Shown piece after piece: positions 1 through 64,000 of a stretch of DNA of 64,000 nt. The position numbers were made by a program, and so were the translations under genes. The notes beneath the pieces are model-generated. The model was not told where the DNA came from and ran no database searches. It saw only the letters and a list, made by a program, of their open reading frames with translations. Origin of the DNA: Gemmata sp. (lineage in GTDB: Bacteria > Planctomycetota > Planctomycetia > Gemmatales > Gemmataceae); NCBI GenBank assembly GCA_025055115.1, contig JANWYJ010000021.1, positions 62,001 to 126,000 on the forward strand. Reading direction: 5' to 3'. Numbering within the stretch: the stretch's first letter is position 1; each line of letters opens with the position of its first letter.

Positions 1-2
1 AG

Positions 3-437
3 GTCCGCCGGCAGGTCCAAACCCCGATTATGCTCGACGAATCGCTCTGTGGCCGTATCGACGCGGAGCGGGCCGTGCAAGGGGGGTGGTGCGATCTGTT
101 CAATATCCGGCTTTCCAAATGCGGCGGCTTCATTCCGAGTTTACGCTTGGCCCAATTCGCCCAACGACATCATCTGGGCTATCAGTTGGGCTGCCAAGTG
201 GGCGAAACCGCGATTCTTTCAGCAGCCGGGCGCCATTTTGCCACCAGTGTCACGGGAATACGCTATCGGGAAGGTAGCTACGACCGGCATTTGGTGTGGG
301 AACCCCTTTCGGTCGAAGACCTGACGTTCGGGCGCGGGGGGCGCGCCCGCGCCCTCGTCGGCAGCGGACTGGGGTTCACCCTCGACCCAGCCCGGCTCGA
401 CTGGCTGACAGTCCGCAAAGAAACCCTTCTGGAATGA
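3..437 (+). CDS. Enolase-superfamily enzyme (mandelate racemase/muconate lactonizing type), C-terminal part
   Basis: The reading frame is open from the left edge, so only the C-terminal ~144 residues are present. The stretch PIMLDESL carries the metal-binding Glu/Asp region of the enolase-superfamily barrel, and FNIRLSKCGG resembles the next barrel strand of dipeptide epimerases and o-succinylbenzoate synthases. Later residues (GCQVGETAILSAAGRHFA) fit the conserved C-terminal barrel segment of that group. The superfamily abstracts a proton alpha to a carboxylate. The substrate cannot be told from this fragment, but dipeptide epimerase or o-succinylbenzoate synthase are the likeliest. The stop codon lies inside a short direct repeat, described separately. 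Confidence 0.75.
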   Translation, partial: VRRQVQTPIMLDESLCGRIDAERAVQGGWCDLFNIRLSKCGGFIPSLRLAQFAQRHHLGYQLGCQVGETAILSAAGRHFATSVTGIRYREGSYDRHLVWEPLSVEDLTFGRGGRARALVGSGLGFTLDPARLDWLTVRKETLLE

Positions 438-462
438 CCCAACGACCCCCCCTCTGGAATGA
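428..462. repeat. 10-bp direct repeat spanning a stop codon
   Basis: TCTGGAATGA occurs at 428-437, ending with the TGA stop of the upstream gene, and again at 453-462. The period is 25 bp. It is short, so by itself only weak evidence, but it matches the stop-linked duplications elsewhere in the window. Confidence 0.55.
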
Positions 463-560
463 TCACAGCCAACAACCAATATTCTCCCGTGAGCTGATAA
501 TTTCGGCCTCACCTGAAAGACTGAGACCGTCTCCGCCCTCACCGCGACACACTCCTCACC

Positions 561-1394
561 ATGCCGGTATTGGCCCAGTTTCGTGCGTCCGATGGCTATC
601 GGTTCTACTACCGCCACTATCCGGCGGATGGTCGGCCGAAGGCGCGGTTGGTCTTCATCCATGGGATTCGCAGCCACGGCGAGTGGTATACCCGTTCGTG
701 TGAAAAGTTCGCTCACGCGGGTTACGAGGTCGATTTTCTGGATCGCCGGGGGGCCGGCCTGAACACAGCATATCGGGGGGATACCCCAGCTTTTCGTCGC
801 CTACTCGATGATATCGCTGAGTTCATTCAGCAGCGACGGGCCGAACGCGGTTGGTTGCCGATGTTTGTGGGCGGCATCTCGTGGGGGGGGAAGCTGGCCG
901 TCGGGTTGCCCTATCGCCGACCGAATCTTGTGGACGGTCTGATTCTGCTGTGCCCGGGCTTGGTGCCGCGAATCGCCCCGCCATGGGGCCGGCGGATGCG
1001 GATTGCGTTAGCTCGTGTGTTACGGCCGTGGAAGTTTTTTCCCATTCCGCTCAATGAACCCGAGCTATTCACCGCCTCCGATGTGTGGCAGCGGTATATC
1101 GCTGACGATGTGCGCGGGCTGCGCGAGGCCACCGCCCGGTTTCTCTTCAGCAGTTTTGCTCTGGATATTTATCTGCAACGAGCTGCTCGACGTGTCACCG
1201 TGCCAACACTGTTGCTGTTGGCTGAAGAGGATCGCATTATCGATAATTCTCAAACGGCCGCATTTGTGCAGCGATTTCCCGGCCCGGTGCACATCTGCAC
1301 CTATCCCAACGCCCATCACACCCTGGAATTCGAAGATGCCCAACACCCGTGGTTGGCTGATACCTTGAACTGGTTGGAAAGCCAATTGGCCTAA
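561..1394 (+). CDS. Alpha/beta hydrolase (serine aminopeptidase S33 / monoacylglycerol lipase-like)
   Basis: The 277-residue protein has the single-domain alpha/beta-hydrolase layout. The oxyanion-side motif FIHGIRSHGEW is near residues 32-42. The nucleophile elbow GISWG puts the catalytic Ser at 107, the acid in AEED is Asp224, and the His in NAHHT is 252 or 253. Length and motif order match lysophospholipase/monoacylglycerol lipase-like hydrolases. No signal peptide is visible, so it is probably cytosolic. There is no strong Shine-Dalgarno sequence before the ATG at 561, but the similarity begins at once (RASDGYRFYYRHY), which supports this start. It stands alone between the partial enolase-family gene and an opposite-strand mini-gene. 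The substrate is unknown. Confidence 0.85.
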   Translation: MPVLAQFRASDGYRFYYRHYPADGRPKARLVFIHGIRSHGEWYTRSCEKFAHAGYEVDFLDRRGAGLNTAYRGDTPAFRRLLDDIAEFIQQRRAERGWLPMFVGGISWGGKLAVGLPYRRPNLVDGLILLCPGLVPRIAPPWGRRMRIALARVLRPWKFFPIPLNEPELFTASDVWQRYIADDVRGLREATARFLFSSFALDIYLQRAARRVTVPTLLLLAEEDRIIDNSQTAAFVQRFPGPVHICTYPNAHHTLEFEDAQHPWLADTLNWLESQLA

Positions 1395-1565
1395 CATTCC
1401 GAGGCTGATTGGCTCAATACGAGTGAGAAACAACGCCGCGCCGATAGCTCGGGGTGCGGAAACCGTAGCGACAGCTCAGCCACCAACGCGCGTGCCTCAG
1501 CATCCACCAAGACCAGAAGCCGACGGCTCGGCGTGCAAAAACCGCGGCGGCAGGGGCATGCGTGA

Positions 1566-1742
1566 CTACCGGAAGGAAATCGTGAGAATGCCAGCGGCGA
1601 TCACTATCAAGCCGGCAATCAGGAACCACAGAGGTAACAGCGACCGTTGCTGCCGGGCAGCTTCGCGGGCGTGAACTTGTAATTCGTGCTTGTGCTTTTT
1701 GCGTGCTAACTCATGGTGCTGTTTTTTGGCACTGTGGTTCAT
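1566..1742 (-). CDS. Small tail-anchored membrane protein, unknown function
   Basis: This 58-residue protein has an N-terminal half rich in His, Lys and Arg (MNHSAKKQHHELARKKHKHE) followed by one hydrophobic segment, about residues 36-55 (PLWFLIAGLIVIAAGILTIS), at the C terminus. That is the layout of a small single-pass protein with a basic cytoplasmic head. The ATG at 1742 is chosen because GGAGG lies 5 nt upstream; the frame stays open further upstream without a comparable site. I do not recognise a family. The His/Lys-rich head might bind metal or nucleic acid, but nothing more can be supported. Confidence 0.6.
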   Translation of the reverse strand: MNHSAKKQHHELARKKHKHELQVHAREAARQQRSLLPLWFLIAGLIVIAAGILTISFR

Positions 1743-1880
1743 GGCAACCTCCACGATAAGCCGCTGCGCGTGCCGGTGGGGAGGAAGTGAGCACGACGCG
1801 GTGAGCGGCCCAGAAGGTAAATCCAATCTACCGCAAGTCTTGGCCGATTCCCAGCTTCAATTCTCTGGGCTTTGGGGACT

Positions 1881-1942
1881 ACGGCGGGGGAATCCCCAAG
1901 CCGATCGGTTAAGAGCCACGGCGGGGGAATTCCCAAGCCGAG
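1881..1942. repeat. 25-bp direct repeat downstream of the SDR gene
   Basis: Two copies (1881-1905 and 1918-1942, 23 of 25 positions identical, period 37) contain the imperfect palindrome GGGGGAATCCCC / GGGGGAATTCCC. They start about 35 bp beyond the stop of the minus-strand SDR gene. Confidence 0.7.
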
Positions 1943-1975
1943 TGGCCACGACACTCAGCCCCAAGGGATGCTATC

Positions 1976-2767
1976 CTAGAGGCTATCGCCACGGCCGCGT
2001 TGGGACCACCACGGCAGGAACAAGCCGCCATCGACGTGTAAGATCGTCCCGGTGATATAGTCAGACCCTGGTTCGGCCAAAAAGAGCACGGCGCGGGCAA
2101 TTTCGTCGGCGGTGGCTAGCCGACCCCAGGGCAGCGTGGCCCCGGCCTTCTGAATCACTTCCTCCGAGAAGAATTTGCGCTCACCGGGGGTGTCGGTCCA
2201 ACCGGGATACACGGCATTGACGCGAATCTTATGGGGCAGTAGCTCGGTCGCGGCCGTGCGCATCATCTGATCGAGCGCGGCTTTGGCCATGTTGTAGGCC
2301 ATGCAGTTGGGAAAGGCGATTTGCGCATGCGGACTGCTCACGATGATGACCGAGCCGCCTTGGCCCTGCTGGACCATGTGACGACATGTGGCTCGTAAGG
2401 CGTAAAAGGCTCCCCACAGGCTGACGTCGAAGGTTTTGCGGAAGCCTTCCATGTTCGCGGTCAAAAATGGTTCGCGGTCGCTATAAACCGCGGACGATAC
2501 AAAAACATCGATGCGTCCTAACTGGGTGACCGTATCGGCGACCATCTGTTCCACCGCGGCCTGGTCAGAAATATCGACGCGCCACAGAAGGGCGCGACGG
2601 CCGCGTTGTTCGATCTCCCGAGCCGCGGATTCCGCCCCGTCCGGCATCGTCAGGTAGTTGAGTGCAACGTCGGCTCCGGCGTCGGCCAACTGGATAGCAC
2701 AGGCCCGGCCAATGCCCGACGAAGCCCCCGTGACCAGCGCGACCTTGCCCGCAAGTGTCTTGACCAT
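1976..2767 (-). CDS. Short-chain dehydrogenase/reductase (SDR)
   Basis: The 263-residue classical SDR has the NAD(P)-binding TGASSGIG motif at residues 13-20 and the catalytic YNMAK (Tyr158, Lys162) with an upstream Ser at 144/145. A C-terminal substrate-loop region ends in TGTILHVDGG, as in 3-oxoacyl-ACP reductase and glucose-dehydrogenase-like SDRs. The usual NNAG stabilising motif after beta-4 is replaced by VSSAV (residues 90-94), which is atypical. The ATG at 2767 is chosen over one 57 nt upstream because GGGAG sits 8 nt before it and the Rossmann strand begins right after. Substrate and cofactor preference are not evident. The gene is monocistronic, downstream of the FHA gene on the same strand. 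Confidence 0.88.
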   Translation of the reverse strand: MVKTLAGKVALVTGASSGIGRACAIQLADAGADVALNYLTMPDGAESAAREIEQRGRRALLWRVDISDQAAVEQMVADTVTQLGRIDVFVSSAVYSDREPFLTANMEGFRKTFDVSLWGAFYALRATCRHMVQQGQGGSVIIVSSPHAQIAFPNCMAYNMAKAALDQMMRTAATELLPHKIRVNAVYPGWTDTPGERKFFSEEVIQKAGATLPWGRLATADEIARAVLFLAEPGSDYITGTILHVDGGLFLPWWSQRGRGDSL

Positions 2768-2803
2768 CGTGCGTTCTCCCAACGAAACGGCCCACCCCAT
2801 CGA

Positions 2804-2860
2804 CCAGGTGGGCCGGTGATTCATCGCGTCTTCCAGGTGGGCCGGAGATCCATCGCGTCT
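2804..2860. repeat. 28-bp tandem repeat upstream of the SDR gene
   Basis: Two near-identical 28-bp units (2804-2831 and 2833-2860, 25 of 28 identical, one spacer base) begin with CCAGGTGGGCCGG and end with CATCGCGTCT. They lie 37-93 bp upstream of the SDR start. They could be a duplicated operator or simply another intergenic microduplication. Confidence 0.7.
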
Positions 2861-2913
2861 ACGCCGCCACCGGGCGGGGCGTTGTCAATAGCGACGCAGG
2901 GAATGCCGTTTGG

Positions 2914-3327
2914 TTACTTGCGTCCTTGCTGGGGGGGCCGCTTCGGCTTCTCCAAACCCGCTTTCTCCAAAAGCGATTGACCGAAGGGATTCTCTTCTTC
3001 CTCAAACACTTCGTCCAGCTTGGTTCCGGGTGAGATTTGATAGTGAATGATGTATTTGTGTTTCGCGATGTCGATTTCATCCCCCGGCCGCAATGGCCGC
3101 CGCAGCGTTCGCTCCCCGTTAACCTTAATGCCATTGGTACTGTTCAAATCGCGAATGTGCCAGACGCCATTGCGCAACGACAGCTCACAATGCGTCCCCG
3201 AGATATTCTGAAATTTCAGGCAGATATCGCACGACTCCCGGCGACCGATGGTCATCACTTCACTCACCAGGGGAATGGCATCACCGCCTCCCACAGGGAC
3301 CAATTCACCCAAGTAACCGTTTGTCAT
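2914..3327 (-). CDS. FHA domain protein
   Basis: The 137-residue protein consists of one forkhead-associated domain (about residues 5-97) and a charged tail. The phosphothreonine-binding signature residues are visible: GR at 28-29, SGTH at 43-46 and STNGIKVNG at 63-71. FHA domains bind phosphothreonine peptides, usually substrates of Ser/Thr kinases, which are numerous in planctomycetes. The tail, from residue 105, is Glu/Lys/Pro-rich and probably disordered. The start has GAGG 8 nt upstream. No kinase or phosphatase is adjacent; the only signalling phosphatase in the window is the CBS-SpoIIE protein far away. The binding partner is unknown. Confidence 0.9.
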   Translation of the reverse strand: MTNGYLGELVPVGGGDAIPLVSEVMTIGRRESCDICLKFQNISGTHCELSLRNGVWHIRDLNSTNGIKVNGERTLRRPLRPGDEIDIAKHKYIIHYQISPGTKLDEVFEEEENPFGQSLLEKAGLEKPKRPPQQGRK

Positions 3328-3452
3328 CGGCTCAACCTCGTGGTATCGACACGTCGAACAACAGCGATGATATGATGGCGCTCCAGGGCACCTTACTTAT
3401 CCTAACTCCTCATCCGTCAGATGCTAGTGGCTTGGCGGAATTCCTGCGGGAT

Positions 3453-3496
3453 CAAAAAAAGTGTTGCAGGAATCGGTCGCCAGATTCCTGCAACAC
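3453..3496 (-). terminator. Rho-independent terminator for the secreted Pro-rich gene
   Basis: Perfect 14-bp inverted repeat (3461-3474 with 3483-3496; arm GTGTTGCAGGAATC) with an 8-nt loop. On the minus strand it is followed by seven T (positions 3460-3454). It sits about 30 bp beyond the stop of the minus-strand gene ending at 3524. Confidence 0.9.
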
Positions 3497-3523
3497 CGGG
3501 TAGAGATGGTCAATTTTTGAACA

Positions 3524-3943
3524 CTATTTGCTCGGCGGGGCCGGTGGTGGTGGAGGAACGTTGGGCTGCCCACCGGGGGGCGTCATCGGTGGCGGGAAGT
3601 AGGGATTGACAGGGAAATGGCCCGTCAGCGGCGGAGCATGAAACGGACCGCTGATCGGTGCCGGAGTTAGAAAATGCCCGTCGTAGGGCCAATACTGATA
3701 CCACGGTGCGGCTTGGAAGACCGGCAAATTGGGCTTGTGGAGCAAATGGAAGTTCTGCAAGCGTGCCCGCAATTGCGGAAAGCGTGGCCCTTGTTGCGGT
3801 TCATGATGAAAATGGGAGGCGATAGCCCGGGCCAAGGTTGATGGGGCGGGGCTATACGGATCGTTGGCGGACGCCCGATTCGTGAGGGCCACAAGCCCCA
3901 TCCCCACAGCCGTCATCACCAGAAAAGAGCGATAGAGTTTCAT
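3524..3943 (-). CDS. Secreted proline-rich protein, unknown function
   Basis: The 139-residue protein starts with a clear signal peptide (MKLYRSFLVMTAVGMGLVAL, cleavage probably after TNRASA). The mature part carries His/Pro-rich segments and ends in a Pro-rich run (PPPPPAPPSK). The start at 3943 is chosen because AAGGA lies 9 nt upstream and the signal peptide begins there. No known domain is recognised. The downstream terminator is strong. It is next to another secreted low-complexity gene on the same strand (4062-4751), and the pair may encode envelope or matrix proteins. This is inferred only from signal peptides and composition. Confidence 0.7.
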   Translation of the reverse strand: MKLYRSFLVMTAVGMGLVALTNRASANDPYSPAPSTLARAIASHFHHEPQQGPRFPQLRARLQNFHLLHKPNLPVFQAAPWYQYWPYDGHFLTPAPISGPFHAPPLTGHFPVNPYFPPPMTPPGGQPNVPPPPPAPPSK

Positions 3944-4061
3944 CTCGGTGTGTCCTTTCCTTGAAATCTCGATGCACCTCCGTGTGAGTCGCACCGAGTG
4001 ACCAGAGGGTGGCATCGCTCGGGGACACGTTCCCTTCACGATGCGATGGTGAAAGTCCGAA

Positions 4062-4751
4062 CTATTTGGTACCCGCGGTGGGAATTACGTCCCAGGTCGG
4101 GTCGAGGGTCGGGGTGTTTGCGTAAAAGACCGCGGATTGTGTCGGTGTGCCAATACCTGAATAGCGAGCCAGAGCATCACCGGTCGGCTCCGTGGGAGTC
4201 GCCACGGCCACTCCGCCACAACTGAAGCACCCAGGGCGCAGGTGCTGGCCAAACCCACCACGCAACCACACATGGCCGCGGAACCATCCACCATGCAACC
4301 AGGATGCATGCCAGAAACCACAACTGTTGCAGCCGAAACGCGGAAACAGGTTGGGCCAATACCACCCACGACGGGCGAACCCACCACCGAAATGGCTGCC
4401 CAGTCCGTCTTTCCAGCCGTATAGATTGTCGCCGGTGGGTTTTTCCTTCAGCTTGTGGCTCGGATAGGTGGGCGGAACATACGTTCCCCAATCGCGGTAG
4501 GGATCGCCGTAGAAGAACGGATCGTAACGCAGGTACTCATCCCATGGTCCATACGGCTTGAAGGGATAATAGCCGTAATAAGGCCCATAGTTGAAGAGCG
4601 GGCCGTTTTGATGCAAGTTCGCAAACAAGCGAAGGCAGATACCCCCACACCCAAAACCCCGGCAATCCGGTGGTCCTGCCGCAGGGCTAGGAGGTGTGGG
4701 CACCAGAAACATGGGCACCGCCAAGAAGGCGGTGAGCAAGAGGCGTCTCAT
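4062..4751 (-). CDS. Secreted Tyr/Gly/Trp-rich protein, unknown function
   Basis: The 229-residue product has an N-terminal signal peptide (MRRLLLTAFLAVPMFLVPTP, cleavage near PSPAAG). Next come a Cys/Gly patch (CRGFGCGGICLRLF), a Tyr/Pro-rich part (YGPYYGYYPFKPYGPW), and a Gly/Trp/His/Cys-rich part (residues ~120-190, several GGW/GGF and FGCNSCGFW). AAGGA lies 9 nt before the ATG at 4751, whereas an upstream in-frame Met gives no signal peptide. Small aromatic- and glycine-rich secreted proteins of this sort are common in planctomycetes, but I know no defined function. The paired Cys residues suggest disulphides or metal contact outside the cytoplasm. Confidence 0.65.
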   Translation of the reverse strand: MRRLLLTAFLAVPMFLVPTPPSPAAGPPDCRGFGCGGICLRLFANLHQNGPLFNYGPYYGYYPFKPYGPWDEYLRYDPFFYGDPYRDWGTYVPPTYPSHKLKEKPTGDNLYGWKDGLGSHFGGGFARRGWYWPNLFPRFGCNSCGFWHASWLHGGWFRGHVWLRGGFGQHLRPGCFSCGGVAVATPTEPTGDALARYSGIGTPTQSAVFYANTPTLDPTWDVIPTAGTK

Positions 4752-4919
4752 CGGCGCGAGTCCTTGCGGTGCTGCCCGCCTTGGGCCGAGGCCCGTCCCC
4801 GTCCATGTTGCGGGCAACCAAACTATGGCATGCCCCAGGCCACGATGCCACCCATTCACGCCGAAGATCGGAAAACCGTTCCGTGACGACGAGGAATCTT
4901 AAGAATAACCCTTGCCGGC

Positions 4920-5813
4920 TTACCGACCGGTGCAAGCCGTAGGCTTGCGCTGATATCGCCGTAACGCAACCAGCTCGGCCGGATGTATCCCATACGAGCC
5001 AATGGAGCGCTGGGACGCTGGTCCGTGGCAATCGCTTCCCCCAGTCACCGCGAAACCCCATTGCGACGCCAGCAGCCTCCAAGAAACGCTGGAAGAACGA
5101 CGACCGCGGGGATAGACCGCTTCGATGGCATCCAAGCCGCACGCCCGCAGGCGAAGGAACGACTCTTCCGGCCAATCGGCGGGCGGATGGGCCAACGATG
5201 TCACCCCACCCGCCTCATGAACCAATGCAATGGCCTTTTCGATGGGCAGAAGAGTTTTCGGAAGGACCTGTTTCGCCAGTGGTTGCACATATCGGTGAAA
5301 GGCTTCAGCATAAGACCGGGCTTTGCCACAACGCAACAACAACTGCGCCACATGCCTGCGGCCCAGGCTGGTGCTCGAACGGACCAGCTGTTGCACGCGA
5401 TCCTCCGGCAGACGGATGCCGTTGTGAGCCAATTGGTGAATCCAGTCGTAGAAGCGTTCGCGACGCGATTGTTGGAGACGCGCCAAGGCGGTGTTGAGAC
5501 CGGGGTGATCGTCACGCAGAAAGTAACCGAGGAGGTGAACTTCCCGCTGTTCAAAAACTGTACTGATTTCTACGCCGGGTATCCATGTGACGGCATCGCC
5601 CGCGGCCTGCTGGGCTTCGACCCAACCAGCGAGTGTGTCGTGATCGGTGATGGCCACGGCGGCTAGCCCCAGACGGCGGGCGTGGGCCATCACCTGGCTG
5701 GGCGTGTACTCGCCATCACTGGCCGTGGTGTGAATGTGCAGATCGACCACCCGCGGACGAGCCAACTCGGCCCACTGACCGCATAACCAAGTGAACGGAG
5801 CCTGTCGAGGCAT
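4920..5813 (-). CDS. PHP-domain phosphoesterase (YciV/TrpH-like)
   Basis: The 297-residue protein has the PHP motifs in order: DLHIHTTASDGEYTP near residues 24-38, AITDHDT about 30 residues later, a GVEIS segment, and GGSDCHG near the C terminus. These His/Asp residues form the trinuclear metal site of PHP phosphoesterases. The YciV group, including E. coli RNase AM, removes nucleotides from 3',5'-bisphosphates or 5' RNA ends. The ATG at 5813 is preferred over one at 5825 because AAGGA is 11 nt before the former but directly abuts the latter. It follows nusB by about 15 nt on the same strand and is probably cotranscribed, which fits an RNA-related role. Confidence 0.85.
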   Translation of the reverse strand: MPRQAPFTWLCGQWAELARPRVVDLHIHTTASDGEYTPSQVMAHARRLGLAAVAITDHDTLAGWVEAQQAAGDAVTWIPGVEISTVFEQREVHLLGYFLRDDHPGLNTALARLQQSRRERFYDWIHQLAHNGIRLPEDRVQQLVRSSTSLGRRHVAQLLLRCGKARSYAEAFHRYVQPLAKQVLPKTLLPIEKAIALVHEAGGVTSLAHPPADWPEESFLRLRACGLDAIEAVYPRGRRSSSVSWRLLASQWGFAVTGGSDCHGPASQRSIGSYGIHPAELVALRRYQRKPTACTGR

Positions 5814-5828
5814 CGGGGGAACCATCCT

Positions 5829-6368
5829 TCAGGAGTTGGCCGAGTGCGGATTGTTGACTGTTGGCTCCGGGAGCTGAGCGATAACGGCTGTTTTCGCTGC
5901 GTCGGAAGTTGCGGCGTGCTCCGTGACCGCGACTTCGCCCGACGTGGATATCCGGGGGCTTTTGAGTTGGGCCACCTTATCCAGAATGCCATTGACGAAG
6001 GCAGGTGATTCTTCCGTACCAAACCGCCGAGACAACTCAATCGCTTCGTTGATCACGACTTCCACCGGTTGACCGTTGGGATCGAAGAGTAACTCATAAG
6101 TGCCCAGGCGGAGCACGTTCCGATCGACCGGCATCATCCGGCTCAGCCGCCAGTTGGTCGCGGTTTGGCTCAGCAGTGGATCGATACGGTCTTGGTGCGC
6201 GACCACACCATCGAATAGACCCAGAGCGTACGCGACCATCGCTTCATCCCCCAACAAGCGTTCGCGCGCAAACTCTTCCAGCGCCGCGCGGGGAACGGGG
6301 GTCGGGTTCTGATCCCATTGGAACAGCAATTGCAAGACCACTTCACGAGCACGCGAACGACGAACCAT
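5829..6368 (-). CDS. nusB: Transcription antitermination factor NusB
   Basis: The 179-residue protein begins with the NusB-typical RRSRAREVVLQLLFQWD, and contains MMPVDRNVLRLGTYELLF and VVINEAIELSRRFGTEESPAFVNGILDKVA, the conserved second half of the NusB helical fold. NusB binds boxA RNA with NusE (ribosomal protein S10) during rRNA antitermination. The family is usually 130-160 residues. The extra ~35 C-terminal residues (from about 145) are Thr/Ala-rich and probably disordered. The ATG at 6368 is preferred; a TTG three codons upstream is possible. It forms an operon with the downstream PHP phosphoesterase gene. Confidence 0.93.
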   Translation of the reverse strand: MVRRSRAREVVLQLLFQWDQNPTPVPRAALEEFARERLLGDEAMVAYALGLFDGVVAHQDRIDPLLSQTATNWRLSRMMPVDRNVLRLGTYELLFDPNGQPVEVVINEAIELSRRFGTEESPAFVNGILDKVAQLKSPRISTSGEVAVTEHAATSDAAKTAVIAQLPEPTVNNPHSANS

Positions 6369-6485
6369 AGCTCCCAAGCCTTCAACGTGCGGATACTTTC
6401 ATGCTAGTAGCTTTCCCCCCACGGGGAGATACAACGGAAGTATTCCGGGAAGGAATTTCGCCGAGAGTAGGGGATACGGGCTGGT

Positions 6486-7478
6486 ATGTCACGTTTTCGG
6501 GTTGTTATTGCCGATTTCATTACCGATGCCATGCTCCCAGAGCGGGAAATTTTAGGCGATGTGGCCGAGATTGTCTCGCTGGGGGCCAGTCGCGAAGAGG
6601 AACTTTGCGGCCATGTCGAAAACGCCGATGCCCTGATGATCTACCACAACATCGCGATTTCGGAACGGACCATTTCTCAGCTGCGCCAGTGCAAACTGAT
6701 TATTCGCTGTGGGGTGGGGTTCGATAATGTCGCTTGTGCCGCGGCGCGGGCTTGCGGCATTCCGGTGGCCAATGTGCCAGATTACGGCACGGAAGAAGTC
6801 GCCGATTCCGCCATCGGGCTGATGTTGGCCCTGACCCGGGGCATCGCCCTGTTGAATCGTCGTTTGCAGCGGCACGCCGGAGAGTGGAGCTACATGCAGG
6901 CCGTTCCACTGTCGCGGTTGCGTGGGCGGGCATTTGGTATCATTGGTCTGGGGCGTATCGGTACGGCAGCGGCTTTGCGCGCCCAAGCGTTGGGTATGGA
7001 TGTCGTCTTTTACGATCCGTATGTGCGCGATGGGTACGATAAGGCTCTGGGCATTCGCCGCGTGGAGACACTCGAAGAATTGTGGCCGCAAGTCTTTGTG
7101 CTAAGCCTCCATTGCCCACTGACCGAGGAAACGCGGCATATCGTCGATGCCCGGGCATTAGCCGCAATGCCGCGCGGTTGCTACTTGGTGAACACGTCCC
7201 GCGGGGCCACGGTCGACACGGCGGCCATACCGGATGCCATCCGGCGGGGCCATTTGGCGGGAGCTGGCATCGATGTGCTGCCCAGCGAACCGCCCCCACC
7301 CGATGATCCGTTGGTGGTCGCCTGGCGCGACCCGAACGATCCCTGCCACGATCGCGTCATCCTCAATCCTCACGCGGCTTTCTATTCGGAGGAAGGCCTG
7401 CTCGAGATTCGCGTCAAAGCGGCGCGAACGGTGCGCCGGGCATTGTTGGGTGAACCGATCCGCAATGTCGTTAACTGA
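6486..7478 (+). CDS. D-isomer-specific 2-hydroxyacid dehydrogenase, CtBP-like
   Basis: The 330-residue protein has the two-domain 2-hydroxyacid dehydrogenase layout. The NAD-binding GLGRIG is at 154-159. The catalytic trio is Arg239 in NTSRG, Glu268 in LPSEPP and His296 in NPHAAFYS. The segment CGVGFDNV and the NPHAAFYS ending resemble the C-terminal-binding-protein-like bacterial branch more than phosphoglycerate dehydrogenase, and no ACT or ASB domain is present. The enzyme probably reduces a 2-keto acid with NADH; the substrate is unknown. The gene stands alone, 108 bp before asnS. Confidence 0.88.
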   Translation: MSRFRVVIADFITDAMLPEREILGDVAEIVSLGASREEELCGHVENADALMIYHNIAISERTISQLRQCKLIIRCGVGFDNVACAAARACGIPVANVPDYGTEEVADSAIGLMLALTRGIALLNRRLQRHAGEWSYMQAVPLSRLRGRAFGIIGLGRIGTAAALRAQALGMDVVFYDPYVRDGYDKALGIRRVETLEELWPQVFVLSLHCPLTEETRHIVDARALAAMPRGCYLVNTSRGATVDTAAIPDAIRRGHLAGAGIDVLPSEPPPPDDPLVVAWRDPNDPCHDRVILNPHAAFYSEEGLLEIRVKAARTVRRALLGEPIRNVVN

Positions 7479-7586
7479 TTTTGTGCTCATAAATGTACTT
7501 AAGTTCATATTGCATCGGAACTTACGCTAAGACTCTCGCCCCAACGGTGAGCCAGTTGGGGTAGATTCCCCACGAGGAGTGCAGTC

Positions 7587-8984
7587 ATGGAAAAGATCAC
7601 AGTAGCCGCGGCGCGGAAACCCGAGTCGATTGGCAAGGTGGTGAAACTCCAAGGTTGGGTGCGGACCCGCCGCGATTCCAAAGGGGGATTCAGTTTTATC
7701 GAACTCAACGATGGTTCGTGCCAAGGTAACGTACAGATCATCGCGGCGGCGGAGTTGCCCAACTACGAATCGGTGGTGAAGCATTTGCACACCGGAGCCA
7801 GTGTGACCATTGAGGGGGAAGTGAAGGCGTCTCCAGCGGCCAAGCAGCCCACGGAGGTACACGCCCAGCGCGTGGAGCTGATCGGCGATGCCGACCCCGA
7901 AACGTATCCGCTGCAGAAGAAAGGGCATAGTTTCGAGTTTCTCCGAGAGATTGCCCACCTCCGCCCACGGACCAATACCTTTGGCGCAGTCACACGCCTG
8001 CGGCATCAGGTGTCGATGTCGATTCATCAGTTCTTTCATGAACGTGGTTTCTATTACATTCATACGCCTATTATTACGTCTAGCGATTGTGAGGGAGCCG
8101 GTGCGCTGTTCCGGGTCACCACGCTCGATCCCGAGGCCATTCCGAAAGTGAACGGCCAAGTGGACTACACCCAGGATTTCTTTGGCAAGCCGGCGTATCT
8201 GACGGTCAGTGGGCAGTTGCAGGGCGAGGCGTACGCTTGTGCGCTTGGGAAGATTTACACATTTGGCCCGACGTTCCGCGCGGAGAATTCCAACACGCCG
8301 CGGCACTTGGCCGAGTTTTGGATGGTCGAACCGGAAATGGCCTTTTATGAGCTGTCCGACAATATGGAGCTGGCGGAAGCCTTCCTCAAACGCATCATTG
8401 CTGATGCCTTGCAGTATTGCGGGGAAGACTTGAAGTTCTTTGCGGAACGACTTGAGAACAACCAGGGGCTATTCGACAAGCTGGAAAACGTACTGAACAA
8501 GCCGTTCCAGCGGTTGCCCTATACCGAAGCGGTCGACATCCTGCTGCGCAGTGGCCGGTCGTGGGAGTTTCCGGTCGCCTGGGGTAACGACTTGCAAAGC
8601 GAGCATGAACGCTATCTGGCCGAGCAACACTTCCGCTGCCCGGTGATTCTTTACGATTACCCGCGGACGCTCAAACCCTTCTACATGAAAGTGAATGACG
8701 ATGGCCGAACCGTCCGCGCGATGGATGTTCTGGTTCCGGGGGTAGGTGAGATCATTGGCGGCAGCCAACGCGAGGATCGGCTCGACATTCTCGAACAACG
8801 GATGCAGGAGCAGGGGCTGAACCCCGAGGGTTATCAGTGGTACTGTGATTTGCGGCGGTATGGGACGGTGCCGCACAGCGGTTTCGGACTGGGGCTGGAG
8901 CGGACCATCTTGTTCCTCAGTGGTTTATCGAACATTCGTGATGTGATTCCTTTCCCACGAACTCCGGGCCATGCGGCGTTTTAG
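7587..8984 (+). CDS. asnS: Asparagine-tRNA ligase
   Basis: The 465 residues match the usual bacterial AsnRS length. The N-terminal OB-fold anticodon-binding domain ([19 protein letters not shown]) is followed by the class II core. Motif 2 is seen as [22 protein letters not shown], with the AsnRS/AspRS loop, and motif 3 as [28 protein letters not shown]. It charges tRNA(Asn) with asparagine using ATP in the cytosol. Its presence implies a direct route to Asn-tRNA(Asn), although a GatCAB route could coexist. GAGGAG precedes the ATG by 8 nt. AsnRS rather than AspRS is indicated by the short length and lack of the bacterial AspRS insertion domain. Confidence 0.95.
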
Positions 8985-9007
8985 GGGAACCGGGCTACAA
9001 TGGATTT

Positions 9008-10234
9008 ATGCCGACAAACCCCACACGCGACGAACTGCTCGAAGTCCTGAAAAGCCATATTCTCAGCCCGGACTTCAGCCGGGCGACCTTCGCCGGGACG
9101 CGACGCGGACAGGCCACGGCGTGGGTGCGGGTCGTGGTGCGGCCGGTGGAACTGCGTAGTCTGCGCTATGTCCAATTCGCCTACCAGAGTGCGAAGAAAG
9201 TGGTCACGCGCAACTGTCGGCCCGAGGAAGTGGATGAACCGCTGGAAGAACTGTTGCGGATTGGCTTTGCGGCGATTCACATCTCGACACGGGTGGAAGA
9301 AATCGACATTCGTACCAGCCGGAAGGGTCGGGTGCACATCGGCCGGCACCGCCTGGCGGAACCCCGCGCGGCCAACGAGGCGAGTCACAACCGCGTCAAA
9401 AATCTGCCCTTACCTGAAGGGCAAGCCGATCATTTGCTGGAAGTGATGGGGATTGCGACCGCCGACGGTCGGATTCGTCCCACGATGCGGGCCAAATTCA
9501 CACAGATTAACGAGTTTCTGAAACAACTGGGGCATGTTTTGCCCGAGACGCATCTGGATCGCTTGGATCGGCCCGTCGAGATTCTCGACTGTGGTTGTGG
9601 GGCCAGTTATCTGACCTTGGCCGCCCACTATTACCTCAACGAGAAGTTGGGGATCCCCGCGCGGGTGTTGGGTGTGGACATCAACGAGGAAGTGATTCGC
9701 AAAAGTATCGAGCGGGCCGAGCAGTTGGCCGCTGATGGGCTGAATTTCGCTTGCCGCCGGATTGGTACCACGGATACTCCGGCGGACATTGTCTTCGCGT
9801 TGCATGCGTGTGATACGGCCACCGATGATGCGATCGCCCACGCGGTGCGCAGTGGGGCCAAACTGCTGTTGTGCGTACCGTGTTGCCATCATCATCTCCA
9901 TCAGGCCCTATCGCGCGACGTGGGTGAGGGCGTGTTGCGTCCGCTGTTGCGGCATGGGATTTTGTTGCAACGAACCGCGGATGTGGTCACGGATGCTTTC
10001 CGGGCGTTGGCGTTGCGGATTATGGGGTATCGCACGGATGTCGTAGAATTCGTGGCGACCGAGCACACCCCGCGCAACGTGATGATCCGCGCCGTCCGCA
10101 CCACGCAACCTTGGAGCCATCCGGACGCGCTTCGCGAATATCAACACTTCAAACGGTTCTGGCAGGTGACGCCCTACATTGAAACGGCCCTGGGAGAGGA
10201 GTTCCAGCAGTGGGTTGGGAGGGGAGCTGGATGA
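9008..10234 (+). CDS. SAM-dependent methyltransferase, Methyltransf_32-like
   Basis: The 408-residue protein has an N-terminal extension (residues 1-150) followed by a Rossmann methyltransferase domain. Motif I ILDCGCG is at 192-198, the acidic loop GVDIN at 222-226, and the diagnostic ALHACD (264-269) and VPCCHHHL (290-297) follow. The HACD/PCCH pair is typical of the PF13679 family, which includes eukaryotic METTL25 and GSTCD-like proteins. The N-terminal part (KKVVTRNCRPEE) is basic and may bind nucleic acid; RNA or protein could be the substrate. The gene starts 23 bp after asnS on the same strand and may be cotranscribed, which would suit a translation-related role. That link is inference. 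Confidence 0.8.
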   Translation: MPTNPTRDELLEVLKSHILSPDFSRATFAGTRRGQATAWVRVVVRPVELRSLRYVQFAYQSAKKVVTRNCRPEEVDEPLEELLRIGFAAIHISTRVEEIDIRTSRKGRVHIGRHRLAEPRAANEASHNRVKNLPLPEGQADHLLEVMGIATADGRIRPTMRAKFTQINEFLKQLGHVLPETHLDRLDRPVEILDCGCGASYLTLAAHYYLNEKLGIPARVLGVDINEEVIRKSIERAEQLAADGLNFACRRIGTTDTPADIVFALHACDTATDDAIAHAVRSGAKLLLCVPCCHHHLHQALSRDVGEGVLRPLLRHGILLQRTADVVTDAFRALALRIMGYRTDVVEFVATEHTPRNVMIRAVRTTQPWSHPDALREYQHFKRFWQVTPYIETALGEEFQQWVGRGAG

Positions 10235-10390
10235 GGGGGAATGGCCAAATCGCCTGAGAAGTTAATATTCGGCAGGAAATTTCATTTTTCCCGAGAGTGT
10301 TTTCTCATTTCTGTTTGCGGTTTTGTGGGTGATCGCTAGACCGCGTCTGATCCTTGGAGGATAATGGGCGAACTTCCGACGAGGTGGCCC

Positions 10391-10741
10391 ATGACCACGG
10401 AAAACGCCCACAATCCGTTGCCGGAGCGACGTTCTGCTCCGCGTCGCCAGCCGACTGTCAATACCGTGTGCCGATTTGAGACGGCCAACGGTGGCCCCCA
10501 GTCGTTAGCGCTGGTGTGGAATATCTCAACCACGGGCATCAGCGTGCTGGTTCCCGAACCGCGCGAAGCCGGAACCATCCTGGCCGGCTTCCTGGACACC
10601 TTCGATGGCGACCACATGCGACCCATCAGAATTCATGTGGTGCATTGCAAGCAGTTGGAAACGGGGGACTATGCCCTCGGCGCTCGCTTCGAGACACCGT
10701 TGAGCGAAGCGGAGCTGGCACCGTTTGTTGCGGATGCCTGA
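10391..10741 (+). CDS. PilZ domain protein
   Basis: The 116-residue protein has the PilZ pattern: an Arg-rich N-terminal loop (ERRSAPRRQP, about residues 12-21), the beta-barrel motif WNISTTGISVLVP corresponding to DxSxxG, and a terminal strand YALGARFETPL. PilZ domains bind cyclic di-GMP through the Arg loop and the D/NxSxxG motif; here the Asp is Asn (NIS), which is common. The ATG at 10391 has GAGG 6 nt upstream; an ATG nine codons earlier with GGAGG is also possible. No effector domain is attached, so it probably acts as a single-domain c-di-GMP adaptor. No GGDEF or EAL gene lies in the window. Confidence 0.8.
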   Translation: MTTENAHNPLPERRSAPRRQPTVNTVCRFETANGGPQSLALVWNISTTGISVLVPEPREAGTILAGFLDTFDGDHMRPIRIHVVHCKQLETGDYALGARFETPLSEAELAPFVADA

Positions 10742-10756
10742 ACGCTGCGGCGGGGG

Positions 10757-11848
10757 TTATGTCAGTTCCACGATTCGTTCCCCACTGCGCGCGGAGGCCA
10801 GGCACGCATCGAGGACTGTTTGCGTCTTGAGGGCCACTTCGGGCCAGAACGGATCACGGGTGTGCGTGGTCACCAGATGGCTGAAAGTGCGGATCATGTT
10901 GGTTTCTTGAGCATCTGGCGAACCGTCGCTGTATTCGGCCACAGCGAATCGCCGCGGATGGCTTTCCCAATGATAGCGGGTGCCGCTGACGTTAAAGACC
11001 GGACGATCTGCCAGAAACTGCGATTCGCACCCATAAAACGGCAGCACGAAATCCGGTACCCAAATGCTGCCCCGTGTACCACTGATGTGCGCCCACTGCT
11101 GCAATTCGGTGGTGAAGGAACAGTAAAATGACGCACTGGCCCCGCTGGCCCAGAACAACTCGCCGCTGAATTCCAGGGGTACTCCCGCCGCATTGACTTT
11201 CAGCAATCGGCCACAGACTTTGGCCGGCACGACATAATTCATTGCAAACAGTGAAAAGCGGATATTGTACCAGCCCAGATCGCCCAATGCCCCCAACGGT
11301 TCCAGATGAGGATCAATCCGGATGTTGTTTTGGAGAAATTCGTCGTTGGCCGCAAAACTGAATTGTGAGCTGATACGGTGAATCGTCCCGACGGTTTCGC
11401 CATCGTCGAGGGTATTTCGCAATAGCGGCAGCCGCTTGCTGTGCATGAACATGACGCCGTCCATAAATTGGACACCCTGCGCGGTGCAAGCGGCGAGCAT
11501 GTCGCGGACTTCCGCGGCGTTGGAACCACAGGGTTTTTCACACAAAACGTGCTTTTTCGCTTCCGCGGCCTTCACCACCCAATCGCGACGAATGCCGGTG
11601 GGCAGGGGGATGTAGACCGCATCCACATCGCCCCGTTGCAGAAGTTCGTCGTAATCCGTGGCCGCGGGTGGGGTTGGGAATGGGCATTCGCTTTGACATT
11701 CCTCAATCCAAGCTTTCGCCCGGCTTTTGTCCCGACTGGCCACAGCCGTCAGCGTGGCATTTCCCGCTAAACGGATGGCTTTCCAGTTCTTCCGGGCGAT
11801 ATTCGCGGCCCCGAGAATACCCCAGCGGCACGGATTGGTACTCATCAT
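10757..11848 (-). CDS. Gfo/Idh/MocA family oxidoreductase
   Basis: The 363-residue protein starts with a Rossmann fold (WGILGAANIARKNWKAIRLAGNATLTAVASRDKSRA). The family EKP motif is HVLCEKPCG at about 94-102, followed by the C-terminal alpha/beta dimer domain including DLGWYNIRF. The family reduces or oxidises sugars, inositols and related compounds with NAD(P). The fit is to the dehydrogenase group resembling trans-1,2-dihydrobenzene-1,2-diol dehydrogenase. Two consecutive ATG codons lie directly after AGGGGGG, so the second (11845) may be used. It converges with the PilZ gene, stops 15 bp apart. The substrate is not determined. Confidence 0.88.
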   Translation of the reverse strand: MMSTNPCRWGILGAANIARKNWKAIRLAGNATLTAVASRDKSRAKAWIEECQSECPFPTPPAATDYDELLQRGDVDAVYIPLPTGIRRDWVVKAAEAKKHVLCEKPCGSNAAEVRDMLAACTAQGVQFMDGVMFMHSKRLPLLRNTLDDGETVGTIHRISSQFSFAANDEFLQNNIRIDPHLEPLGALGDLGWYNIRFSLFAMNYVVPAKVCGRLLKVNAAGVPLEFSGELFWASGASASFYCSFTTELQQWAHISGTRGSIWVPDFVLPFYGCESQFLADRPVFNVSGTRYHWESHPRRFAVAEYSDGSPDAQETNMIRTFSHLVTTHTRDPFWPEVALKTQTVLDACLASARSGERIVELT

Positions 11849-12255
11849 CCCCCCCTTGTGCGTTTTCGTTTGCAGAACATCGTAGTGGTCGGTTCAGTCC
11901 CGGCCAATTGCCACCGCAACCGCGGCTGGTCCGTTCAACCCCAAGCGACTGTCAGCCGCGATGAAGCATCCCTTGGGGCTTTCGATCGCGGCGGGAGGGG
12001 TGAGGGGGATGGGGTTTCCGCTTGTGAGTGAAAAACCGGGCGATTATGCTCCAGTGCGAGCCTTTTTTGAGCGCCGCGACGATAGCCTGGCTTTCCGTTC
12101 TGCTATGGTTCCCCGATGGGACGATGAATGCGGGCAGACGGAGCGATCGTAGCGGATTTCTCCCGGCAAAGCCCGTTCGTTGGCGCCCGATTCGGCCTTA
12201 GAATACTCCCAGCCGATGGCTCGGCGATTGGGCCTGTGGTTTTGCGAGGTGCCCC
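11849..12255. other. Divergent intergenic region, no gene seen
   Basis: 407 bp between two divergent genes. No supported reading frame or RNA was seen. It must hold both promoters; a candidate for the right-hand gene is listed separately. Confidence 0.5.
12176..12204 (+). promoter_or_regulatory. Candidate sigma-70-type promoter
   Basis: TTCGTT (12176-12181), a 17-bp spacer and TAGAAT (12199-12204) lie 52 bp before the GTG start at 12256. The -10 box matches consensus at five of six positions; the -35 is weak. Placed by eye only. Confidence 0.3.
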
Positions 12256-15200
12256 GTGTCGATTGTTGTGGAGTGCCCCCACTGCCAGACCCGCTTCAAT
12301 CTGCAAGACGATATGAACGGGAAGACGATGCGGTGTCCCAATTTGGAATGCCGCCAGTCTTTTGTCGTGAAGGCCAAACAAGCGGCCCCCCCGCCCCCGG
12401 TGTATGCTCCGCCGCCGCCAAGCGCCAGCAAACCGGCCAAACCCCAGACACCGCCTCCCCCGCCTGCGCCGGAAATCGTTGAGGCCGTGGTGGTTGAGGC
12501 GTCCTTGGTGTCGAAACCGAAAGTGAAGGAGGTGGTCTGGTCGCAGGAGAAAGAACCACCGCCGGTCCGCAAAAGTCCGCAACCGGTCCAACCGGAACTG
12601 GTCGACGATTCTGGCCGTAGCGACGTGCTGGCGGACATTCCCCTCCGTCGTAAGAGAAAACGCTCATGGGGGCCGATCATTCTTATCGCCATGAGCATTT
12701 TCATTGTCATGGCTATTGGTGGTTCTATTCTCTATATCGGATATTTCCAACAAGAAAACGAACGTCAGCTCGCTGCGGTGGCCCAAGAGCAGTATCAGAA
12801 AGGGGAATGGGCCGAAGCCGCCAAAAGTTATGAGAAACTCCTCAGCGAATATCCCAGCAGTGACAAAAGCGACGAGTACCGCTTCTTTGCCGCCCTCAGC
12901 GGAGTGCAAAAAGAGGTCCGCTCGGTCACCAATCGGGAAAACTATGCCGCGGCTCTTCAACGATTCTACAACTTTCTCCAGGAATACCGTGATTCACCCC
13001 TGGCCAAACCCACAAGCGGCTATGGGCGTGACATTCTCGAAGCCGGCAAGAAACTCGCAGAAGATATGGCCAGCTTTGGCGCAGATCGGCTCCAAGCGTT
13101 TCGCGCCAACCGCGTGGCCAAAGGGGGGGAACTTGGGCAAGCGGAAAAGGCGATCACCGATGGCCGTGCACTGATCGAGCGGATTCAGCCCTTTCGGGCT
13201 ACCGACGACGACGACGCGCCGTTCCAACGTCTGCGCGACTCGTTCCACAACATCGAGCAAGGCATTACGCGCGAACGGGAACGAACGGCGGCTCTGGCCG
13301 CAGCCCGCGAACAACTCGAAAACCCCACGGATGCGATCATTCAGGCGGTCGTCAGTGATTTGCAGGCCCGGGGGTTTCATGACGATCCGGAAGCGATCGA
13401 CCTGATTGCTCTGGCCAAAGGCAAACTGCGCGACTTGGTTCGCTACGAGGAGGCTTTCGCCGAAGCTCAGCCGCCGCCGCCGACGGCGGCGGCGACCTTG
13501 TTATTCGTCACCCCGCTGGGACGCGAGAAGTTCGTCAACCCCAATGAGGTCGATTCATCATCCACGGTCTTCCTCTGCGTTTGCCGAGGGATTTTGTACG
13601 CCTTCCAGGAATTCGACGGTCAACTGCTGTGGGCCATGCGGGTCGGGGGCGATATTCTCGACCCTCCGGTGATGGCCCGGGTGCAATTGGAAACCGGGCC
13701 GACGGAAGTTGCGGTCGTGGCTTCCAATGTGGGGAATGCCCCGGCGATTGCCGGCGTGGTGGTCCCCACGGGGAAAATCCGCTGGTATCAGCCGTTACCT
13801 GCGCCAGTCGCCGGACCGGCCGTATTGGTCGGCACCCGCGCCTTCGTGCCGCTGCGTGATCCGCTGGGCACCATCTATGAGTTCGATGTGGCCACCGGAA
13901 CCCGTTGGGGCTGGGTCCGCATCGGCCAGCCGGTGGCTGAGCGGGGGGTGGTGTTACGACCGGGCACGAATCTACTCTACGTGGTGGCCGACGCCCGCCG
14001 GGTTTATGTCCTCGACACGGGGGGCATTGATGAGAATGGCCGTCGTGTTCACCCGCGGTGCGTTCAAGTGATGGCCACTGGGCATCTTCCAGGAACCTTG
14101 CGGGTTCCACCGTTGTTTATCGGCCCGGAAGGGATGAATCCCGGTCCGGCCTTAGCCACCAGTCCGGAAGGGCCGGTCGATCGCTTCTTAGTTTTCGCCC
14201 AAGCCGAGGGGACGGAACGCACCTTGCTACGGGCCTTCGCCGTCCGGCCTCCGGCACCCTCGGCGGGGGGAACTATCCCCGAGACGCCGGCGAAGCCACT
14301 GGTGGAACTACCTGTGCCCGGCTGGGTGTCTTCCATGCCCATCACCGATAACGAACGGCTGGCCCTGATCACCGATACGGGCGAATTCCGCCTCTTTGGA
14401 GTCAACCAACCCGAGAACCGCGACCGCCCCCTATTTCCTTATCCTCATCCAGCCCCGCTAAAGGCTCCGGGCGAGCGGATTCCCCCCGGCTTGGTCGTTC
14501 CCGGTGGTGGGGAATCCACCTATTGGCTTCTGACCGCCGGCCAGCTCCAGAAAGCCCAACTGGCGATGGTGCCAAGTCGCGGGCAGGAAGTGGTGTTGAC
14601 TGGTTCGCCCCGACCGATCGGCGAGCCGGTTCACCCCGCGCAGGTCAATACCCGGCGGGATACCGCGTGTGTGGTGGTCCGTTCGCCGTCATCATCAGCG
14701 TGTCGGGCGGTCGTGTTCAGCCTGAAGGACGGTGAAATCCTATGGGAGCGGCAATTGGGTTTGGTCCCGGCGAAGGCCTCTCCCCGCGGCGACGCGGCTC
14801 AACCCATTGCCCAGGGCGATAAATTTCTGGTCGTCGATGAAAGTGGGGCCATTTTCGCGATTCCTGCGACCAATGCCGTCGCGATCGGTCAAACCCTGAC
14901 AATACCCGAAACCTGGCGGCTGAAACCCCCACCGGAGAAAGCCCTCGGAGCGACCGTGGTGGTCGCTGCAGCGGATGGACAAGTGGTCTTCACCCTCACG
15001 CCCGTCTCACGCGATCGGCCAACCTGGCTGATTCGCCGCATCGTGCAGGCCGAGGTTTCCCGTGATGACGAAGTACTAGCGCCCGAAGCGCTGGCCGGTC
15101 AACCGGCCGTGGTGGGCGGCTACTTGTTGGTGCCAGCAGCCGATGGGTTTGTGTATCGGTATCTGCCTGGCGAGGGTGGGCCGCGCGCCGGTACGCTGGT

Positions 15201-15921
15201 TGCCGGCCCCAAATGGCACGATGAGCGACGAGGGGTCTGTAGCATCACGCCACTGTCGGATTCTGCCTTCGCCACTTCCGATGGGGGCAAGAAGTGGCAC
15301 CGCTGGGAATGGCCCACCCCCAACGGCAAATTCCGTGATGGTGGCAGTTGGGAGTTGAATCAGAACACCGCCGGCCTTGGGGTGGTTTTGCCCCCCGCCG
15401 AGGTTGGGTCGCCACCACGGTGGCTGGTTGCCGACAGTAGCGGCACCGTCTGGCTCTTTGCCGCCGATCGAGCCGCCGGTCCGCTACGCTGCTGGCGACC
15501 CGGAGCCGACAGCGGGCTGCCTCCCGGCCCACCAACCTCCCGGTTTGCGATCCTTCCGACCGAGATGAAACCGCTTGTGGCGTATGTTGTTGATGATAAA
15601 GCCGTTGTGGCAATCGATCCCGAATTCGATCAGGTCGCGTGGATGGCCACGATGGGCGATGCTCCCACCGATCGACTCCTCGGCACTCCCCAACCGATCC
15701 GCGGCGGCCAGTATTGCGCCGTGACCGACTTGGGTGGGAATATCCGCATTCTGAATGCGGTCACCGGTGCGGAGGTCGCCAAACCCAGCGTGGGGATTCG
15801 GGGAGCTGTTCCGGTCACTGCCGGTGTCATCAACGGCAACACCGTGTTGACACTCTTGACCGATGGCTCCGCCACAGTCATCGAACTCCCCCCCCTCGCA
15901 GCACCAGCTCCGAAGCCATGA
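12256..15921 (+). CDS. Zinc-ribbon, single-TM, PQQ-type beta-propeller protein
   Basis: This giant 1221-residue protein has an N-terminal zinc ribbon (CPHC at 7-10, CPNLEC at 27-32), a Pro-rich linker (40-115), and a basic patch RRKRKR before one transmembrane segment (139-163). A TPR-like helical region (~170-420; YQKGEWAEAAKSYEKLLSEYP) is followed by a large extracytoplasmic beta-propeller (~425-1210). The propeller has repeated strands such as VVLRPGTNLLYVVADARRVYVLDTGG and GGNIRILNAVTGAEV, resembling PQQ/quinoprotein repeats. No catalytic residues are recognised, so a scaffold or sensor role is as likely as enzymatic. The GTG start has GAGG 6 nt upstream. Its zinc-ribbon/TM plan recurs in the gene at 57634. 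Confidence 0.8.
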   Translation: MSIVVECPHCQTRFNLQDDMNGKTMRCPNLECRQSFVVKAKQAAPPPPVYAPPPPSASKPAKPQTPPPPPAPEIVEAVVVEASLVSKPKVKEVVWSQEKEPPPVRKSPQPVQPELVDDSGRSDVLADIPLRRKRKRSWGPIILIAMSIFIVMAIGGSILYIGYFQQENERQLAAVAQEQYQKGEWAEAAKSYEKLLSEYPSSDKSDEYRFFAALSGVQKEVRSVTNRENYAAALQRFYNFLQEYRDSPLAKPTSGYGRDILEAGKKLAEDMASFGADRLQAFRANRVAKGGELGQAEKAITDGRALIERIQPFRATDDDDAPFQRLRDSFHNIEQGITRERERTAALAAAREQLENPTDAIIQAVVSDLQARGFHDDPEAIDLIALAKGKLRDLVRYEEAFAEAQPPPPTAAATLLFVTPLGREKFVNPNEVDSSSTVFLCVCRGILYAFQEFDGQLLWAMRVGGDILDPPVMARVQLETGPTEVAVVASNVGNAPAIAGVVVPTGKIRWYQPLPAPVAGPAVLVGTRAFVPLRDPLGTIYEFDVATGTRWGWVRIGQPVAERGVVLRPGTNLLYVVADARRVYVLDTGGIDENGRRVHPRCVQVMATGHLPGTLRVPPLFIGPEGMNPGPALATSPEGPVDRFLVFAQAEGTERTLLRAFAVRPPAPSAGGTIPETPAKPLVELPVPGWVSSMPITDNERLALITDTGEFRLFGVNQPENRDRPLFPYPHPAPLKAPGERIPPGLVVPGGGESTYWLLTAGQLQKAQLAMVPSRGQEVVLTGSPRPIGEPVHPAQVNTRRDTACVVVRSPSSSACRAVVFSLKDGEILWERQLGLVPAKASPRGDAAQPIAQGDKFLVVDESGAIFAIPATNAVAIGQTLTIPETWRLKPPPEKALGATVVVAAADGQVVFTLTPVSRDRPTWLIRRIVQAEVSRDDEVLAPEALAGQPAVVGGYLLVPAADGFVYRYLPGEGGPRAGTLVAGPKWHDERRGVCSITPLSDSAFATSDGGKKWHRWEWPTPNGKFRDGGSWELNQNTAGLGVVLPPAEVGSPPRWLVADSSGTVWLFAADRAAGPLRCWRPGADSGLPPGPPTSRFAILPTEMKPLVAYVVDDKAVVAIDPEFDQVAWMATMGDAPTDRLLGTPQPIRGGQYCAVTDLGGNIRILNAVTGAEVAKPSVGIRGAVPVTAGVINGNTVLTLLTDGSATVIELPPLAAPAPKP

Positions 15922-16001
15922 CCTTGGCCCCGTCTGGAGGGGCAGGGGCAGGTGGGTTGAACTTCATTCAGCGCCCGCTCCGAAGCCATGACCGTGGCCC
16001 C
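15899..16001. repeat. 33-bp direct repeat spanning a stop codon (period 70)
   Basis: Copies at 15899-15931 and 15969-16001, 30 of 33 positions identical, both containing GCTCCGAAGCCATGACC. In the first copy this encodes the last residues and the TGA stop of the giant propeller protein. Confidence 0.8.
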
Positions 16002-16070
16002 CGATCATCCGCGGGCCAGCCAATAACCAGGCGCCGAATCCTTCATCAACCCGAAGAAAAAATGAAGGGT

Positions 16071-16202
16071 ACTGGCCAGAATTTGAGCATCTGACCTCCT
16101 GGGGCTATATCCTCACTGGCCAGGATGTGAGCATGTAACCTCCTGGGGCCACCCCCTCACTGGCCAGAATCTGAGCATGTGACTTCCTGGGGCCACGCCC
16201 TC
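16071..16202. repeat. 44-bp tandem repeat, three copies, abutting a stop codon
   Basis: Units at 16071-16114, 16115-16158 and 16159-16202 each begin ACTGGCCAG and contain CCTGGGGC. They differ from one another at a few positions. The array ends inside the stop codon (16203-16201) of the minus-strand gene that follows, so on that strand it starts right at the TGA. Confidence 0.85.
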
Positions 16203-18555
16203 ATTTACGGGGTGGTTGGGTGGAGTGAATGGTGAGGTACACTGCACCGACGACTGGTCGGCCATCCGTATTCGTAAGATTATACCCCACCATCATTTGC
16301 ATCACCGGTACGAGCTTGGTGAAGGTGAGTTCCACCGTGCGGCCATCCGCCAATAACCGCGCTGAGCGGATCGGAACGTCGTCTTGACCTTCGGTCTGGG
16401 GATCGGAAACTTTCCACCGTTTGGAACCGTATTCGCCACTCCAGCGGTAATTCCACCAAGCCGCGGCGAAATTCGCGGTGTTCTCGACGGCGCGAGCCTC
16501 TAACGGACGGCTGAATGTCAGGCGGAGCGTATTTTCACGCACTTCCAGCGCCAGGGGGAGATCGAGCGGCTGGCCGGTGTAGCGAACCCGCTGCAAGCAG
16601 CCGTCGGCCTGGGCCGCCGTTTGCCAGCCGTTGAGGCCGCAAACATACAGGTGACCATCGCTGTGGAATCGCCCACGACAAACGCCGGCCAAAAATCGGA
16701 TGGGTAGCGGAACTACGCCTCCCTGGACGGTTCCATCGTGCAAAGGCTGGCGAAGCAGCACAAAGGGCCGACAGCGGCCGTAGGAGAAGTGCAGCGGTAA
16801 CCCCGCCAGCGGGCCGAAGGTTTTTTCGGGCACCCACACTTGCCCGCCGGCGGAGTTATCAACCTCGCGCGGCAGCCAACAAATTGGTGGATCGTAGGTA
16901 GTTGGCGGGGTCGGGCGATGGTGTGCCCGCATATCGCCATAGAAGCCGCCGCGACGGTATTCATCGATGCGCGTGGCTGGCATCCAATTACCCTCCTGAT
17001 CGGCACCGGTGATAATCCCGGTGGGTGAAATACCCAGGCCTATCGGATGACGAAATCCTGTGCAGAAGACTTCCGACCGGGTGCCATCCTTGCTGACGCG
17101 CAGCAGGCAGCCACCGGTGGGGGTGTCGGTATCGCCGGTTTTGAAGAAGTAGAAGTGACCTTCCGGGTCGGTTTCCAAACAGGTGTCGTAGGAGTGTTCG
17201 CCGCCGCCGGTGTGCCAATCGTTATTGAGACATTCGTAGAAGTCGGCTTCACCATCGTCATTGCCATCGTGCAGGCGGGTCAGTTGGCCGCGTTCCAGAA
17301 CAACCACGCGATCATCGACGACCTTCAGGCCCAAAGGTTGATACAAACCGGTGGCAAAGCGCTGCCAAGCACATGTTCCGGCTTTTTCATCCACTTGAAC
17401 AAGCCAAACATCGCCGTGGCAGGTGCAAACGGCGATACGGCCATCCTTGAGGAAGTCCACGCCGGTGCAGAAAAACAGAGCTTTGAAAGGGTTTTGGTAG
17501 GGAATGGTGAGGGTGTCGAGGGCGAATGGCCCATGGTCGTGGCCGCGTTCAAGCGGCGTGATGATAGGTTTCCCCCAGCGTTTCGGGCCAGGTTGGGTGA
17601 AGGGTGTTAGTTTCTGGGGCGCTGGAAGTTTTTTGAGTTTCTCGATGAAGGCGTCGAGATCTTTGGCCGCGATCCTGGCCACGCCGACGGTCAGATAAAT
17701 CGGTTGGGGGGAAGCAGGCACTACGATCGTCGCACGACCCTCGGTTGGCAGGGAAATTCCCCCACAGTGACGAACCCAAGCCACCCGCCTTGTCGCTGCG
17801 GCTCCGGAAACGAGGATGGCCAGCTCGTCATCCTCGATGGTAGTGGCTATCAGCCCGGCGTTGTCTTGGATCTTCTCCAGCTCGCAGAGAAAACGTTGCA
17901 CTGCGGTTTTCCCCGGGCCAATCTCCAATGTGCTGACCACGACGGTTTGATCGCCCACGGCGATGGTTTGCGGGCTTTCCAGCACCGTTCGCGTGTCCAC
18001 GCGGTAGCGGAAGACGACCCGGGAACCGTGGTGATACAGACCATGATATTTCGCCCAGTCGGCAGGTAACGGCGCGGTGAATGGGGTTGCGGGGGCATCC
18101 CAGTGGCCCTGGGGGTTGGCCCATCCCGGCCCAGGCGGGGCGGCGAATTGCAGGTCGCCCTTGGGAGTCGGCGTGTTGAGCAGTCCAAAACGCCGGTCCG
18201 AGTGGTGCAGATAGCCTCCGGTCCATGCGGCGCTCAGTTGCAGCGTATTGCGGTCGAAGACAGCGCCGGCGGTGGTGGCATCGCCCAGTTTCACGGCGGT
18301 GGCTTTGTAAATGGTGGCCGAATGGGGTCCTAATGGGTAGCGGAGCGTGCCGTTGAGAGCCGGACCGGTATTCATTTCCCGAAAACGGGGATCGATCCAA
18401 TCTTTCTCCGTGGCTTTTTCCCAGGGTTCGGCTTTACCTGTCGCCGGACGGGGCGTCCAATCGCGCAGGATCAGGTCCACTTCCCGGGGTGCGGGGGCGA
18501 TGGGGACGGGGGGCGGGGCTGCCGTCACCGCGGTCAGAAGCCAGAGGATTGTCAT
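16201..18555 (-). CDS. Secreted sorbosone dehydrogenase-like beta-propeller protein
   Basis: The 784-residue protein has a short signal peptide (MTILWLLTAVTAA). The N-terminal region (~20-330) resembles the DUF6797-type domain found before propellers in planctomycetes (WKKATEKDW-type start, GAVFDRNTLQLSAAWTGGYL). A propeller follows with the typical GVDFLKDGRIAVCTCHGDVW, LGLKVVDDRVVVLERGQLTRLHDGNDDGEADFYE and GFRHPIGLGISPTG motifs of the glucose/sorbosone dehydrogenase group. A C-terminal Ig-like segment ends the protein. No haem-binding CxxCH is present, so any redox partner would be separate. GGGGGG lies 6 nt before the ATG at 18555. Probably periplasmic and linked to sugar or polysaccharide use. 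The catalytic role is inferred. Confidence 0.8.
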   Translation of the reverse strand: MTILWLLTAVTAAPPPVPIAPAPREVDLILRDWTPRPATGKAEPWEKATEKDWIDPRFREMNTGPALNGTLRYPLGPHSATIYKATAVKLGDATTAGAVFDRNTLQLSAAWTGGYLHHSDRRFGLLNTPTPKGDLQFAAPPGPGWANPQGHWDAPATPFTAPLPADWAKYHGLYHHGSRVVFRYRVDTRTVLESPQTIAVGDQTVVVSTLEIGPGKTAVQRFLCELEKIQDNAGLIATTIEDDELAILVSGAAATRRVAWVRHCGGISLPTEGRATIVVPASPQPIYLTVGVARIAAKDLDAFIEKLKKLPAPQKLTPFTQPGPKRWGKPIITPLERGHDHGPFALDTLTIPYQNPFKALFFCTGVDFLKDGRIAVCTCHGDVWLVQVDEKAGTCAWQRFATGLYQPLGLKVVDDRVVVLERGQLTRLHDGNDDGEADFYECLNNDWHTGGGEHSYDTCLETDPEGHFYFFKTGDTDTPTGGCLLRVSKDGTRSEVFCTGFRHPIGLGISPTGIITGADQEGNWMPATRIDEYRRGGFYGDMRAHHRPTPPTTYDPPICWLPREVDNSAGGQVWVPEKTFGPLAGLPLHFSYGRCRPFVLLRQPLHDGTVQGGVVPLPIRFLAGVCRGRFHSDGHLYVCGLNGWQTAAQADGCLQRVRYTGQPLDLPLALEVRENTLRLTFSRPLEARAVENTANFAAAWWNYRWSGEYGSKRWKVSDPQTEGQDDVPIRSARLLADGRTVELTFTKLVPVMQMMVGYNLTNTDGRPVVGAVYLTIHSTQPPRK

Positions 18556-18657
18556 ATCGTTCCCCCCAAAAGCCTGGAATCGGTTGGCATTGCAGACGTT
18601 GTGAATCGTGGTATCCGTCTCTGAGAGGGCTAGCAATCCTTGCGCGCGAGTTTTCGG

Positions 18658-18680
18658 TTGACAACCGACGGTCGATCGAG
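18658..18680 (+). promoter_or_regulatory. Candidate -35 element for the DUF1559 gene
   Basis: A perfect TTGACA at 18658-18663 lies 146 bp before the ATG at 18810. The best -10 at 17 bp spacing is a weak GATGTT, so the promoter is only tentative. Confidence 0.25.
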
Positions 18681-18709
18681 GATGTTAAGCATACTGGCTG
18701 TGAATACCT

Positions 18710-18740
18710 TGCAAATAGCAAATGAATGCAAATAGCAAAA
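18710..18740. repeat. 17-bp tandem repeat in the DUF1559 leader
   Basis: TGCAAATAGCAAA occurs at 18711-18723 and 18728-18740 (period 17), 70-100 bp before the start codon. Confidence 0.7.
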
Positions 18741-18809
18741 GAATCTCACAGTCGGGTGGATTTTCTCATTTTTCTCTCCTCAATCAATCTCTTCAGGAGG
18801 TTCGGTTCC

Positions 18810-19931
18810 ATGTGTTGTTCTCTCCCTCATCGGCTCCGCGGGTTTACGCTCATTGAGCTACTCGTGGTGATCGCTATTATTGCGATTTTGATTGGTTTAC
18901 TGCTACCGGCCATCCAGAAAGTCCGCGAAGCGGCCCAACGCAGTGAGTGCGCCAACAACCTGAAACAGCTCGGGATTGCCATGCACTCCTACCACGATCA
19001 GTACCAAAAGTTCCCCCTGGGCATGCCCGATGACGATGGCCGCAGTTGGTCATGGCGGGTGTATTTGTTGCCGTATATCGAGCAAGCTCAGGCCCTGACA
19101 GCGTTGCAAGCCGACACGGCCCGCTTCTGGCTGCCCCCCAACCAAGGCGAAGGCCCCAACGGCATCAATATCGACTGGGTCCCACAATCGGAAATGCACA
19201 TCGGCAACGTGACACCAGGTGGCGGTCCACTGCAAGGCCAAACTGTGGCCGTGTCGGGTATTGACGCAGGCGGTGGCATTGCCCGGCAAGTGCTGAAAGT
19301 GTGGATTTGCCCGGCCTGCGAATTGCCCAAGTGGACCGACCAAGGTTATGCCAAAGCCAGCTATGTCGGGAACGCCGGTAATACCACAAGCTGGCCGCAA
19401 GCGTTGCGATTGGTCAGCAACAGCAGCACCGCCGCGGCGTGGCGGACCTGTGGCCAAGTGAAAGGCAATCATCAAAACGGTATTCTGCTCTACTCCAACG
19501 ATAATAACACCAACTGGGTGGTCAAGATGTCGGACATCAAGGACGGTACGAGCAATACCGTGATGATTGGGGAAGTCGGTATTTCCGAAAACGTTTCGCC
19601 ACAAATCATCAACCACGGAGCATTTCCCGTGTGGGTTGGTGGCAATGCCCGCGGGGGCTGCAACGGCTGGCAGACTGCCGGTAACGCCCTGCGTCTGATC
19701 GATGCCGATCTTCCGCTCAACGCGTGGACCCGGGGCATTCAACTCCCCGAACAAGCCGCGGGGATGGGCACTCTCGGCCAATCCAACGCCACCTTCGGCA
19801 GCAGCCACACCAACGGAGCGAACTTCCTCTTCGGCGATGGCTCTGTACGCTTCATTACCGACGCCATCGCTCCGGCCGCCTACCACGCGATCGGCTCGCG
19901 GAACGGCCGCGAAGTGGCGAACATCCCCTAA
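18810..19931 (+). CDS. DUF1559 protein with prepilin-type N-terminus
   Basis: The 373-residue protein has a prepilin signal: a short basic leader, then [24 protein letters not shown] with cleavage expected after Gly11, and Glu at +5 of the mature protein. The following [32 protein letters not shown] and the C-terminal [19 protein letters not shown] motif are hallmarks of the DUF1559 / H-X9-DG family. That family is greatly expanded in Planctomycetota. The proteins are pseudopilin-like and presumably assembled by a type IV pilus or type II secretion-like system; the role is not established. AGGAGG lies 9 nt before the ATG at 18810. A terminator follows at 19987. Confidence 0.93.
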
Positions 19932-19947
19932 GGCGAACATCCCCTAA
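19916..19947. repeat. 16-bp tandem duplication including the stop codon
   Basis: GGCGAACATCCCCTAA is present twice without spacer (19916-19931 and 19932-19947). The first copy ends exactly with the TAA stop of the DUF1559 gene. The unit is not a multiple of three. Confidence 0.95.
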
Positions 19948-19986
19948 GAAGCCGTCAGGCGTCGAGACACCGGCTGAACGAAAAAT

Positions 19987-20027
19987 GGCCACCCCGGCTG
20001 TCCAGCAACTGGGGTGGCCTTTTGTTT
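19987..20027 (+). terminator. Rho-independent terminator after the DUF1559 gene
   Basis: Stem GGCCACCCC (19987-19995) pairs with GGGGTGGCC (20011-20019) over a 15-nt loop, followed by TTTTGTTT. It lies 56 bp beyond the stop codon. Confidence 0.9.
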
Positions 20028-20030
20028 ACT

Positions 20031-20119
20031 ATATTGATCCGCTTACGGACGATATTGATCCGCTTACGGACGATATTGATCCGCTTACGGACGTTCTGAC
20101 ATTGATCCGCTTACGGACG
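20031..20119. repeat. 21-bp repeat, four copies, last one spanning a stop codon
   Basis: Three perfect head-to-tail units (20031-20051, 20052-20072, 20073-20093) contain ATTGATCCGCTTACGGACG. A fourth 19-bp copy lies at 20101-20119 after a 7-bp spacer. The fourth copy holds the TAA stop (20113-20111) and last two codons of the minus-strand gene; every copy repeats that TAA, read CGTCCGTAA. Confidence 0.95.
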
Positions 20120-21346
20120 TTTCTGGAGCCGCTGCAGAGCCGCTTTCGCATCCGCGGCGATATCGAATCCGTATTCTCCGGCGGCGATTTTCTCCAGAAG
20201 AGCCTTGGCTTCGGCGGTTGCGGCCCGTTCCAGGATGCGCACCGCCCGGACCTTCTTGCCCGCTTCGCTGACGGCACTGCCGTTCACCTTCAGCTTCCGC
20301 AAAATCAGCTGCGCCCGGTAGTGGACTTCGTCGTTGGGAGCGTTCGTGACGAGGCTTTGGACCGCGTCCACGGCGGCATCACCTAACCGGATCAGGGCGT
20401 CCGTAGCGCGATCGCGGACGTTGAAATCATCGGCATCCAGGTCTTGAATGAGCTGCTGAATGGTTTTCAGCAGCTCCGTGTTCACGTCACTGCGGGTCAG
20501 CTGTTCGCGAATGAATTCGACATGGGATGTCGCGGAGGCCAGAAATTGGCGTTGGGCGGCGGCGGCTTGAACGCGATTGGCCCCCATCAATTGAGCCCAG
20601 AGTTGCTCGCGTTCTGGGCCGGTGGGAATTTTTTCCAATCGGATCCGTCCCAAGGCGGCATCGGTCGCTTTATCGAGGTCGTCTCGACTTCGACCCAAAA
20701 GAACGTGATCGAACAGGGCAAACTGGCCATCCAGAGGTGAGAGGGCCATCCCTGTCAGCACAAATGCTCCATAATCGGCGAACAGATCGCGCGTGACCAA
20801 TTCCCAATCGCCAGGCAGTTGGGCCGCGACGGACTTCGACGGTTCCCAGTTAAACACATTCCGGCCGGCGTGGTAGCGCATGGCCCAGGTTTTGTGGAGA
20901 TCGTGGAATTGGATCATGATGCCCGTCCCGCCGTTTTTCTTCCAGGCGAAGCGGAGGTAGCGGAATTCCCCGGCCCGGGCCGGTTTCTCGACAATCGAGA
21001 ATTTCCATCCTGGAATGGTCGAGCGGTACCGTTGCATGGGAACGACCTTGGCCGCTTCGACGCCCGCGAACACGTCCCGATCTTCGCGGACGGCTTGGCC
21101 CACCTCGTGCGAGAAATCGTTGTGAAGCACGGGCAAGAATTGATCGAGCGATTCGTCGGCCAGTTCGACCACAGCCCCATCGGCCGGGGGTGGTTGGTAG
21201 TTGCGGTCGCCATCCGCCGGTAGCGCCGGCGGCCGCTGCGCCAACGGGGCGACCGGACCGGCAACCCCGGGTTCATTGGCTCCCCCCGTCTGCCACACCA
21301 GCAGCGGTAGAAGACCACTACAAATGACAATCAACCCCCGTGACAT
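20111..21346 (-). CDS. Secreted protein with C-terminal HEAT-like repeats
   Basis: The 411-residue protein has a signal peptide (MSRGLIVICSGLLPLLVWQTGGA). The beta-rich middle (~70-230) has motifs such as GWKFSIVEKPARAGEFRYLRFAWKKNGGTGIMIQF and NVFNWEPSKSVAAQLPGDWELVTRDLFADYGAF, a jelly-roll-like layout. A helical C terminus (~300-410) has HEAT-type repeats (DLDADDFNVRDRATDALIRLGDAAVDAVQSLV). Similar architectures occur in planctomycete secreted proteins fused to propellers or cytochromes, where the beta part may bind carbohydrate. Function is not known. It is convergent with DUF1559, and its 3' end is embedded in a four-copy repeat. Confidence 0.75.
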   Translation of the reverse strand: MSRGLIVICSGLLPLLVWQTGGANEPGVAGPVAPLAQRPPALPADGDRNYQPPPADGAVVELADESLDQFLPVLHNDFSHEVGQAVREDRDVFAGVEAAKVVPMQRYRSTIPGWKFSIVEKPARAGEFRYLRFAWKKNGGTGIMIQFHDLHKTWAMRYHAGRNVFNWEPSKSVAAQLPGDWELVTRDLFADYGAFVLTGMALSPLDGQFALFDHVLLGRSRDDLDKATDAALGRIRLEKIPTGPEREQLWAQLMGANRVQAAAAQRQFLASATSHVEFIREQLTRSDVNTELLKTIQQLIQDLDADDFNVRDRATDALIRLGDAAVDAVQSLVTNAPNDEVHYRAQLILRKLKVNGSAVSEAGKKVRAVRILERAATAEAKALLEKIAAGEYGFDIAADAKAALQRLQKRP

Positions 21347-21435
21347 TGAATGAACTCCTCCGAGATCGTCGAAGACGACGGTTCCGTAATAGCTGGTACC
21401 TGACCACGGCCGGTCTGGAGCGTCTGGTCGAATCG

Positions 21436-23004
21436 CTACAGCGTAGGCCCAATCGACCAGGGAGCGAACTCTTCTTCGCCAACGCCGTGAAGTTCGCTTT
21501 TGGTGCGCTCGCCACTGGCGACGGCAAGGATTTTCTCAAAAATTTCCTGACCGACGACCTCCACCGGGACCCCTTCGAGAATGCGGCCCGCGTTGATGTC
21601 CATATCCTCGAGCATGTGGTGATAGAGTGGGGTGTTGGTGGCGACTTTGATGCAAGGGGCGGGTTTGCAGCCAAAAACGCTGCCACGGCCGGTGGTGAAA
21701 ACGCAGACATTGGCGCCGCCGGCGACGATGCCGGTCATGCTCACTGGATCGTAACCGGGCGTATCCATGACCACAAACCCTTTCGCAGTCACTGGTTCCG
21801 CGTAGCGGTAGACCGCGCGTAACGCGGTGGTCCCGGCCTTGGCGATGGCTCCGAGGGATTTTTCGTAAATGGTGGTCAAACCGCCTTCCTTGTTGCCGGG
21901 GCTGGGGTTGTTGTTGATTTCGGCACCAAAAAGGCTCGTGTACCACTCCCACCATTTGATCCGCTCGACGAGTTTTTCGCCAACTTCTTTCGAGATGGCC
22001 CGGCGGGTGAGAACGTGTTCGGCCCCGTAGATTTCCGGGGTTTCTCCAAGAATGGTCGTTCCGCCCTGCTGAACGATCAGATCGCTAGCGACGCCCAGAG
22101 CCGGATTCGCTGTCACGCCGCTATTGCCGTCGGAACCGCCGCAGTTGGTTCCGAGAATCAGGTGTTTAGCCGGCAGTTGCACCCGGCGCACGTCGTTGAT
22201 ACGCGGTAATAGCTCGGCGATGGCTTTCACCCCGGCTTCGACCGTTTTGCCAATACCGCCACATTCTTGGATCGACAGGGCCAAGGGCGGGGCTTTTGTG
22301 CCATCGAGCTGAATGAGATTCAACCGTTCGTTCTCAATCAGATGCGCAGCTTGAACGATTTCACAGCCCAACCCGACCAATAAGTACGCCGCGACGTTGG
22401 GATGGCGAGCAAAACCGGCCAGTGTCCGGTCGAGCTGTTGGTGGTCGGGGCCATCGTATTGCATGCCACAGCCTTGGCGGTGGACGATGGCCACCACGCC
22501 ATCGACGTTGGGATAGTCTTTCAATAATCCCAAGGCGCGGACCCGCTCGGCGATGTATTTACTGGTGCTGGCGGAACAGTTCACCGTGCTGATGACGGCC
22601 AGATAGTTCCGGGTGCCATAGCGGAGATGGTCGGGCTTGTGTGGGCCGCGGTCGTAGCCCCGAAAACTGCGGTACTCCGCGGGCGGGGGCAGCGGAGCAG
22701 GCACGGCGCTGGCAAAGGCGTAATCCCGTTCAAAGGCCCCGACTTTCACATTGTGAACATGAACGTGCTCCCCGGCTTGGATCGGCCGACTGGCAAAGCC
22801 AATGATCTGCCCATACTTGCGAATTGCGTCGCCCTCGGCGATGGGTACCAGTGCGAATTTGTGACCCATCCGGATGGCGGCCGGCAGGCTGATTGTCGCA
22901 CCGTCAAAGAGCACGCGCGTGCCGGCGGGAATGGCTTGGCGAGCTACCGCGACGTTATCCTCCGGCCGTAGATGGACCGCGTATGCGTTCAAAGGAACCG
23001 CCAT
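21436..23004 (-). CDS. UxaA-family sugar-acid dehydratase (altronate dehydratase-like)
   Basis: The 522-residue protein has the full family layout: an N-terminal SAF-type domain (~13-90; RQAIPAGTRVLF and GHKFALVPIAEGDAIRKYGQIIG) followed by the UxaA core. The core has GYDRGPHKPDHLRYGTRNYLAV, VHRQGCGMQYDG, ILGTNCGGSDGNSGVTANPALG and FTTGRGSVFGCKPAPCIKVATN, whose Cys/His residues are the metal ligands of altronate and galactarate dehydratases. The enzyme removes water from an aldonic or aldaric acid to give a 2-keto-3-deoxy acid. Altronate is the usual substrate at this length, but galactarate or galactonate cannot be excluded. No uronate operon partners are adjacent. Confidence 0.88.
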   Translation of the reverse strand: MAVPLNAYAVHLRPEDNVAVARQAIPAGTRVLFDGATISLPAAIRMGHKFALVPIAEGDAIRKYGQIIGFASRPIQAGEHVHVHNVKVGAFERDYAFASAVPAPLPPPAEYRSFRGYDRGPHKPDHLRYGTRNYLAVISTVNCSASTSKYIAERVRALGLLKDYPNVDGVVAIVHRQGCGMQYDGPDHQQLDRTLAGFARHPNVAAYLLVGLGCEIVQAAHLIENERLNLIQLDGTKAPPLALSIQECGGIGKTVEAGVKAIAELLPRINDVRRVQLPAKHLILGTNCGGSDGNSGVTANPALGVASDLIVQQGGTTILGETPEIYGAEHVLTRRAISKEVGEKLVERIKWWEWYTSLFGAEINNNPSPGNKEGGLTTIYEKSLGAIAKAGTTALRAVYRYAEPVTAKGFVVMDTPGYDPVSMTGIVAGGANVCVFTTGRGSVFGCKPAPCIKVATNTPLYHHMLEDMDINAGRILEGVPVEVVGQEIFEKILAVASGERTKSELHGVGEEEFAPWSIGPTL

Positions 23005-23442
23005 GATCCGACTCCGCTCGGAATGCTGTGCTGTGCGGGTTGTAGTCCACTTGGAGTCAACTTAGCGGCTTTTCTGGCTGGGGGTAAGCTCAACCCCCGG
23101 CGAGAGTGCGTGGGTACCGGATATGTCCATTGACGAAGTAGGTATTCCGGAAGGGGGTAAGCTCAACCCCCGGCGAGAGTGCGTGGGTACAGTTGGTGGG
23201 AGCGTTGTCATTCCCGCCGGAGGGAAGATGCGGGTTGTAGCGTTCGCCCGGTGCCACCGCGGCACAGAAGACGCTTCCGTGGTTCGCGGGTTGTTGCGAG
23301 ATGATCGTTAGCCAGTAAAATTGCAGCACGTTTGCACACACGGTGTCCGTTTTCCCAGCGTCTTACTATGCTGACGGCCAACAGTGGGGTTGCCGTCATG
23401 GTGGAAGTTGTTATTGGTCGTGGGTTGCGGAAAGGTCGGGCC
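23005..23442. other. Divergent intergenic region with a duplicated hairpin element
   Basis: 438 bp between the dehydratase gene and a small membrane-protein gene. No gene is supported. The main content is the 38-bp repeat pair listed separately. Confidence 0.6.
23080..23190. repeat. Perfect 38-bp direct repeat with 35-bp spacer, hairpin-forming
   Basis: Identical copies at 23080-23117 and 23153-23190 (period 73). Each begins with GGGGGTAAGCTCAACCCCC, a 6-bp stem with 7-nt loop, and ends GCGTGGGTAC. The first copy starts 76 bp upstream of the dehydratase start, so it could be an operator pair or structured leader. Confidence 0.95.
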
Positions 23443-23628
23443 ATGCAGAAATACCTCTGCTACGGGGCCTTGGGCGTCGGTGCCCTGATGGCACTTGTCT
23501 TTTTGCTCGATCTTGTCGCAGGTTTTCCCTTTGGTGGTGGTGAATTTGTGACCGGCGATATTTTTGGTTTCCTTGCTTCCTTGATCGTCATCTACCTAGC
23601 TTTCGATGCCTCTCGCGACCTAAAATAA
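23443..23628 (+). CDS. Small two-TM membrane protein, unknown function
   Basis: The 61-residue protein has two hydrophobic segments, about 5-23 (LCYGALGVGALMALVFLLDL) and 38-55 (IFGFLASLIVIYLAFDA), joined by a Gly/Phe-rich turn. The ATG at 23443 has GAAAGG 7 nt upstream; longer in-frame starts add a non-membrane segment without a good ribosome site. I recognise no domain. It precedes the AMP nucleosidase gene by 126 bp on the same strand. Confidence 0.6.
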   Translation: MQKYLCYGALGVGALMALVFLLDLVAGFPFGGGEFVTGDIFGFLASLIVIYLAFDASRDLK

Positions 23629-23754
23629 CTCACCCGACCCCGTGTCTTGGGGTCCATGGCGAGTCGGTAATGACCATTCTCGGTCGTGGTGTTCAGCCTC
23701 TCTTGCCACAATCGCCCCGCTTCGTCAGAATCACCGCACATCGGAGTGGGTGTG

Positions 23755-24537
23755 ATGAAGACGAAAGCGGAAATCGTGATGGATTGGCTGCCGCGGTATA
23801 CCGGGCGGCCCCTCGATCAATTCGGCCAATATATTCTCCTCACCAACTTTACGCATTATGTCGAATTGTTCGCGGAAAAGTACGGGGTGGAAATTCTGGG
23901 CCGCGATCGACCCATGACCTCCGCCACTGCCAACAACATCACCATCCTCAACTTCGGGATGGGCAGCGCGATGGCCGCCACCGTGATGGATTTGCTCTCC
24001 GCCATTGATCCCAAAGGGGTGCTGTTTCTCGGGAAATGTGGCGGGTTGAAACAAACCAAAGTCGGTGATTTCATCCTGCCAATTGCCGCCATTCGTGGGG
24101 AAGGCACCAGTAACGACTATTTGGCCCCCGAAGTGCCGGCGTTGCCATCCTACCGGCTGCAAGCCGCCGTTTCCGCGGCGATCATCAAACACGACCTCGA
24201 TTACTGGACCGGGACTGTGTACACCACCAACCGCCGGGTGTGGGAACACGATGAAGGCTTCAAACGCTACCTCCGCGATATCCGAGCCGTCGCCATCGAT
24301 ATGGAAACGGCCACCATTTACGTGGTGGGTTTTGTCAACCGCATCCCGAAAGGCGCTTTGCTGTTGGTTTCGGATAATCCCATGACCCCTGAGGGGGTCA
24401 AAACGGCCCAGAGCGATCGGGTCGTTACGGAGCAGTTTGTCCGCCAGCATCTGGAAGTGGGCATCAGTGCCCTGGAGGAACTTCGCGACTTCGGCAGCTC
24501 GATCCGCCACTTACGCTTCGAAGAACGTCCGGGCTGA
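23755..24537 (+). CDS. AMP nucleosidase (short PNP/UDP phosphorylase-family form)
   Basis: The 260-residue protein belongs to the nucleoside phosphorylase superfamily. The N-terminal WLPRYTGRPLDQFGQYILLTNFTHYV and DRPMTSATANNITILNFGMGSAMAATVMDLL match the short AMP nucleosidases of chlamydiae and planctomycetes. FLGKCGGL is the base-binding region, and AIDMETATIYVVGF with LLVSDNP carry the ribose-binding Met-Glu and catalytic Asp. The reaction is AMP + H2O to adenine + ribose 5-phosphate. It lacks the regulatory N-terminal domain of E. coli Amn. The ATG at 23755 has GGAG 8 nt upstream. No purine-salvage neighbour is present. Confidence 0.88.
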   Translation: MKTKAEIVMDWLPRYTGRPLDQFGQYILLTNFTHYVELFAEKYGVEILGRDRPMTSATANNITILNFGMGSAMAATVMDLLSAIDPKGVLFLGKCGGLKQTKVGDFILPIAAIRGEGTSNDYLAPEVPALPSYRLQAAVSAAIIKHDLDYWTGTVYTTNRRVWEHDEGFKRYLRDIRAVAIDMETATIYVVGFVNRIPKGALLLVSDNPMTPEGVKTAQSDRVVTEQFVRQHLEVGISALEELRDFGSSIRHLRFEERPG

Positions 24538-24553
24538 AGAAGGGCCGGTCCGC

Positions 24554-24593
24554 CGCCGAGGCGGCTACAAAACCACCGAGGCGGCTACAAAAC
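24554..24593. repeat. 20-bp tandem duplication spanning a stop codon
   Basis: Units 24554-24573 and 24574-24593 differ at one base and share CCGAGGCGGCTACAAAAC. The gene-proximal copy contains the TAG stop (24587-24585) of the minus-strand gene. Confidence 0.93.
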
Positions 24594-25226
24594 ATAGTGA
24601 TGAACCGCCCACACCGACCACAAGGTCAGGCCAAAGAGAAGACGCAAACCCATCTGCAACGTCACCCACACAATCGACCGCTGCAGGCTCGATTGATATT
24701 CGGTCAAGCTTTTGCGGACTTCCTCATCAATCAGACGCTGCGGGTTGATGTACCCCAAGGTGACCACCCGCACCAACGGTCCTTTCCAACCCAGCCAACT
24801 TTCCGCCTGGTCGAGATACTTCACCGTCTGATCGTGGTCAAATTGACCGATCCGAATGATGAAGTAAAGGTCCACCGCCAGCATGGGAATCATCGGTACA
24901 AGGATGAGACCGATCCACCACCACTCCTCCACTAACTGCGGTATCGTGAGTATCGCTTGGGGGAAAATGATCCGGGAGGCGAGCAACTGCGCGATAGCAA
25001 TCGCCAAGGCCAGCACGACGGGGCGGAAAAAGGATCGGTTGAGAATGAGACTGCGATGTTCGTTCAATCGGGCCAGCAGTTTGGGCCAGCGCCACCGCAC
25101 CGCCAACAAGATACGCACAGCATCCACATAAACCGCCCACCGCCGCACAATGCTGATGACAAACATCAACATCACATAGAAATCAAAGACCCGGATCAGG
25201 TTGATTGGTGGTGAATCCGCTGACAT
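24585..25226 (-). CDS. Integral membrane protein, unknown function
   Basis: The 213-residue protein has hydrophobic segments near 12-30 (VFDFYVMLMFVISIVRRW), 68-85 (VVLALAIAIAQLLASRI), 96-123 (WWWIGLILVPMIPMLAVDLYFII) and 190-210 (LRLLFGLTLWSVWAVHHY), with a cytoplasmic-type charged loop between. The start at 25226 is the Met closest to the first membrane segment; its ribosome site is weak. No family is recognised. It converges with AMP nucleosidase, stops 48 bp apart. Confidence 0.65.
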   Translation of the reverse strand: MSADSPPINLIRVFDFYVMLMFVISIVRRWAVYVDAVRILLAVRWRWPKLLARLNEHRSLILNRSFFRPVVLALAIAIAQLLASRIIFPQAILTIPQLVEEWWWIGLILVPMIPMLAVDLYFIIRIGQFDHDQTVKYLDQAESWLGWKGPLVRVVTLGYINPQRLIDEEVRKSLTEYQSSLQRSIVWVTLQMGLRLLFGLTLWSVWAVHHYVL

Positions 25227-25476
25227 GGCTTGGCTCGAGTCCTGCGGATGGCGGGTGCCCCACCCCACGGGGTACACCCTCACGCCGGATTATTCGACCA
25301 TGCCAAGCGACTTTTGCCAATGACAGTTGCGCTGAGTCACAAGTGGGATTGTCCTATCAGCCCCAATCCTCACTGACAGCGGAATGATGAGGTGGTACGT
25401 TTCTGGTGAAAAGCGGGGATCACGCTCCTTTTTCACGTCAACTGCCGCGCAAGGTGGATGTTTCGCCATCGGGGGG

Positions 25477-25510
25477 GAATTGGGTCTGATCAAGAATTGG
25501 GTCTGATCAA
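25477..25510. repeat. Perfect 17-bp tandem duplication spanning a stop codon
   Basis: GAATTGGGTCTGATCAA at 25477-25493 and 25494-25510. The second copy holds the TGA stop (25509-25507) of the minus-strand gene. Confidence 0.95.
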
Positions 25511-25980
25511 TCATGACTCCCTTCGCTATGACGGGTTGGGGTGAGGGTGATACGGGCAATCGGGGCACCCGGCCGATCATTGGCGTATTCGACCGTCAGG
25601 CAGTAGTCGCCTGGTTGGAACGGATGGAGTAGATCCACGGGCATTAAGTGGGGGATCGGACGGTGAAGCGTCACCAGGTACGCCGCATCCGCGATGGGGG
25701 TGCTGGCGGAAATCGCCGCGTTGGTCACAGGAGCCGGAGGCAGTTGCGCCAGCTGGCGTTGCGCGATTATCCGCGGCATACCAACGTGGAGGCTCATGAG
25801 CAGTTGGTCGGGAGGCAGTCGCGGAGGCCATACGGCCAACTCACGGTGGGGGGAGAGGTCTGCAGTTTCACTACTATCGGGCGTTTGATACGCATCGTAG
25901 ACGATCCAGCCACCAAAGGCGATCATGGCGGCGATCAGAACCCCGAGGGGCGAACACAACATGTCTCGGGCCGTCGTCAT
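25507..25980 (-). CDS. Single-pass membrane protein, unknown function
   Basis: The 157-residue protein has one N-terminal transmembrane segment (about 8-28, CSPLGVLIAAMIAFGGWIVYDAY) and a Pro-rich extracytoplasmic region that reads like a beta-structured domain (PVDLLHPFQPGDYCLTVEYAN). GGAG lies 7 nt before the ATG at 25980. The C-terminal part might be an Ig-like fold, but I see no identifiable family. It follows a long divergent intergenic region containing a perfect palindrome. Confidence 0.6.
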   Translation of the reverse strand: MTTARDMLCSPLGVLIAAMIAFGGWIVYDAYQTPDSSETADLSPHRELAVWPPRLPPDQLLMSLHVGMPRIIAQRQLAQLPPAPVTNAAISASTPIADAAYLVTLHRPIPHLMPVDLLHPFQPGDYCLTVEYANDRPGAPIARITLTPTRHSEGSHD

Positions 25981-26292
25981 GATTCCACTCCAGAAGACAA
26001 TTGCCGGCAATAAGGCTCCACAACGACACACACGTGTGTGTCGATACCACGAAAGTTTTGAGGTTGGGGGTTACTGGGGTGCTTGTACCAACTTAACGGT
26101 CGGGGTGACCCTTGCGTTGGTTCCGCCGAACTCTGACCATTAGAATCTGGGGGCGACAACCTCTTCTCTTCAGACGTACGTGGGTTCAATCTCTAACCAC
26201 TCATTCGTCTATACCACGTCTTTCTTAACGTGTTTCACAAGAATCTGCAAAGTCCGTAGCCATCATTTCTTCACCGCCCCAGATGTAATTCC
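25981..26292. other. Divergent intergenic region with a perfect palindrome
   Basis: 312 bp with no supported gene. It holds a 20-bp palindrome and a possible TTGGTT (26117-26122) - 18 bp - TAGAAT (26141-26146) promoter directed at the glycosyltransferase gene. Confidence 0.5.
26024..26043. promoter_or_regulatory. Perfect 20-bp palindrome, possible operator
   Basis: CGACACACACGTGTGTGTCG is exactly self-complementary and contains CACGTG. It lies 44 bp upstream of the minus-strand start at 25980 and 250 bp upstream of the plus-strand gene. Dimeric regulator binding is plausible but unproven. Confidence 0.5.
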
Positions 26293-27531
26293 ATGCTAAA
26301 GTTTTACATGCGTGTTCGTAGTCTTTTTCTGGGTGTCGTGGGGGTCTGTACCGCGACGGTGTTGGTCGGTCAAGTCCGACAATTCCTGGCCGATCCCCAC
26401 ATCTGGCCACCGGATGATTTTGTGGAATATTGGGCGGCGGCGCGTCTGACCCTCAACGGACACAATCCCTACGAGGAATCGCTTCTAGTTCCTCTTCAAC
26501 AATTCGCTGGGCGCAACACCAACGAAGCCATCATGATGTGGAACCCACCCTGGTCGTTAACGGTGGTGCTTCCCCTGGGATGGTTCCCGCCCCGGACAGC
26601 GCAACTCCTGTGGCTATTTGGACATGTGCTCATTATGGGCTTCTGCGCCGATCGTCTGTGGCAGCTTGCCGGTGGGCCACTATCTTTTCGATGGGTCGGC
26701 TGGATCAGTGGATTCTTTTTTCTCCCAACGATTTTTGCTCTGGCCAGTGGGCAGATCAGCCCGCTACTGGTGTTCGGAGTCGTTTTGTTTTTCATCTGTT
26801 GGCGCAAAGCATCGACCGATCGCCGTTGGGAATATGCCGCGGGGGCTGCGACCATCTTGGTCGCGATCAAACCACATTTGGCGTATCTGCTGTGGGTGGG
26901 CTTGGCTATCGAAGCTGTGCTCGACAGACGTTGGCGCGTGATCGTCGGGGGGGCCACGATGGGGATGGTTTGTGCCGCCATACCCTTGGTAACTAATCCG
27001 AGCGTCTGGCATCAGTATGCGGAAGCGATGACCCATCGCCCCCCCGCACAGTGGCTGTCCCCCACCTGGGGGACCGTTCTGCGGTTGATCGGGGGAGCTG
27101 AATACTTCCGCTTGCAGTTCGTTCCGGTGATCGTCGGGTTGCTGGTGTTTGCGTGGTATCGCTATCGCTTGCGCCAGTGTTGGCATTGGTTGGACCAACT
27201 TCCCTTTGTGCTCTTGCTGTCGTTTGTGACAGCTCCGTATGGGGCCTGGCCGTTCGACATGGTTTTACTGCTACCTGTGGTGATGGTGTTGATCGTCCGT
27301 TCTATAGCAACCTGGGCCTCTTCGTCGTCGCGGTGGATACTGGCCGGGCTACTGGCGATCAACGGTGGGTGTCTGGTCTTGAATTTGTGCCAGGTGGGTT
27401 CGTTTTGGTTTTTGTGGGTATCACCGGCGATCTTGATTCTGTATGTTCTTCACCGGCACTTTGAACAGGACCGGGGGAAGACCAGGCCGGTGGCGGCCCC
27501 CTCGATCACACCGGCGGTGGTGCTGCCATGA
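26293..27531 (+). CDS. Glycosyltransferase family 87-like (DUF2029) membrane protein
   Basis: The 412-residue protein has about nine to ten transmembrane segments. The first extracytoplasmic loop, DDFVEYWAAARLTLNGHNPYE, is the acidic catalytic-loop signature of GT87/DUF2029 polyprenyl-phosphate-dependent mannosyltransferases, followed by WNPPWSLTVVLPLGW. Later AIKPHLAYLLW is also typical. It probably transfers a sugar from a lipid carrier on the outer face of the membrane. Either the ATG at 26293 or the one at 26308 could start. It overlaps the next gene by 4 bp (ATGA), so the two are translationally coupled. Confidence 0.85.
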   Translation: MLKFYMRVRSLFLGVVGVCTATVLVGQVRQFLADPHIWPPDDFVEYWAAARLTLNGHNPYEESLLVPLQQFAGRNTNEAIMMWNPPWSLTVVLPLGWFPPRTAQLLWLFGHVLIMGFCADRLWQLAGGPLSFRWVGWISGFFFLPTIFALASGQISPLLVFGVVLFFICWRKASTDRRWEYAAGAATILVAIKPHLAYLLWVGLAIEAVLDRRWRVIVGGATMGMVCAAIPLVTNPSVWHQYAEAMTHRPPAQWLSPTWGTVLRLIGGAEYFRLQFVPVIVGLLVFAWYRYRLRQCWHWLDQLPFVLLLSFVTAPYGAWPFDMVLLLPVVMVLIVRSIATWASSSSRWILAGLLAINGGCLVLNLCQVGSFWFLWVSPAILILYVLHRHFEQDRGKTRPVAAPSITPAVVLP

Positions 27532-29072
27532 CGTTGCCGCGATGGCTGACGCCCGGGGCTATAGCCTTCGTCGTGATTTGGCTGTTTCTTTTAGCCACCG
27601 GCCGCTCGGCCTTTTTTCGTGATCCCGGTACCTTTTGGCACACCACAACGGGCGAATTGATCCTCACCTGCGGTTTCCTGCGGACTGATCCGTACACGTT
27701 CACCTTCGCGGGGCAGTGGTGGGTGCCCTATCAGTGGCTGGGTGAAGTTGTGATGGCCTGGCTGCACCGCGTCGGCGGCTTCGATCTGCAGCTCTTGGCC
27801 GCGGTTACGCTGTTAGCGGCCTTGTGGGCGTGGCTGACGGCACGGCTGTTGCGCACGGGGCTTCACCCGGTTCTGGTCGCAGCAGTGATGGCCTTGGCGT
27901 TGGCCAGTGCTGGCTCGCATTTTCACGTGCGTCCCCATCTGTTCACGCTCGCCGCGATGGCGATTGTGGCCGTTGTGGTGGCCGAAACCGACGTTTTCCG
28001 TCCGAAATCGAAATTCACGCGGCTGTGGTGGTTGCTACCGCTGTTCATAATTTGGACAAACGTTCATGGTGGCGTTCTGGGTGGGATCGGCACCTTGGCT
28101 ATTACTGTCGCTGCTTGGACCATCTTTTGGCGGCTTGGTCGTCCTTCGCCGGTGCAATCGTGGCGCGAGGGGGTGTGGCTCGCTCTCCTGGTGATGGCCT
28201 GTTCGCTTTGTACCCTGGTCAGTCCCTATGGATGGGACCTGGTGAAAACGTGGCACGTCATTATGGGCGCCCCGGAACTGCGGCAGATCATCATTGAACA
28301 TCGCCCCCTTGTGTTCACCGAACCGTATGCCTGGCCCGTCTTAGGATTGGCCGGTCTGTACCTGGGACTATTCGCGGGGGTGAAGCGAGCAGCGGTTCGT
28401 GTCAGCTGGTTGTTGCCGTGGGTGTGGCTCATCTTAGCCTTCAGCCGCTGTCGGCATGTGGCGATCTTTTCGGTCATAACAGTGGTGATGATCGCGGCGA
28501 TGTGGAAGCAGACGCGCTGGGCGTTGTGGTTGGCGGTTCGTCGACCGGATTGGTATCAGCCGGGCCGGGGGGAAACTCGGCCGTGGTGGGCCAACGTGCT
28601 GGTCCCGGCCGCTGTGGTGCTGCTTGCCATGATGTTCCAACTGATGCGACTCGACGTGCCGGTGGTGGGGTACGGCTGGGCCTACCATGACCCGGAAACC
28701 TGGCCCGTAGAAATTCTCGAAGTCCTGAAAGCCCACGAACCGCGACCGGGTGAACCCAATAAACTGTTCAACTCTGGCTACACGGATGGTGGGTTTGTGA
28801 TCTATCACGCTCCTGGTTACAAAGTTTTCGTCGACGACCGCTGTGAGCTGTTTGGTGGTCCGTGGCTGTTGAAGTTTGTGGAAGCCAGCGCCAATCCGGC
28901 CCCGGCGCTGGCCGCGTGGGAAGCACGCTACGGTCCGTTTGATTACGCTCTGACGCGCACCGGGACGGCATTCGACGAGTGCCTGCGGGCTTCGCCCAAC
29001 TGGCAAGTGCTTCAAGTGACCCCGACCGCGACCTTCTACCGGCGGCTCAGGGACGTCGGCCTGGGGCCGTAA
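27528..29072 (+). CDS. Polytopic membrane protein, glycosyltransferase-like
   Basis: The 514-residue protein has about ten hydrophobic segments and a soluble C-terminal domain (~400-510) with NSGYTDGGFVIYHAPGYKVFVDDRCELFGG. The first loop RDPGTFWHTTTGELILTCGFLRTDPYTFTFAG and the WVPYQWLGEVVMAWLHRVGG segment recall GT-C type membrane proteins of planctomycetes and Acidobacteria, but the family is not certain. Coupling by ATGA overlap to the GT87 gene suggests joint action in lipid-linked glycan assembly. Its TAA stop begins a 21-bp tandem repeat. Confidence 0.7.
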   Translation: MTLPRWLTPGAIAFVVIWLFLLATGRSAFFRDPGTFWHTTTGELILTCGFLRTDPYTFTFAGQWWVPYQWLGEVVMAWLHRVGGFDLQLLAAVTLLAALWAWLTARLLRTGLHPVLVAAVMALALASAGSHFHVRPHLFTLAAMAIVAVVVAETDVFRPKSKFTRLWWLLPLFIIWTNVHGGVLGGIGTLAITVAAWTIFWRLGRPSPVQSWREGVWLALLVMACSLCTLVSPYGWDLVKTWHVIMGAPELRQIIIEHRPLVFTEPYAWPVLGLAGLYLGLFAGVKRAAVRVSWLLPWVWLILAFSRCRHVAIFSVITVVMIAAMWKQTRWALWLAVRRPDWYQPGRGETRPWWANVLVPAAVVLLAMMFQLMRLDVPVVGYGWAYHDPETWPVEILEVLKAHEPRPGEPNKLFNSGYTDGGFVIYHAPGYKVFVDDRCELFGGPWLLKFVEASANPAPALAAWEARYGPFDYALTRTGTAFDECLRASPNWQVLQVTPTATFYRRLRDVGLGP

Positions 29073-29111
29073 TGTATCATAAGTCTCTGATAATGTATCA
29101 TAAGTCACTAA
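29070..29111. repeat. 21-bp tandem duplication starting at one stop codon and covering another
   Basis: Units 29070-29090 and 29091-29111 (19 of 21 identical) share TAATGTATCATAAGTC. The first base of unit one is the T of the TAA stop of the plus-strand gene. The end of unit two contains the TAG stop (29110-29108) of the convergent minus-strand gene. Confidence 0.93.
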
Positions 29112-29959
29112 TACAGAAGCACTTGCAGCTTGCGGCGATATTCATTGGCCAGTTCACTCCGCGGTCCGATCACCTCGAAGATTTGCAACATCCGTTCCCG
29201 AACCGCGCTGCGACCAAGTTGTTGATCCACCTCGGCAATGGCCAAGAGGGTGTCCAGCGCCGCGGTATAATCGCCACGGGCGGCCAGAATCTGGGCCAAT
29301 TTCAATCGTCCCTCCGGGGTGGGGTCGGCTTGGGCGTTCTGGAGATCGGCATCGGTATGAGGTACCGATCGCAACGCGACGAGCGTTTGTAACCGCTTGG
29401 CTTCGCCAGTGAAATCGCCAAAATCAATACCCGTCAACAGTTGGGTCGCTTCGGCTTCCTGACCGGGGCTGGCCAGAAGGATCCGGGCCAGGCCCACCCG
29501 GGCGGCGGGGTCCGTGGGCGCTTGGGCTAACATCGATCGATACAGTTCCGCTGCGGCGGGCGGGTTTGTCTTTTCCAGCTCCAAGGCCTGTTGCAGGTCC
29601 GGGGATTCCTGCGCCGGCGAGGGGGCTAAGCTCTCGATCCATGCCCGCAATTCTGGCTCGGGCATCACACCGACGAAGTGATTGACGATTTTGGCATCGC
29701 GAATAGCAAACACCGCGGGAATGCCTTCCACTTGGAAGGCCTGAGCCAAATCGGGATTGTGATCGGTGTTGACTTTCGCGAGGAGAAACGCCCCGTTTTT
29801 CTCCTCGGCCAATTGTTCGAGCATCGGCCCCAGACGCCGGCAGGGGCCGCACCAGGGTGCCCAAAAATCCACCACGACTGGCCGTGTCCGCGAACCGTCC
29901 ACGACCACACTTTGGAAGGACTCCATCGTGACGTCGATCACCCACGGAGTATGAGCCAC
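29108..29959 (-). CDS. YbbN/CnoX-type thioredoxin-TPR protein
   Basis: The 283-residue protein has an N-terminal thioredoxin domain with APWCGPC (Cys37, Cys40) and the cis-Pro segment VEGIPAVF. A C-terminal helical domain (~115-283) of TPR-like repeats follows (ALELEKTNPPAAAELYRSMLAQAPTDPAARVGLARILL; LKLAQILAARGDYTAALDTLLAIAE). This is the architecture of the chaperedoxin YbbN/CnoX, which holds oxidatively damaged proteins for GroEL and DnaK. E. coli CnoX lacks a complete active site, but here both Cys are present, so oxidoreductase activity is possible. It starts with GTG, with AAGGAG 7 nt upstream. Confidence 0.88.
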   Translation of the reverse strand: MAHTPWVIDVTMESFQSVVVDGSRTRPVVVDFWAPWCGPCRRLGPMLEQLAEEKNGAFLLAKVNTDHNPDLAQAFQVEGIPAVFAIRDAKIVNHFVGVMPEPELRAWIESLAPSPAQESPDLQQALELEKTNPPAAAELYRSMLAQAPTDPAARVGLARILLASPGQEAEATQLLTGIDFGDFTGEAKRLQTLVALRSVPHTDADLQNAQADPTPEGRLKLAQILAARGDYTAALDTLLAIAEVDQQLGRSAVRERMLQIFEVIGPRSELANEYRRKLQVLLY

Positions 29960-30127
29960 AATTGATCTCCTTCAGTGTTGGCTGTTCCACTAGGATAGCA
30001 ATTTTGTCAGCTATCAGCGAATCGCCCGACGACGAACAGCGTCCCAAACGCCGAACTTTGAAATCTTAGTGAAAGGATCGCAACCGATCGGGGTCCCGGT
30101 TTCAGTTTGTAGTGGGTGAGTGCTATC

Positions 30128-30874
30128 ATGCCAACATCGTCAGTATCGCTGGAAGTTCTCGACCGGTTACGTCGCTACGATACGCCCACGGTGTGCAACG
30201 TGTTGGAGTTGTTCGAGTGTCGGCCGCGGCACACTGGTTATATGGATGCCCGGATCAAGGCGTGTTACCCGGCGTTACCGCCGATGGTGGGTTTTGCCAC
30301 CACGGCCACGTTCCGCGCTGGCGCACCGCCGCGCGGGGGCGATACTTATATCGGCCTCGGGGGGCAGATCGAGAAGATCGCCGCCACGGGTGGGCCGCAA
30401 GTGGTGGTTTTTCAGGATTTGGACGACCCACCGGTGGCTGCGACCTTTGGGGAGATCATGTGCACCACCTACCAAGCCTTCGGTTGTGTGGGGCTGATCA
30501 CCAGCGGTTATGGCCGCGACCTCGAACAGGTGGAAGCCTTGAAGTTTCCGTGTTTCACCAGCGGCACAATCCCGTCGCACGGTTACACCCAGATTGTTGA
30601 ACTGGACATCCCCGTGCGCGTGGGGGGGGTGTGGGTCAATCCGGGCGATCTGCTCCACGGCGATCGTAACGGCGTCACGACCATTCCCAACGCCCTAGCC
30701 GCATTGACCGCCGACGGTTGCGCGGGCTTTGTGCAAGCCGAAGCGGTGATCCTCGATTATCTCAAGCAAGGTTCGCCCACTGCGGCGGGCTTCCTGGCTG
30801 CGCGCGATGAGTGCAAGCGCCGGATCGCGGAATTGGCCCAACGGCTACGATCCCAGGCCAAGGACCTTCTGTAA
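30128..30874 (+). CDS. RraA family protein (HMG/CHA aldolase-like)
   Basis: The 248-residue protein has the RraA fold signatures: RRYDTPTVCNVLELF at the N terminus, GFATTATFRAGAPP, then the central CVGLITSGYGRDLEQVEALKFPCFTSGTIPSHGY and VNPGDLLHGDRNGVTTIPNA. The last two are the metal- and substrate-binding segments (GDxxGVxxIP) of 4-hydroxy-4-methyl-2-oxoglutarate aldolases and related hydro-lyases. It probably cleaves or decarboxylates a 2-oxo acid. RNase E inhibition, known for E. coli RraA, is less likely for a 250-residue form. A GTG four codons upstream is an alternative start. Confidence 0.85.
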   Translation: MPTSSVSLEVLDRLRRYDTPTVCNVLELFECRPRHTGYMDARIKACYPALPPMVGFATTATFRAGAPPRGGDTYIGLGGQIEKIAATGGPQVVVFQDLDDPPVAATFGEIMCTTYQAFGCVGLITSGYGRDLEQVEALKFPCFTSGTIPSHGYTQIVELDIPVRVGGVWVNPGDLLHGDRNGVTTIPNALAALTADGCAGFVQAEAVILDYLKQGSPTAAGFLAARDECKRRIAELAQRLRSQAKDLL

Positions 30875-31011
30875 CGTCAACGTCGCTCAAAAGTTTGAGA
30901 GAGACTCGCCAGGCCGAAGTGAAGGACACCGAAACTGGCCTCGATCGGACCAATCCGCGTCGGGGAGGCCAAGCTGGCCTGTGCCTGGATGGGATGCGCC
31001 GAGGGCGGGGA

Positions 31012-31764
31012 TCACCAGATGGCTTCGTCGTCGAAGGCGCCCCAGCGCGGTTCTGAGGACGAGCGGCTTTTGGCCGCCCGTGCTGCCAGGATCGCTTCCG
31101 CGAGTTCAAAATCAGCCTTGGTCGTGATTTTCAGATTCAACGGTGAACCGGGAACGACGACCACCGGATGACCGACGGTCTCGAGCAGTTGCGCATCATC
31201 CGTGATCGGTGCGGTGATGGTGTGGCGTTGGGCATAGGCCTCCAGCAGCCAATCGCGGCGAAACACTTGCGGTGTCTGGGCTTGCCAAAGACCGCTGCGC
31301 GATACCGTCGCGGTGACATGGTGGGTGGTGGCATCGACGTGTTTGAGCGTGTCGGCCACGGGTATGGCCAACATGGCTGCGCCGTGTTGCTGCGCGGCAC
31401 GGAACACGGCATCGATGAGCGATCCACTCACCAGGGGGCGAACGGCATCATGAATCGCGACGAACTCCACGTCGGTGGGAATCCGGGCCAGGGCATTGGC
31501 GACCGATTCCCAGCGTTCTGCCCCTCCATCGACAACTTCCGCGTTGCTGAAGGCCAGGAGATGGCCAAAGCGGCGGCGGAAGTCGTCCCGGTCTTCGGGA
31601 GCGATCACAATATAGACCTTGCTGACTTCGTCGCGATTCCAGAATTGTTCAGCGGAGCGCTGCCAAATCGGCCGTCCTGCTAACGACAGAAACGGCTTCT
31701 TCTCCATGCCGCCGAACCGCGACGATCGACCCGCCGCCGGAAGGATGACTGCGAATCGCGCCAT
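31012..31764 (-). CDS. ispD: 2-C-methyl-D-erythritol 4-phosphate cytidylyltransferase
   Basis: The 250-residue protein has the IspD nucleotide-binding motif VILPAAGRSSRFGGMEKKPF (residues 5-24), the VDGGAERWESVANALARIP segment, IHDAVRPLVSG, and the product-site LWQAQTPQVFRRDWLLEAY and TDDAQLLETVGHPVVVVPGSPLNLKITTKAD. It couples MEP to CTP in the non-mevalonate isoprenoid pathway. AGG lies 6 nt before the ATG at 31764; the open frame continues upstream but overlaps the preceding gene and carries no family similarity. It starts 7 nt after the small coiled-coil gene and is likely cotranscribed with it. Confidence 0.93.
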   Translation of the reverse strand: MARFAVILPAAGRSSRFGGMEKKPFLSLAGRPIWQRSAEQFWNRDEVSKVYIVIAPEDRDDFRRRFGHLLAFSNAEVVDGGAERWESVANALARIPTDVEFVAIHDAVRPLVSGSLIDAVFRAAQQHGAAMLAIPVADTLKHVDATTHHVTATVSRSGLWQAQTPQVFRRDWLLEAYAQRHTITAPITDDAQLLETVGHPVVVVPGSPLNLKITTKADFELAEAILAARAAKSRSSSEPRWGAFDDEAIW

Positions 31765-31771
31765 GATGCAC

Positions 31772-32101
31772 CTACTTTGCGGAATCGGTTTGCTGTTGTT
31801 GTAGCAGTTGTTGCCAGTCGGCAAACCGTTTTCGCCAGCTTTTGAGGGCGTTGGTGGCTTCGTTCCAGGGGCCTTCGGCCTCGTGCACGATCCGCTCTGT
31901 GTCGGCCAATCGGCTGATCCAGGCGTCCCAAAGGTTCTCCCGCAGCACGCCAGCTGCCGGGAGTTCCCCCTCACCCGCCGAAGGAGCCAAGGCCAACTCG
32001 TACCGTTCTTCCCAGCGATTCAGACTCTTCTCCACGGTCTGAAGGGCGGTTTCCATCTGCTGCAGGGCCTCGTGCCATTCGGGTCGGGGGAAAGTGTCCA
32101 T
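31772..32101 (-). CDS. Small predicted coiled-coil protein
   Basis: The 109-residue, highly charged and helical protein has Trp-rich stretches (RPEWHEALQQMETALQTVEKSLNRWEERYELAL; ALKSWRKRFADWQQLLQQQQ), consistent with a coiled coil. No signal peptide, metal site or known domain is present. The start at 32101 is chosen because composition turns low-complexity and basic upstream; the ribosome site is weak. It is 7 nt upstream of ispD, so an operon is likely, but a functional tie to isoprenoid synthesis is only contextual. Confidence 0.6.
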   Translation of the reverse strand: MDTFPRPEWHEALQQMETALQTVEKSLNRWEERYELALAPSAGEGELPAAGVLRENLWDAWISRLADTERIVHEAEGPWNEATNALKSWRKRFADWQQLLQQQQTDSAK

Positions 32102-32364
32102 GGGCAGTTCATACTCTTCGTGTCTGATGGGGCTTTGAGAACGGCGGGCGTAACCAACGGCCGCCGCGGGAGCAAGCCGAGTTTTGTGAATTTTCTTCTT
32201 GCAACAAGTGCGGGGGCTTGCTATTGCACCGGCCAACTCGGACAGGGGGGATCGTCGATTCCGTTTCGATTCCGTTGGCAGCGGCGGGGGCCGGGCCAAG
32301 GGAGGAAACCGACGAAGGGGGCGCGGGCGCTCGCTGCCAACGACGCTTGCGGGGAGGTTACACC

Positions 32365-33126
32365 GTGTACATTGCTTGCTCGACACTCAGTTTTCGAAAG
32401 CTGTCACTGGAAGAAACTCTCCGGACCATTCGCGAAATGCGCTTCAGCAAAGCCGATGTGGCCATTCATGCGGACGGACCCCATCTGACTCCCGCGGAAG
32501 TGGCCGCCGATACGGCCCGAGTGGCCCAACGGCTCAAAACCAGCAACCTCGCCATTGCCGCCTTTCATGTGTCTGTTCACCAACCCGATTCCCGCGACAG
32601 TCGGCAGCAGTTTCACGCGATCTGTCGCCTGGCCCGTATGGCGACTGTACCGCTCATCACCATGCTGGCGGCTCCGCTGGGCAGTGACTTCGACCAAGAA
32701 ATCGCGCGGCTACGGGAATGGCTGAAAATTGCGGAAAAAGAAGGCGTGATTCTGACGGTGGAAACCCATTCGGCGACGATCACCGCCGATCCGCTGGGGG
32801 CTATCGAATTGTGCCGCCGCGTTGCGGGTTTGGCGCTGACACTCGATCCGAGCCACTATCAGATCAGCCCTCACGGTCCACTCAACTACGATTGCCTCCT
32901 GCCCCATGTTCGCCATGTTCGCTTACGCGACAGCGGGCGAACCCCGGACCAATTCCAAGTACGTATCGGGCAGGGGGAAATCGAATATGGCCGCTTGATC
33001 AACCAATTGGATCGAGTGCGGTACGATCGGGCGTTAACTGTGGACATTCGTGACGTCCCCGACAATCCCTTTCCAGTGGAGCCGGAGGTGCGTAAGCTCA
33101 AATACCTGCTCGAATCACTCGTGTGA
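32365..33126 (+). CDS. Sugar phosphate isomerase/epimerase (AP endonuclease family 2 TIM barrel)
   Basis: The 253-residue protein fits the xylose-isomerase-like TIM barrel. It begins YIACSTLSFRKLSLEETLRTIREM and has ADVAIHADG for strand 2. VILTVETHSATITADPLGAIELCRRV is strand 5-6 with the metal-binding Glu and His, followed by LTLDPSHYQISPHG and RHVRLRDSG with further ligands. The end, IGQGEIEYGRLINQL, is the usual final Glu motif (GxGxIxY). It probably isomerises or epimerises a keto sugar or inositol. The start is GTG with GGAGG 7 nt upstream, the best ribosome site in the region. Its substrate is unknown. Confidence 0.85.
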   Translation: MYIACSTLSFRKLSLEETLRTIREMRFSKADVAIHADGPHLTPAEVAADTARVAQRLKTSNLAIAAFHVSVHQPDSRDSRQQFHAICRLARMATVPLITMLAAPLGSDFDQEIARLREWLKIAEKEGVILTVETHSATITADPLGAIELCRRVAGLALTLDPSHYQISPHGPLNYDCLLPHVRHVRLRDSGRTPDQFQVRIGQGEIEYGRLINQLDRVRYDRALTVDIRDVPDNPFPVEPEVRKLKYLLESLV

Positions 33127-33490
33127 GAACCGCCGAAGAACGGGCGGGGCGCGACGGCCTTCGCGTGGGGGCGCGGGGGCCGTTTTTTTGTATTGTTCCT
33201 CCATCTGGGCCGTGTTTGATCCCTAGCGCGTTCGTTGCCGGGCGGAGATGGGTTCTCATCAGGGTAGTATCGGTCTTGCGATGCGTCGCGGATGGCATCT
33301 GTGATGGCATCTGTTCAGCGGGCGTGGAGGGGCGCGTTCTGTGTAGCACACCAGAAGCTGGATTCAGTGGCTCTTGCATCATTGCCGAAAATGAGAGAAA
33401 GTAGAGAAAATTGGTGAACCGAGTCGAATCCCGGCTCGACCTCCGCTATTCTTCATGGAAAGCACACACGTTGCGGTTGGAGTCGACATC
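33127..33490. other. Intergenic region with terminator and a 12-bp tandem duplication
   Basis: 364 bp without a gene. It contains the terminator below and GATGGCATCTGT repeated at 33291-33302 and 33303-33314. The promoter of the protease gene should lie here. Confidence 0.55.
33154..33189 (+). terminator. Rho-independent terminator
   Basis: ACGGCC (33154-33159) pairs with GGCCGT (33178-33183), with a further CGCG/CGCG-type pairing inside the loop, then seven T. It lies about 28 bp after the stop of the isomerase gene. Confidence 0.7.
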
Positions 33491-34567
33491 ATGACCGTTT
33501 TTCGGTCGGCCCGGTGGGCCGCCTCGTGGACCCTGGTGGTGACGCTGGTTGCGGCTGTGGCCCTGGCCTCGGACCCGGCCCCGGAACCGAGTTTGAAGTG
33601 GGACCCCGACCGGACGACGCCTCCGGAGGACCTAGCCGAGCTGAAGGCCCTCCAGGCGGTGGTGAAAAGTGTGGTCGAAAAATGCACACCGGCGACGGTG
33701 GCTGTGCTCAATGGCCCCAGTGCCGGCAGCGGGGTGATTGTGAGCGAAGATGGTTTGGTTCTCACCGCGGCCCACGTCATCCGCGACTATTCCGCACCCA
33801 AAAAAGGAGCGTTAGAAGGTCGGGCGTTACCATACACCAGTGGCAAAATCCTCAAAGTCATGCTCCCGGATGGCAAGCGGGTCGATGCGAAAACTCTCGG
33901 TATTAATGAGGGCATGGACAGCGGCATGGTGCAGATTGTGGAAAAAGGTCCACTCGATGGGAAATGGCCGTTTGCCCCATTAGCGAAAACCAGCAATCTG
34001 CCCAAAGGGCAGTGGGTGGTGGCGTTGGGGCACCCCAGCGGGCCGAAAGTCGGCCGTGATCCGGTGGCCCGGTTGGGACGCATTCTCGGCAGTACCAAAA
34101 GCGCCCTTCGTACTGATTGCACCCTGGTGGGCGGCGATTCGGGAGGGCCGCTGTTTGACCTCCGTGGTCATGTCATTGGGATTCACAGCCGCATCGGCCT
34201 GCCGATCAATCAAAACCTGCATGTGCCGATTGACCAATTCCGCAAAGATTGGGATGCCTTGGTCGCCGGTGAATGGGTCGATAAACCGGCCTCAGCCAAA
34301 ACCACCTTGGCTTACTTCGGTGTCGCCTTCCCACCGGATGATGAGGACGATGCCTGGTTGGTGGAAGTGGAAGAAGACGGACCGGCAGGCAAGGCGGGTC
34401 TCAAACCTGGCGATACCATCACGAAGTTCAACGATACGGTCATCAAAAGTGTCAAGCAGTTTCGCAAACAGATGGAAACGGCTAAACCCGGCGATCGGGT
34501 GAATATCACCGCCCGGCGCGGAACCGATATCCTCAAATTCACCGTCACACTGGGCAAGCGTACCTGA
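33491..34567 (+). CDS. Secreted trypsin-like serine protease with PDZ domain (HtrA/S1C type)
   Basis: The 358-residue protein has a signal peptide or N-terminal anchor (residues 8-26), a chymotrypsin-fold domain and one C-terminal PDZ domain (~265-355). The catalytic triad is visible: His95 in LTAAHV, Asp143 in GMDSGMVQI (replacing the usual DLAVL form) and Ser217 in GGDSGGPL. Cys65 and Cys210 might form a disulphide. The PDZ part contains GPAGKAGLKPGDTITKFNDTVI. It probably degrades misfolded envelope proteins. GGAG lies 8 nt before the ATG at 33491. It is followed on the same strand by a degenerate relative. Confidence 0.9.
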   Translation: MTVFRSARWAASWTLVVTLVAAVALASDPAPEPSLKWDPDRTTPPEDLAELKALQAVVKSVVEKCTPATVAVLNGPSAGSGVIVSEDGLVLTAAHVIRDYSAPKKGALEGRALPYTSGKILKVMLPDGKRVDAKTLGINEGMDSGMVQIVEKGPLDGKWPFAPLAKTSNLPKGQWVVALGHPSGPKVGRDPVARLGRILGSTKSALRTDCTLVGGDSGGPLFDLRGHVIGIHSRIGLPINQNLHVPIDQFRKDWDALVAGEWVDKPASAKTTLAYFGVAFPPDDEDDAWLVEVEEDGPAGKAGLKPGDTITKFNDTVIKSVKQFRKQMETAKPGDRVNITARRGTDILKFTVTLGKRT

Positions 34568-34618
34568 ATAGCCCCGCCGGGCGATTTTGGGCAACCGGCC
34601 CGATGGCGATCGCGAATA

Positions 34619-34678
34619 CAATATCAGATGAGAGAGAGTTTCGGTGAATCGTCGACTTGATGGAAACTCTCTGATATT
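34619..34678. other. Imperfect inverted repeat between the two HtrA genes
   Basis: GAAACTCTCTGATATT (34663-34678) is complementary to AATATCAG plus AGAGTTTC on the left, interrupted by about 5 extra bases. The loop is about 19 nt and five A follow. It could be a weak terminator or an RNA structure controlling the second gene. Confidence 0.45.
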
Positions 34679-34787
34679 AAAAACGCCCCGCCAGGGAATC
34701 CGAGAACGAAGGCCTCCCCCCACGAGAACTCTTGCTCGTGTTATCTCAAGAAGGAGCCAAATCCGAATCCTGCTGGAGTTTCGACCG

Positions 34788-35846
34788 ATGCTTGCACGTC
34801 TGCTCGCCGCCCTTATTGCGATCGTCCTATCCGCCACACCGGTGTTGGCGCAGTTGGGTAAGGACCCGAAAATCCTGGCCCCGTTCAAACCGGTCGTCGC
34901 CCATGTCACCGAATCGACGGTGCGTGTCAAATGCAACGATAAAGACACGATTCTTGGCACCATTGTTGATGCCGATGGCTATATCCTCACCAAATTGAGC
35001 GAACTCAAAGGTACCATCCATGTGCGCTTCTCCGACGGCACGGAATTCGAAGCCACGACCGTGGCCGAGCATAAAGACACCGACTTAGCTCTCTTGAAAG
35101 TCGATGTCAAAGGACTCAAACCGGTGCGGTTTGCCGATACGAAGAAACTCGAACGCGGAACCTGGGTAGCGGCCTCCGGACCCAATAGTGATCCCATCTC
35201 CGTGGGCATCATCAGTGTCATGACCCGCAAGCTGACCGGGCCAGATACGCTCATCACCAACCCCAACCGCGGCTACATGGGGGTCATGCCCGAAGATGCC
35301 AAAGACGCCGACGGCAACCCCATCGGCGCTAAGATCACCGAGGTCGTTCCCGGCGGGGCCGCGGAAAAAGCAGGGCTGAAAGCCGGGGATATCGTCATCG
35401 AAATGAACGGCAAGAAAATCGACAGCCAAACCGCTATGCGGGCGTTCCTGGATACCGTGCGCGGTGGCGATGAAATCACCCTCAAGATCAAACGCCAAGA
35501 CCAGATCAAAGAACTCAAGATGAAATTGGGGAGCGCCCCCAAGGACCGCGGCGACATCCAAAATGCTATGGGTAGCACCCTCTCCAACCGCCGCACGGGA
35601 TTCCCCCTGGTGTTGCAAACGGATATGGTCGTTGACGCCAAAGATTGTGGTGGCCCCGTCGTCGATCTGGAGGGCAACGTCTTGGGAATCAACATTGCCC
35701 GGGCCGGTCGGGTGGAAACATGGGTCCTGCCCAGTGAAGTGATTCGCCCGCTGTTGCAAGAATTCAAAGCGGGCAAGCATGCCACCAGCAATGCCAAGAC
35801 CGATCTTCCTCCCTTGCCCGAAGCGCCGCCACCGCATCGCAAATAA
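34788..35846 (+). CDS. Catalytically degenerate HtrA homologue with inserted PDZ domain
   Basis: The 352-residue protein has a signal peptide (MLARLLAALIAIVLSATPVLA). The first half matches the HtrA protease barrel, but GYILTNNHV is replaced by GYILTKLSE, so the catalytic His position is Ser71. The Asp is kept (DTDLALLKVD, Asp99). A PDZ domain (~160-248; GGAAEKAGLKAGDIVIEMNGKKI) lies inside the fold, before the strand LVLQTDMVVDAKDCGGPVVDLEGNVLGIN. There the nucleophile Ser of GNSGGP is Cys287. It is therefore unlikely to be a serine protease; peptide binding or a regulatory partner role is inferred. GGAG lies 9 nt before the ATG. The C-terminal tail is Pro-rich. Confidence 0.85.
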   Translation: MLARLLAALIAIVLSATPVLAQLGKDPKILAPFKPVVAHVTESTVRVKCNDKDTILGTIVDADGYILTKLSELKGTIHVRFSDGTEFEATTVAEHKDTDLALLKVDVKGLKPVRFADTKKLERGTWVAASGPNSDPISVGIISVMTRKLTGPDTLITNPNRGYMGVMPEDAKDADGNPIGAKITEVVPGGAAEKAGLKAGDIVIEMNGKKIDSQTAMRAFLDTVRGGDEITLKIKRQDQIKELKMKLGSAPKDRGDIQNAMGSTLSNRRTGFPLVLQTDMVVDAKDCGGPVVDLEGNVLGINIARAGRVETWVLPSEVIRPLLQEFKAGKHATSNAKTDLPPLPEAPPPHRK

Positions 35847-35860
35847 TCCGCCTCCGCGCA

Positions 35861-35968
35861 GATAGGCTCCGTGTTGTGCCGTAGCTGCCAGGCCACATCC
35901 TTTGGTTGAGGAGAAGATTGATCGGCACGGAGGATAGCCTCCGTGTTGTGCCGTAGCCGCTAGGCTAC
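35861..35968. repeat. 36-bp direct repeat, 36-bp spacer (period 72)
   Basis: Copies at 35861-35896 and 35933-35968, 32 of 36 identical, sharing CTCCGTGTTGTGCCGTAG. The first begins 15 bp after the stop of the degenerate HtrA gene. Confidence 0.9.
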
Positions 35969-36006
35969 GGCCAAGCTTGCCAGCCGGGGGATTCCTCCGC
36001 CATCCG

Positions 36007-36031
36007 GCTCTGTCCAGTATCTGGACAGAGC
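36007..36031. other. Perfect 11-bp inverted repeat (hairpin)
   Basis: GCTCTGTCCAG, loop TAT, CTGGACAGAGC. No T-run follows on either strand, so it is not a typical terminator. Confidence 0.8.
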
Positions 36032-36057
36032 CTCACCTCGTTGTCGGATACGAAGGT

Positions 36058-36388
36058 CAGATTCTCGCAAGTAGCGGCTTTTTCCAGCGCGCAATGCTGC
36101 GCAGTGTCGCGGATGGCAGATCAGACAGAGCCATTCGCTACGCCAAACCATCGCTCTATCATCTACAGCGCTATGTGCAGCGCTGCGCAGTGTCGCGGAT
36201 GGCAGATCAGAGAGCAGATTCTCGGAAATAGTGGCTTTTTCCAGCGACACCGACATGCCGGGGCGACTGAGAGGATGATGTCCCTTCCGCCGTCGCGACT
36301 GCTCCCCTGGATGTCCCTTTCGCCGTCGCGACTGCTCCCTGGGTGGATGCGGCGGTCAGATTCTCGGAAGTCGTGGCTTTTTCTAGCT
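36058..36388. repeat. Interspersed 32-bp and 29-bp repeats
   Basis: The 32-bp family, with CAGATTCTCG and GGCTTTTTC, is at 36058-36089, 36215-36246 and 36357-36388. A second family with GCAGTGTCGCGGATGGCAGA is at 36101-36120 and 36188-36207. A 33-bp tandem containing GATGTCCCTT and GCCGTCGCGACTGCTCC is at 36277-36309 and 36310-36342. Confidence 0.9.
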
Positions 36389-36487
36389 CGACAGAGTCTT
36401 GCTCCCTTGTTCTCCCTTGTTGGATGCGGCGGAGGAAGCAACGGAAAGTTCCCACCCGCCGCCCCGCTTCCCGACAGAGGCACGATG

Positions 36488-37549
36488 TTACTGATGGCGG
36501 GATTGTCGAATGCCTGGCCTGGATGCCGTTTCGGCTGGTCCGGATGCCGTTTCTGAGCAACAGGCGGTCTTCGAGCCCCATTTTTCGAGCCATTTCCGCA
36601 AATCTCCCGGTAGCGGCATCGTCCAATGGAGATGTTCACCCGTCACCGGATGTTCAAAACCCAATTCTGTCGCATGCAACGCCAGTCGCGGGGCTTCGCT
36701 GAGATCAGCAACGACCGCGCCGCTGAGGGCTTTCCGATAGACCCGATCGCCACAGACCGGGTGGCCAGCTTCCGCTAGATGAATGCGAATTTGATGTGTG
36801 CGACCCGTTTCCAGCCGGCAGGACACGAGGGTATACCCGGGGAGGTACTCCTCCCCGGCCACATGGGTGATGGCCTCCTTGCCCACATTGGGTAAGCGTG
36901 TGCTGCCGCGCCGCCCGTCGCCGCGATCACGCACCAGGAAGGAGCGAATCGTTTGGTTGGTGATCCGACCGGGAACAACCGCCAGGTAGCGTCGGACCAC
37001 GGTGTGTTTGCGGAACTGTCGGCCCAATTCGCGTTCGGCCAGGGGGGAACGAGCGAAAACGACCAGCCCACTGGTTTCTTTGTCCAAGCGATGAACGATC
37101 CGCAGCCGGGGCAGTTCTCGCGCGGGTCGCTGGAGTCGATGAGCAATGGCCCATTGCGTGAGGTCTTCCAGGGTTGGGTCGAGTTGGCGGCGCTTCTCGG
37201 ACCATTCCAGCTCCGCCGGATGGCGCACGGTATTGACCCCAGCCGGTTTCTCCACCACCACCACATGCTCATCGAGATAGCGAATCACCAATCGCTGGGG
37301 GTGGGCTACGCGTGGCAGGGGTTTGGGATGGGCCAGCAATGTGACCAGTTCATTGTCCTTCAGGCGGCGGGCCTCATCGGAACAAATAGCATCGCCCACC
37401 TGGACCCGCCGGGCTTTGATCAATTTCCGCACATCGGACCACGTCGCGTGGCCCAATCGCGAGCGCAGAACTTTCGCGAGGGTGAATCCGGCTTCCTGCG
37501 GTGTGACGGTGAAGGGAGCAAGTGTGAACGTCATGGGGGATCGTCTCAT
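36488..37549 (-). CDS. RluA family pseudouridine synthase
   Basis: The 353-residue protein has an S4 RNA-binding domain (~20-75) followed by the RluA catalytic domain. The signature IVHRLDKETSGLVVFARS has the nucleophile Asp156. RRYLAVVPG, LVSCRLETGRTHQIRIHLAEAGHPVCGD and LALHATELGFEHPVTGEHLHW match the family. It isomerises uridine to pseudouridine in 23S rRNA or tRNA; which site (RluD-, RluC- or other-like) cannot be assigned. The C-terminal tail carries a duplicated GSETAS/PAETAS-type stretch made by a 21-bp in-frame repeat (36516-36557). An alternative start is the ATG at 37534. Confidence 0.9.
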   Translation of the reverse strand: MRRSPMTFTLAPFTVTPQEAGFTLAKVLRSRLGHATWSDVRKLIKARRVQVGDAICSDEARRLKDNELVTLLAHPKPLPRVAHPQRLVIRYLDEHVVVVEKPAGVNTVRHPAELEWSEKRRQLDPTLEDLTQWAIAHRLQRPARELPRLRIVHRLDKETSGLVVFARSPLAERELGRQFRKHTVVRRYLAVVPGRITNQTIRSFLVRDRGDGRRGSTRLPNVGKEAITHVAGEEYLPGYTLVSCRLETGRTHQIRIHLAEAGHPVCGDRVYRKALSGAVVADLSEAPRLALHATELGFEHPVTGEHLHWTMPLPGDLRKWLEKWGSKTACCSETASGPAETASRPGIRQSRHQ

Positions 37550-37612
37550 TCGGCAACGGTCTGGCCAGTGGGGCGGTTTTCGCCGTCTTGAGAGCGAGTC
37601 TGGCTCAGCCTT

Positions 37613-37660
37613 ATCGGAAGTCTATCAATATCAGAAGTCTATCAATTGGAAGTCTATCCG
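37613..37660. repeat. 17-bp tandem repeat, nearly three copies
   Basis: ATCGGAAGTCTATCAAT (37613-37629) is followed by a one-base variant (37630-37646) and a partial copy. It lies 20-67 bp beyond the stop of the minus-strand zinc-ribbon gene. Confidence 0.85.
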
Positions 37661-37679
37661 AAGGGGGACGCAGACCGCG

Positions 37680-38138
37680 TCATGTTTCTTCGCTTGGGGC
37701 ATCTTCGGGTTGGCCGAAGTCGATGCCGGACCAATCGTCGTCGGGGTCGGGCACGTCCATGTAGGCCCCACAATGGGGGCAAACTTCGGTGGTGCCCATC
37801 GCGGAGGCGGGCCATGCGCTGGTGCGGCCACAATCCGCGCACGTTGCCGAAACGGTGCCGGTCCGGTTGGCCCGTTTCTCGCGGATAGCGCGGAGGAGGG
37901 CTTGTTTTTCTGCGGTGGCGAGCAGTTCCTGGGCTTCGTCGAATTGTTGGGGGTTGGTCACGATGACCGGATATTCTTCGGCTGGGCTGGTACTTAAGCC
38001 AGTCAGTGGGGAGCTGTCCGGTTCCCGGGGTGGTAACAATTCGGCCGCGATCCCCGCATGGGCCAGCAATTGAATGACAGCCTCGGCCACTTGCGGATGC
38101 TCCGCCACAAAGACCAGACGGGCTTCGTGTTCCGACAT
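37680..38138 (-). CDS. Small protein with DUF2007-like domain and zinc ribbon
   Basis: The 152-residue protein has an N-terminal alpha/beta segment (RLVFVAEHPQVAEAVIQLLAHAGIAAELL) resembling the DUF2007 putative signal-transducing domain. A helical middle (FDEAQELLATAEKQALLRAIREKR) precedes a zinc ribbon near the C terminus (CADC then CPHC). The tail is acidic and includes DPDDDW. GGGAG lies 8 nt before the ATG at 38138. The start region overlaps or abuts the stop of the YgiQ gene, so the two are one operon. DUF2007 proteins have no settled function. Confidence 0.7.
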   Translation of the reverse strand: MSEHEARLVFVAEHPQVAEAVIQLLAHAGIAAELLPPREPDSSPLTGLSTSPAEEYPVIVTNPQQFDEAQELLATAEKQALLRAIREKRANRTGTVSATCADCGRTSAWPASAMGTTEVCPHCGAYMDVPDPDDDWSGIDFGQPEDAPSEET

Positions 38139-38155
38139 GCGCTGCACTCCCGATT

Positions 38156-40207
38156 TCACTGGGGCGGATGTTTTCGGCCGGGTTTGTTACGGCGCTGGTG
38201 GGTGGTGCGACCGGGGCGATACCCGGCCGGGCGCGGTGGCTCTGTGGCCACGGGGGGAACCGCGTGGTAATGATCGGCCGACAGCGTGCGATTCGCCCGT
38301 TGTCGGCGGGCTTCAAGCGCCTCGCGGGGCGGATGGGCGGGGATTAAGCCATCGCAGCCGCCAATCAGGTCAGCACGACCGGCGCGGAGCAGGGCTTCGC
38401 GGACGGCAAAGTAGTTCTCCGGTTTGAAAAATTGCATCAGCGCTCGCTGCAACTTACGGTCGCGGAGGTTTTTCGCGGTGGGGACTGGCTTTTTTGAAAA
38501 AGGGTCGATGCCGGTGTAATACATGCAGGTGGCGATGTCGAATGGGGCCGGGATGAAGTCTTGGACCTGATCGGGCCGATAACCATTCCGCTTCAGATAG
38601 AGGGCCAGGTCGATCATCGCGTGGAGATCGCTGCCGGGATGGCTGGCGATGAAATAGGGAACAATCTGTTGCTGGGGTTTGCCGGCCGCGGCGCTGGCGG
38701 CCCGGAATTGTCGGGCAAAGGTACCAAAGTTCTCGATGCTCGGCTTTTTCATCAACTCGAGCACCTGGGGGCTGGTGTGCTCGGGGGCCACTTTCAAGCG
38801 CCCCCCGGTGTGGTGTTCGGCCAGTTCCTGGATATATTCCGGGGAAAGTTGGGCCAAATCCATCCGAATTCCCGACGACACCAGGACTTTGCGAACCCCC
38901 TTTACCGTGCGCACTTCACGCATCAATGCGAGCAATGGCCCATGATCGGTGCTCAATAGCTTGCAGATGGTAGGGTGCACGCACGATAGCCGCTTACACT
39001 TCGCTTCCACTTCTGGGCGGCTACAGCGCATGGCATACATGTTGGCTGTCGCGCCGCCGATATCGGACACAATCCCTTTGAAGTGGGGGTCGGCAGCCAG
39101 TTGCTGAACTTCTTTGAGGATCGATTCTTTCGACCGGCTTTGGATAATGCGGCCCTGGTGAGCGGTGATCGAACAAAACGTGCAGCCTCCAAAGCAGCCG
39201 CGCAGGATGGTGACCGAGTCTTTGATCATCTCATAGGCGGGGATGGGCTCGGTATAGCCGGGATGGGGCCGCCGTGTGTAGGGCAGGTCGTATACCGCGT
39301 CCATTTCTTGTTGGGTCAGCGGAAAGGCCGGGGGCGTCTGCACCACGGCTTGGCGGTCGTGAAATTGCACCAGTGCGGCGGCGTTGAAGGGGTTGGTGTT
39401 GGTGTGGATGATCCGGGTCGCTTCGGCGAAAGCCCATTTATCATCCCGGACTTCTTCGTAGCTGGGCAAGCGCTCGACCTTCTCCCAACCCAGTGTGTGA
39501 AGACCTTGCTCCAAAAGAACTTGCGACTCCTTGGCTCCCAGAGCATACGTCACACCACGCAAGCCCCGCAGATCACGAACGCTCGCCCCGGCGTGAAGCT
39601 TTTGGGCGATCTCGACAATTACCTTCTCCCCCATGCCGTAAACAATCAAATCGGCTTTTGAATCGAGCACAATCGAGCGGCGGACACTATCCGACCAATA
39701 GTCGTAATGGGCCAAGCGGCGCAGCGAAGCTTCGACTCCTCCAGCAATCACTGGAACCCCAGGGAACGCTTCTCGGGCACGTTGGCAGTAGGGCAGGGTG
39801 GCCCGATCCGGCCGCAAACCGATGCGACCCCCAGGAGAGTAGGCGTCGTCGTTGCGGACTTTCTTATTCGCCGTGTAATGATTGATGAGCGAATCCATGT
39901 TCCCCGCACTGATGGCGAAGAACAACCGCGGCCGGCCAAATTGTCGCCAAGGCTCACAGCTGCGCCAGTCGGGTTGGCTGAGAATCGCGACCCGGAACCC
40001 TGCATGTTCTAACACGCGATGGAGAATCGCCATCGCAAAACTCGGATGATCGACATACGCATCACCCGTGACGAAAACGATATCGACGGCATCCCAGCCA
40101 CGCGCCGCCATTTCGTTGGCGTTGGTGGGTGCAAGCGGGGCAGCCGCTCGTTCCTGTCGCAAGGGCAGGGCGATCCGTTTCGAGCCATCCGAAGGCGTTG
40201 TGGTCAT
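38156..40207 (-). CDS. YgiQ family radical SAM protein
   Basis: The 683-residue protein has the YgiQ/UPF0313 layout. The N-terminal domain has WDAVDIVFVTGDAYVDHPSFAMAILHRVLE. The radical SAM core carries the cluster motif GCFGGCTFCSITAHQGR (CxxxCxxC), then RCSRPEVEAKCKR and LKVAPEHTSPQVLELMKKPS. The C-terminal UPF0313 region has DFIPAPFDIATCMYYTGIDPFSKKPV. It should bind a 4Fe-4S cluster and S-adenosylmethionine. The substrate is unknown, despite very wide occurrence. AGG lies 8 nt before the ATG at 40207; a GTG at 40216 is also possible. Cotranscription with the zinc-ribbon protein is likely. Confidence 0.92.
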   Translation of the reverse strand: MTTTPSDGSKRIALPLRQERAAAPLAPTNANEMAARGWDAVDIVFVTGDAYVDHPSFAMAILHRVLEHAGFRVAILSQPDWRSCEPWRQFGRPRLFFAISAGNMDSLINHYTANKKVRNDDAYSPGGRIGLRPDRATLPYCQRAREAFPGVPVIAGGVEASLRRLAHYDYWSDSVRRSIVLDSKADLIVYGMGEKVIVEIAQKLHAGASVRDLRGLRGVTYALGAKESQVLLEQGLHTLGWEKVERLPSYEEVRDDKWAFAEATRIIHTNTNPFNAAALVQFHDRQAVVQTPPAFPLTQQEMDAVYDLPYTRRPHPGYTEPIPAYEMIKDSVTILRGCFGGCTFCSITAHQGRIIQSRSKESILKEVQQLAADPHFKGIVSDIGGATANMYAMRCSRPEVEAKCKRLSCVHPTICKLLSTDHGPLLALMREVRTVKGVRKVLVSSGIRMDLAQLSPEYIQELAEHHTGGRLKVAPEHTSPQVLELMKKPSIENFGTFARQFRAASAAAGKPQQQIVPYFIASHPGSDLHAMIDLALYLKRNGYRPDQVQDFIPAPFDIATCMYYTGIDPFSKKPVPTAKNLRDRKLQRALMQFFKPENYFAVREALLRAGRADLIGGCDGLIPAHPPREALEARRQRANRTLSADHYHAVPPVATEPPRPAGYRPGRTTHQRRNKPGRKHPPQ

Positions 40208-40549
40208 GATGGCCACCTGGCTATTCCGGAAATTCCAGAAATTATACCAAAAGCGCCGCCGATCGATCGATAACCGTCGGCGAAACGACGGAGGAAATGG
40301 TCATGACTTCTTCGCCCTGAAGCCGGTTCCTCGGCCGGATACGAGAGTTGGTTGTTGGTTCCTCGGCCAGATACAACATTTTGGTAGAATCTGAATCCTT
40401 GATTCTTTCAGCGTAGGTGCACAATTCGTAACAATTGGCGAGATTTTCCGGCATCCCGGGCTTTTACCTGGAACACTCATTTGCTAGTCTAACGAAAGTT
40501 TATTGTTGCGGCGAAAGGATGCTCTGCCGCGGGGACGAGGACCACCAAG
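40208..40549. other. Divergent intergenic region with an 18-bp repeat pair
   Basis: 342 bp without a gene. GGTTCCTCGGCCGGATAC at 40325-40342 recurs with one change at 40357-40374 (period 32). A TAGAAT box at 40385 could be a -10 element, but no good -35 accompanies it. Confidence 0.5.
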
Positions 40550-41758
40550 ATGTTGATTCGCTCGAAAATCCAACTGGCTACGGGCATTGGATGCCTCGTG
40601 GTCCTGACGGGCCTAGGCAACTCCGCGCGGGCGAATGAACCGTTTGTTGAACTGCTGTACCGGCGGCTCGAACCCAAAGATCAGTTCAAATATCGTTGGA
40701 AAGGCCAAGAAGCGGTCTGCTCCGCGGGCATTTTCCGGTGGGAAGTGCCTGCGCAGGAATTCGGCACCAATGGCTTGGAACGGGCCTTCACCGGCTATTG
40801 TGCGGAAGTTCTCGTTTCGATGGTAGCCGAGCAGTTGTACCGTTTTGAAGTCCGAAGTATTTACGACATCAACAATTACAACGTCGGACCGGCGAACGAC
40901 CCCCCGTCAGCCGCGCGACGACGCGCCCAATACGTTCGGGAGCTGTTCGGCCGCTATTACCGCGACCCTACCTCCCCGACTCTCGACGCGACCGAGGCCA
41001 TTGCCCTGCAAGTGGCGTTATGGGAAGTTGTTCAAGAAACCGAACAGCCCGAGGGTCCCCCTCCGTTCAATCTGTTTGCCGGCGACTTCCAAGCCAACTA
41101 TCCGCCCGCGGAAGCTCCCGCGTTCGTTCGGCAAGCCCAGAAATACCTCGACTCGCTCACCGGTAACGATGTGGTGTATTACGACAACCCCCTTCTGCGC
41201 GGGCGAGAACTCGTTCGCCTGCAAGGGGTTCCGAATGCTGACAATATCGTCGCCCAATCCCAATTCGCACTGCGGACGGTCGGCGGCGGTGGTGTGGGCG
41301 GCGGGAATTTGGCCCGAACACTGACAGCCGGCAGCGGTGGTATCGTTCCCTTGGGAGGAATGGTGGGGGCGCCCAGCCCTGCCGCGGGGTTCGGCGCAGG
41401 TGGTGGCGGTGGTGGATTGGGGGGAGGCGGATTCATCGCCCCCAACACGGGCAACGGCAATGGTACCACGCCAACTAATACCACCCCCCCTCTAGGCGGG
41501 GGGGTGGTAACACCTCCCCCGGGAACTCCGCCCGTCATTACTCCCCCCATCGGCGGCCCCACTGGACCTGGTGGCCCCACTGGACCTGGTGGCCCCAGTG
41601 GCCCCAACGGTCCAGGAGGTACAGATCAACCACCCACCGAAGTTCCCACCACCCCCATTCCGGTGCCCGCCGGTGTTGTCCTCAGTATGATCGCTATCGG
41701 CACAATCGGCTCGTGGCGACTTGTGACCCGCCGCCTCCGCCCCATTCGCCCCAACTGA
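40550..41758 (+). CDS. Predicted thioester-domain surface protein with collagen-like repeats and PEP-CTERM-like anchor
   Basis: The 402-residue protein has a signal peptide (residues 1-28) and an N-terminal domain (~30-210) with the two halves of a Cys-Gln thioester motif: GYCAEV (Cys84) and ALQVALWEV (Gln154), the QAAIW-like signature of surface thioester domains. A Gly-rich stretch (265-300) leads to collagen-like GPTGPGGPTGPGGPSGP repeats (~335-355). The C-terminal PVPAGVVLSMIAIGTIGSWRLVTRRLR is a TM helix with basic tail, like PEP-CTERM sorting signals. Thioester domains bind host or matrix amines covalently. An adhesin or matrix role is inferred; the thioester itself needs proof. Confidence 0.7.
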   Translation: MLIRSKIQLATGIGCLVVLTGLGNSARANEPFVELLYRRLEPKDQFKYRWKGQEAVCSAGIFRWEVPAQEFGTNGLERAFTGYCAEVLVSMVAEQLYRFEVRSIYDINNYNVGPANDPPSAARRRAQYVRELFGRYYRDPTSPTLDATEAIALQVALWEVVQETEQPEGPPPFNLFAGDFQANYPPAEAPAFVRQAQKYLDSLTGNDVVYYDNPLLRGRELVRLQGVPNADNIVAQSQFALRTVGGGGVGGGNLARTLTAGSGGIVPLGGMVGAPSPAAGFGAGGGGGGLGGGGFIAPNTGNGNGTTPTNTTPPLGGGVVTPPPGTPPVITPPIGGPTGPGGPTGPGGPSGPNGPGGTDQPPTEVPTTPIPVPAGVVLSMIAIGTIGSWRLVTRRLRPIRPN

Positions 41759-41837
41759 ATCGAAACTTATTCCTGCCACGAGGATGGCATGGTATCATGC
41801 CATCCTCACGCATTGCGCACCTACACCGAGGCCCGCT

Positions 41838-42764
41838 ATGGAAGTGGTCGAATATCGCGGATGGAAGAATAACCTGCGGCTCAGTAATCGCGACGTGGAA
41901 CTGATTGTGACCCTCGATGTCGGCCCACGGGTGATCAGTTACCGCTTCCACGGCGGCATGAATGTGATGAAAAATTACGAGTCGATGATGGGGGGAACCG
42001 ATGAGCCGGAATGGCAGATTCGCGGTGGCCATCGGTTCTGGATCGCCCCCGAAGACCTCACACGCACCTACTTCCCCGACAATCGCCCCGTGCAATGGGC
42101 GGCGCTAGGCCCCTTGGCCGCCCGCTTCACCCCGCCGCCCGAAACCGAGTACGGGATTCAAAAAGTCATGGAGTTACGCCTGGCGGAAACCGGTTCGCGG
42201 GTCGAAGTGACTCTTCGTGTCACCAATATTGGCACCCAGCCCACGGAGTTAGCCCCGTGGGGACCGACCGTTTTGGCCCCCGGCGGAATGGAAATCATCC
42301 CCCTGCCGCCCAAACGACCGCACCCCGGCCACGTCCGGAATGCCAAATCTCCCCAAGACTTCGCCCCCAATCAGGAACTGATCCTGTGGCCCTACTTCGA
42401 TTTCGCCGATACTCGCTGGACCTTCGGCCATAAGTACATTTTCCTCCGTCAGGATGTGACCCGAGGGCCCACGAAGATTGGCTTGGCTCACCGCGAAGGG
42501 TGGGTGGGGTATCTCCATTCTGGGGTCTTGTTCGTCAAGAGGTTCGATTATCGCGAAGGGGCCGTCTATCCCGATCGGGGAACCCGATATCAGACATTCA
42601 CGAATGAAGACATGTTGGAAATGGAAACTGTCGGGGAATTGGTGACGCTGGCACCGGGCCAGTCGGCCGAGCTGGTGGAATCCTGGGAACTGTATCGGAA
42701 TGTACCCCCGATTCAGACAGAAGCCGATGTGGACCGGTTCATTCTGCCGTTGTTGGCCCGCTAA
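41838..42764 (+). CDS. DUF4380-like protein, galactose-mutarotase fold
   Basis: The 308-residue, beta-rich cytosolic-looking protein begins VVEYRGWKNNLRLSNRDVELIVTLDVGPRVISYRF, which matches the N-terminal strands of DUF4380 and mutarotase-like supersandwich proteins. RGGHRFWIAPED and VTLRVTNIGTQPTELAPWGPTVLAPGG also fit. Mutarotase-type folds bind sugars; no catalytic His/Glu pair can be assigned with confidence. GAGG lies 6 nt before the ATG at 41838. It follows the thioester-protein gene by 79 bp, but a functional link is not evident. Confidence 0.75.
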   Translation: MEVVEYRGWKNNLRLSNRDVELIVTLDVGPRVISYRFHGGMNVMKNYESMMGGTDEPEWQIRGGHRFWIAPEDLTRTYFPDNRPVQWAALGPLAARFTPPPETEYGIQKVMELRLAETGSRVEVTLRVTNIGTQPTELAPWGPTVLAPGGMEIIPLPPKRPHPGHVRNAKSPQDFAPNQELILWPYFDFADTRWTFGHKYIFLRQDVTRGPTKIGLAHREGWVGYLHSGVLFVKRFDYREGAVYPDRGTRYQTFTNEDMLEMETVGELVTLAPGQSAELVESWELYRNVPPIQTEADVDRFILPLLAR

Positions 42765-42899
42765 GACGGGGTCGCTGCGCCGACCACCGCGCACCACTAG
42801 GCTCAGCGCAGGGGGGATACTCCCAAGAAACCGTCATGGCCCGAAATAACGGCTTGGACCACCGCACGCCACCAAGCTGGGGGCGGTGCGTGGGGGCAT
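42765..42899. other. Convergent intergenic region with degenerate repeats
   Basis: 135 bp. GACCACCGCGCACCACTAGG and GACCACCGCACGCCACCAAG are diverged copies in opposite flanks of the gap. No terminator with a T-run is visible. Confidence 0.5.
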
Positions 42900-43382
42900 T
42901 CAAGCACTGACCAGCGTGATCAGCTTATCGGGGTGTTTCAGATGGAACGCGAGGCGCAACAGTTCGCGTAAACCAGGTTCTTCGAGGCGGTCGAGGGCAT
43001 CGTCGAGCGTGAACCATTCGCGGGTTCGCAGACCTTTCTCCGGCCACTGCTCGCGAACTTCGGTCACCAGGAGCCGATAAACCAACACATGGTGTTCTCG
43101 ACCCATCTTTTCGTAGACATAAGTTCCCAGCGGGTCGGCATCTAGCGCGCCAACGATTCCCGCTTCTTCCCAGGCCTCCACCAGGGCGGCTTCGGCGGCC
43201 GTGTGGCCTGGATCGATCTGCCCTTTGGGAATAACCCAACGGCGGCCACTGCTGGACGTCACCAAGCACACCCGATCGTCTCGGATAGGCACAGCCGCAG
43301 CCTGACGTACCCAAATCGGCATGGAATAGTTCCGTGCGAGTCTGATGAGCGTATCTTGACCGGTATGGTTGGGTGCGGTCAA
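42900..43382 (-). CDS. NUDIX hydrolase
   Basis: The 160-residue protein has a NUDIX fold with a slightly altered box: G-QIDPG-H-TAAEAAL-V-EAWEEAGI. The metal-binding EAWEE core is kept, while the usual first Glu is His and the Arg is Val. Before it lies RRWVIPKGQID, typical of diphosphoinositol-polyphosphate or diadenosine-polyphosphate hydrolases. The family cleaves nucleoside diphosphates linked to another moiety. The N-terminal 20 residues before MPIWVRQAAAV are dispensable, so a start at the internal ATG is possible. It converges with the DUF4380-like gene. Confidence 0.85.
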   Translation of the reverse strand: MTAPNHTGQDTLIRLARNYSMPIWVRQAAAVPIRDDRVCLVTSSSGRRWVIPKGQIDPGHTAAEAALVEAWEEAGIVGALDADPLGTYVYEKMGREHHVLVYRLLVTEVREQWPEKGLRTREWFTLDDALDRLEEPGLRELLRLAFHLKHPDKLITLVSA

Positions 43383-43488
43383 GCTCCGTATTCGGGGATT
43401 ATGCTAACCCCGTGTCAGGAAATCCCTGCATTGGGTAATCCCGCTACGATAGGATGACTTTCATCAATCGTCGAGGTTTGTGGAAATT

Positions 43489-44679
43489 ATGGCGAAAACG
43501 ACTTTCACGGTCCGGGAGATTATGCAACCCGAACCGGTTATGGTGGCGCCCGATTGCCCGATCAGGAGCGTTCTGGAAGCCATGAATCGTCTGCGGATCG
43601 GGAGTGTTCTGGTGGTGGAAAATGGTACACGATTGGTCGGTATCTTCACCGAACGCGATCTGTTGCGGCGGATTATGACGTCCGAAGAAGGTTGGCGGGA
43701 TTTGCCTGTGTCGTGCTGGATGACGCCCCATCCGCACACGATTTCACCCGATATGGGTTGGGACGAGGTTGTGGAATTCATGAATCGGGCACGCGTGCGC
43801 CATCTGCCGGTCGTTGAAGCCGGGCGTGTCATTGGCATCATCTCCACACGGCTATTGATGAGCCGACGGACCGATTATCTGAACCGACTGGTGGACGATC
43901 GCACCCAAGAACTGAAACGGGCGATTGATGAAGTTCTGGCACGCGATGCCGAATTACGCCACAACCTCCGGGCCGCGGGGCGGTTGCAAACCCGCTTATT
44001 GTTACCGCACGAGCCGCCCGATTGGCCGGAAATCCGCTGGGGGGTTCACTATGCGCCTCTCGATCACTTGGGCGGGGATTTCTACGCGATTGCCCTTCCG
44101 GACCCAGACCATCTGGGCTTTCTCATCGCCGATGCCAGCGGCCACAGCATTGCGGCGGCGATGGTCGCCATCATGTGTCGGACTGCCTTTAACGAAGTTT
44201 GCGGCTCCACCATTTCCCCCGGCGAAGTTCTCAGCGCAATGAACGAGAAACTGCAAGGCTTGGCCGACGAGCGGTTTGTTACCGCGTTCTACGGCGTGTT
44301 TGATCGACGCAACCGCCGGCTCACCTACGCCAACGCCGGCCATCCGTACCCGATGCGCTTTATCCCCGGCCGTGGCGAAGTACAAATGCTTGTGGCACAG
44401 GGTTTTATGTTGGGCATCGTACCGGGCGAAAGCTATCGGGAACAAGAAATCACCCTCGAAACGGGGGATCGCTTGTGCTTCTATACCGACGGTTTGATCG
44501 AAGCCCGTAACGATTGGGGTGAAGGCTACGGGACCGAGCGGCTCAAAGAAGCGCTGGTCGCCCACGGACATCTGGGGGCGGGCAAACTCACCGAGGAATT
44601 GCTCAACGACCAGCGGAACTTTCGCGGCGACCAACCGTTGAACGACGACGTGACCCTGGTCATTGGTGAACTCTGTTAG
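43489..44679 (+). CDS. CBS-domain pair fused to SpoIIE-type PP2C phosphatase
   Basis: The 396-residue protein starts with two CBS motifs (~5-125; VREIMQPEPVMVAPDCPIRSVLEAM and CWMTPHPHTISPDMGWDEVVEFM). A helical linker follows (~130-170; LVDDRTQELKRAIDEVLARDAEL). The PPM/SpoIIE phosphatase domain has HLGGDFYAIAL, IADASGHSIAAAMVA (metal Asp/Gly loop), YANAGHPYPM, DRLCFYTDGLIEARN and DDVTLVIGEL. CBS pairs sense adenosyl nucleotides, so phosphatase output may be tuned by energy state. SpoIIE domains usually act on anti-sigma-antagonist proteins, none of which is adjacent. The ATG at 43489 or a GTG at 43480 may start it. Confidence 0.88.
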   Translation: MAKTTFTVREIMQPEPVMVAPDCPIRSVLEAMNRLRIGSVLVVENGTRLVGIFTERDLLRRIMTSEEGWRDLPVSCWMTPHPHTISPDMGWDEVVEFMNRARVRHLPVVEAGRVIGIISTRLLMSRRTDYLNRLVDDRTQELKRAIDEVLARDAELRHNLRAAGRLQTRLLLPHEPPDWPEIRWGVHYAPLDHLGGDFYAIALPDPDHLGFLIADASGHSIAAAMVAIMCRTAFNEVCGSTISPGEVLSAMNEKLQGLADERFVTAFYGVFDRRNRRLTYANAGHPYPMRFIPGRGEVQMLVAQGFMLGIVPGESYREQEITLETGDRLCFYTDGLIEARNDWGEGYGTERLKEALVAHGHLGAGKLTEELLNDQRNFRGDQPLNDDVTLVIGELC

Positions 44680-44767
44680 TCAAGCAGCAGTTGTGGCCGT
44701 GTTCGGCTGAACAACGATCCTCCCTCGGCGGTGGCGAACGGGTCTGAGAATCCGCCGCCGACTGCTC

Positions 44768-44819
44768 CTTCCCAAGGTTTATCCCACGGTCTATTTCCCA
44801 TGGTTTATCCCACGGTTTA
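44768..44819. repeat. 26-bp tandem duplication starting at a stop codon
   Basis: Units 44768-44793 and 44794-44819 (23 of 26 identical) share GGTTTATCCCACGGT. Read on the minus strand the proximal unit starts at the TAA stop (44819-44817) of the TPR gene. Internally it repeats TAAACC(G/A)TGGGA. Confidence 0.92.
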
Positions 44820-47800
44820 ATTGTGGGGCGTGGCCGACCGATCCGAGCGGATCGCGGCTTCTAAGATCCGGTACGTCGGTAGATCGGCTGGGTGGATCAT
44901 TTTTTGATCCAACCCCCGGCGTTGCGCCTCGGCAAAGGCTTTTTTCGCCTGCTCGGTTGCGGTGGGGGATTGATTCATCCGCAGCAGGGCGACATGGAAC
45001 CAGCGCAAGGCCGTGGGTTGATGACTGATCGCCTCAGCCAGATCGGCTTCGGCATCGTGGAGTTGTTTGAGGGTGATACGAATGCGCGCGCGGGTATCGA
45101 GTAAATCCCCAGTCAGGCCGCGTTCGCGCGTCGCCCGGTTGACCAGTTCCATCGCCTCAGCAGCGGTAGTCGCGTCGGCGGCCAGCATCCACGCCAGATT
45201 GTTCAGCGCCACGACATGATGCGGTTGCTGGGCCAAGACTTTGCGTAACAATGTGGCCGCCGAGGCGGTATCACCCCGGTGCGCGTGAAATTCAGCTTTG
45301 TTCAGTAAATGTACAATCGCCTCGGGTTCGGCCGCCAGACATTCGCTCAGCCATCGTTCGACGACTTCGGCCTGTTGATCGGTCACGTGCCCGGCCCGAA
45401 CGATGGCCAGGCCGGCGGCCGCGCGCAACCGCAGGGAGAGATAGCGATGGAATCGTTCAATCTGCTCGAAGGCTTCGGCGACGCGGCCATCGGAGGCCAA
45501 AGCCCCGACAACGCCAACGATGGCATCGGGGCGGTTGGGCACCAGGGCTGCGAAGCGTTCGGCGGCTGCGGTGGTCATTTGCCGGCCTGCGGCCGTACCG
45601 CGCACGTTGGGCAGACGGCTCAGTTCATCGAGTAATTCCGCCACTTGTGCCGAGCGGGTCAGATAATCCCCCGCCGCGGCATCGGCCCAGCGTGCGTAGT
45701 CTTCGGCGACCGTCAAGGCCCGTTCGGCGCGCCCGGCTTTGGCTTCCATGCGGGCGATGGTCGCCAGGGATGAGAAATCGTTGACGCGCAGCTGCAGTAA
45801 TCGTCCGGCGAAGGCTTCGGCAGCGGCAAAATTGCCATCTTCGACCAATTCTTCCAAGGCCGTGGTCAGGTAGAAGGTGTAGGAGGGGTCTTTTTCCAGT
45901 TCCTCGCGTGGACGATTGAGGAGTTGTTGTAAGCATTGGCGACTGGCCGCGCGGTTATTGGCAGCGCGATAGAGTTGGGATAGTCCAAAAAGATCGGCGT
46001 GGGCTTGGGTCTGTTGGTGGATGGCTTGCATGGCATGAATGGCCCGTCCGAGGGCTTCGCGGCGATCGGGGCCTTCCAAATAGCGGGCCAGAGCTGTCAT
46101 GGCGGTGACAGTGGCCCGGAGTTCGTCGACGCTGGTATGGGTGTCGGTAGCCACTTCGCGAAGCAGTTTCATCGCCCGCACCCGATCGTCGGGGGTGCCT
46201 CCGACCGCGTAAATCATCGCCAGATTGCGTCGGGCCCAGTCGGCATGGTGGGCCGGGAGGGTTTTGTCGGCAAGAAAATCCTCCAGAAGTCGGCCGGCGG
46301 AAGCAGTTTGTGAACACGACAACTTCACGGCCAGTTGTGCTTGGACGAGCCGTTTTTTCTGTTCGGGCGTTTCGGCGCGTGGGACGAAGGCACGGCCTGC
46401 CGAACTCTCGGTATAGACGGCGACCAGGCTCAAGTACTCCGCTGGCGGTAATTGCTTTTGCGCTGCCGCCAGAACGGCAGCTCCGGCCGCCGGATCGGTT
46501 TGGGCGACAAACAAGGCCTTGCGGAGCCAATCATCGCTGTGGGAGGTGGGTAATTGCGTAGCCTTATCGAGCAGCTGAGCGGTTTCGGGGTGCTGCAACT
46601 GGATGGCGCAGTCGGCCACCCACGCCCGGGCTTGGGGGTCGCCCTTCAGGAGGGGTCGGCAGGCGTTGAGAATATCCACCGCCACCGTAGGAACTTGTGG
46701 CAAAACGCGGCCGACGACGCGGCGGAAGGGTTCACCTGCCCAACGCGGATCGCTGGCAAGTTGTTCCAACAACGCCTGAATACGCCCCATGTCGCGGCTT
46801 TTGGCGGAATGCAAGAGCAAGGCTTCCACCGTTTCGTACCGCGTCGGTTCGAGACGGAAGGCCCGTTGCACCAAGGCGGCGGCGGTGGCCGGATCGCCCG
46901 CCGCGTCTCGGCAGCGGGCCAGGGCCAAGCAAGCGTCGGCCTGAGACGGGTTTTCCCCGAAGGTTTGGATGAGCCGGGCCAGATACTGGTGCGGCTGCGG
47001 CCCGCGTGCATCGCACAAGAGAACGGACGGCCCTTGTTCACCTTCCAGCTTCACCAGGGCTGCGCGGGCTTCACGGGCCGCGTCGTCGGTGGGGGCGGCC
47101 CGTTCGTACATTTTTCGCCACATGGCGACATTGTTTGGTTGGCGGCTGAGAAGCCGCCGTAAGGTTTGGATGAGCCGCGGCTGGTCGTTGATTTGATCGT
47201 AAACTTCGACCAAACCGGCCAGCAGACGGAGTTGTTCGGTTTCGGGCCAGGCATCGATTTTTTCGCCCAAGGGGGCGATGGGGCGAATGCGCCCGGGTTC
47301 GCGGGCGTAGAGCAAGGCCCGGGCCAGGCGGACATCGGTACCATCGCCCACGAGAGTTTGAGCTTCATCCAGAATGGCCAGACCAGCGGCAACACCTTGG
47401 AGGTCGGCGGTGGTCAGGGCGAGGGCGGCCCACAACCGGCCGTCGTTGGGACGCATGGCCGACTCTTTGCGCAGGAATTTCACCGCGTCGTTGAGTTGTC
47501 CTTGCAAAACGAGCATTTCGGCGCGGAGGATCACCGGTTCGGAGGAGCCGCGGGGGAATTTGTGGGCGTTGGCATTGAGATCGCGTTCCAGCAATAACCA
47601 ATCCCCGGGGCGAGCCGAGCGCAGGATGATTCGTGATTTCAGCCGCACATATTGGCTGACGACGACGCCCGTGGCGAAAGGGGATTTGAGAGCCATTTCC
47701 AGCTCCCGGGCCGCATCGTCGAAACGCCCCAGGTTCATGTAGAGGTTACCCAAACCCACGCGGGCGATCACGTTGGTAGGGTCGGCGTTGGTGACACGTT

Positions 47801-49055
47801 GGTAGGCTTTCTCTTCAGCGTCGGGGTCGCCCAATTTCTGGTGGCATGTGGCCGAAAGCAGGTTCAGTTGCATCTCCAGACCCGGCATGTTGAGGATGTC
47901 GCGGCGTAAGTTCTCCAGAAGGGTGAGGGCTTCGGCCCACTTTTGCTCGCGCATCGCCATGCGCGCTTGGAGGTATTTGACCTGCGTGGGCGGTGCTTTG
48001 GCGTGTTGTAGACGCACAAGAATTTCTGCCGTTCGCGTCGTATCTCCTTGCTGGACCATGAGATCGGCCAAAGGCACCATGAGGTCTAAGCCGTGGGGCA
48101 CGGCTTTGACACCGTCTTCCAAAACGGTGATCGCCGCCGCTGTGTTGCCGCGGACCAGTTCCAACCACGACAGCGCCCGAATCAGCTTGATGTTGCGTGG
48201 ATACAGCGACACCGCATCCCGCAGAAGGGCATGGGCGGCGGGAATGTTCCGTTGGCGTTGCATGATTTCGGCCAACAACAACGACGCCTCGGCATGTTCC
48301 GGGTCCAGCTCCAAAACGCGATGCAGGTCGCGGCGGGCTTGGGCCAGATCGCCGCCTTGACCCGTACTGACGCCGGGGTCGTCCGCGGTGTACACTTCAA
48401 AACGGGCGCGGATCAGATAGGCATCGGCATCGTGCGGCAAAGCGCGGACCATGCGGTTGAGCACATCGCGGGCGGCGACCGCATCGTTCATGTTACGCCA
48501 TGCCAGTTGGGCCAGGCGTTGGTAGCCGAGCAGTTGGTCGGGGGCATGGAGGATGGCGTTTTCATAGGATTGCCGGGCGGCGGCCAGTTCATTGAGGCCG
48601 GCTTGGGCGGCTCCCAGTTGTTGCCACAATTCGGGTTCGGTGGGGAAGGTTTTCAGCAGGTATTCGGCGTGTGTCACGGCGTCGGTATAACGACCGAGCT
48701 TCAGGCCAATCGCGAGGGCTTTGCGGCGAATGTCGTGGCGGTTGGGGTCGAGCCGCAAAATCCGGTCGTGCAGGAACAATAAGTCCCACCAGTTGCGGGA
48801 GGTGGGCAGGCGTTGTTCCAGCCATTGGGCCAATTGGATTTGAGAATCGACATCATCTGGGTGAAATTCCAGATATTGCCGCAGATAGTGGATCGCCGTA
48901 TCGAGTTTTCCCTGTTCGGCCGCCCGTTCGGATTGGGCTTTCAGTGCGGCGGGGATACGCCGGGATTGCACCGCGTGAACGGCGATCAAGGCGGTGCTAC
49001 TGGCCAGAAGGACGAGGACCAGTTTCAGGAGAAAACGCTTGTTGATTGTCGGCAT
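44817..49055 (-). CDS. Giant tetratricopeptide repeat protein with N-terminal membrane anchor
   Basis: The 1412-residue protein has one N-terminal transmembrane helix (about 9-27; LLKLVLVLLASSTALIAVHAV), then TPR repeats almost throughout. Examples are GKLDTAIHYLRQYLEFHPDDVDSQIQLAQWLEQ, RYTDAVTHAEYLLKTFPTEPELWQQLGAAQAGLNELAAARQSYENAI and HRGDTASAATLLRKVLAQQPHHVVALNNLAWMLA. It resembles long TPR lipoproteins such as PEP-CTERM/PrsT in general layout. It probably acts as an extracytoplasmic scaffold for a large complex, but no specific partner is indicated. The ATG at 49055 directly precedes the anchor. No catalytic domain is seen. Confidence 0.85.
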   Translation of the reverse strand: MPTINKRFLLKLVLVLLASSTALIAVHAVQSRRIPAALKAQSERAAEQGKLDTAIHYLRQYLEFHPDDVDSQIQLAQWLEQRLPTSRNWWDLLFLHDRILRLDPNRHDIRRKALAIGLKLGRYTDAVTHAEYLLKTFPTEPELWQQLGAAQAGLNELAAARQSYENAILHAPDQLLGYQRLAQLAWRNMNDAVAARDVLNRMVRALPHDADAYLIRARFEVYTADDPGVSTGQGGDLAQARRDLHRVLELDPEHAEASLLLAEIMQRQRNIPAAHALLRDAVSLYPRNIKLIRALSWLELVRGNTAAAITVLEDGVKAVPHGLDLMVPLADLMVQQGDTTRTAEILVRLQHAKAPPTQVKYLQARMAMREQKWAEALTLLENLRRDILNMPGLEMQLNLLSATCHQKLGDPDAEEKAYQRVTNADPTNVIARVGLGNLYMNLGRFDDAARELEMALKSPFATGVVVSQYVRLKSRIILRSARPGDWLLLERDLNANAHKFPRGSSEPVILRAEMLVLQGQLNDAVKFLRKESAMRPNDGRLWAALALTTADLQGVAAGLAILDEAQTLVGDGTDVRLARALLYAREPGRIRPIAPLGEKIDAWPETEQLRLLAGLVEVYDQINDQPRLIQTLRRLLSRQPNNVAMWRKMYERAAPTDDAAREARAALVKLEGEQGPSVLLCDARGPQPHQYLARLIQTFGENPSQADACLALARCRDAAGDPATAAALVQRAFRLEPTRYETVEALLLHSAKSRDMGRIQALLEQLASDPRWAGEPFRRVVGRVLPQVPTVAVDILNACRPLLKGDPQARAWVADCAIQLQHPETAQLLDKATQLPTSHSDDWLRKALFVAQTDPAAGAAVLAAAQKQLPPAEYLSLVAVYTESSAGRAFVPRAETPEQKKRLVQAQLAVKLSCSQTASAGRLLEDFLADKTLPAHHADWARRNLAMIYAVGGTPDDRVRAMKLLREVATDTHTSVDELRATVTAMTALARYLEGPDRREALGRAIHAMQAIHQQTQAHADLFGLSQLYRAANNRAASRQCLQQLLNRPREELEKDPSYTFYLTTALEELVEDGNFAAAEAFAGRLLQLRVNDFSSLATIARMEAKAGRAERALTVAEDYARWADAAAGDYLTRSAQVAELLDELSRLPNVRGTAAGRQMTTAAAERFAALVPNRPDAIVGVVGALASDGRVAEAFEQIERFHRYLSLRLRAAAGLAIVRAGHVTDQQAEVVERWLSECLAAEPEAIVHLLNKAEFHAHRGDTASAATLLRKVLAQQPHHVVALNNLAWMLAADATTAAEAMELVNRATRERGLTGDLLDTRARIRITLKQLHDAEADLAEAISHQPTALRWFHVALLRMNQSPTATEQAKKAFAEAQRRGLDQKMIHPADLPTYRILEAAIRSDRSATPHN

Positions 49056-49460
49056 AGCTTCCGCGTCCCTGCACACGCCGCATCCGGAGGCCAAGGCCGC
49101 CAATGGCAAAGCTTGGCGCGGCGCTGCGACATCGTAAACCGCCAGGGTGGCCACTTTCAACCCCAACGCTCTGCGGTTCTGGGCAATCTCGTTGAATTTT
49201 CACATCGGTGAGTTCGTCTAACACAGTAACGAGTATCGTCCACCGCATACCGGGGAGTTCCAGAACAACGGCGGGGAGTTCCAGAACAACGGATTGTTAG
49301 TAACGGATTGTTGTTGTTGGTGGCAAACTCCGGGCCAACGTCGATGGTGTCGGTCCAGGTTATCGGGGAGGTGCAGAACGGCGTATTGCGGGTGGCAAAG
49401 GGCTGTACCGGATGGGTACAATGGAGTTGTTTTAGTTTGATCTGCTGGTGAAATGCCGCC
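49056..49460. other. Divergent intergenic region with a 21-bp tandem duplication
   Basis: 405 bp between the TPR and sigma-factor genes. A perfect 21-bp duplication, CGGGGAGTTCCAGAACAACG plus G, is at 49251-49271 and 49272-49292, followed by two copies of ACGGATTGTT. A TACAAT box near 49416 could belong to the sigma-gene promoter. No gene is supported. Confidence 0.55.
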
Positions 49461-50036
49461 ATGCCGCCGGTTGCCTCCCCCACGGACGAAATCCTCCTTC
49501 GGCGCTTCGCTGCGGGTGATCGATCGGCACTCGATGAGCTTTTCGGCCGCTATCGCGTGGTGGCTTATCGTGTGGCCTACCGCTTGCTGGGTCACGAAGC
49601 CGATGCTCTGGATGCGGTACAAAATGGCTTCGTCAATGCCCTGAAACACCTGCACCGCTTTCGGGGGCAAAGTACGTTCAAAACATGGCTCTTGCGTGTC
49701 ATCTGCAACGCGGCGCTTGATATTGGCCGGCAGCGGAAACGCGATGAGCGGATCCCCGCTCAGCCCATCAGCCCGACGCTGGACGAATTGGGTACAGCTA
49801 CGGCTTTACCGGTCGATGCCGGTTTGGAACGCGACGACCTCCGCCGGGCGGTGGACGCGGCCCTAGCTCGCTTACCCGCATCGCAACGGCAAACCTTCGT
49901 CTTGCATGTGGAGGGGGGATTGACGTATCGTGAAGTGGCGCAGGCGCTGGGAATTTCCATCGGGACCGTGATGAGCCGGCTTTTTTATGCGCGACAGAAA
50001 CTCAAGGAACTGCTCGCGAACTATCAACCAACATGA
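49461..50036 (+). CDS. ECF-type RNA polymerase sigma factor
   Basis: The 191-residue protein has sigma region 2 (~12-85; ILLRRFAAGDRSALDELFGRYRVVAYRVAYRLLGHEADALDAVQNGFVNALKHLHRFRG with KTWLLRVICNAALDIGR) and region 4 (~125-185; LARLPASQRQTFVLHVEGGLTYREVAQALGISIGTVMSRLFYARQKL). No regions 1 or 3 are present, so it is an extracytoplasmic-function sigma. Planctomycetes carry many ECF groups, some of which use non-classical anti-sigma factors. The stop overlaps the next start by 4 bp (ATGA), giving translational coupling. Confidence 0.93.
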   Translation: MPPVASPTDEILLRRFAAGDRSALDELFGRYRVVAYRVAYRLLGHEADALDAVQNGFVNALKHLHRFRGQSTFKTWLLRVICNAALDIGRQRKRDERIPAQPISPTLDELGTATALPVDAGLERDDLRRAVDAALARLPASQRQTFVLHVEGGLTYREVAQALGISIGTVMSRLFYARQKLKELLANYQPT

Positions 50037-50635
50037 AACTGCACAGCCTCGATCCTCTCGAACCGCCTTTCCGCGACCCGTTCGCGGCCTACATCCACGG
50101 CGACCCGCAGGCCGTTGCGGCCGCGGCGCCTCCCGAACCCAGCGCGTCGGCTTGGGAAACCACCCGCCAGGCCATCCATGCGAAACTTTTCCCCCGCTCC
50201 CAGACACTCCCGCAGCCAGCGAATTCCCCACGCCGTCGGCCCTGGGTCGTGGGTAGCTTCACCGCCTTAACGGCCGTGGCGGCCACTGTGGTCGGACTGC
50301 TCCTTGCCAACGACTTCAGCGTTCCGGCCTTGTCCCAATTTTCACTGGTCCACAACACCCCCGCCGGAACACCCGCAACCCCGAGCCTACCCAACCCGAC
50401 AACGACAGATGAACTCGGCGAGATGGCCATCTTGCCGATAGCCACCGAGGATGAAGTGGTCCTTCACCGAGTCCCCGGCGACGGCTGGCTACCGATCGGA
50501 CGCGATCTGTTGCCGGCACTGATTGTTCTGGCTGGCCCCGATGAGGTGGAAATGAATGATACCCCAACCGCCTGGCCCCCGGTGGTCACCGCCCCGGATG
50601 CAGCCCCGATGATTTTTGCCGCCAAACCCCGCTGA
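50033..50635 (+). CDS. Single-TM probable anti-sigma or regulatory membrane protein
   Basis: The 200-residue protein has a cytoplasmic N terminus (1-72), one transmembrane helix (~73-92; VVGSFTALTAVAATVVGLLLAND) and a Pro/Thr-rich outer part ending in a beta-like segment (DEVVLHRVPGDGWLPIGRDLLPALIVLAGPD). No zinc-binding HxxxCxxC anti-sigma signature is seen, so assignment as anti-sigma rests on the coupled ATGA overlap with the ECF sigma and the one-TM topology. The N-terminal helix (AWETTRQAIHAKLF) could bind the sigma factor. Confidence 0.6.
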   Translation: MKLHSLDPLEPPFRDPFAAYIHGDPQAVAAAAPPEPSASAWETTRQAIHAKLFPRSQTLPQPANSPRRRPWVVGSFTALTAVAATVVGLLLANDFSVPALSQFSLVHNTPAGTPATPSLPNPTTTDELGEMAILPIATEDEVVLHRVPGDGWLPIGRDLLPALIVLAGPDEVEMNDTPTAWPPVVTAPDAAPMIFAAKPR

Positions 50636-50638
50636 CTC

Positions 50639-51082
50639 ATGACCGCACTGATTGTCGCCTCACTCATCACCCTGGCTGGCCCGGCGAAGGACAATCCCGT
50701 TCGGGTGACTGTGGTTATTGTGTTGGCCACCGAGAACACCACCCAGGTCGATCCGCGCTTGAAAGACCTCGCGAAAGAAGTGCAAAAACGCGACCCCAAG
50801 CTGACGGGCTTCAAACTGGTGGCTACCGAGTCCAAGTCGATTCCCGTGGGCGAAGCGGCAATCGTCCCTCTGACCGATCAGCAGGTGCTGAAAGTGCAAG
50901 TTGATCGTCACAAAGATGAAAACGGCCGTATTACCCTCACACTGCACCCCCCGGCGATGGACGTAGTCAGCTATGCCTGTGTGTGTGACAAATTCTTCCC
51001 CATCGTTACACCCTACCGCACCAAAGCCGGTGAACAACTCATCATCGCGGTGATGGCCAAACCCTGCACCGGCATGAAGTGA
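50639..51082 (+). CDS. Secreted protein, third gene of the sigma cassette
   Basis: The 147-residue protein has a short hydrophobic start (MTALIVASLITLAGPA). A compact beta-rich domain (VRVTVVIVLATENTTQVDPRLKDLAKEVQKRDPKLTGFKLVATES) follows, and a late pair of Cys in SYACVCDKFF and another in AKPCTG. The spacing to the preceding stop is 3 nt, so it belongs to the sigma operon. No family is recognised. A periplasmic sensor or target of the sigma system is the simplest inference. Confidence 0.6.
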   Translation: MTALIVASLITLAGPAKDNPVRVTVVIVLATENTTQVDPRLKDLAKEVQKRDPKLTGFKLVATESKSIPVGEAAIVPLTDQQVLKVQVDRHKDENGRITLTLHPPAMDVVSYACVCDKFFPIVTPYRTKAGEQLIIAVMAKPCTGMK

Positions 51083-51151
51083 TCCGCGTGTGCGAACAAC
51101 GGTCTCACAACATTGCCGAAGATAGTGGACTCACTCCAGCCTGTAGTGGCC

Positions 51152-51262
51152 CATGCAGTTGGTGGGCGGTTGGGCGGCCATCGCGGCACCATCGACAGGG
51201 TCATCCGGGAACCATCACTTGATGCATGCAGTTGGTGGGCGGTTGGGCGGCCATCACGGCAC
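51152..51262. repeat. 38-bp direct repeat with 35-bp spacer (period 73)
   Basis: Copies at 51152-51189 and 51225-51262, 37 of 38 identical, beginning CATGCAGTTGGTGGGCGG. The geometry equals the unrelated pair at 23080. Confidence 0.95.
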
Positions 51263-51412
51263 AGCCGCACAAGATGTCGAGTTTTGTTGAGGTAATATCG
51301 CGTGCGCGTTGGGGGGGAAAATCGTGACAACGCCATGAGTATTCATATGTTCAAATCTGGTCATCACTTCGGCGCGACACTCTCATCATTCTCATCATTG
51401 CCGACACTCTCA

Positions 51413-51561
51413 TCATTGCCGACACTCCACGTTGAGTTTCGCAATCCGATGTTCCCCTCGCTGTCCGATGTTCCCCCCGCTGTCCGATGTTTCCCTCGCT
51501 GTCCCTTGGCTTCATTGCCGACACTCCACGTTGAGTTTCGCAATCCGATGTTCCCCCCGCT
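51413..51561. repeat. 50-bp direct repeat plus 19-bp triple tandem
   Basis: 50-bp copies at 51413-51462 and 51512-51561 differ at one base and start TCATTGCCGACACTCCACG. Inside, CCGATGTTCCCCTCGCTGT and two variants form a 19-bp tandem at 51446-51464, 51465-51483 and 51484-51502. Just upstream, CATCATTGCCGACACTCT-type units also recur. Confidence 0.95.
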
Positions 51562-51831
51562 CTGGCTCGGTCTCGGCGTGACAGTCTCACCATCGCCCAC
51601 GAGCCACGGGGAGTATGGGACTATCAGTCGACATCAGCGCGTGCGGGGACACCAACACAACCAGGATGATCCGGTCGGGTTGTTCGCTCCGCGTCAGGGT
51701 CTGTGGCGGAATTTCGCTGGCCCAACAGATACAACACAGCTGATCCGGCTGGCGTTATGCGGATTCCCTACTTGCTTTTCGGCCACGGTTGCCGCATTCT
51801 CAAGTTGCAGAGTCTTTGAGGAGTGCTTCCC

Positions 51832-54800
51832 ATGCGGTATGTCCTCTCCTGGTGGGCGATGTTGGCTTGCGCGTCGTCGGCCGTTGTGACGGCGAATGAC
51901 GCTCTGACCCCGGCGGAGGCGGTGAAGCGGTTCAAGTTACCCGCGGGGTTTCAGGTTCGGGCTGTGGCCACCGAGCCGATGATTCGCCAGCCGGTCAGCA
52001 TAAGTTTTGATGCTCGGGGCCGATTGTGGGTGCTGCAGTACCTGCAATACCCCCACTATGCCGGGCTTAAACCGGTCCAGCAGGACCAATACCTGCGCAC
52101 TATCTACGACAAAATCCCGGCACCGCCGCCGCATGGGCCTGTCGGGGCCGACAAGATTACCATTCTTTACGACCCCGACGAAAACGGAGTTTTTCGCAAA
52201 TCGAAGGATTTCGTTACCGGCCTCAACATCGCCAGTGGCTTCTGCCTGGGTCGCGGCGGGGTTTATGTCGCTCAACCGCCCTACCTGCTCTTTTATGCCG
52301 ACCACAATGAGGATGACATTCCCGATGGCGATCCGGAAGTGTTGCTCACTGGCTTTGGCATGGACGATACCCATTCGCTGGCTAATTCCCTGCAATGGGG
52401 ACCCGATGGTTGGCTGTACGGGGCCGCGGGCAGCACCAGCACCAGTCGCATTGCCAATCCGGCCAACCCCAAGGAAATCATCGAATTTCAGCAGGGTATT
52501 TGGCGTTATCATCCGCCCACCCGCCGCTTTGAACTGTTCAGTGAAGGCGGCGGCAATACCTACGGCCTCGACTTCGACCGCCACGGCCAGGCCATCGCGG
52601 GGACCAACTGGAGCGGCTACGTCTGCCTGCATCCGATGCAAGGCGCATACTATGTGAAAGGATTCAGCAAACACGGACCGCTTCACAACCCGTACACCTA
52701 CGGCTACTTCGAGCATGTGCCCTATACCGGCTTCAAGGGGGGGCATGTCACCTGCGGCGGGGTAGTGTACGACGCCGACGTTTACCCCGAACAGTTCCGT
52801 GGCCGTTACATCGCCGGGAATTTACTGGCCAACGCCATCTACTGGCACACCCTCGAACCGGTGAAAGCGAGCTTCACCGCCTCGTTTGGCGGCGAACTGA
52901 TGACCACCGACGACATTTGGTTCCGCCCGGTCGATCTGCTGTTGGGGCCGGATGGCTGCATTTATGTGGCCGACTGGTACGACAAACGCGCCGCCCACCT
53001 CGACCCCCTCGACACCTGGCACAAGGACAGTGGACGCATCTATCGCATTGAATACCAAGGTGGACCGAAGTACCCCACGTTCGATGGGCGGAAGCAATCC
53101 ACCGCCGCGCTGATCGAAGGACTGCGAAACCCTAACAAATGGTGGCGGAACGAAGCCCAGCGGCTACTGCGCGAACGCGGCGACAAAACCGGGCACGCCA
53201 CCTTGCGGCAGTGGCTGGTCAACGAAAAGGGACAGCTCGCGTTAGAAGCGCTGTGGGCTTTATATGGCTCTGGCGGATGGACCGAAGACGACTTTCATCG
53301 CGTCGGCCAGCACCCCAATGAACATGTGCGGGCGTGGATGGTGCGCCTCCTAGGTGATGACGAGAAACTGACGGACAAGACGTTGGCTGTCTTCACCCAC
53401 TGGGCCCGCACGGAAAAAAGCCCCATCGTCGCCGCGCAGCTGGCCTGTAGCGCCCGCCGCTTCACCCCCGTGCAAGCGATCGCGATTGTCAAAGCCCTAC
53501 TAGAAAATCCTCTTCTCAGTGATGATCCCCATCTTCCCTTGCTGGTGTGGTGGGCAATGGAAGAGGCGAACCGGCGCGATACCACCGATACGGTGCAATT
53601 CCCTTATCCGGGTGAACCGAATCGGAAACTGGCGTCGTTCTTCAACGAACGGGTGGCCCGGCGGCTGCTGTCGGGCCAAATCTCCCGTGGAACAGAACGC
53701 ATCGGCCTATTGCTGGCCAGGACGCAACAGGCGGGCGACGACCTGACGCCCGTTCTCCGCGGCATCGCCACCGCGTTGCAAGCTCATCCGGGCAAGGACG
53801 TGATCCCGGCTTTGCGCGAACCGTTGGCCGATCTGCTCAAACAGCGGCCCGACGATCTGTTGGTGTTGGAAGTTTTAGCCCGCATGGGTGATGCTGACGC
53901 TTGCAGCCGCTTGCGGCGGATCGTGGCTGATCCATCGGCCCGCGACAACGACCGTCTCCGTGCCGTGGCTCTCCTGCGCGATGTTCGCGACCCGCGAGCG
54001 CAAGAATTGTTCTTGCAACAACTCACGACGGCCCCGTCGGACAAGTTCCGCATCGAACTTCTCAGCGGCCTGGAAGCCTTTGAACATGATGCCGTTGGTG
54101 CCGCGATTCTGGCGGGCTATGCTGGCTTCTCCCGGCCTGTCAAGAATCGGGCACTGCAAACCCTGCTGACACGCCCCAATTGGGCGCTGCAGCTACTTCA
54201 ACAGTTCGACAGCGGGAAGTTTCCCCGCGCCGACTTCACCCTCGACCATGCCCGCGCCGCCGTCAAACTCGACCACAAAGACCTGACCGCCATCGTCGAG
54301 AAGCACTTCGGCAAGTTGGCCCCGGCCACACCGGGGGAAAAACAAGCCCGCATCGGCGGTCTCTCTATTGCTCTGAAGAAAGAGCGCGGTGATCCGGTGC
54401 GTGGAAAGGTGCTCTTCACCAAACTGTGTGCCGCCTGCCATCAACTCCACGGCGAAGGCGGGGCCGTGGGGCCTGATCTGACCACCAGCGACCGCAAAAA
54501 CACCCTCTACCTGCTCACCCATATTGTCGATCCGTCGAGTGCCATTCGCCCCGAATATCTCGTTTATTCGGTGCTGACCCATGATGATCGCAAATTCTCT
54601 GGTATCGCCACCGACAGTGGCGAAACGATCATCCTCACCAATGTTGTGAACGACCAAGTCGTGAAAACGACGCTCGCAAAAGCTGATATTGCCGCGATGA
54701 AACCCTCCCCGGTGTCACTGATGCCTGAGAAGTTGCTCGATTCACTCACGGAAGCCCAAGTGGCCGATCTGTTCGCCTACCTGGCGTCCGATGCCCCGAA

Positions 54801-55497
54801 AAAAGCCTTCTCTGCACCACCGGACCCCAAGAATTCGGCCAGTCGGAAATGGCGCGTCGTGATGGTATCCGGTTCGTTTGAATACAAATCGGATGCGTCG
54901 TTGGCGGAGTATAAAAAGTATCTGGAAGCGCATTTTCCGGTCGAATGTCGGCTTATTACGGCGAAGGCCGAGAAGGACACGGCACTGCCTGGGCTGGAAG
55001 CCCTCGACGATTGTGACGTGGCCATCTTCTTTACGCGGCGCTTGCGCCTGGAGGGAGAATCGCTCGAAGCGGTCAAGAAGTATGTTCGTTCGGGCAAGCC
55101 GATCGTGGGCATTCGTACCGCCAGCCACGGGTTCCAAAATTGGCTTGAGATGGACCAGGAAGTTTTCGGTGGCAATTATCAAGGGCACTTTGGCGCTGGC
55201 ACCACCACCGTCCAACCCGTGGAGAAGGCCAAGGATCACCCCATTCTGCGCGGGGTGAAACCCTTCCAAACGGTTGGCACTTTGTACAAAAACCCCAACG
55301 TGGCTCCGGATGTCACGATCTTGTTACAAGGTACGATGGGCCAGGAATCACAACCGGTGGCCTGGATTCGCGAAAAAGACAACCGCCGGGTGTTCTACAC
55401 GTCGTTGGGCCACCCGGACGATTTCAAGGACGAGAACTTCCTCCGCTTGCTCACCAATGGACTGGCCTGGGTCATCCAGAGCGACTGGAAAAAGTAA
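51832..55497 (+). CDS. Secreted dehydrogenase-propeller / HEAT / cytochrome c / ThuA fusion protein
   Basis: The 1221-residue protein has a signal peptide (1-22). A PVC-type membrane-bound dehydrogenase propeller (~25-420; FKLPAGFQVRAVATEPMIRQPVSISFDARGRLWVLQYLQYP) is followed by a HEAT-like helical region (~430-830). The class I haem motif KLCAACHQLHGEGGAVGPDLT has CAACH at about 866-870. A C-terminal ThuA/trehalose-utilisation-type domain (~1005-1215; WRVVMVSGSFEYKSDASLAEYKKYLE, GIRTASHGFQNW, VFYTSLGHPDDF) ends it. Propeller plus haem suggests sugar oxidation with electron transfer; ThuA may process the keto-sugar product. GAGGAG lies 8 nt before the ATG at 51832. Confidence 0.88.
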   Translation: MRYVLSWWAMLACASSAVVTANDALTPAEAVKRFKLPAGFQVRAVATEPMIRQPVSISFDARGRLWVLQYLQYPHYAGLKPVQQDQYLRTIYDKIPAPPPHGPVGADKITILYDPDENGVFRKSKDFVTGLNIASGFCLGRGGVYVAQPPYLLFYADHNEDDIPDGDPEVLLTGFGMDDTHSLANSLQWGPDGWLYGAAGSTSTSRIANPANPKEIIEFQQGIWRYHPPTRRFELFSEGGGNTYGLDFDRHGQAIAGTNWSGYVCLHPMQGAYYVKGFSKHGPLHNPYTYGYFEHVPYTGFKGGHVTCGGVVYDADVYPEQFRGRYIAGNLLANAIYWHTLEPVKASFTASFGGELMTTDDIWFRPVDLLLGPDGCIYVADWYDKRAAHLDPLDTWHKDSGRIYRIEYQGGPKYPTFDGRKQSTAALIEGLRNPNKWWRNEAQRLLRERGDKTGHATLRQWLVNEKGQLALEALWALYGSGGWTEDDFHRVGQHPNEHVRAWMVRLLGDDEKLTDKTLAVFTHWARTEKSPIVAAQLACSARRFTPVQAIAIVKALLENPLLSDDPHLPLLVWWAMEEANRRDTTDTVQFPYPGEPNRKLASFFNERVARRLLSGQISRGTERIGLLLARTQQAGDDLTPVLRGIATALQAHPGKDVIPALREPLADLLKQRPDDLLVLEVLARMGDADACSRLRRIVADPSARDNDRLRAVALLRDVRDPRAQELFLQQLTTAPSDKFRIELLSGLEAFEHDAVGAAILAGYAGFSRPVKNRALQTLLTRPNWALQLLQQFDSGKFPRADFTLDHARAAVKLDHKDLTAIVEKHFGKLAPATPGEKQARIGGLSIALKKERGDPVRGKVLFTKLCAACHQLHGEGGAVGPDLTTSDRKNTLYLLTHIVDPSSAIRPEYLVYSVLTHDDRKFSGIATDSGETIILTNVVNDQVVKTTLAKADIAAMKPSPVSLMPEKLLDSLTEAQVADLFAYLASDAPKKAFSAPPDPKNSASRKWRVVMVSGSFEYKSDASLAEYKKYLEAHFPVECRLITAKAEKDTALPGLEALDDCDVAIFFTRRLRLEGESLEAVKKYVRSGKPIVGIRTASHGFQNWLEMDQEVFGGNYQGHFGAGTTTVQPVEKAKDHPILRGVKPFQTVGTLYKNPNVAPDVTILLQGTMGQESQPVAWIREKDNRRVFYTSLGHPDDFKDENFLRLLTNGLAWVIQSDWKK

Positions 55498-55542
55498 CTC
55501 CGTCATGCGTCCTACCCTGATCCCTCTTCGTGAGGATTTCCC

Positions 55543-57435
55543 ATGACCCGCTGGGCATCGGCCATGGGGGCGATGGTGATCGTGGTCGTTCCGTTGGGGG
55601 CGGCGCCGCCCACGGATGTGGCCGCGGTCTTCCCCCCCGGTACTCTGGCGTATGTGGAATTGCACACGCCGGCGGAAGTGGCCCCGTCGATCGCGGCACT
55701 GCTGAAGGGCACTCCACTGGCTGATAGTATTGCTCTTGTTCATGCGAAAAAGAACGCGGCGAAGAGTTTCCGTGAACTCCAGGCGCAACAAGAACTTGCG
55801 GCATGGGCGCTGTGGCTGTCGCCGGAGGTTCTGGCCGAGGTGGGCCGGCTGAAGGGCCTGGCGGTGGGCTTGATGGGCTTCAGCGATCAGGGGGAGCCGG
55901 AGTGGGCGGTCGCGGTTCTCACCGGCGACAGCACCGCGGCGGGGTTTGCGGCCCGGGCGTTTTTGACCACCAGCCCAACCATCTGGGAGGTGGGGAAAGT
56001 CGGCCAGGTGCCCATCTTCCAACACAAGACCCCTGCGACCCAACCCGACCCCAACACCGGCCAACCCATGCTGGCCCCCCCTCACAAGCCTCCGGAAGGG
56101 AACTACGAACCGACGTTTGCCTACACCCCAGGGTTGTTCGTCGCCGGTAGCAGCAAGAAAGCCATCGCGCCTATTATTGAACGCTTTACCGGCCGGTCCA
56201 CCGAAACACTTCGGGACCAGCCTTTCTTCGCCGCGGCCGCCACGGATTATCGCCAGGCGGGCATTTTCTTTTTCATCGATAGCCCGAAGTTACTGGCCCA
56301 GCTCGACGAAGCGGGGAAAAAACGCACGGAGCCGTATGCGTCGGAATTCCTCGCTTGGTGGCGGATCGTGGCCAATCAGAAGGCTGTGCAGTGGCTGGCC
56401 GGACGCGGGCAAGGGCGTGACGGTGGCCTGGCCCTGAGTGTGGGCGTGGCCCTCGACCCTGCCCAGCCAAGCCTGTTGCGTGACGTTTTGTCGGGTTCGG
56501 CCGTGAAAAGTGAGCTACTGCATCCTGCGGCGAAACCCGCATCGCTGGCTGTCGCCCTGACTTTCCCAGAGAAAAATCGGGCTGCCACCCTGCTTGGTGT
56601 GCTCGACAGCTTCGCCAAAGCGCAAGGCGTGTTGGGCAAACTCCCCAGCGATTACATCCAGCAGGCCGAAGAAAAGCATCTGCTGCCCCTCCGCGATGAA
56701 CTGCTCGCCCACATCCGTGCCGTGACCATCATCCGCACCCCGTTGCAGGAACGGGCGAAAGATACCTCACGCCTGCCGCTGCTGGTGTTGCATCTGACCG
56801 ATGCGAAGACGGCGACGCAATGGGAAGCGATCATGCCCAAGCTCATCAGCGTCATAGCCCAGGATGACGTGGCCCAGCCGGCGGCAGAAGCGATTGGTGC
56901 TGTGAAAGTCTTCGCGTTACCAGCGACGGGGTTGCCGTGGAAGTCGGCGATTTACTATGCCCGTCGCGATACGGTGTTCGTCCTCGGCCAGGATCGCCAG
57001 CAAGTGGCTGCGGCCGTGGTGGCCGAGGCTGCTTCCTCGGTCCTGGGTGATAAACCCGCAGCACTCCCGGCGGGGGATATGGCCTTGGTCGGCATGGCCT
57101 CTCTGGGCGAACTGCTGGGTATGATCGACCTTCCCCAGTCGATCATCGTAGGGCTTCCGAACGATCTAGCGATGCCACCGCGTCCTTCGCCGCCCACCGG
57201 TCCTTCCCGCGCGGAGTTGCACAAGGCGGTGGACCAGGCACGCCAGGCTGTTCTGGGCGCGTTCCACCAACTGCCACAAGCGCGTATCGCGGTCCGCCGC
57301 CAGGCCGACCGTATCATCCTGGAGTTGTTCCAGCCCGAGATGCCGTCGAAGTCGCTGACGCCGATCGTGAATGCCGTGCTCGATTGGTTCGAGAAATGGC
57401 TGGACTTTCACTCACGCAGCCCGCGCCGCCCCTAG
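55543..57435 (+). CDS. Secreted DUF3352-like protein, unknown function
   Basis: The 630-residue protein has a signal peptide (MTRWASAMGAMVIVVVPLGAAPP). The body begins VAAVFPPGTLAYVELHTPAEVAPSIAALLKG, as in DUF3352-type secreted proteins that open with 'lives as a P-x-D/T-x-xxY-V' strand. Later RLPLLVLHLTDAKTATQWEAIMPKLIS and YYARRDTVFVLGQDRQQVAAAV continue an alternating alpha/beta pattern. No catalytic motif is visible. It starts 46 bp after the cytochrome-fusion stop on the same strand and may share its transcript. Role unknown. Confidence 0.65.
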   Translation: MTRWASAMGAMVIVVVPLGAAPPTDVAAVFPPGTLAYVELHTPAEVAPSIAALLKGTPLADSIALVHAKKNAAKSFRELQAQQELAAWALWLSPEVLAEVGRLKGLAVGLMGFSDQGEPEWAVAVLTGDSTAAGFAARAFLTTSPTIWEVGKVGQVPIFQHKTPATQPDPNTGQPMLAPPHKPPEGNYEPTFAYTPGLFVAGSSKKAIAPIIERFTGRSTETLRDQPFFAAAATDYRQAGIFFFIDSPKLLAQLDEAGKKRTEPYASEFLAWWRIVANQKAVQWLAGRGQGRDGGLALSVGVALDPAQPSLLRDVLSGSAVKSELLHPAAKPASLAVALTFPEKNRAATLLGVLDSFAKAQGVLGKLPSDYIQQAEEKHLLPLRDELLAHIRAVTIIRTPLQERAKDTSRLPLLVLHLTDAKTATQWEAIMPKLISVIAQDDVAQPAAEAIGAVKVFALPATGLPWKSAIYYARRDTVFVLGQDRQQVAAAVVAEAASSVLGDKPAALPAGDMALVGMASLGELLGMIDLPQSIIVGLPNDLAMPPRPSPPTGPSRAELHKAVDQARQAVLGAFHQLPQARIAVRRQADRIILELFQPEMPSKSLTPIVNAVLDWFEKWLDFHSRSPRRP

Positions 57436-57462
57436 CCCGGGGATTTTCACTCGCAGTAGCCG
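57402..57462. repeat. Weak direct repeat around a stop codon
   Basis: GGACTTTCACTCACGCAGCC (57402-57421) resembles GGATTTTCACTCGCAGTAGC (57441-57460), with the TAG stop (57433-57435) between them. The match is imperfect. Confidence 0.5.
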
Positions 57463-57633
57463 TGGTAACTGGTGAACAATAACCCCCGGCGGCTGTGGCG
57501 GCGACCGGAGATGCCATCCATGCCACTTCAGGAAGACATTGCGCATAAGGCTTCGTGGTTGCCTCGATTCATGGTGGCGTTGATAATACAGATGCCAGTC
57601 GATGGTCGATAATTTCACCGCGGGATACTCTTC

Positions 57634-59526
57634 ATGGCGATTGAGTTCGATTGCCCGCATTGTGGGCATCACTATCGGTTGAAAGATGAACTCGCCGGCA
57701 AAGCCGCCGCTTGCAAAAACTGCCGTTCGAAGCTGATCATTCCGCAGCCGGTGGTCATTTCACACCGGCCTCCCGCCGATGTCGAAGCCGCTGCGGTGGC
57801 CCTCTTGGCCGACGCCGCCGAAACCCCTCCGGACGCGAGGCGACAGACGATCGACGTCGAGTGCAACTACTGCGGGCATAAGTGGACCGAACCAATCGCT
57901 CGCGCCGGCAAAAACACCCTCTGCCCCAACATCGAATGCCGGCAACGGATCAAAATTCCCGAACCCAAGGATGAAGGTCAGTACGACTGGCGGCAAGCCC
58001 GAACCCGCGGACCGAGCCTGGCCAAACAAAACGTGGAGAAACTGGAAGGGGTTCAAGACGCAGCCGATGTATCGCTGGTCTCCGGCCAGGCCCTCCGACA
58101 AGCGGAAGTCTTTGAGGAAGAGCTAGAGCCTCGCCCGTGGCGTGAGAAGATACTGTTCATTCTCGTTCCGCTGGTCGCGCTCGTTGGGTTGACCTGGGGC
58201 ATCCGCTCCTTTCTGGCGTCCCGAACCGAACAGAGGCAAGACCGACTCGTGAAGGAAGCCTTCGAACAGTTCACGGCCAGTGCGGATGAATGCCCCAAAC
58301 CCGAAGCCCCCCTAGCTACGGCGATTCTGCACATTGCTGCGGGCGAACACGCCGTGCGTCACGATACGAAAGAGGCTCTGCGCGAAGCTATGACGCACTT
58401 CCACAAAGCGCAGGGTGTGCTGCAATCGGCCAGTCCTTCGCCGGCGCGCCATGCGCTTGTCGTCGAACTCGCCTGCGCAATCTTGACTCTGGGCGGCAGT
58501 GAGGAACAAGCCCGTGAACAAATCCGCATCCGCTGGACGCCCGACTTGGGGATCAAATCGCGCCCCAATGAACGGGTCTACACCGTCTATGAGGAACTGC
58601 GTCGCCTGCTGAGCATGGCTCAAACGACTGCCGATCTCGATTTCCGCACCAGCCTGGCCCGCCAACTGACGCGGGCCCTGGTGCAGCACGACCAGGCCGA
58701 AATTGCTGCCGAACTCATCCCGCTGGCACTGTTCAATGCGACCGAGCGCATCGAAGCCCGGGCCTTGGTCGCTCTCGAACTGTACCACCTCAACCCCGAT
58801 TCCGAAATTCCGCGGCGCGTAGCGGCGGAATTGATGAAAAACTCCAACGACCTGCCTTCTGCGCGTTCCCCTTCCGCCCAAGCACTACTGCTTGTTCTGA
58901 AAGTGGAGAAAGCCCCGGAATTTATCAGCCGCCCAGGGACAGGAGCGGTTCTTGAACCGACGCGCCTGGCGTTCGTGGCAGTCCAATTGCTGGAAGGAAA
59001 GGAGGGCGAAGCGGTGGCCCTGGCGATGCGGCCGGGCCGGCTGGAGGAGCAACTCCGGGCCTTGGTGTGGTGTGCGGAATGGCTCAAAGACCCCCGGGCT
59101 GCCCTCGACGCCGCCGGGGGGCTTGTCGCGGCTAACAAGAATCGCAAAGATACGCCCCTGCCCGCGTCGCTGGTTGCGCGCTTGTCCCAGATTTCTGCCG
59201 CTGGGGGTCTGTGGGAAGAGGCACAACAGTTCGCCGACGCTCTCCCCGATGCCACCGCGCAGGCTTGGTTCCAGGGGGAAGCCGTCCGCCGTCGCTTGGC
59301 CCGCGCTGCGACCGAAAAAGGCGATCCAACGTGGGCGGAAGCGGCCGACGATGTCCGACAATTCCGCGCCGGGCAGGCCTGGGCGCGGTTGTGGATCGCG
59401 CGGCAGAATGCGCGTCTGTCGGGGAAAGCCCAAGAGGAAATCAAAGCCATCAACTCGTGGCCGGCTCCGGTTGTTCCCTTCGGCAAAGTGGGTATCGCTT
59501 TGGGTTTGCAGGATCGGGATCAGTAG
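57634..59526 (+). CDS. Double zinc-ribbon membrane protein with helical repeats
   Basis: The 630-residue protein has two N-terminal zinc ribbons: CPHC...CKNC (7-29) and CNYC...CPNIEC (~78-107). A linker precedes one transmembrane helix (~172-190; ILFILVPLVALVGLTWGIRSF). A long extracytoplasmic or helical part (~200-620) has TPR/HEAT-like helices (AREQIRIRWTPDLGIKSRPNERVYTVYEELRRLL). The CPN[LI]ECRQ ribbon is shared with the protein at 12256. Zinc ribbons near the membrane may bind protein or nucleic acid. Only 1 nt separates its stop from the permease start, so the two form an operon. Confidence 0.75.
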   Translation: MAIEFDCPHCGHHYRLKDELAGKAAACKNCRSKLIIPQPVVISHRPPADVEAAAVALLADAAETPPDARRQTIDVECNYCGHKWTEPIARAGKNTLCPNIECRQRIKIPEPKDEGQYDWRQARTRGPSLAKQNVEKLEGVQDAADVSLVSGQALRQAEVFEEELEPRPWREKILFILVPLVALVGLTWGIRSFLASRTEQRQDRLVKEAFEQFTASADECPKPEAPLATAILHIAAGEHAVRHDTKEALREAMTHFHKAQGVLQSASPSPARHALVVELACAILTLGGSEEQAREQIRIRWTPDLGIKSRPNERVYTVYEELRRLLSMAQTTADLDFRTSLARQLTRALVQHDQAEIAAELIPLALFNATERIEARALVALELYHLNPDSEIPRRVAAELMKNSNDLPSARSPSAQALLLVLKVEKAPEFISRPGTGAVLEPTRLAFVAVQLLEGKEGEAVALAMRPGRLEEQLRALVWCAEWLKDPRAALDAAGGLVAANKNRKDTPLPASLVARLSQISAAGGLWEEAQQFADALPDATAQAWFQGEAVRRRLARAATEKGDPTWAEAADDVRQFRAGQAWARLWIARQNARLSGKAQEEIKAINSWPAPVVPFGKVGIALGLQDRDQ

Positions 59527-59527
59527 C

Positions 59528-61165
59528 GTGCTGTCCGGGGCGGGCAGGGGCTTTCTGTGGTGGGAGCTGCAACGCATGATCCGGCGGGGAACGGTCGTGT
59601 GGGGCGGCTTGCTCGTCTTGGGCTTCCAAGTCTTGGTCCTTTTGGTTTTCGCGGCGTATTGGTTCTCACCGCGGTCGCCTGAAGAAGTGTTCCGCTTCGG
59701 TTGGTTGCGCGTCTTGCCCGAGGAGGCCTGCGCCTTCACCACCGCGGCTACCGTGGTGCTTTTGGAGGTTCAGTTGGCGATCGTGGTTACCATGGCCCCG
59801 GCGCTGGCAGTTACAGCGCTGGCAGAAGAAAAAGATCGGCAGACCCTCCCATTATTACTTCTGACCGAATGGACCGAGGAAGACATTGTTGGTGGCAAGG
59901 CGGTGGCCCGCGCCGCGATTCTGTTGATCACTCTGGGTGGCAGTTTCCCCCTCTGGCTGGGGCTGTGGGGCCTGGGACCACTAGATTGGGCGGTTGTTGC
60001 GGCGGGCTGGCTTCTGACGGTGGGGACAACCGTTTGTTGTATCGCGTTGGGAATTTATGCCGCGTGTTGCACCGATGATTTTCGCTCCGCGGTTCTGCAA
60101 GCCTATGTCCTGGTGGCGGTGGTCGTCGGCGGGGCGTTGGTACCACCCGGCGTGCGGGTCAGCCCGTTTGCAGTTGTGGCCTCCTTGCCAGCGGGCGATG
60201 GTGGGTGGTGGTGGGCGTGGTGTTATCCGTTTGTTCAGATCGTGGTGGCGGGGGTTGTGCTCAAGATCGCTGCCCGGAGGCTGCGCCGCGGTGAGGCCGG
60301 GGCCGGTCCTTTGGTCAGTGCCTATCCGCTACCACCCCGACCGGCTTACCCCATTCTGATAACTCCCCGTCGGCGGCATCGTGAGCCGCTTCCGCCACTG
60401 GATGCCCGCAACCCCCTGTTGTGGAAAGAACGTTGCTTGCGCCGTCCGCTACCGTGGCTAGCGCCGCCGGTGTGGCATGGGATGGCAACGATGATGGTCG
60501 CAGCGATCGCCTTGCTTTCTGTCGGGGGCGCATGGTTGGTTTTTCATCGCGTTGAGCGGGTCTGGAGGGAGCCGCCTATGATGGTGGCGAGCGAACAAGG
60601 ACGGATTCCAGATCATGGCGGTTGGCTATTGACGGGTGCGGGAGTTCTCGCGGCCGGGTGTTACTTGTTCCCGGTGGCTGTTGGGATCAGTGCAGCGGTG
60701 GCGGGGGAGCGCGAACGCCGTACGCTGGAGCCGCTACTAGCGGCAGCCTTTTCGCGTCGGTCGATTCTGCGTGCGAAAGTGCAAGCCCAGATCGAGCGTG
60801 GTGTGGGCTTTGCGGCGGTGGCTGTGACGGCGGTTGGCATGGCTTTCACGGCCGATCACGGCATTCGGCTGGGGGTGGCGACGGCGGTTATGGTGATGGT
60901 GGGGATGGCGTTGGTGATGGCTGTGGGGGCGTGGTTGACGATCCGTTGCCCGCAGGAGTGGCGGGCCTTGCGCTTCCTCTTACCCGTTACGCTGCTGGCC
61001 GTGATGTGGCCGTTGGGTGTGAAAGCCGTATTGCACAATCGTCCCGACGTATCCGCGGAGGGAGTTTTTCGCGGCTTGATAGTCGTTGCAGGGGCGGCTC
61101 TCGTCGCCACGTCTCTGTTGTGGTGGTGGGCCGAACGGACGATGGACCACGGCGATGGCTGCTAG
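59528..61165 (+). CDS. ABC-2 type permease-like membrane protein
   Basis: The 545-residue protein has about twelve hydrophobic segments in two related halves. Each begins with a motif seen in ABC-2 permeases: LWWELQRMIRRG near the start and NPLLWKERCLRRP in the middle. Each later has ALAVTALAEEKDRQTLPLLLLTEWTEEDIVGGK or AAVAGERERRTLEPLLAAAFSRRSILRAK, the signature loop that precedes permease coupling helices. This suggests a fused pair of permease subunits. No ATPase gene is adjacent. A GTG at 59528 is preferred; an ATG at 59576 with GGGAG upstream is possible. The zinc-ribbon protein may be an accessory. Confidence 0.78.
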   Translation: MLSGAGRGFLWWELQRMIRRGTVVWGGLLVLGFQVLVLLVFAAYWFSPRSPEEVFRFGWLRVLPEEACAFTTAATVVLLEVQLAIVVTMAPALAVTALAEEKDRQTLPLLLLTEWTEEDIVGGKAVARAAILLITLGGSFPLWLGLWGLGPLDWAVVAAGWLLTVGTTVCCIALGIYAACCTDDFRSAVLQAYVLVAVVVGGALVPPGVRVSPFAVVASLPAGDGGWWWAWCYPFVQIVVAGVVLKIAARRLRRGEAGAGPLVSAYPLPPRPAYPILITPRRRHREPLPPLDARNPLLWKERCLRRPLPWLAPPVWHGMATMMVAAIALLSVGGAWLVFHRVERVWREPPMMVASEQGRIPDHGGWLLTGAGVLAAGCYLFPVAVGISAAVAGERERRTLEPLLAAAFSRRSILRAKVQAQIERGVGFAAVAVTAVGMAFTADHGIRLGVATAVMVMVGMALVMAVGAWLTIRCPQEWRALRFLLPVTLLAVMWPLGVKAVLHNRPDVSAEGVFRGLIVVAGAALVATSLLWWWAERTMDHGDGC

Positions 61166-62412
61166 CGTCCGAGATCGGCGGCCACGGCCTCCGCGGCACG
61201 GCGGCCACTGGTGAGCGCGCCATCGATGGAGGCATTGTCGCGATGGTCGCCACAGACGTATAAACCGGGTTGAACCCGTACCGGGCGTTGCCAAGGGTCC
61301 AGGGAACCGGGGGGCTGCGCGGGCAGAGCGTGCGGAATCCGGTATGTCCGCAAGGATTTCCAGCGATTCACGGTGGAGCCATACCATTGCACAAGTTGCT
61401 CGCGGATGCGGCCATCCAGTTCAGAATCATTTTCCGGCGGAATGCCCACCACGGAAACAGCGATGAGCGCCTGACCAGGCGGGGCGTAGGAAGGTGCGGC
61501 ATTCGACATTACTGTTAGGTTGTTTACCGGTCCGCCGCCATCGCCATTGAGAACCAGTATCGGTTCGCGTAGCGGTGGTTCCTCGGCAGCATAATACACC
61601 GTGACGGTACCGTGACACGCTGGGGTCGGAATGAGTCCGCCGAGCAACCGCGCCGCGGTAGGACCTTCGGTGGCTACGACAATCGCCTGTGCGGACAGTT
61701 CTTCACCGCTGGCCAGGATGATGCGGTTGTCGCGAATGGCTTCGACCGGGTGCCGAAAGAGAATACAGTCGGCTGGCAAAGCGGCGGCGAGCTGTTCGGG
61801 AATCGCTTGCATCCCCCGCGAGGGCACAACTCCAGGGCCGGCGGCAAACAGGGGGAAAAGAAAGTGAAAGAACCGCGCCGAGGTGGCCAAATCGGGTTCT
61901 AAAAAGACACCGCTAAAAAATGGACGAAAGAGCCGGTCGATGAATGGTTCACTGAACCCGGCTTGCTGCAGTCGTTCGCGCGTGGAACAATCGTGGCGCG
62001 GAACCGAGGGGGCTTCAGCCCGAAGTTGGCGATACAGCGCCAACAGCTTGATTTTGTCGCTTGGAGAACCAATGGGATTGAAAAGTGACCACGCTGCGCC
62101 AAGGGGTTCAGAGCGTGGATCGGCCACGCGATGAAAGCGGCCACGGAAGCGGACAAGCGCCCCGCGAACAAAGGGTTTCAGCTCAAGCGCGGTTCGATCG
62201 AGTACGCGCTGGCCCTCCGGATAGGCCGCCAGGTAAATCTGGAAGCCGCGATCGAGCCGGAAGCCATCGACGATGTCGGTGCGCACCCGACCGCCCACGG
62301 CATCGGAGGCTTCGAGAATCCGGAAGGAAAGGCCGCGCCGCGCTAACTCACGCCCACAGGCTAATCCAGCTAGCCCCGCACCAATAATCAGAACATCCGG
62401 CTCACTCGCCAT
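61162..62412 (-). CDS. FAD-dependent amine oxidase/protoporphyrinogen-oxidase-like protein
   Basis: The 416-residue protein opens with the FAD dinucleotide motif VLIIGAGLAGLACGRELARRGLSFRILEASDAVGGRVRTDIVDGFRLDRGFQIYLAAYPEG, typical of the NAD(P)-binding amine oxidase / carotenoid and protoporphyrinogen oxidase superfamily. It ends VQPGLYVCGDHRDNASIDGALTSGRRAAEAVAADL, the C-terminal FAD contact. Substrate is unknown; lengths near 420 fit planctomycete 'FAD-dependent oxidoreductase' members. It shares the 4-bp CTAG with the convergent permease gene, where each strand reads TAG. Confidence 0.82.
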   Translation of the reverse strand: MASEPDVLIIGAGLAGLACGRELARRGLSFRILEASDAVGGRVRTDIVDGFRLDRGFQIYLAAYPEGQRVLDRTALELKPFVRGALVRFRGRFHRVADPRSEPLGAAWSLFNPIGSPSDKIKLLALYRQLRAEAPSVPRHDCSTRERLQQAGFSEPFIDRLFRPFFSGVFLEPDLATSARFFHFLFPLFAAGPGVVPSRGMQAIPEQLAAALPADCILFRHPVEAIRDNRIILASGEELSAQAIVVATEGPTAARLLGGLIPTPACHGTVTVYYAAEEPPLREPILVLNGDGGGPVNNLTVMSNAAPSYAPPGQALIAVSVVGIPPENDSELDGRIREQLVQWYGSTVNRWKSLRTYRIPHALPAQPPGSLDPWQRPVRVQPGLYVCGDHRDNASIDGALTSGRRAAEAVAADLGR

Positions 62413-62500
62413 CGCACTATCATCTCCTTGAGGCCGTCGTCATCTCCTTCCGGCCGACGAATGGGGCTACAGACGAATGGGGGATACATCGGAACAACGG

Positions 62501-62609
62501 CTCAAGCACACCATGTGGGGCAGAGACTAGCGCGCCGCTGAAGGCCATCATCCTGAAAAGCCTCTGGGGCCAATCAACCACACCGTGTGGGCCGGAAACT
62601 AGCTCGCTG
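62501..62609. repeat. 37-bp diverged direct repeat including the leuA stop (period 72)
   Basis: Copies at 62501-62537 and 62573-62609 agree at 29 of 37 positions and share CACACC(A/G)TGTGGG and ACTAGC. The proximal copy contains the TAG stop (62601-62599) of leuA. Confidence 0.8.
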
Positions 62610-64000
62610 GGACCACTTCGGTTGGTACGTTGTCGGTCGGTTTGAGGCGATCGCGGAGTTGCCGGGAAGCGACCCGGTTGACGACTTCCAGATACGCTAA
62701 CGCGCTGGCTTCCACAATATCCAGGCTGACGGCGCGGGCCCGTGAGCGTTTACCGTTGAATTCAATCTCGATCGTGGCTTCGCCCAAAGCGTCCATGTCT
62801 TGGGTGACAGAGCGCACGCGATAATCGACCACACGCACCGGAACACCCGTGATGCGATTGATAGCTTTGATGAGAGCATCGATCGGTCCGTTGCCAACGG
62901 CGGCATCGCGGTGGATGGTGCCGTCTTGATGTTTCAGGGAAACCGCAGCGCTGGTTTGCGACCCGGTGCCGGCCGTACTGGTGAAGCCGATCAGCGTCCA
63001 GATGTTACCCGTGGCGGTTTGCAGTTGATTTTCCGCGAGGGCCTCAATGTCACCGTCGTAAATTTCCTTCTTTTTGTCGGCCAGTTTCTTGAATTCCTCA
63101 AAGACACGGTTGAGTTGTTCGTCGGTCAGGTGATAGCCCAGATCGATGACCCGTTGTTTGAGAGCGTGGCGGCCGCTGTGTTTGCCCAAGACCAACTCAG
63201 TCCGTGGAATACCCACATCCTCAGGCTTCATAATTTCGTAAGTGCTGCGTTCTTTGAGCAAACCATCTTGATGAATACCGGCTTCGTGGGCAAAGGCATT
63301 CTGGCCGACGATGGCTTTGTTCCGCTGCACGGGATTGCCCGTGATCAGGGACAGTTTGCGGCTGACCGGGTAGAGCAGTTTGGTGTTGATGCCAGTGGTC
63401 AGGCCGAAGAAGTCGTGTCGCGTCCGCAAGGCCATGACAATTTCTTCTAAGGCCGTATTCCCGGCTCGCTCGCCGATGCCGTTGATGGTGCATTCCACCT
63501 GCCGCGCCCCTTCCAGCAGCGCCGCCAACGAATTGGCGACGGCCAGCCCCAGGTCGTTGTGACAGTGGACCGACAAAACGCACCGCTCAATGCCGCGAAC
63601 ATGCTGCTTGAGGTGACGGATGATCGCGGCATAATGTTGCGGAACCGCATAACCGACCGTATCGGGAATGTTGAGGGTTGTGGCTCCCGCTTCGATGACG
63701 CGCTCCACAACTTCAGCGAGAAAATCGAGTTCGGTCCGGGCGGCATCTTCCGGAGAAAATTCCACATCCTCACAGCGCTCGCGGGCACGCTGGACGCCTT
63801 CGACGGCCCGTTTGACGACTTCTTCTGGCGTCATGCGCAACTTGAATTCGCGGTGGATGGCGCTGGTGGCCAGGAAAACGTGAATGCGTGGCCGTGCGGC
63901 TTCTCGGAGAGCTTCGGCGGCACGGTCGATGTCGGCCGGGTTGCACCGGGCCAAGCCCGCGATAATCGGTCCCTGCACCTGCCGGGCAATCTCGCGGACA
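62599..64000 (-). CDS. leuA: 2-isopropylmalate synthase, 5'-truncated by window edge
   Basis: About 467 residues are present; the N-terminal ~50-60 of a usual ~520 are beyond the window, as the frame is open to the edge ([18 protein letters not shown]). The catalytic barrel has [51 protein letters not shown] with its metal-binding His residues. The C-terminal LeuA dimer/allosteric domain follows ([56 protein letters not shown]). It condenses acetyl-CoA with 2-oxoisovalerate in leucine synthesis and may be leucine-inhibited via the C-terminal domain. Confidence 0.93.

Follow-up and report, generated by a model that had tools for sequence, protein, structure and literature searches.

Locus and gene pair

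The window, a stretch of 64,000 nucleotides from Gemmata sp. (contig JANWYJ010000021.1), carries two neighboring genes on its forward strand. The upstream gene encodes an active HtrA-type protease. The downstream gene encodes a protein with the HtrA parts and without the catalytic triad, here called the pseudo-protease. A sequence-only reading had placed the pair at 33491-35846, and its coordinates are right: the active gene is at 33491-34567 and the pseudo-protease gene at 34788-35846, both on the plus strand. The features are as follows, with residues numbered within each protein.

33491..34567, plus strand: active HtrA-type protease gene (358 aa); triad H95-D143-S217, PDZ domain at about 276-354, shortened L3 segment G196-D209, LD segment G180-L195
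34568..34787, plus strand: intergenic stretch of 220 bp between the active gene and the pseudo-protease gene
34788..35846, plus strand: pseudo-protease gene (352 aa); S71-D99-C287 at the triad positions
34788..34853, plus strand: hydrophobic N-terminal segment of the pseudo-protease, residues 1-22, with a mostly conserved AQ at its end
34869..35228, plus strand: first half of the inactive trypsin fold, residues 28-147, ending in the invariant L3 arginine R147
35262..35525, plus strand: inserted PDZ domain, residues 159-246, with the carboxylate loop GYMGV (162-166)
35547..35606, plus strand: conserved connector RGDIQNAMGSTLSNRRTGFP, residues 254-273, from the PDZ domain to the second fold half
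35607..35783, plus strand: second half of the inactive trypsin fold, residues 274-332, with C287-GGP and the INIARAGR stretch

Both proteins start with hydrophobic N-termini and by this sign are presumably exported. Residues 1-22 of the pseudo-protease would be the export signal, probably cleaved. In the intergenic stretch (34568..34787), no terminator-like site was found on the plus strand, and a repeat search between the two genes yielded no inverted repeat of at least 14 nt. RNA folding of window positions 34620-34750 pairs a long intergenic stem (AATATCAGA...TCTGATATT), and a short hairpin (CACGAG...CTCGTG) precedes the pseudo-protease gene. The intergenic fold is weakly better than shuffled sequences (z -1.7; 10 of 200 shuffles as good). 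Stem and hairpin are partly kept in the related locus L014. Clustered short direct repeats of 19-46 nt, in up to three copies, lie 3' of the pseudo-protease gene at positions 35861-36553.

Loss of the catalytic triad

The positions of His, Asp and Ser in the pseudo-protease are occupied by Ser71, Asp99 and Cys287. The numbered sequence and the columns of the family alignment agree on this, and the residues are where the sequence-only reading had put them. Among 83 distinct aligned copies, the window protein counted once, the His site holds S in 74, N in 4, H in 3, and D and T in one each. The Asp site is Asp in all 83. The Ser site is C in 80, Q in one, I in one, and a gap in one frame-broken copy. 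Extended to 123 copies including distant relatives, the same site reads C 112, Q 5, I 3, V 2 and M 1. The Ser-site motif missed 19 of 214 ORFs before duplicate removal; the 14 distinct ones, read separately, gave C in 9, T in one (L204), M in one (L195), F in one (L223) and two unreadable sites (L026 broken, L217 not covered). Serine was absent from the nucleophile site of every copy examined. The oxyanion glycine position (285) is Gly in just 1 of 81 rows, while K69, R305, R308 and G300 are invariant in the 81.

Three copies (L057, L077, L082) have His at the His site, which formally completes a His-Asp-Cys triad. In L077, one of the extra copies without a partner, the residue two places before the Cys is moreover Gly. 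Judged from these residues, the three are possibly re-activated cysteine proteases. In the distant relatives L211, L212, L214 and L225 the Cys site is Gln or Val.

A trypsin fold with an inserted PDZ domain

Only trypsin and PDZ families exceed the curated Pfam cut-offs within the 352 residues of the pseudo-protease. The PDZ match covers 159-235, and Trypsin_2 matches twice, with its best stretch at 57-136. Among solved structures, HtrA chains in the PDB align with 57-150 and, separately, with 275-326. The sequence-only reading had located the PDZ domain between strands of the protease fold, and the Pfam match together with the HtrA domains that align from both sides agrees with it. An AlphaFold2 model built from 81 sequences reached a pLDDT of 92.3 and a pTM of 0.83. 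Over residues 31..332 the model aligns with AlgW (7co5_B) at Z 24.4 and rmsd 2.1 A (184 residues, 25% identity). It also aligns with isolated protease domains, namely that of HtrA1 (3tjn_B; 172 residues of a target of 197, model 31..328) and that of DegQ (3sti_B; 178 residues of a target of 184, model 28..338). Because the AlgW, HtrA1 and DegQ protease domains align across the insertion, both of its sides together are predicted to build one complete trypsin fold. The maintained fold and the lost triad of the sequence-only reading are supported by conservation.

In the model the trypsin fold is complete and the fold alignment leaves the PDZ as a separate domain; the arrangement, with the PDZ inside the protease fold in sequence, is predicted to be a loop insertion. 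A PDZ domain placed outside the barrel, which the sequence-only reading had taken as refuting, would not speak against this, because the domain is inside the fold in sequence. Whole-chain superposition on solved HtrAs was poor, with a TM by query length of 0.32 at best among the chains listed, and none of these superposed well on fold and PDZ together. The match to NCBIfam TIGR02037 comes in three pieces with 130.5 bits, below the curated cut-off of 416.2. The carboxylate loop of the PDZ domain follows G-[YF]-[LM]-G-[VI] in 59 of 81 copies.

The active partner

The upstream protein has the standard HtrA order, a trypsin fold followed by a PDZ domain (PDZ_2 at 276-354 in Pfam, after the protease domain). 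Its triad is His-Asp-Ser in 79 of 81 aligned rows, the window protein counted twice; the two exceptions (L015, L026) are cut or mis-framed ORFs. The AlphaFold2 model (pLDDT 90.7, pTM 0.70) aligns with trypsin-plus-PDZ HtrAs across protease and PDZ domain, which follow each other in the same order; with both included, rmsd values are about 7-11. The alignment with 5t69 covers 52..358 with 262 residues at rmsd 7.1. These high values may be read as a different inter-domain angle in the model. The score against TIGR02037 is 126.5 bits, also below the cut-off of 416.2. Of the marks of HtrA membership, a full-length L3 sensor loop with its arginine is lacking. In a genus-level group, g28 (L063, L070, L072, L080, L084, L089), the ORF of the active partner is about 640 aa long, and similarity to the window's protein ends where the PDZ would start.

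Asymmetric L3 and LD loops

The PDZ domain of the pseudo-protease is inserted after GIISVMTR and before ...LQTD, which is the HtrA loop L3. This insertion site and the shortened L3 of the active partner go beyond the sequence-only reading. In the alignment, R147 of the pseudo-protease pairs with residue 187 of a DegP chain; we take it to be the counterpart of DegS Arg178. The L3 arginine is present in 81 of 81 pseudo-proteases and in 27 of 27 parsed canonical planctomycete HtrAs, and at the same offset in 5 of 72 active partners. It is also visible by eye in the three canonical HtrAs that were not parsed. In DegS, the signal is described as running from the PDZ domain to L3, on to the LD' loop of the neighbor and to the active site, and Arg178 of L3 as contacting the neighboring subunit (review, PMC11642142). 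For HtrA2, contact of L3 with LD* of the adjoining monomer is described (PMC6172425).

Segment lengths were measured between the same pairs of landmarks in all three groups. The canonical set comprises 30 planctomycete HtrAs, few and partly near-copies, of which 27 were parsed automatically. Lengths and offsets are approximate, as they come from a regular expression for canonical HtrAs and from alignment columns for the two other groups. The L3 segment measures 22-27 residues in canonical HtrAs and 14 in 61 of 72 active partners (13-22 in the rest). The corresponding G-to-D segment of the pseudo-protease spans 127-150 residues, PDZ included. The LD segment has 12 residues in canonical HtrAs (27/27), 16 in active partners (72/72) and 9 in pseudo-proteases (78/81). 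An arginine directly follows the L3 glycine in 59 of the 72 active partners and, by its position, could replace the missing L3 arginine.

Distribution and constraint

The window genome harbors one full-length copy of the pseudo-protease. The sequence-only reading had suggested a search for the same PDZ insertion in other planctomycetes, and relatives were found widely. In the family, 78 of 95 genomes, the window's included, match at E 1e-30 or better, some as fragments at contig ends, and 17 give no match. At class level 147 of 248 drawn genomes match at 1e-40, some partly. Within the phylum, 68 of 294 drawn genomes match at 1e-20, many of them in the PDZ only or partially. The best 80 of 282 relatives in a contig scan have planctomycete or unassigned titles.

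Compared with its nearest relative, the window gives a dN/dS of 0.037 for the pseudo-protease gene and of 0.032 for its active neighbor. Within the pseudo-protease it is 0.021 in the fold halves and 0.042 in the insert. All four are rough values from one species pair with dS above 1. The pseudo-protease has lost the triad and is strictly kept; by these substitution rates it is under purifying selection. With its occurrence in many genomes and the absence of Ser from the nucleophile site, this shows that it is not a product of local decay. The open frame recurs in L014 (93% identical) and in dozens of relatives, and an assembly or frameshift artefact was rejected on this ground. In one genome of the same genus (L026), the active and the pseudo-protease gene are both broken by frame disruptions, or by sequencing errors.

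Genetic tie between the two genes

Of 126 distinct pseudo-protease copies, 105 have the active gene as their immediate upstream neighbor on the same strand and 10 have it fused in one frame; 11 show neither. One of these 11 (L120) is at a contig edge, and three (L059, L060, L077) are extra copies in one genus. Larger flanks, inspected for 5 of the remaining 7, still revealed no adjacent active gene. Fusions in L030, L036 and L038 were rejected: the active gene is in another frame, outside their long stop-to-stop frames. These loci were counted neither as fused nor as unpaired.

The active gene recurs in 75 of 80 named loci, any other ORF in at most 11 of 80, ORFs overlapping the gene pair being left out of this control. 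A neighbor cluster over 132 loci was taken as shadow frames over the two genes.

Both genes are inherited together. Among chosen genomes, all 12 that carry the pseudo-protease also have a protease of the active-partner type, against 1 of the 20 that lack it. The 32 genomes comprise 12 carriers (6 with separated genes), 17 family non-matches and 3 class non-matches, and for class non-carriers the result covers these 3. Partner-type scores in carriers are 328-453 bits, and the best other HtrA reaches 169 bits. The exception, G005, has a partner-type protease of 465 bits and no pseudo-protease. Its genome is 75% complete, and 287 bases separate the active gene from the end of its contig, in the direction in which a pseudo-protease gene would be expected. 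Six of the 12 carrier genomes have both genes, though not side by side, and in some they are far apart.

In distant relatives the active and the dead part are joined in a single ORF of 561-1146 aa, and several of their insertions hold at least two PDZ domains. In six loci of distant planctomycetes (L211, L212, L214, L216, L217, L225), an active protease, additional PDZ domains and a pseudo-protease share one ORF of about 900-1150 aa; there the insertion of the pseudo-protease holds at least two PDZs. A quick tree was built from the fold halves of 28 of the 81 pseudo-proteases, 25 of the 72 active partners and 3 other HtrAs; it placed pseudo-proteases and active partners each on one side of a branch, with SH-aLRT 99 each. 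Both groups sit on long stems, and their mutual relationship is not settled by this tree.

Because adjacency, gene fusion and co-inheritance coincide, a partnership of the active protease and the pseudo-protease is likely. The sequence-only reading had proposed a peptide-binding or regulatory partner. The partnership gained a genetic tie through conservation, co-occurrence, adjacency and fusions. For peptide binding the one indication is the conserved carboxylate loop, which is consistent with it, and the regulatory role is a proposal.

Proposed working and alternatives

The pair may represent a two-gene HtrA of planctomycetes, with the pseudo-protease as sensor and its partner as catalyst. 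For the complex, the binding of peptides and the direction of regulation taken together, the chances appear about even. The upstream protein would be the catalytic subunit, and the downstream protein a catalytically dead subunit of HtrA fold with its PDZ domain spliced into L3. The inserted PDZ would bind exposed C-terminal peptides. Thereupon L3 of the pseudo-protease, with R147, would reorder the LD loop and the active site of the partner. The active protein, without a full L3 of its own, would receive the signal on LD and cut. Signaling in trans through R147 is proposed tentatively. Likewise tentative is the wider idea that HtrA allostery is split over two obligate subunits, giving a heteromeric protease that only a signal in trans would activate. 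The dead subunit would be the sending half (PDZ fused into L3, arginine), and the active subunit, with long LD, triad and an L3 cut short, the receiving half. As part of the same tentative proposal, the sensor of some distant relatives may have grown to at least two PDZ domains in the same loop. Several findings count against the two-gene proposal. The active protein has its own C-terminal PDZ and might sense by itself through it, the arginine after its L3 glycine could replace the missing one, the genes are far apart in some genomes, and 11 of 126 pseudo-protease copies lack an adjacent partner.

Alternatively, the pseudo-protease could be a separate peptide-binding chaperone or substrate adaptor that delivers C-termini to its active neighbor but does not switch it on. 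Adjacency and co-occurrence suit an adaptor as well as an activator, and the conserved carboxylate loop fits too. An adaptor, however, does not account for the location of the PDZ in L3, for an L3 arginine in all 81 copies or for the short L3 of the partner; it is considered unlikely. Pure scaffolding of the oligomer, as by the dead protease domain of plant Deg7, would suit the active-plus-dead fusions of several planctomycetes, and an involvement in trimerisation is reported for the dead domain in AtDeg7 (PMC3473262). Yet a pure scaffold would need neither the conserved carboxylate loop nor the L3 arginine, and this role is decidedly unlikely.

Two further explanations concern the old active site. 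Its re-use for binding a metal, a redox partner or a ligand, with Cys287, K69, R305 and R308 as candidates, draws on the invariance of K69, R305, R308 and G300 in 81 rows and on metal binding described for the dead HtrA MamO (PMC4794232). Cys287 is lost in 11 of 123 copies, though, and its loss is not tied to that of C210 in the partner. An intermolecular disulphide between C287 of the pseudo-protease and C210 of the active protein was rejected as obligate because the losses are uncoupled: among 123 copies, 5 lost the first only, 14 the second only and 6 both, 88 keep both, and for 10 no partner was read. Re-use of the site is very unlikely on balance. Catalysis by Cys287, as a cysteine protease or another thiol enzyme, would account for a Cys in 112 of 123 copies and in 9 of the 14 missed by the motif, for the invariant Asp and for the His-Asp-Cys arrangement in 3 of 83, with the additional Gly in L077. 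The His is missing in 80 of 83, however, the oxyanion position retains Gly in a single row, and other residues stand in place of the Cys in 11 of 123 copies (Q, I, V or M) and in 3 of those 14 (T, M or F). On the losses of His and of the oxyanion Gly and on the Cys replacements, a catalytic Cys287 was disfavored and is regarded as highly improbable.

Relation to known proteases

The heteromeric reading, with a dead sensor and an active catalyst, can be set beside several known systems. DegS, DegP, DegQ, MucD and AlgW share the trypsin fold and the PDZ family with both proteins of the pair, the standard order and triad with the active partner, and the L3 arginine with the pseudo-protease. They differ from the latter, which lacks the triad and has its PDZ inside L3 and not after the fold. 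The C-terminal processing proteases Prc, CtpA and CtpB have a PDZ-insertion layout on the S41 fold, which is other than trypsin. These are active enzymes of a different protease fold, whereas the pseudo-protease is an inactive trypsin fold. Their PDZ domain is likewise described as inserted within the protease (PMC6686036).

MamE and MamO of magnetotactic bacteria also pair an active with a dead HtrA; in the planctomycete pair the tie is genetic, through adjacency and co-occurrence. MamO is described as activating MamE-dependent proteolysis without catalysis (PMC4794232). It is reported there with a C-terminal TauE-like domain and a Thr at the nucleophile site; the pseudo-protease of the window has neither, and instead an inserted PDZ and the Ser and Cys replacements. 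Plant Deg7 combines active and dead protease domains with PDZs in one protein, as do the fused planctomycete ORFs (PMC3473262). In Deg7 of Chlamydomonas, the order is given as PD-PDZ-PDZ-PDia-PDZ-PDZ, so that the PDZs follow the folds, while the window has separate genes and an inserted PDZ (PMC3473262).

Dead HtrAs beside active ones are thus already known from MamE-MamO and Deg7. The planctomycete pair differs from them in a PDZ placed within the fold, at L3, in loops that are asymmetric between the two proteins, and in its spread among planctomycetes. No account of a PDZ domain inside a trypsin fold turned up in the open-licence literature, a weak indication that none exists. In the well-studied HtrA proteases, every subunit of the homo-oligomer both senses and cuts, and signaling in cis and in trans is therefore hard to separate. 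Should sensing and cutting reside in different proteins, the relay from L3 to LD would become directly testable by mixing mutant subunits. The pair would add a PDZ insertion in a trypsin fold and another pairing of active and dead HtrAs. Planctomycetes have many HtrA-like genes, and one of them would thereby gain a role; a survey of microbial PDZ proteins describes these proteins as expanded in the group (PMC6411480).
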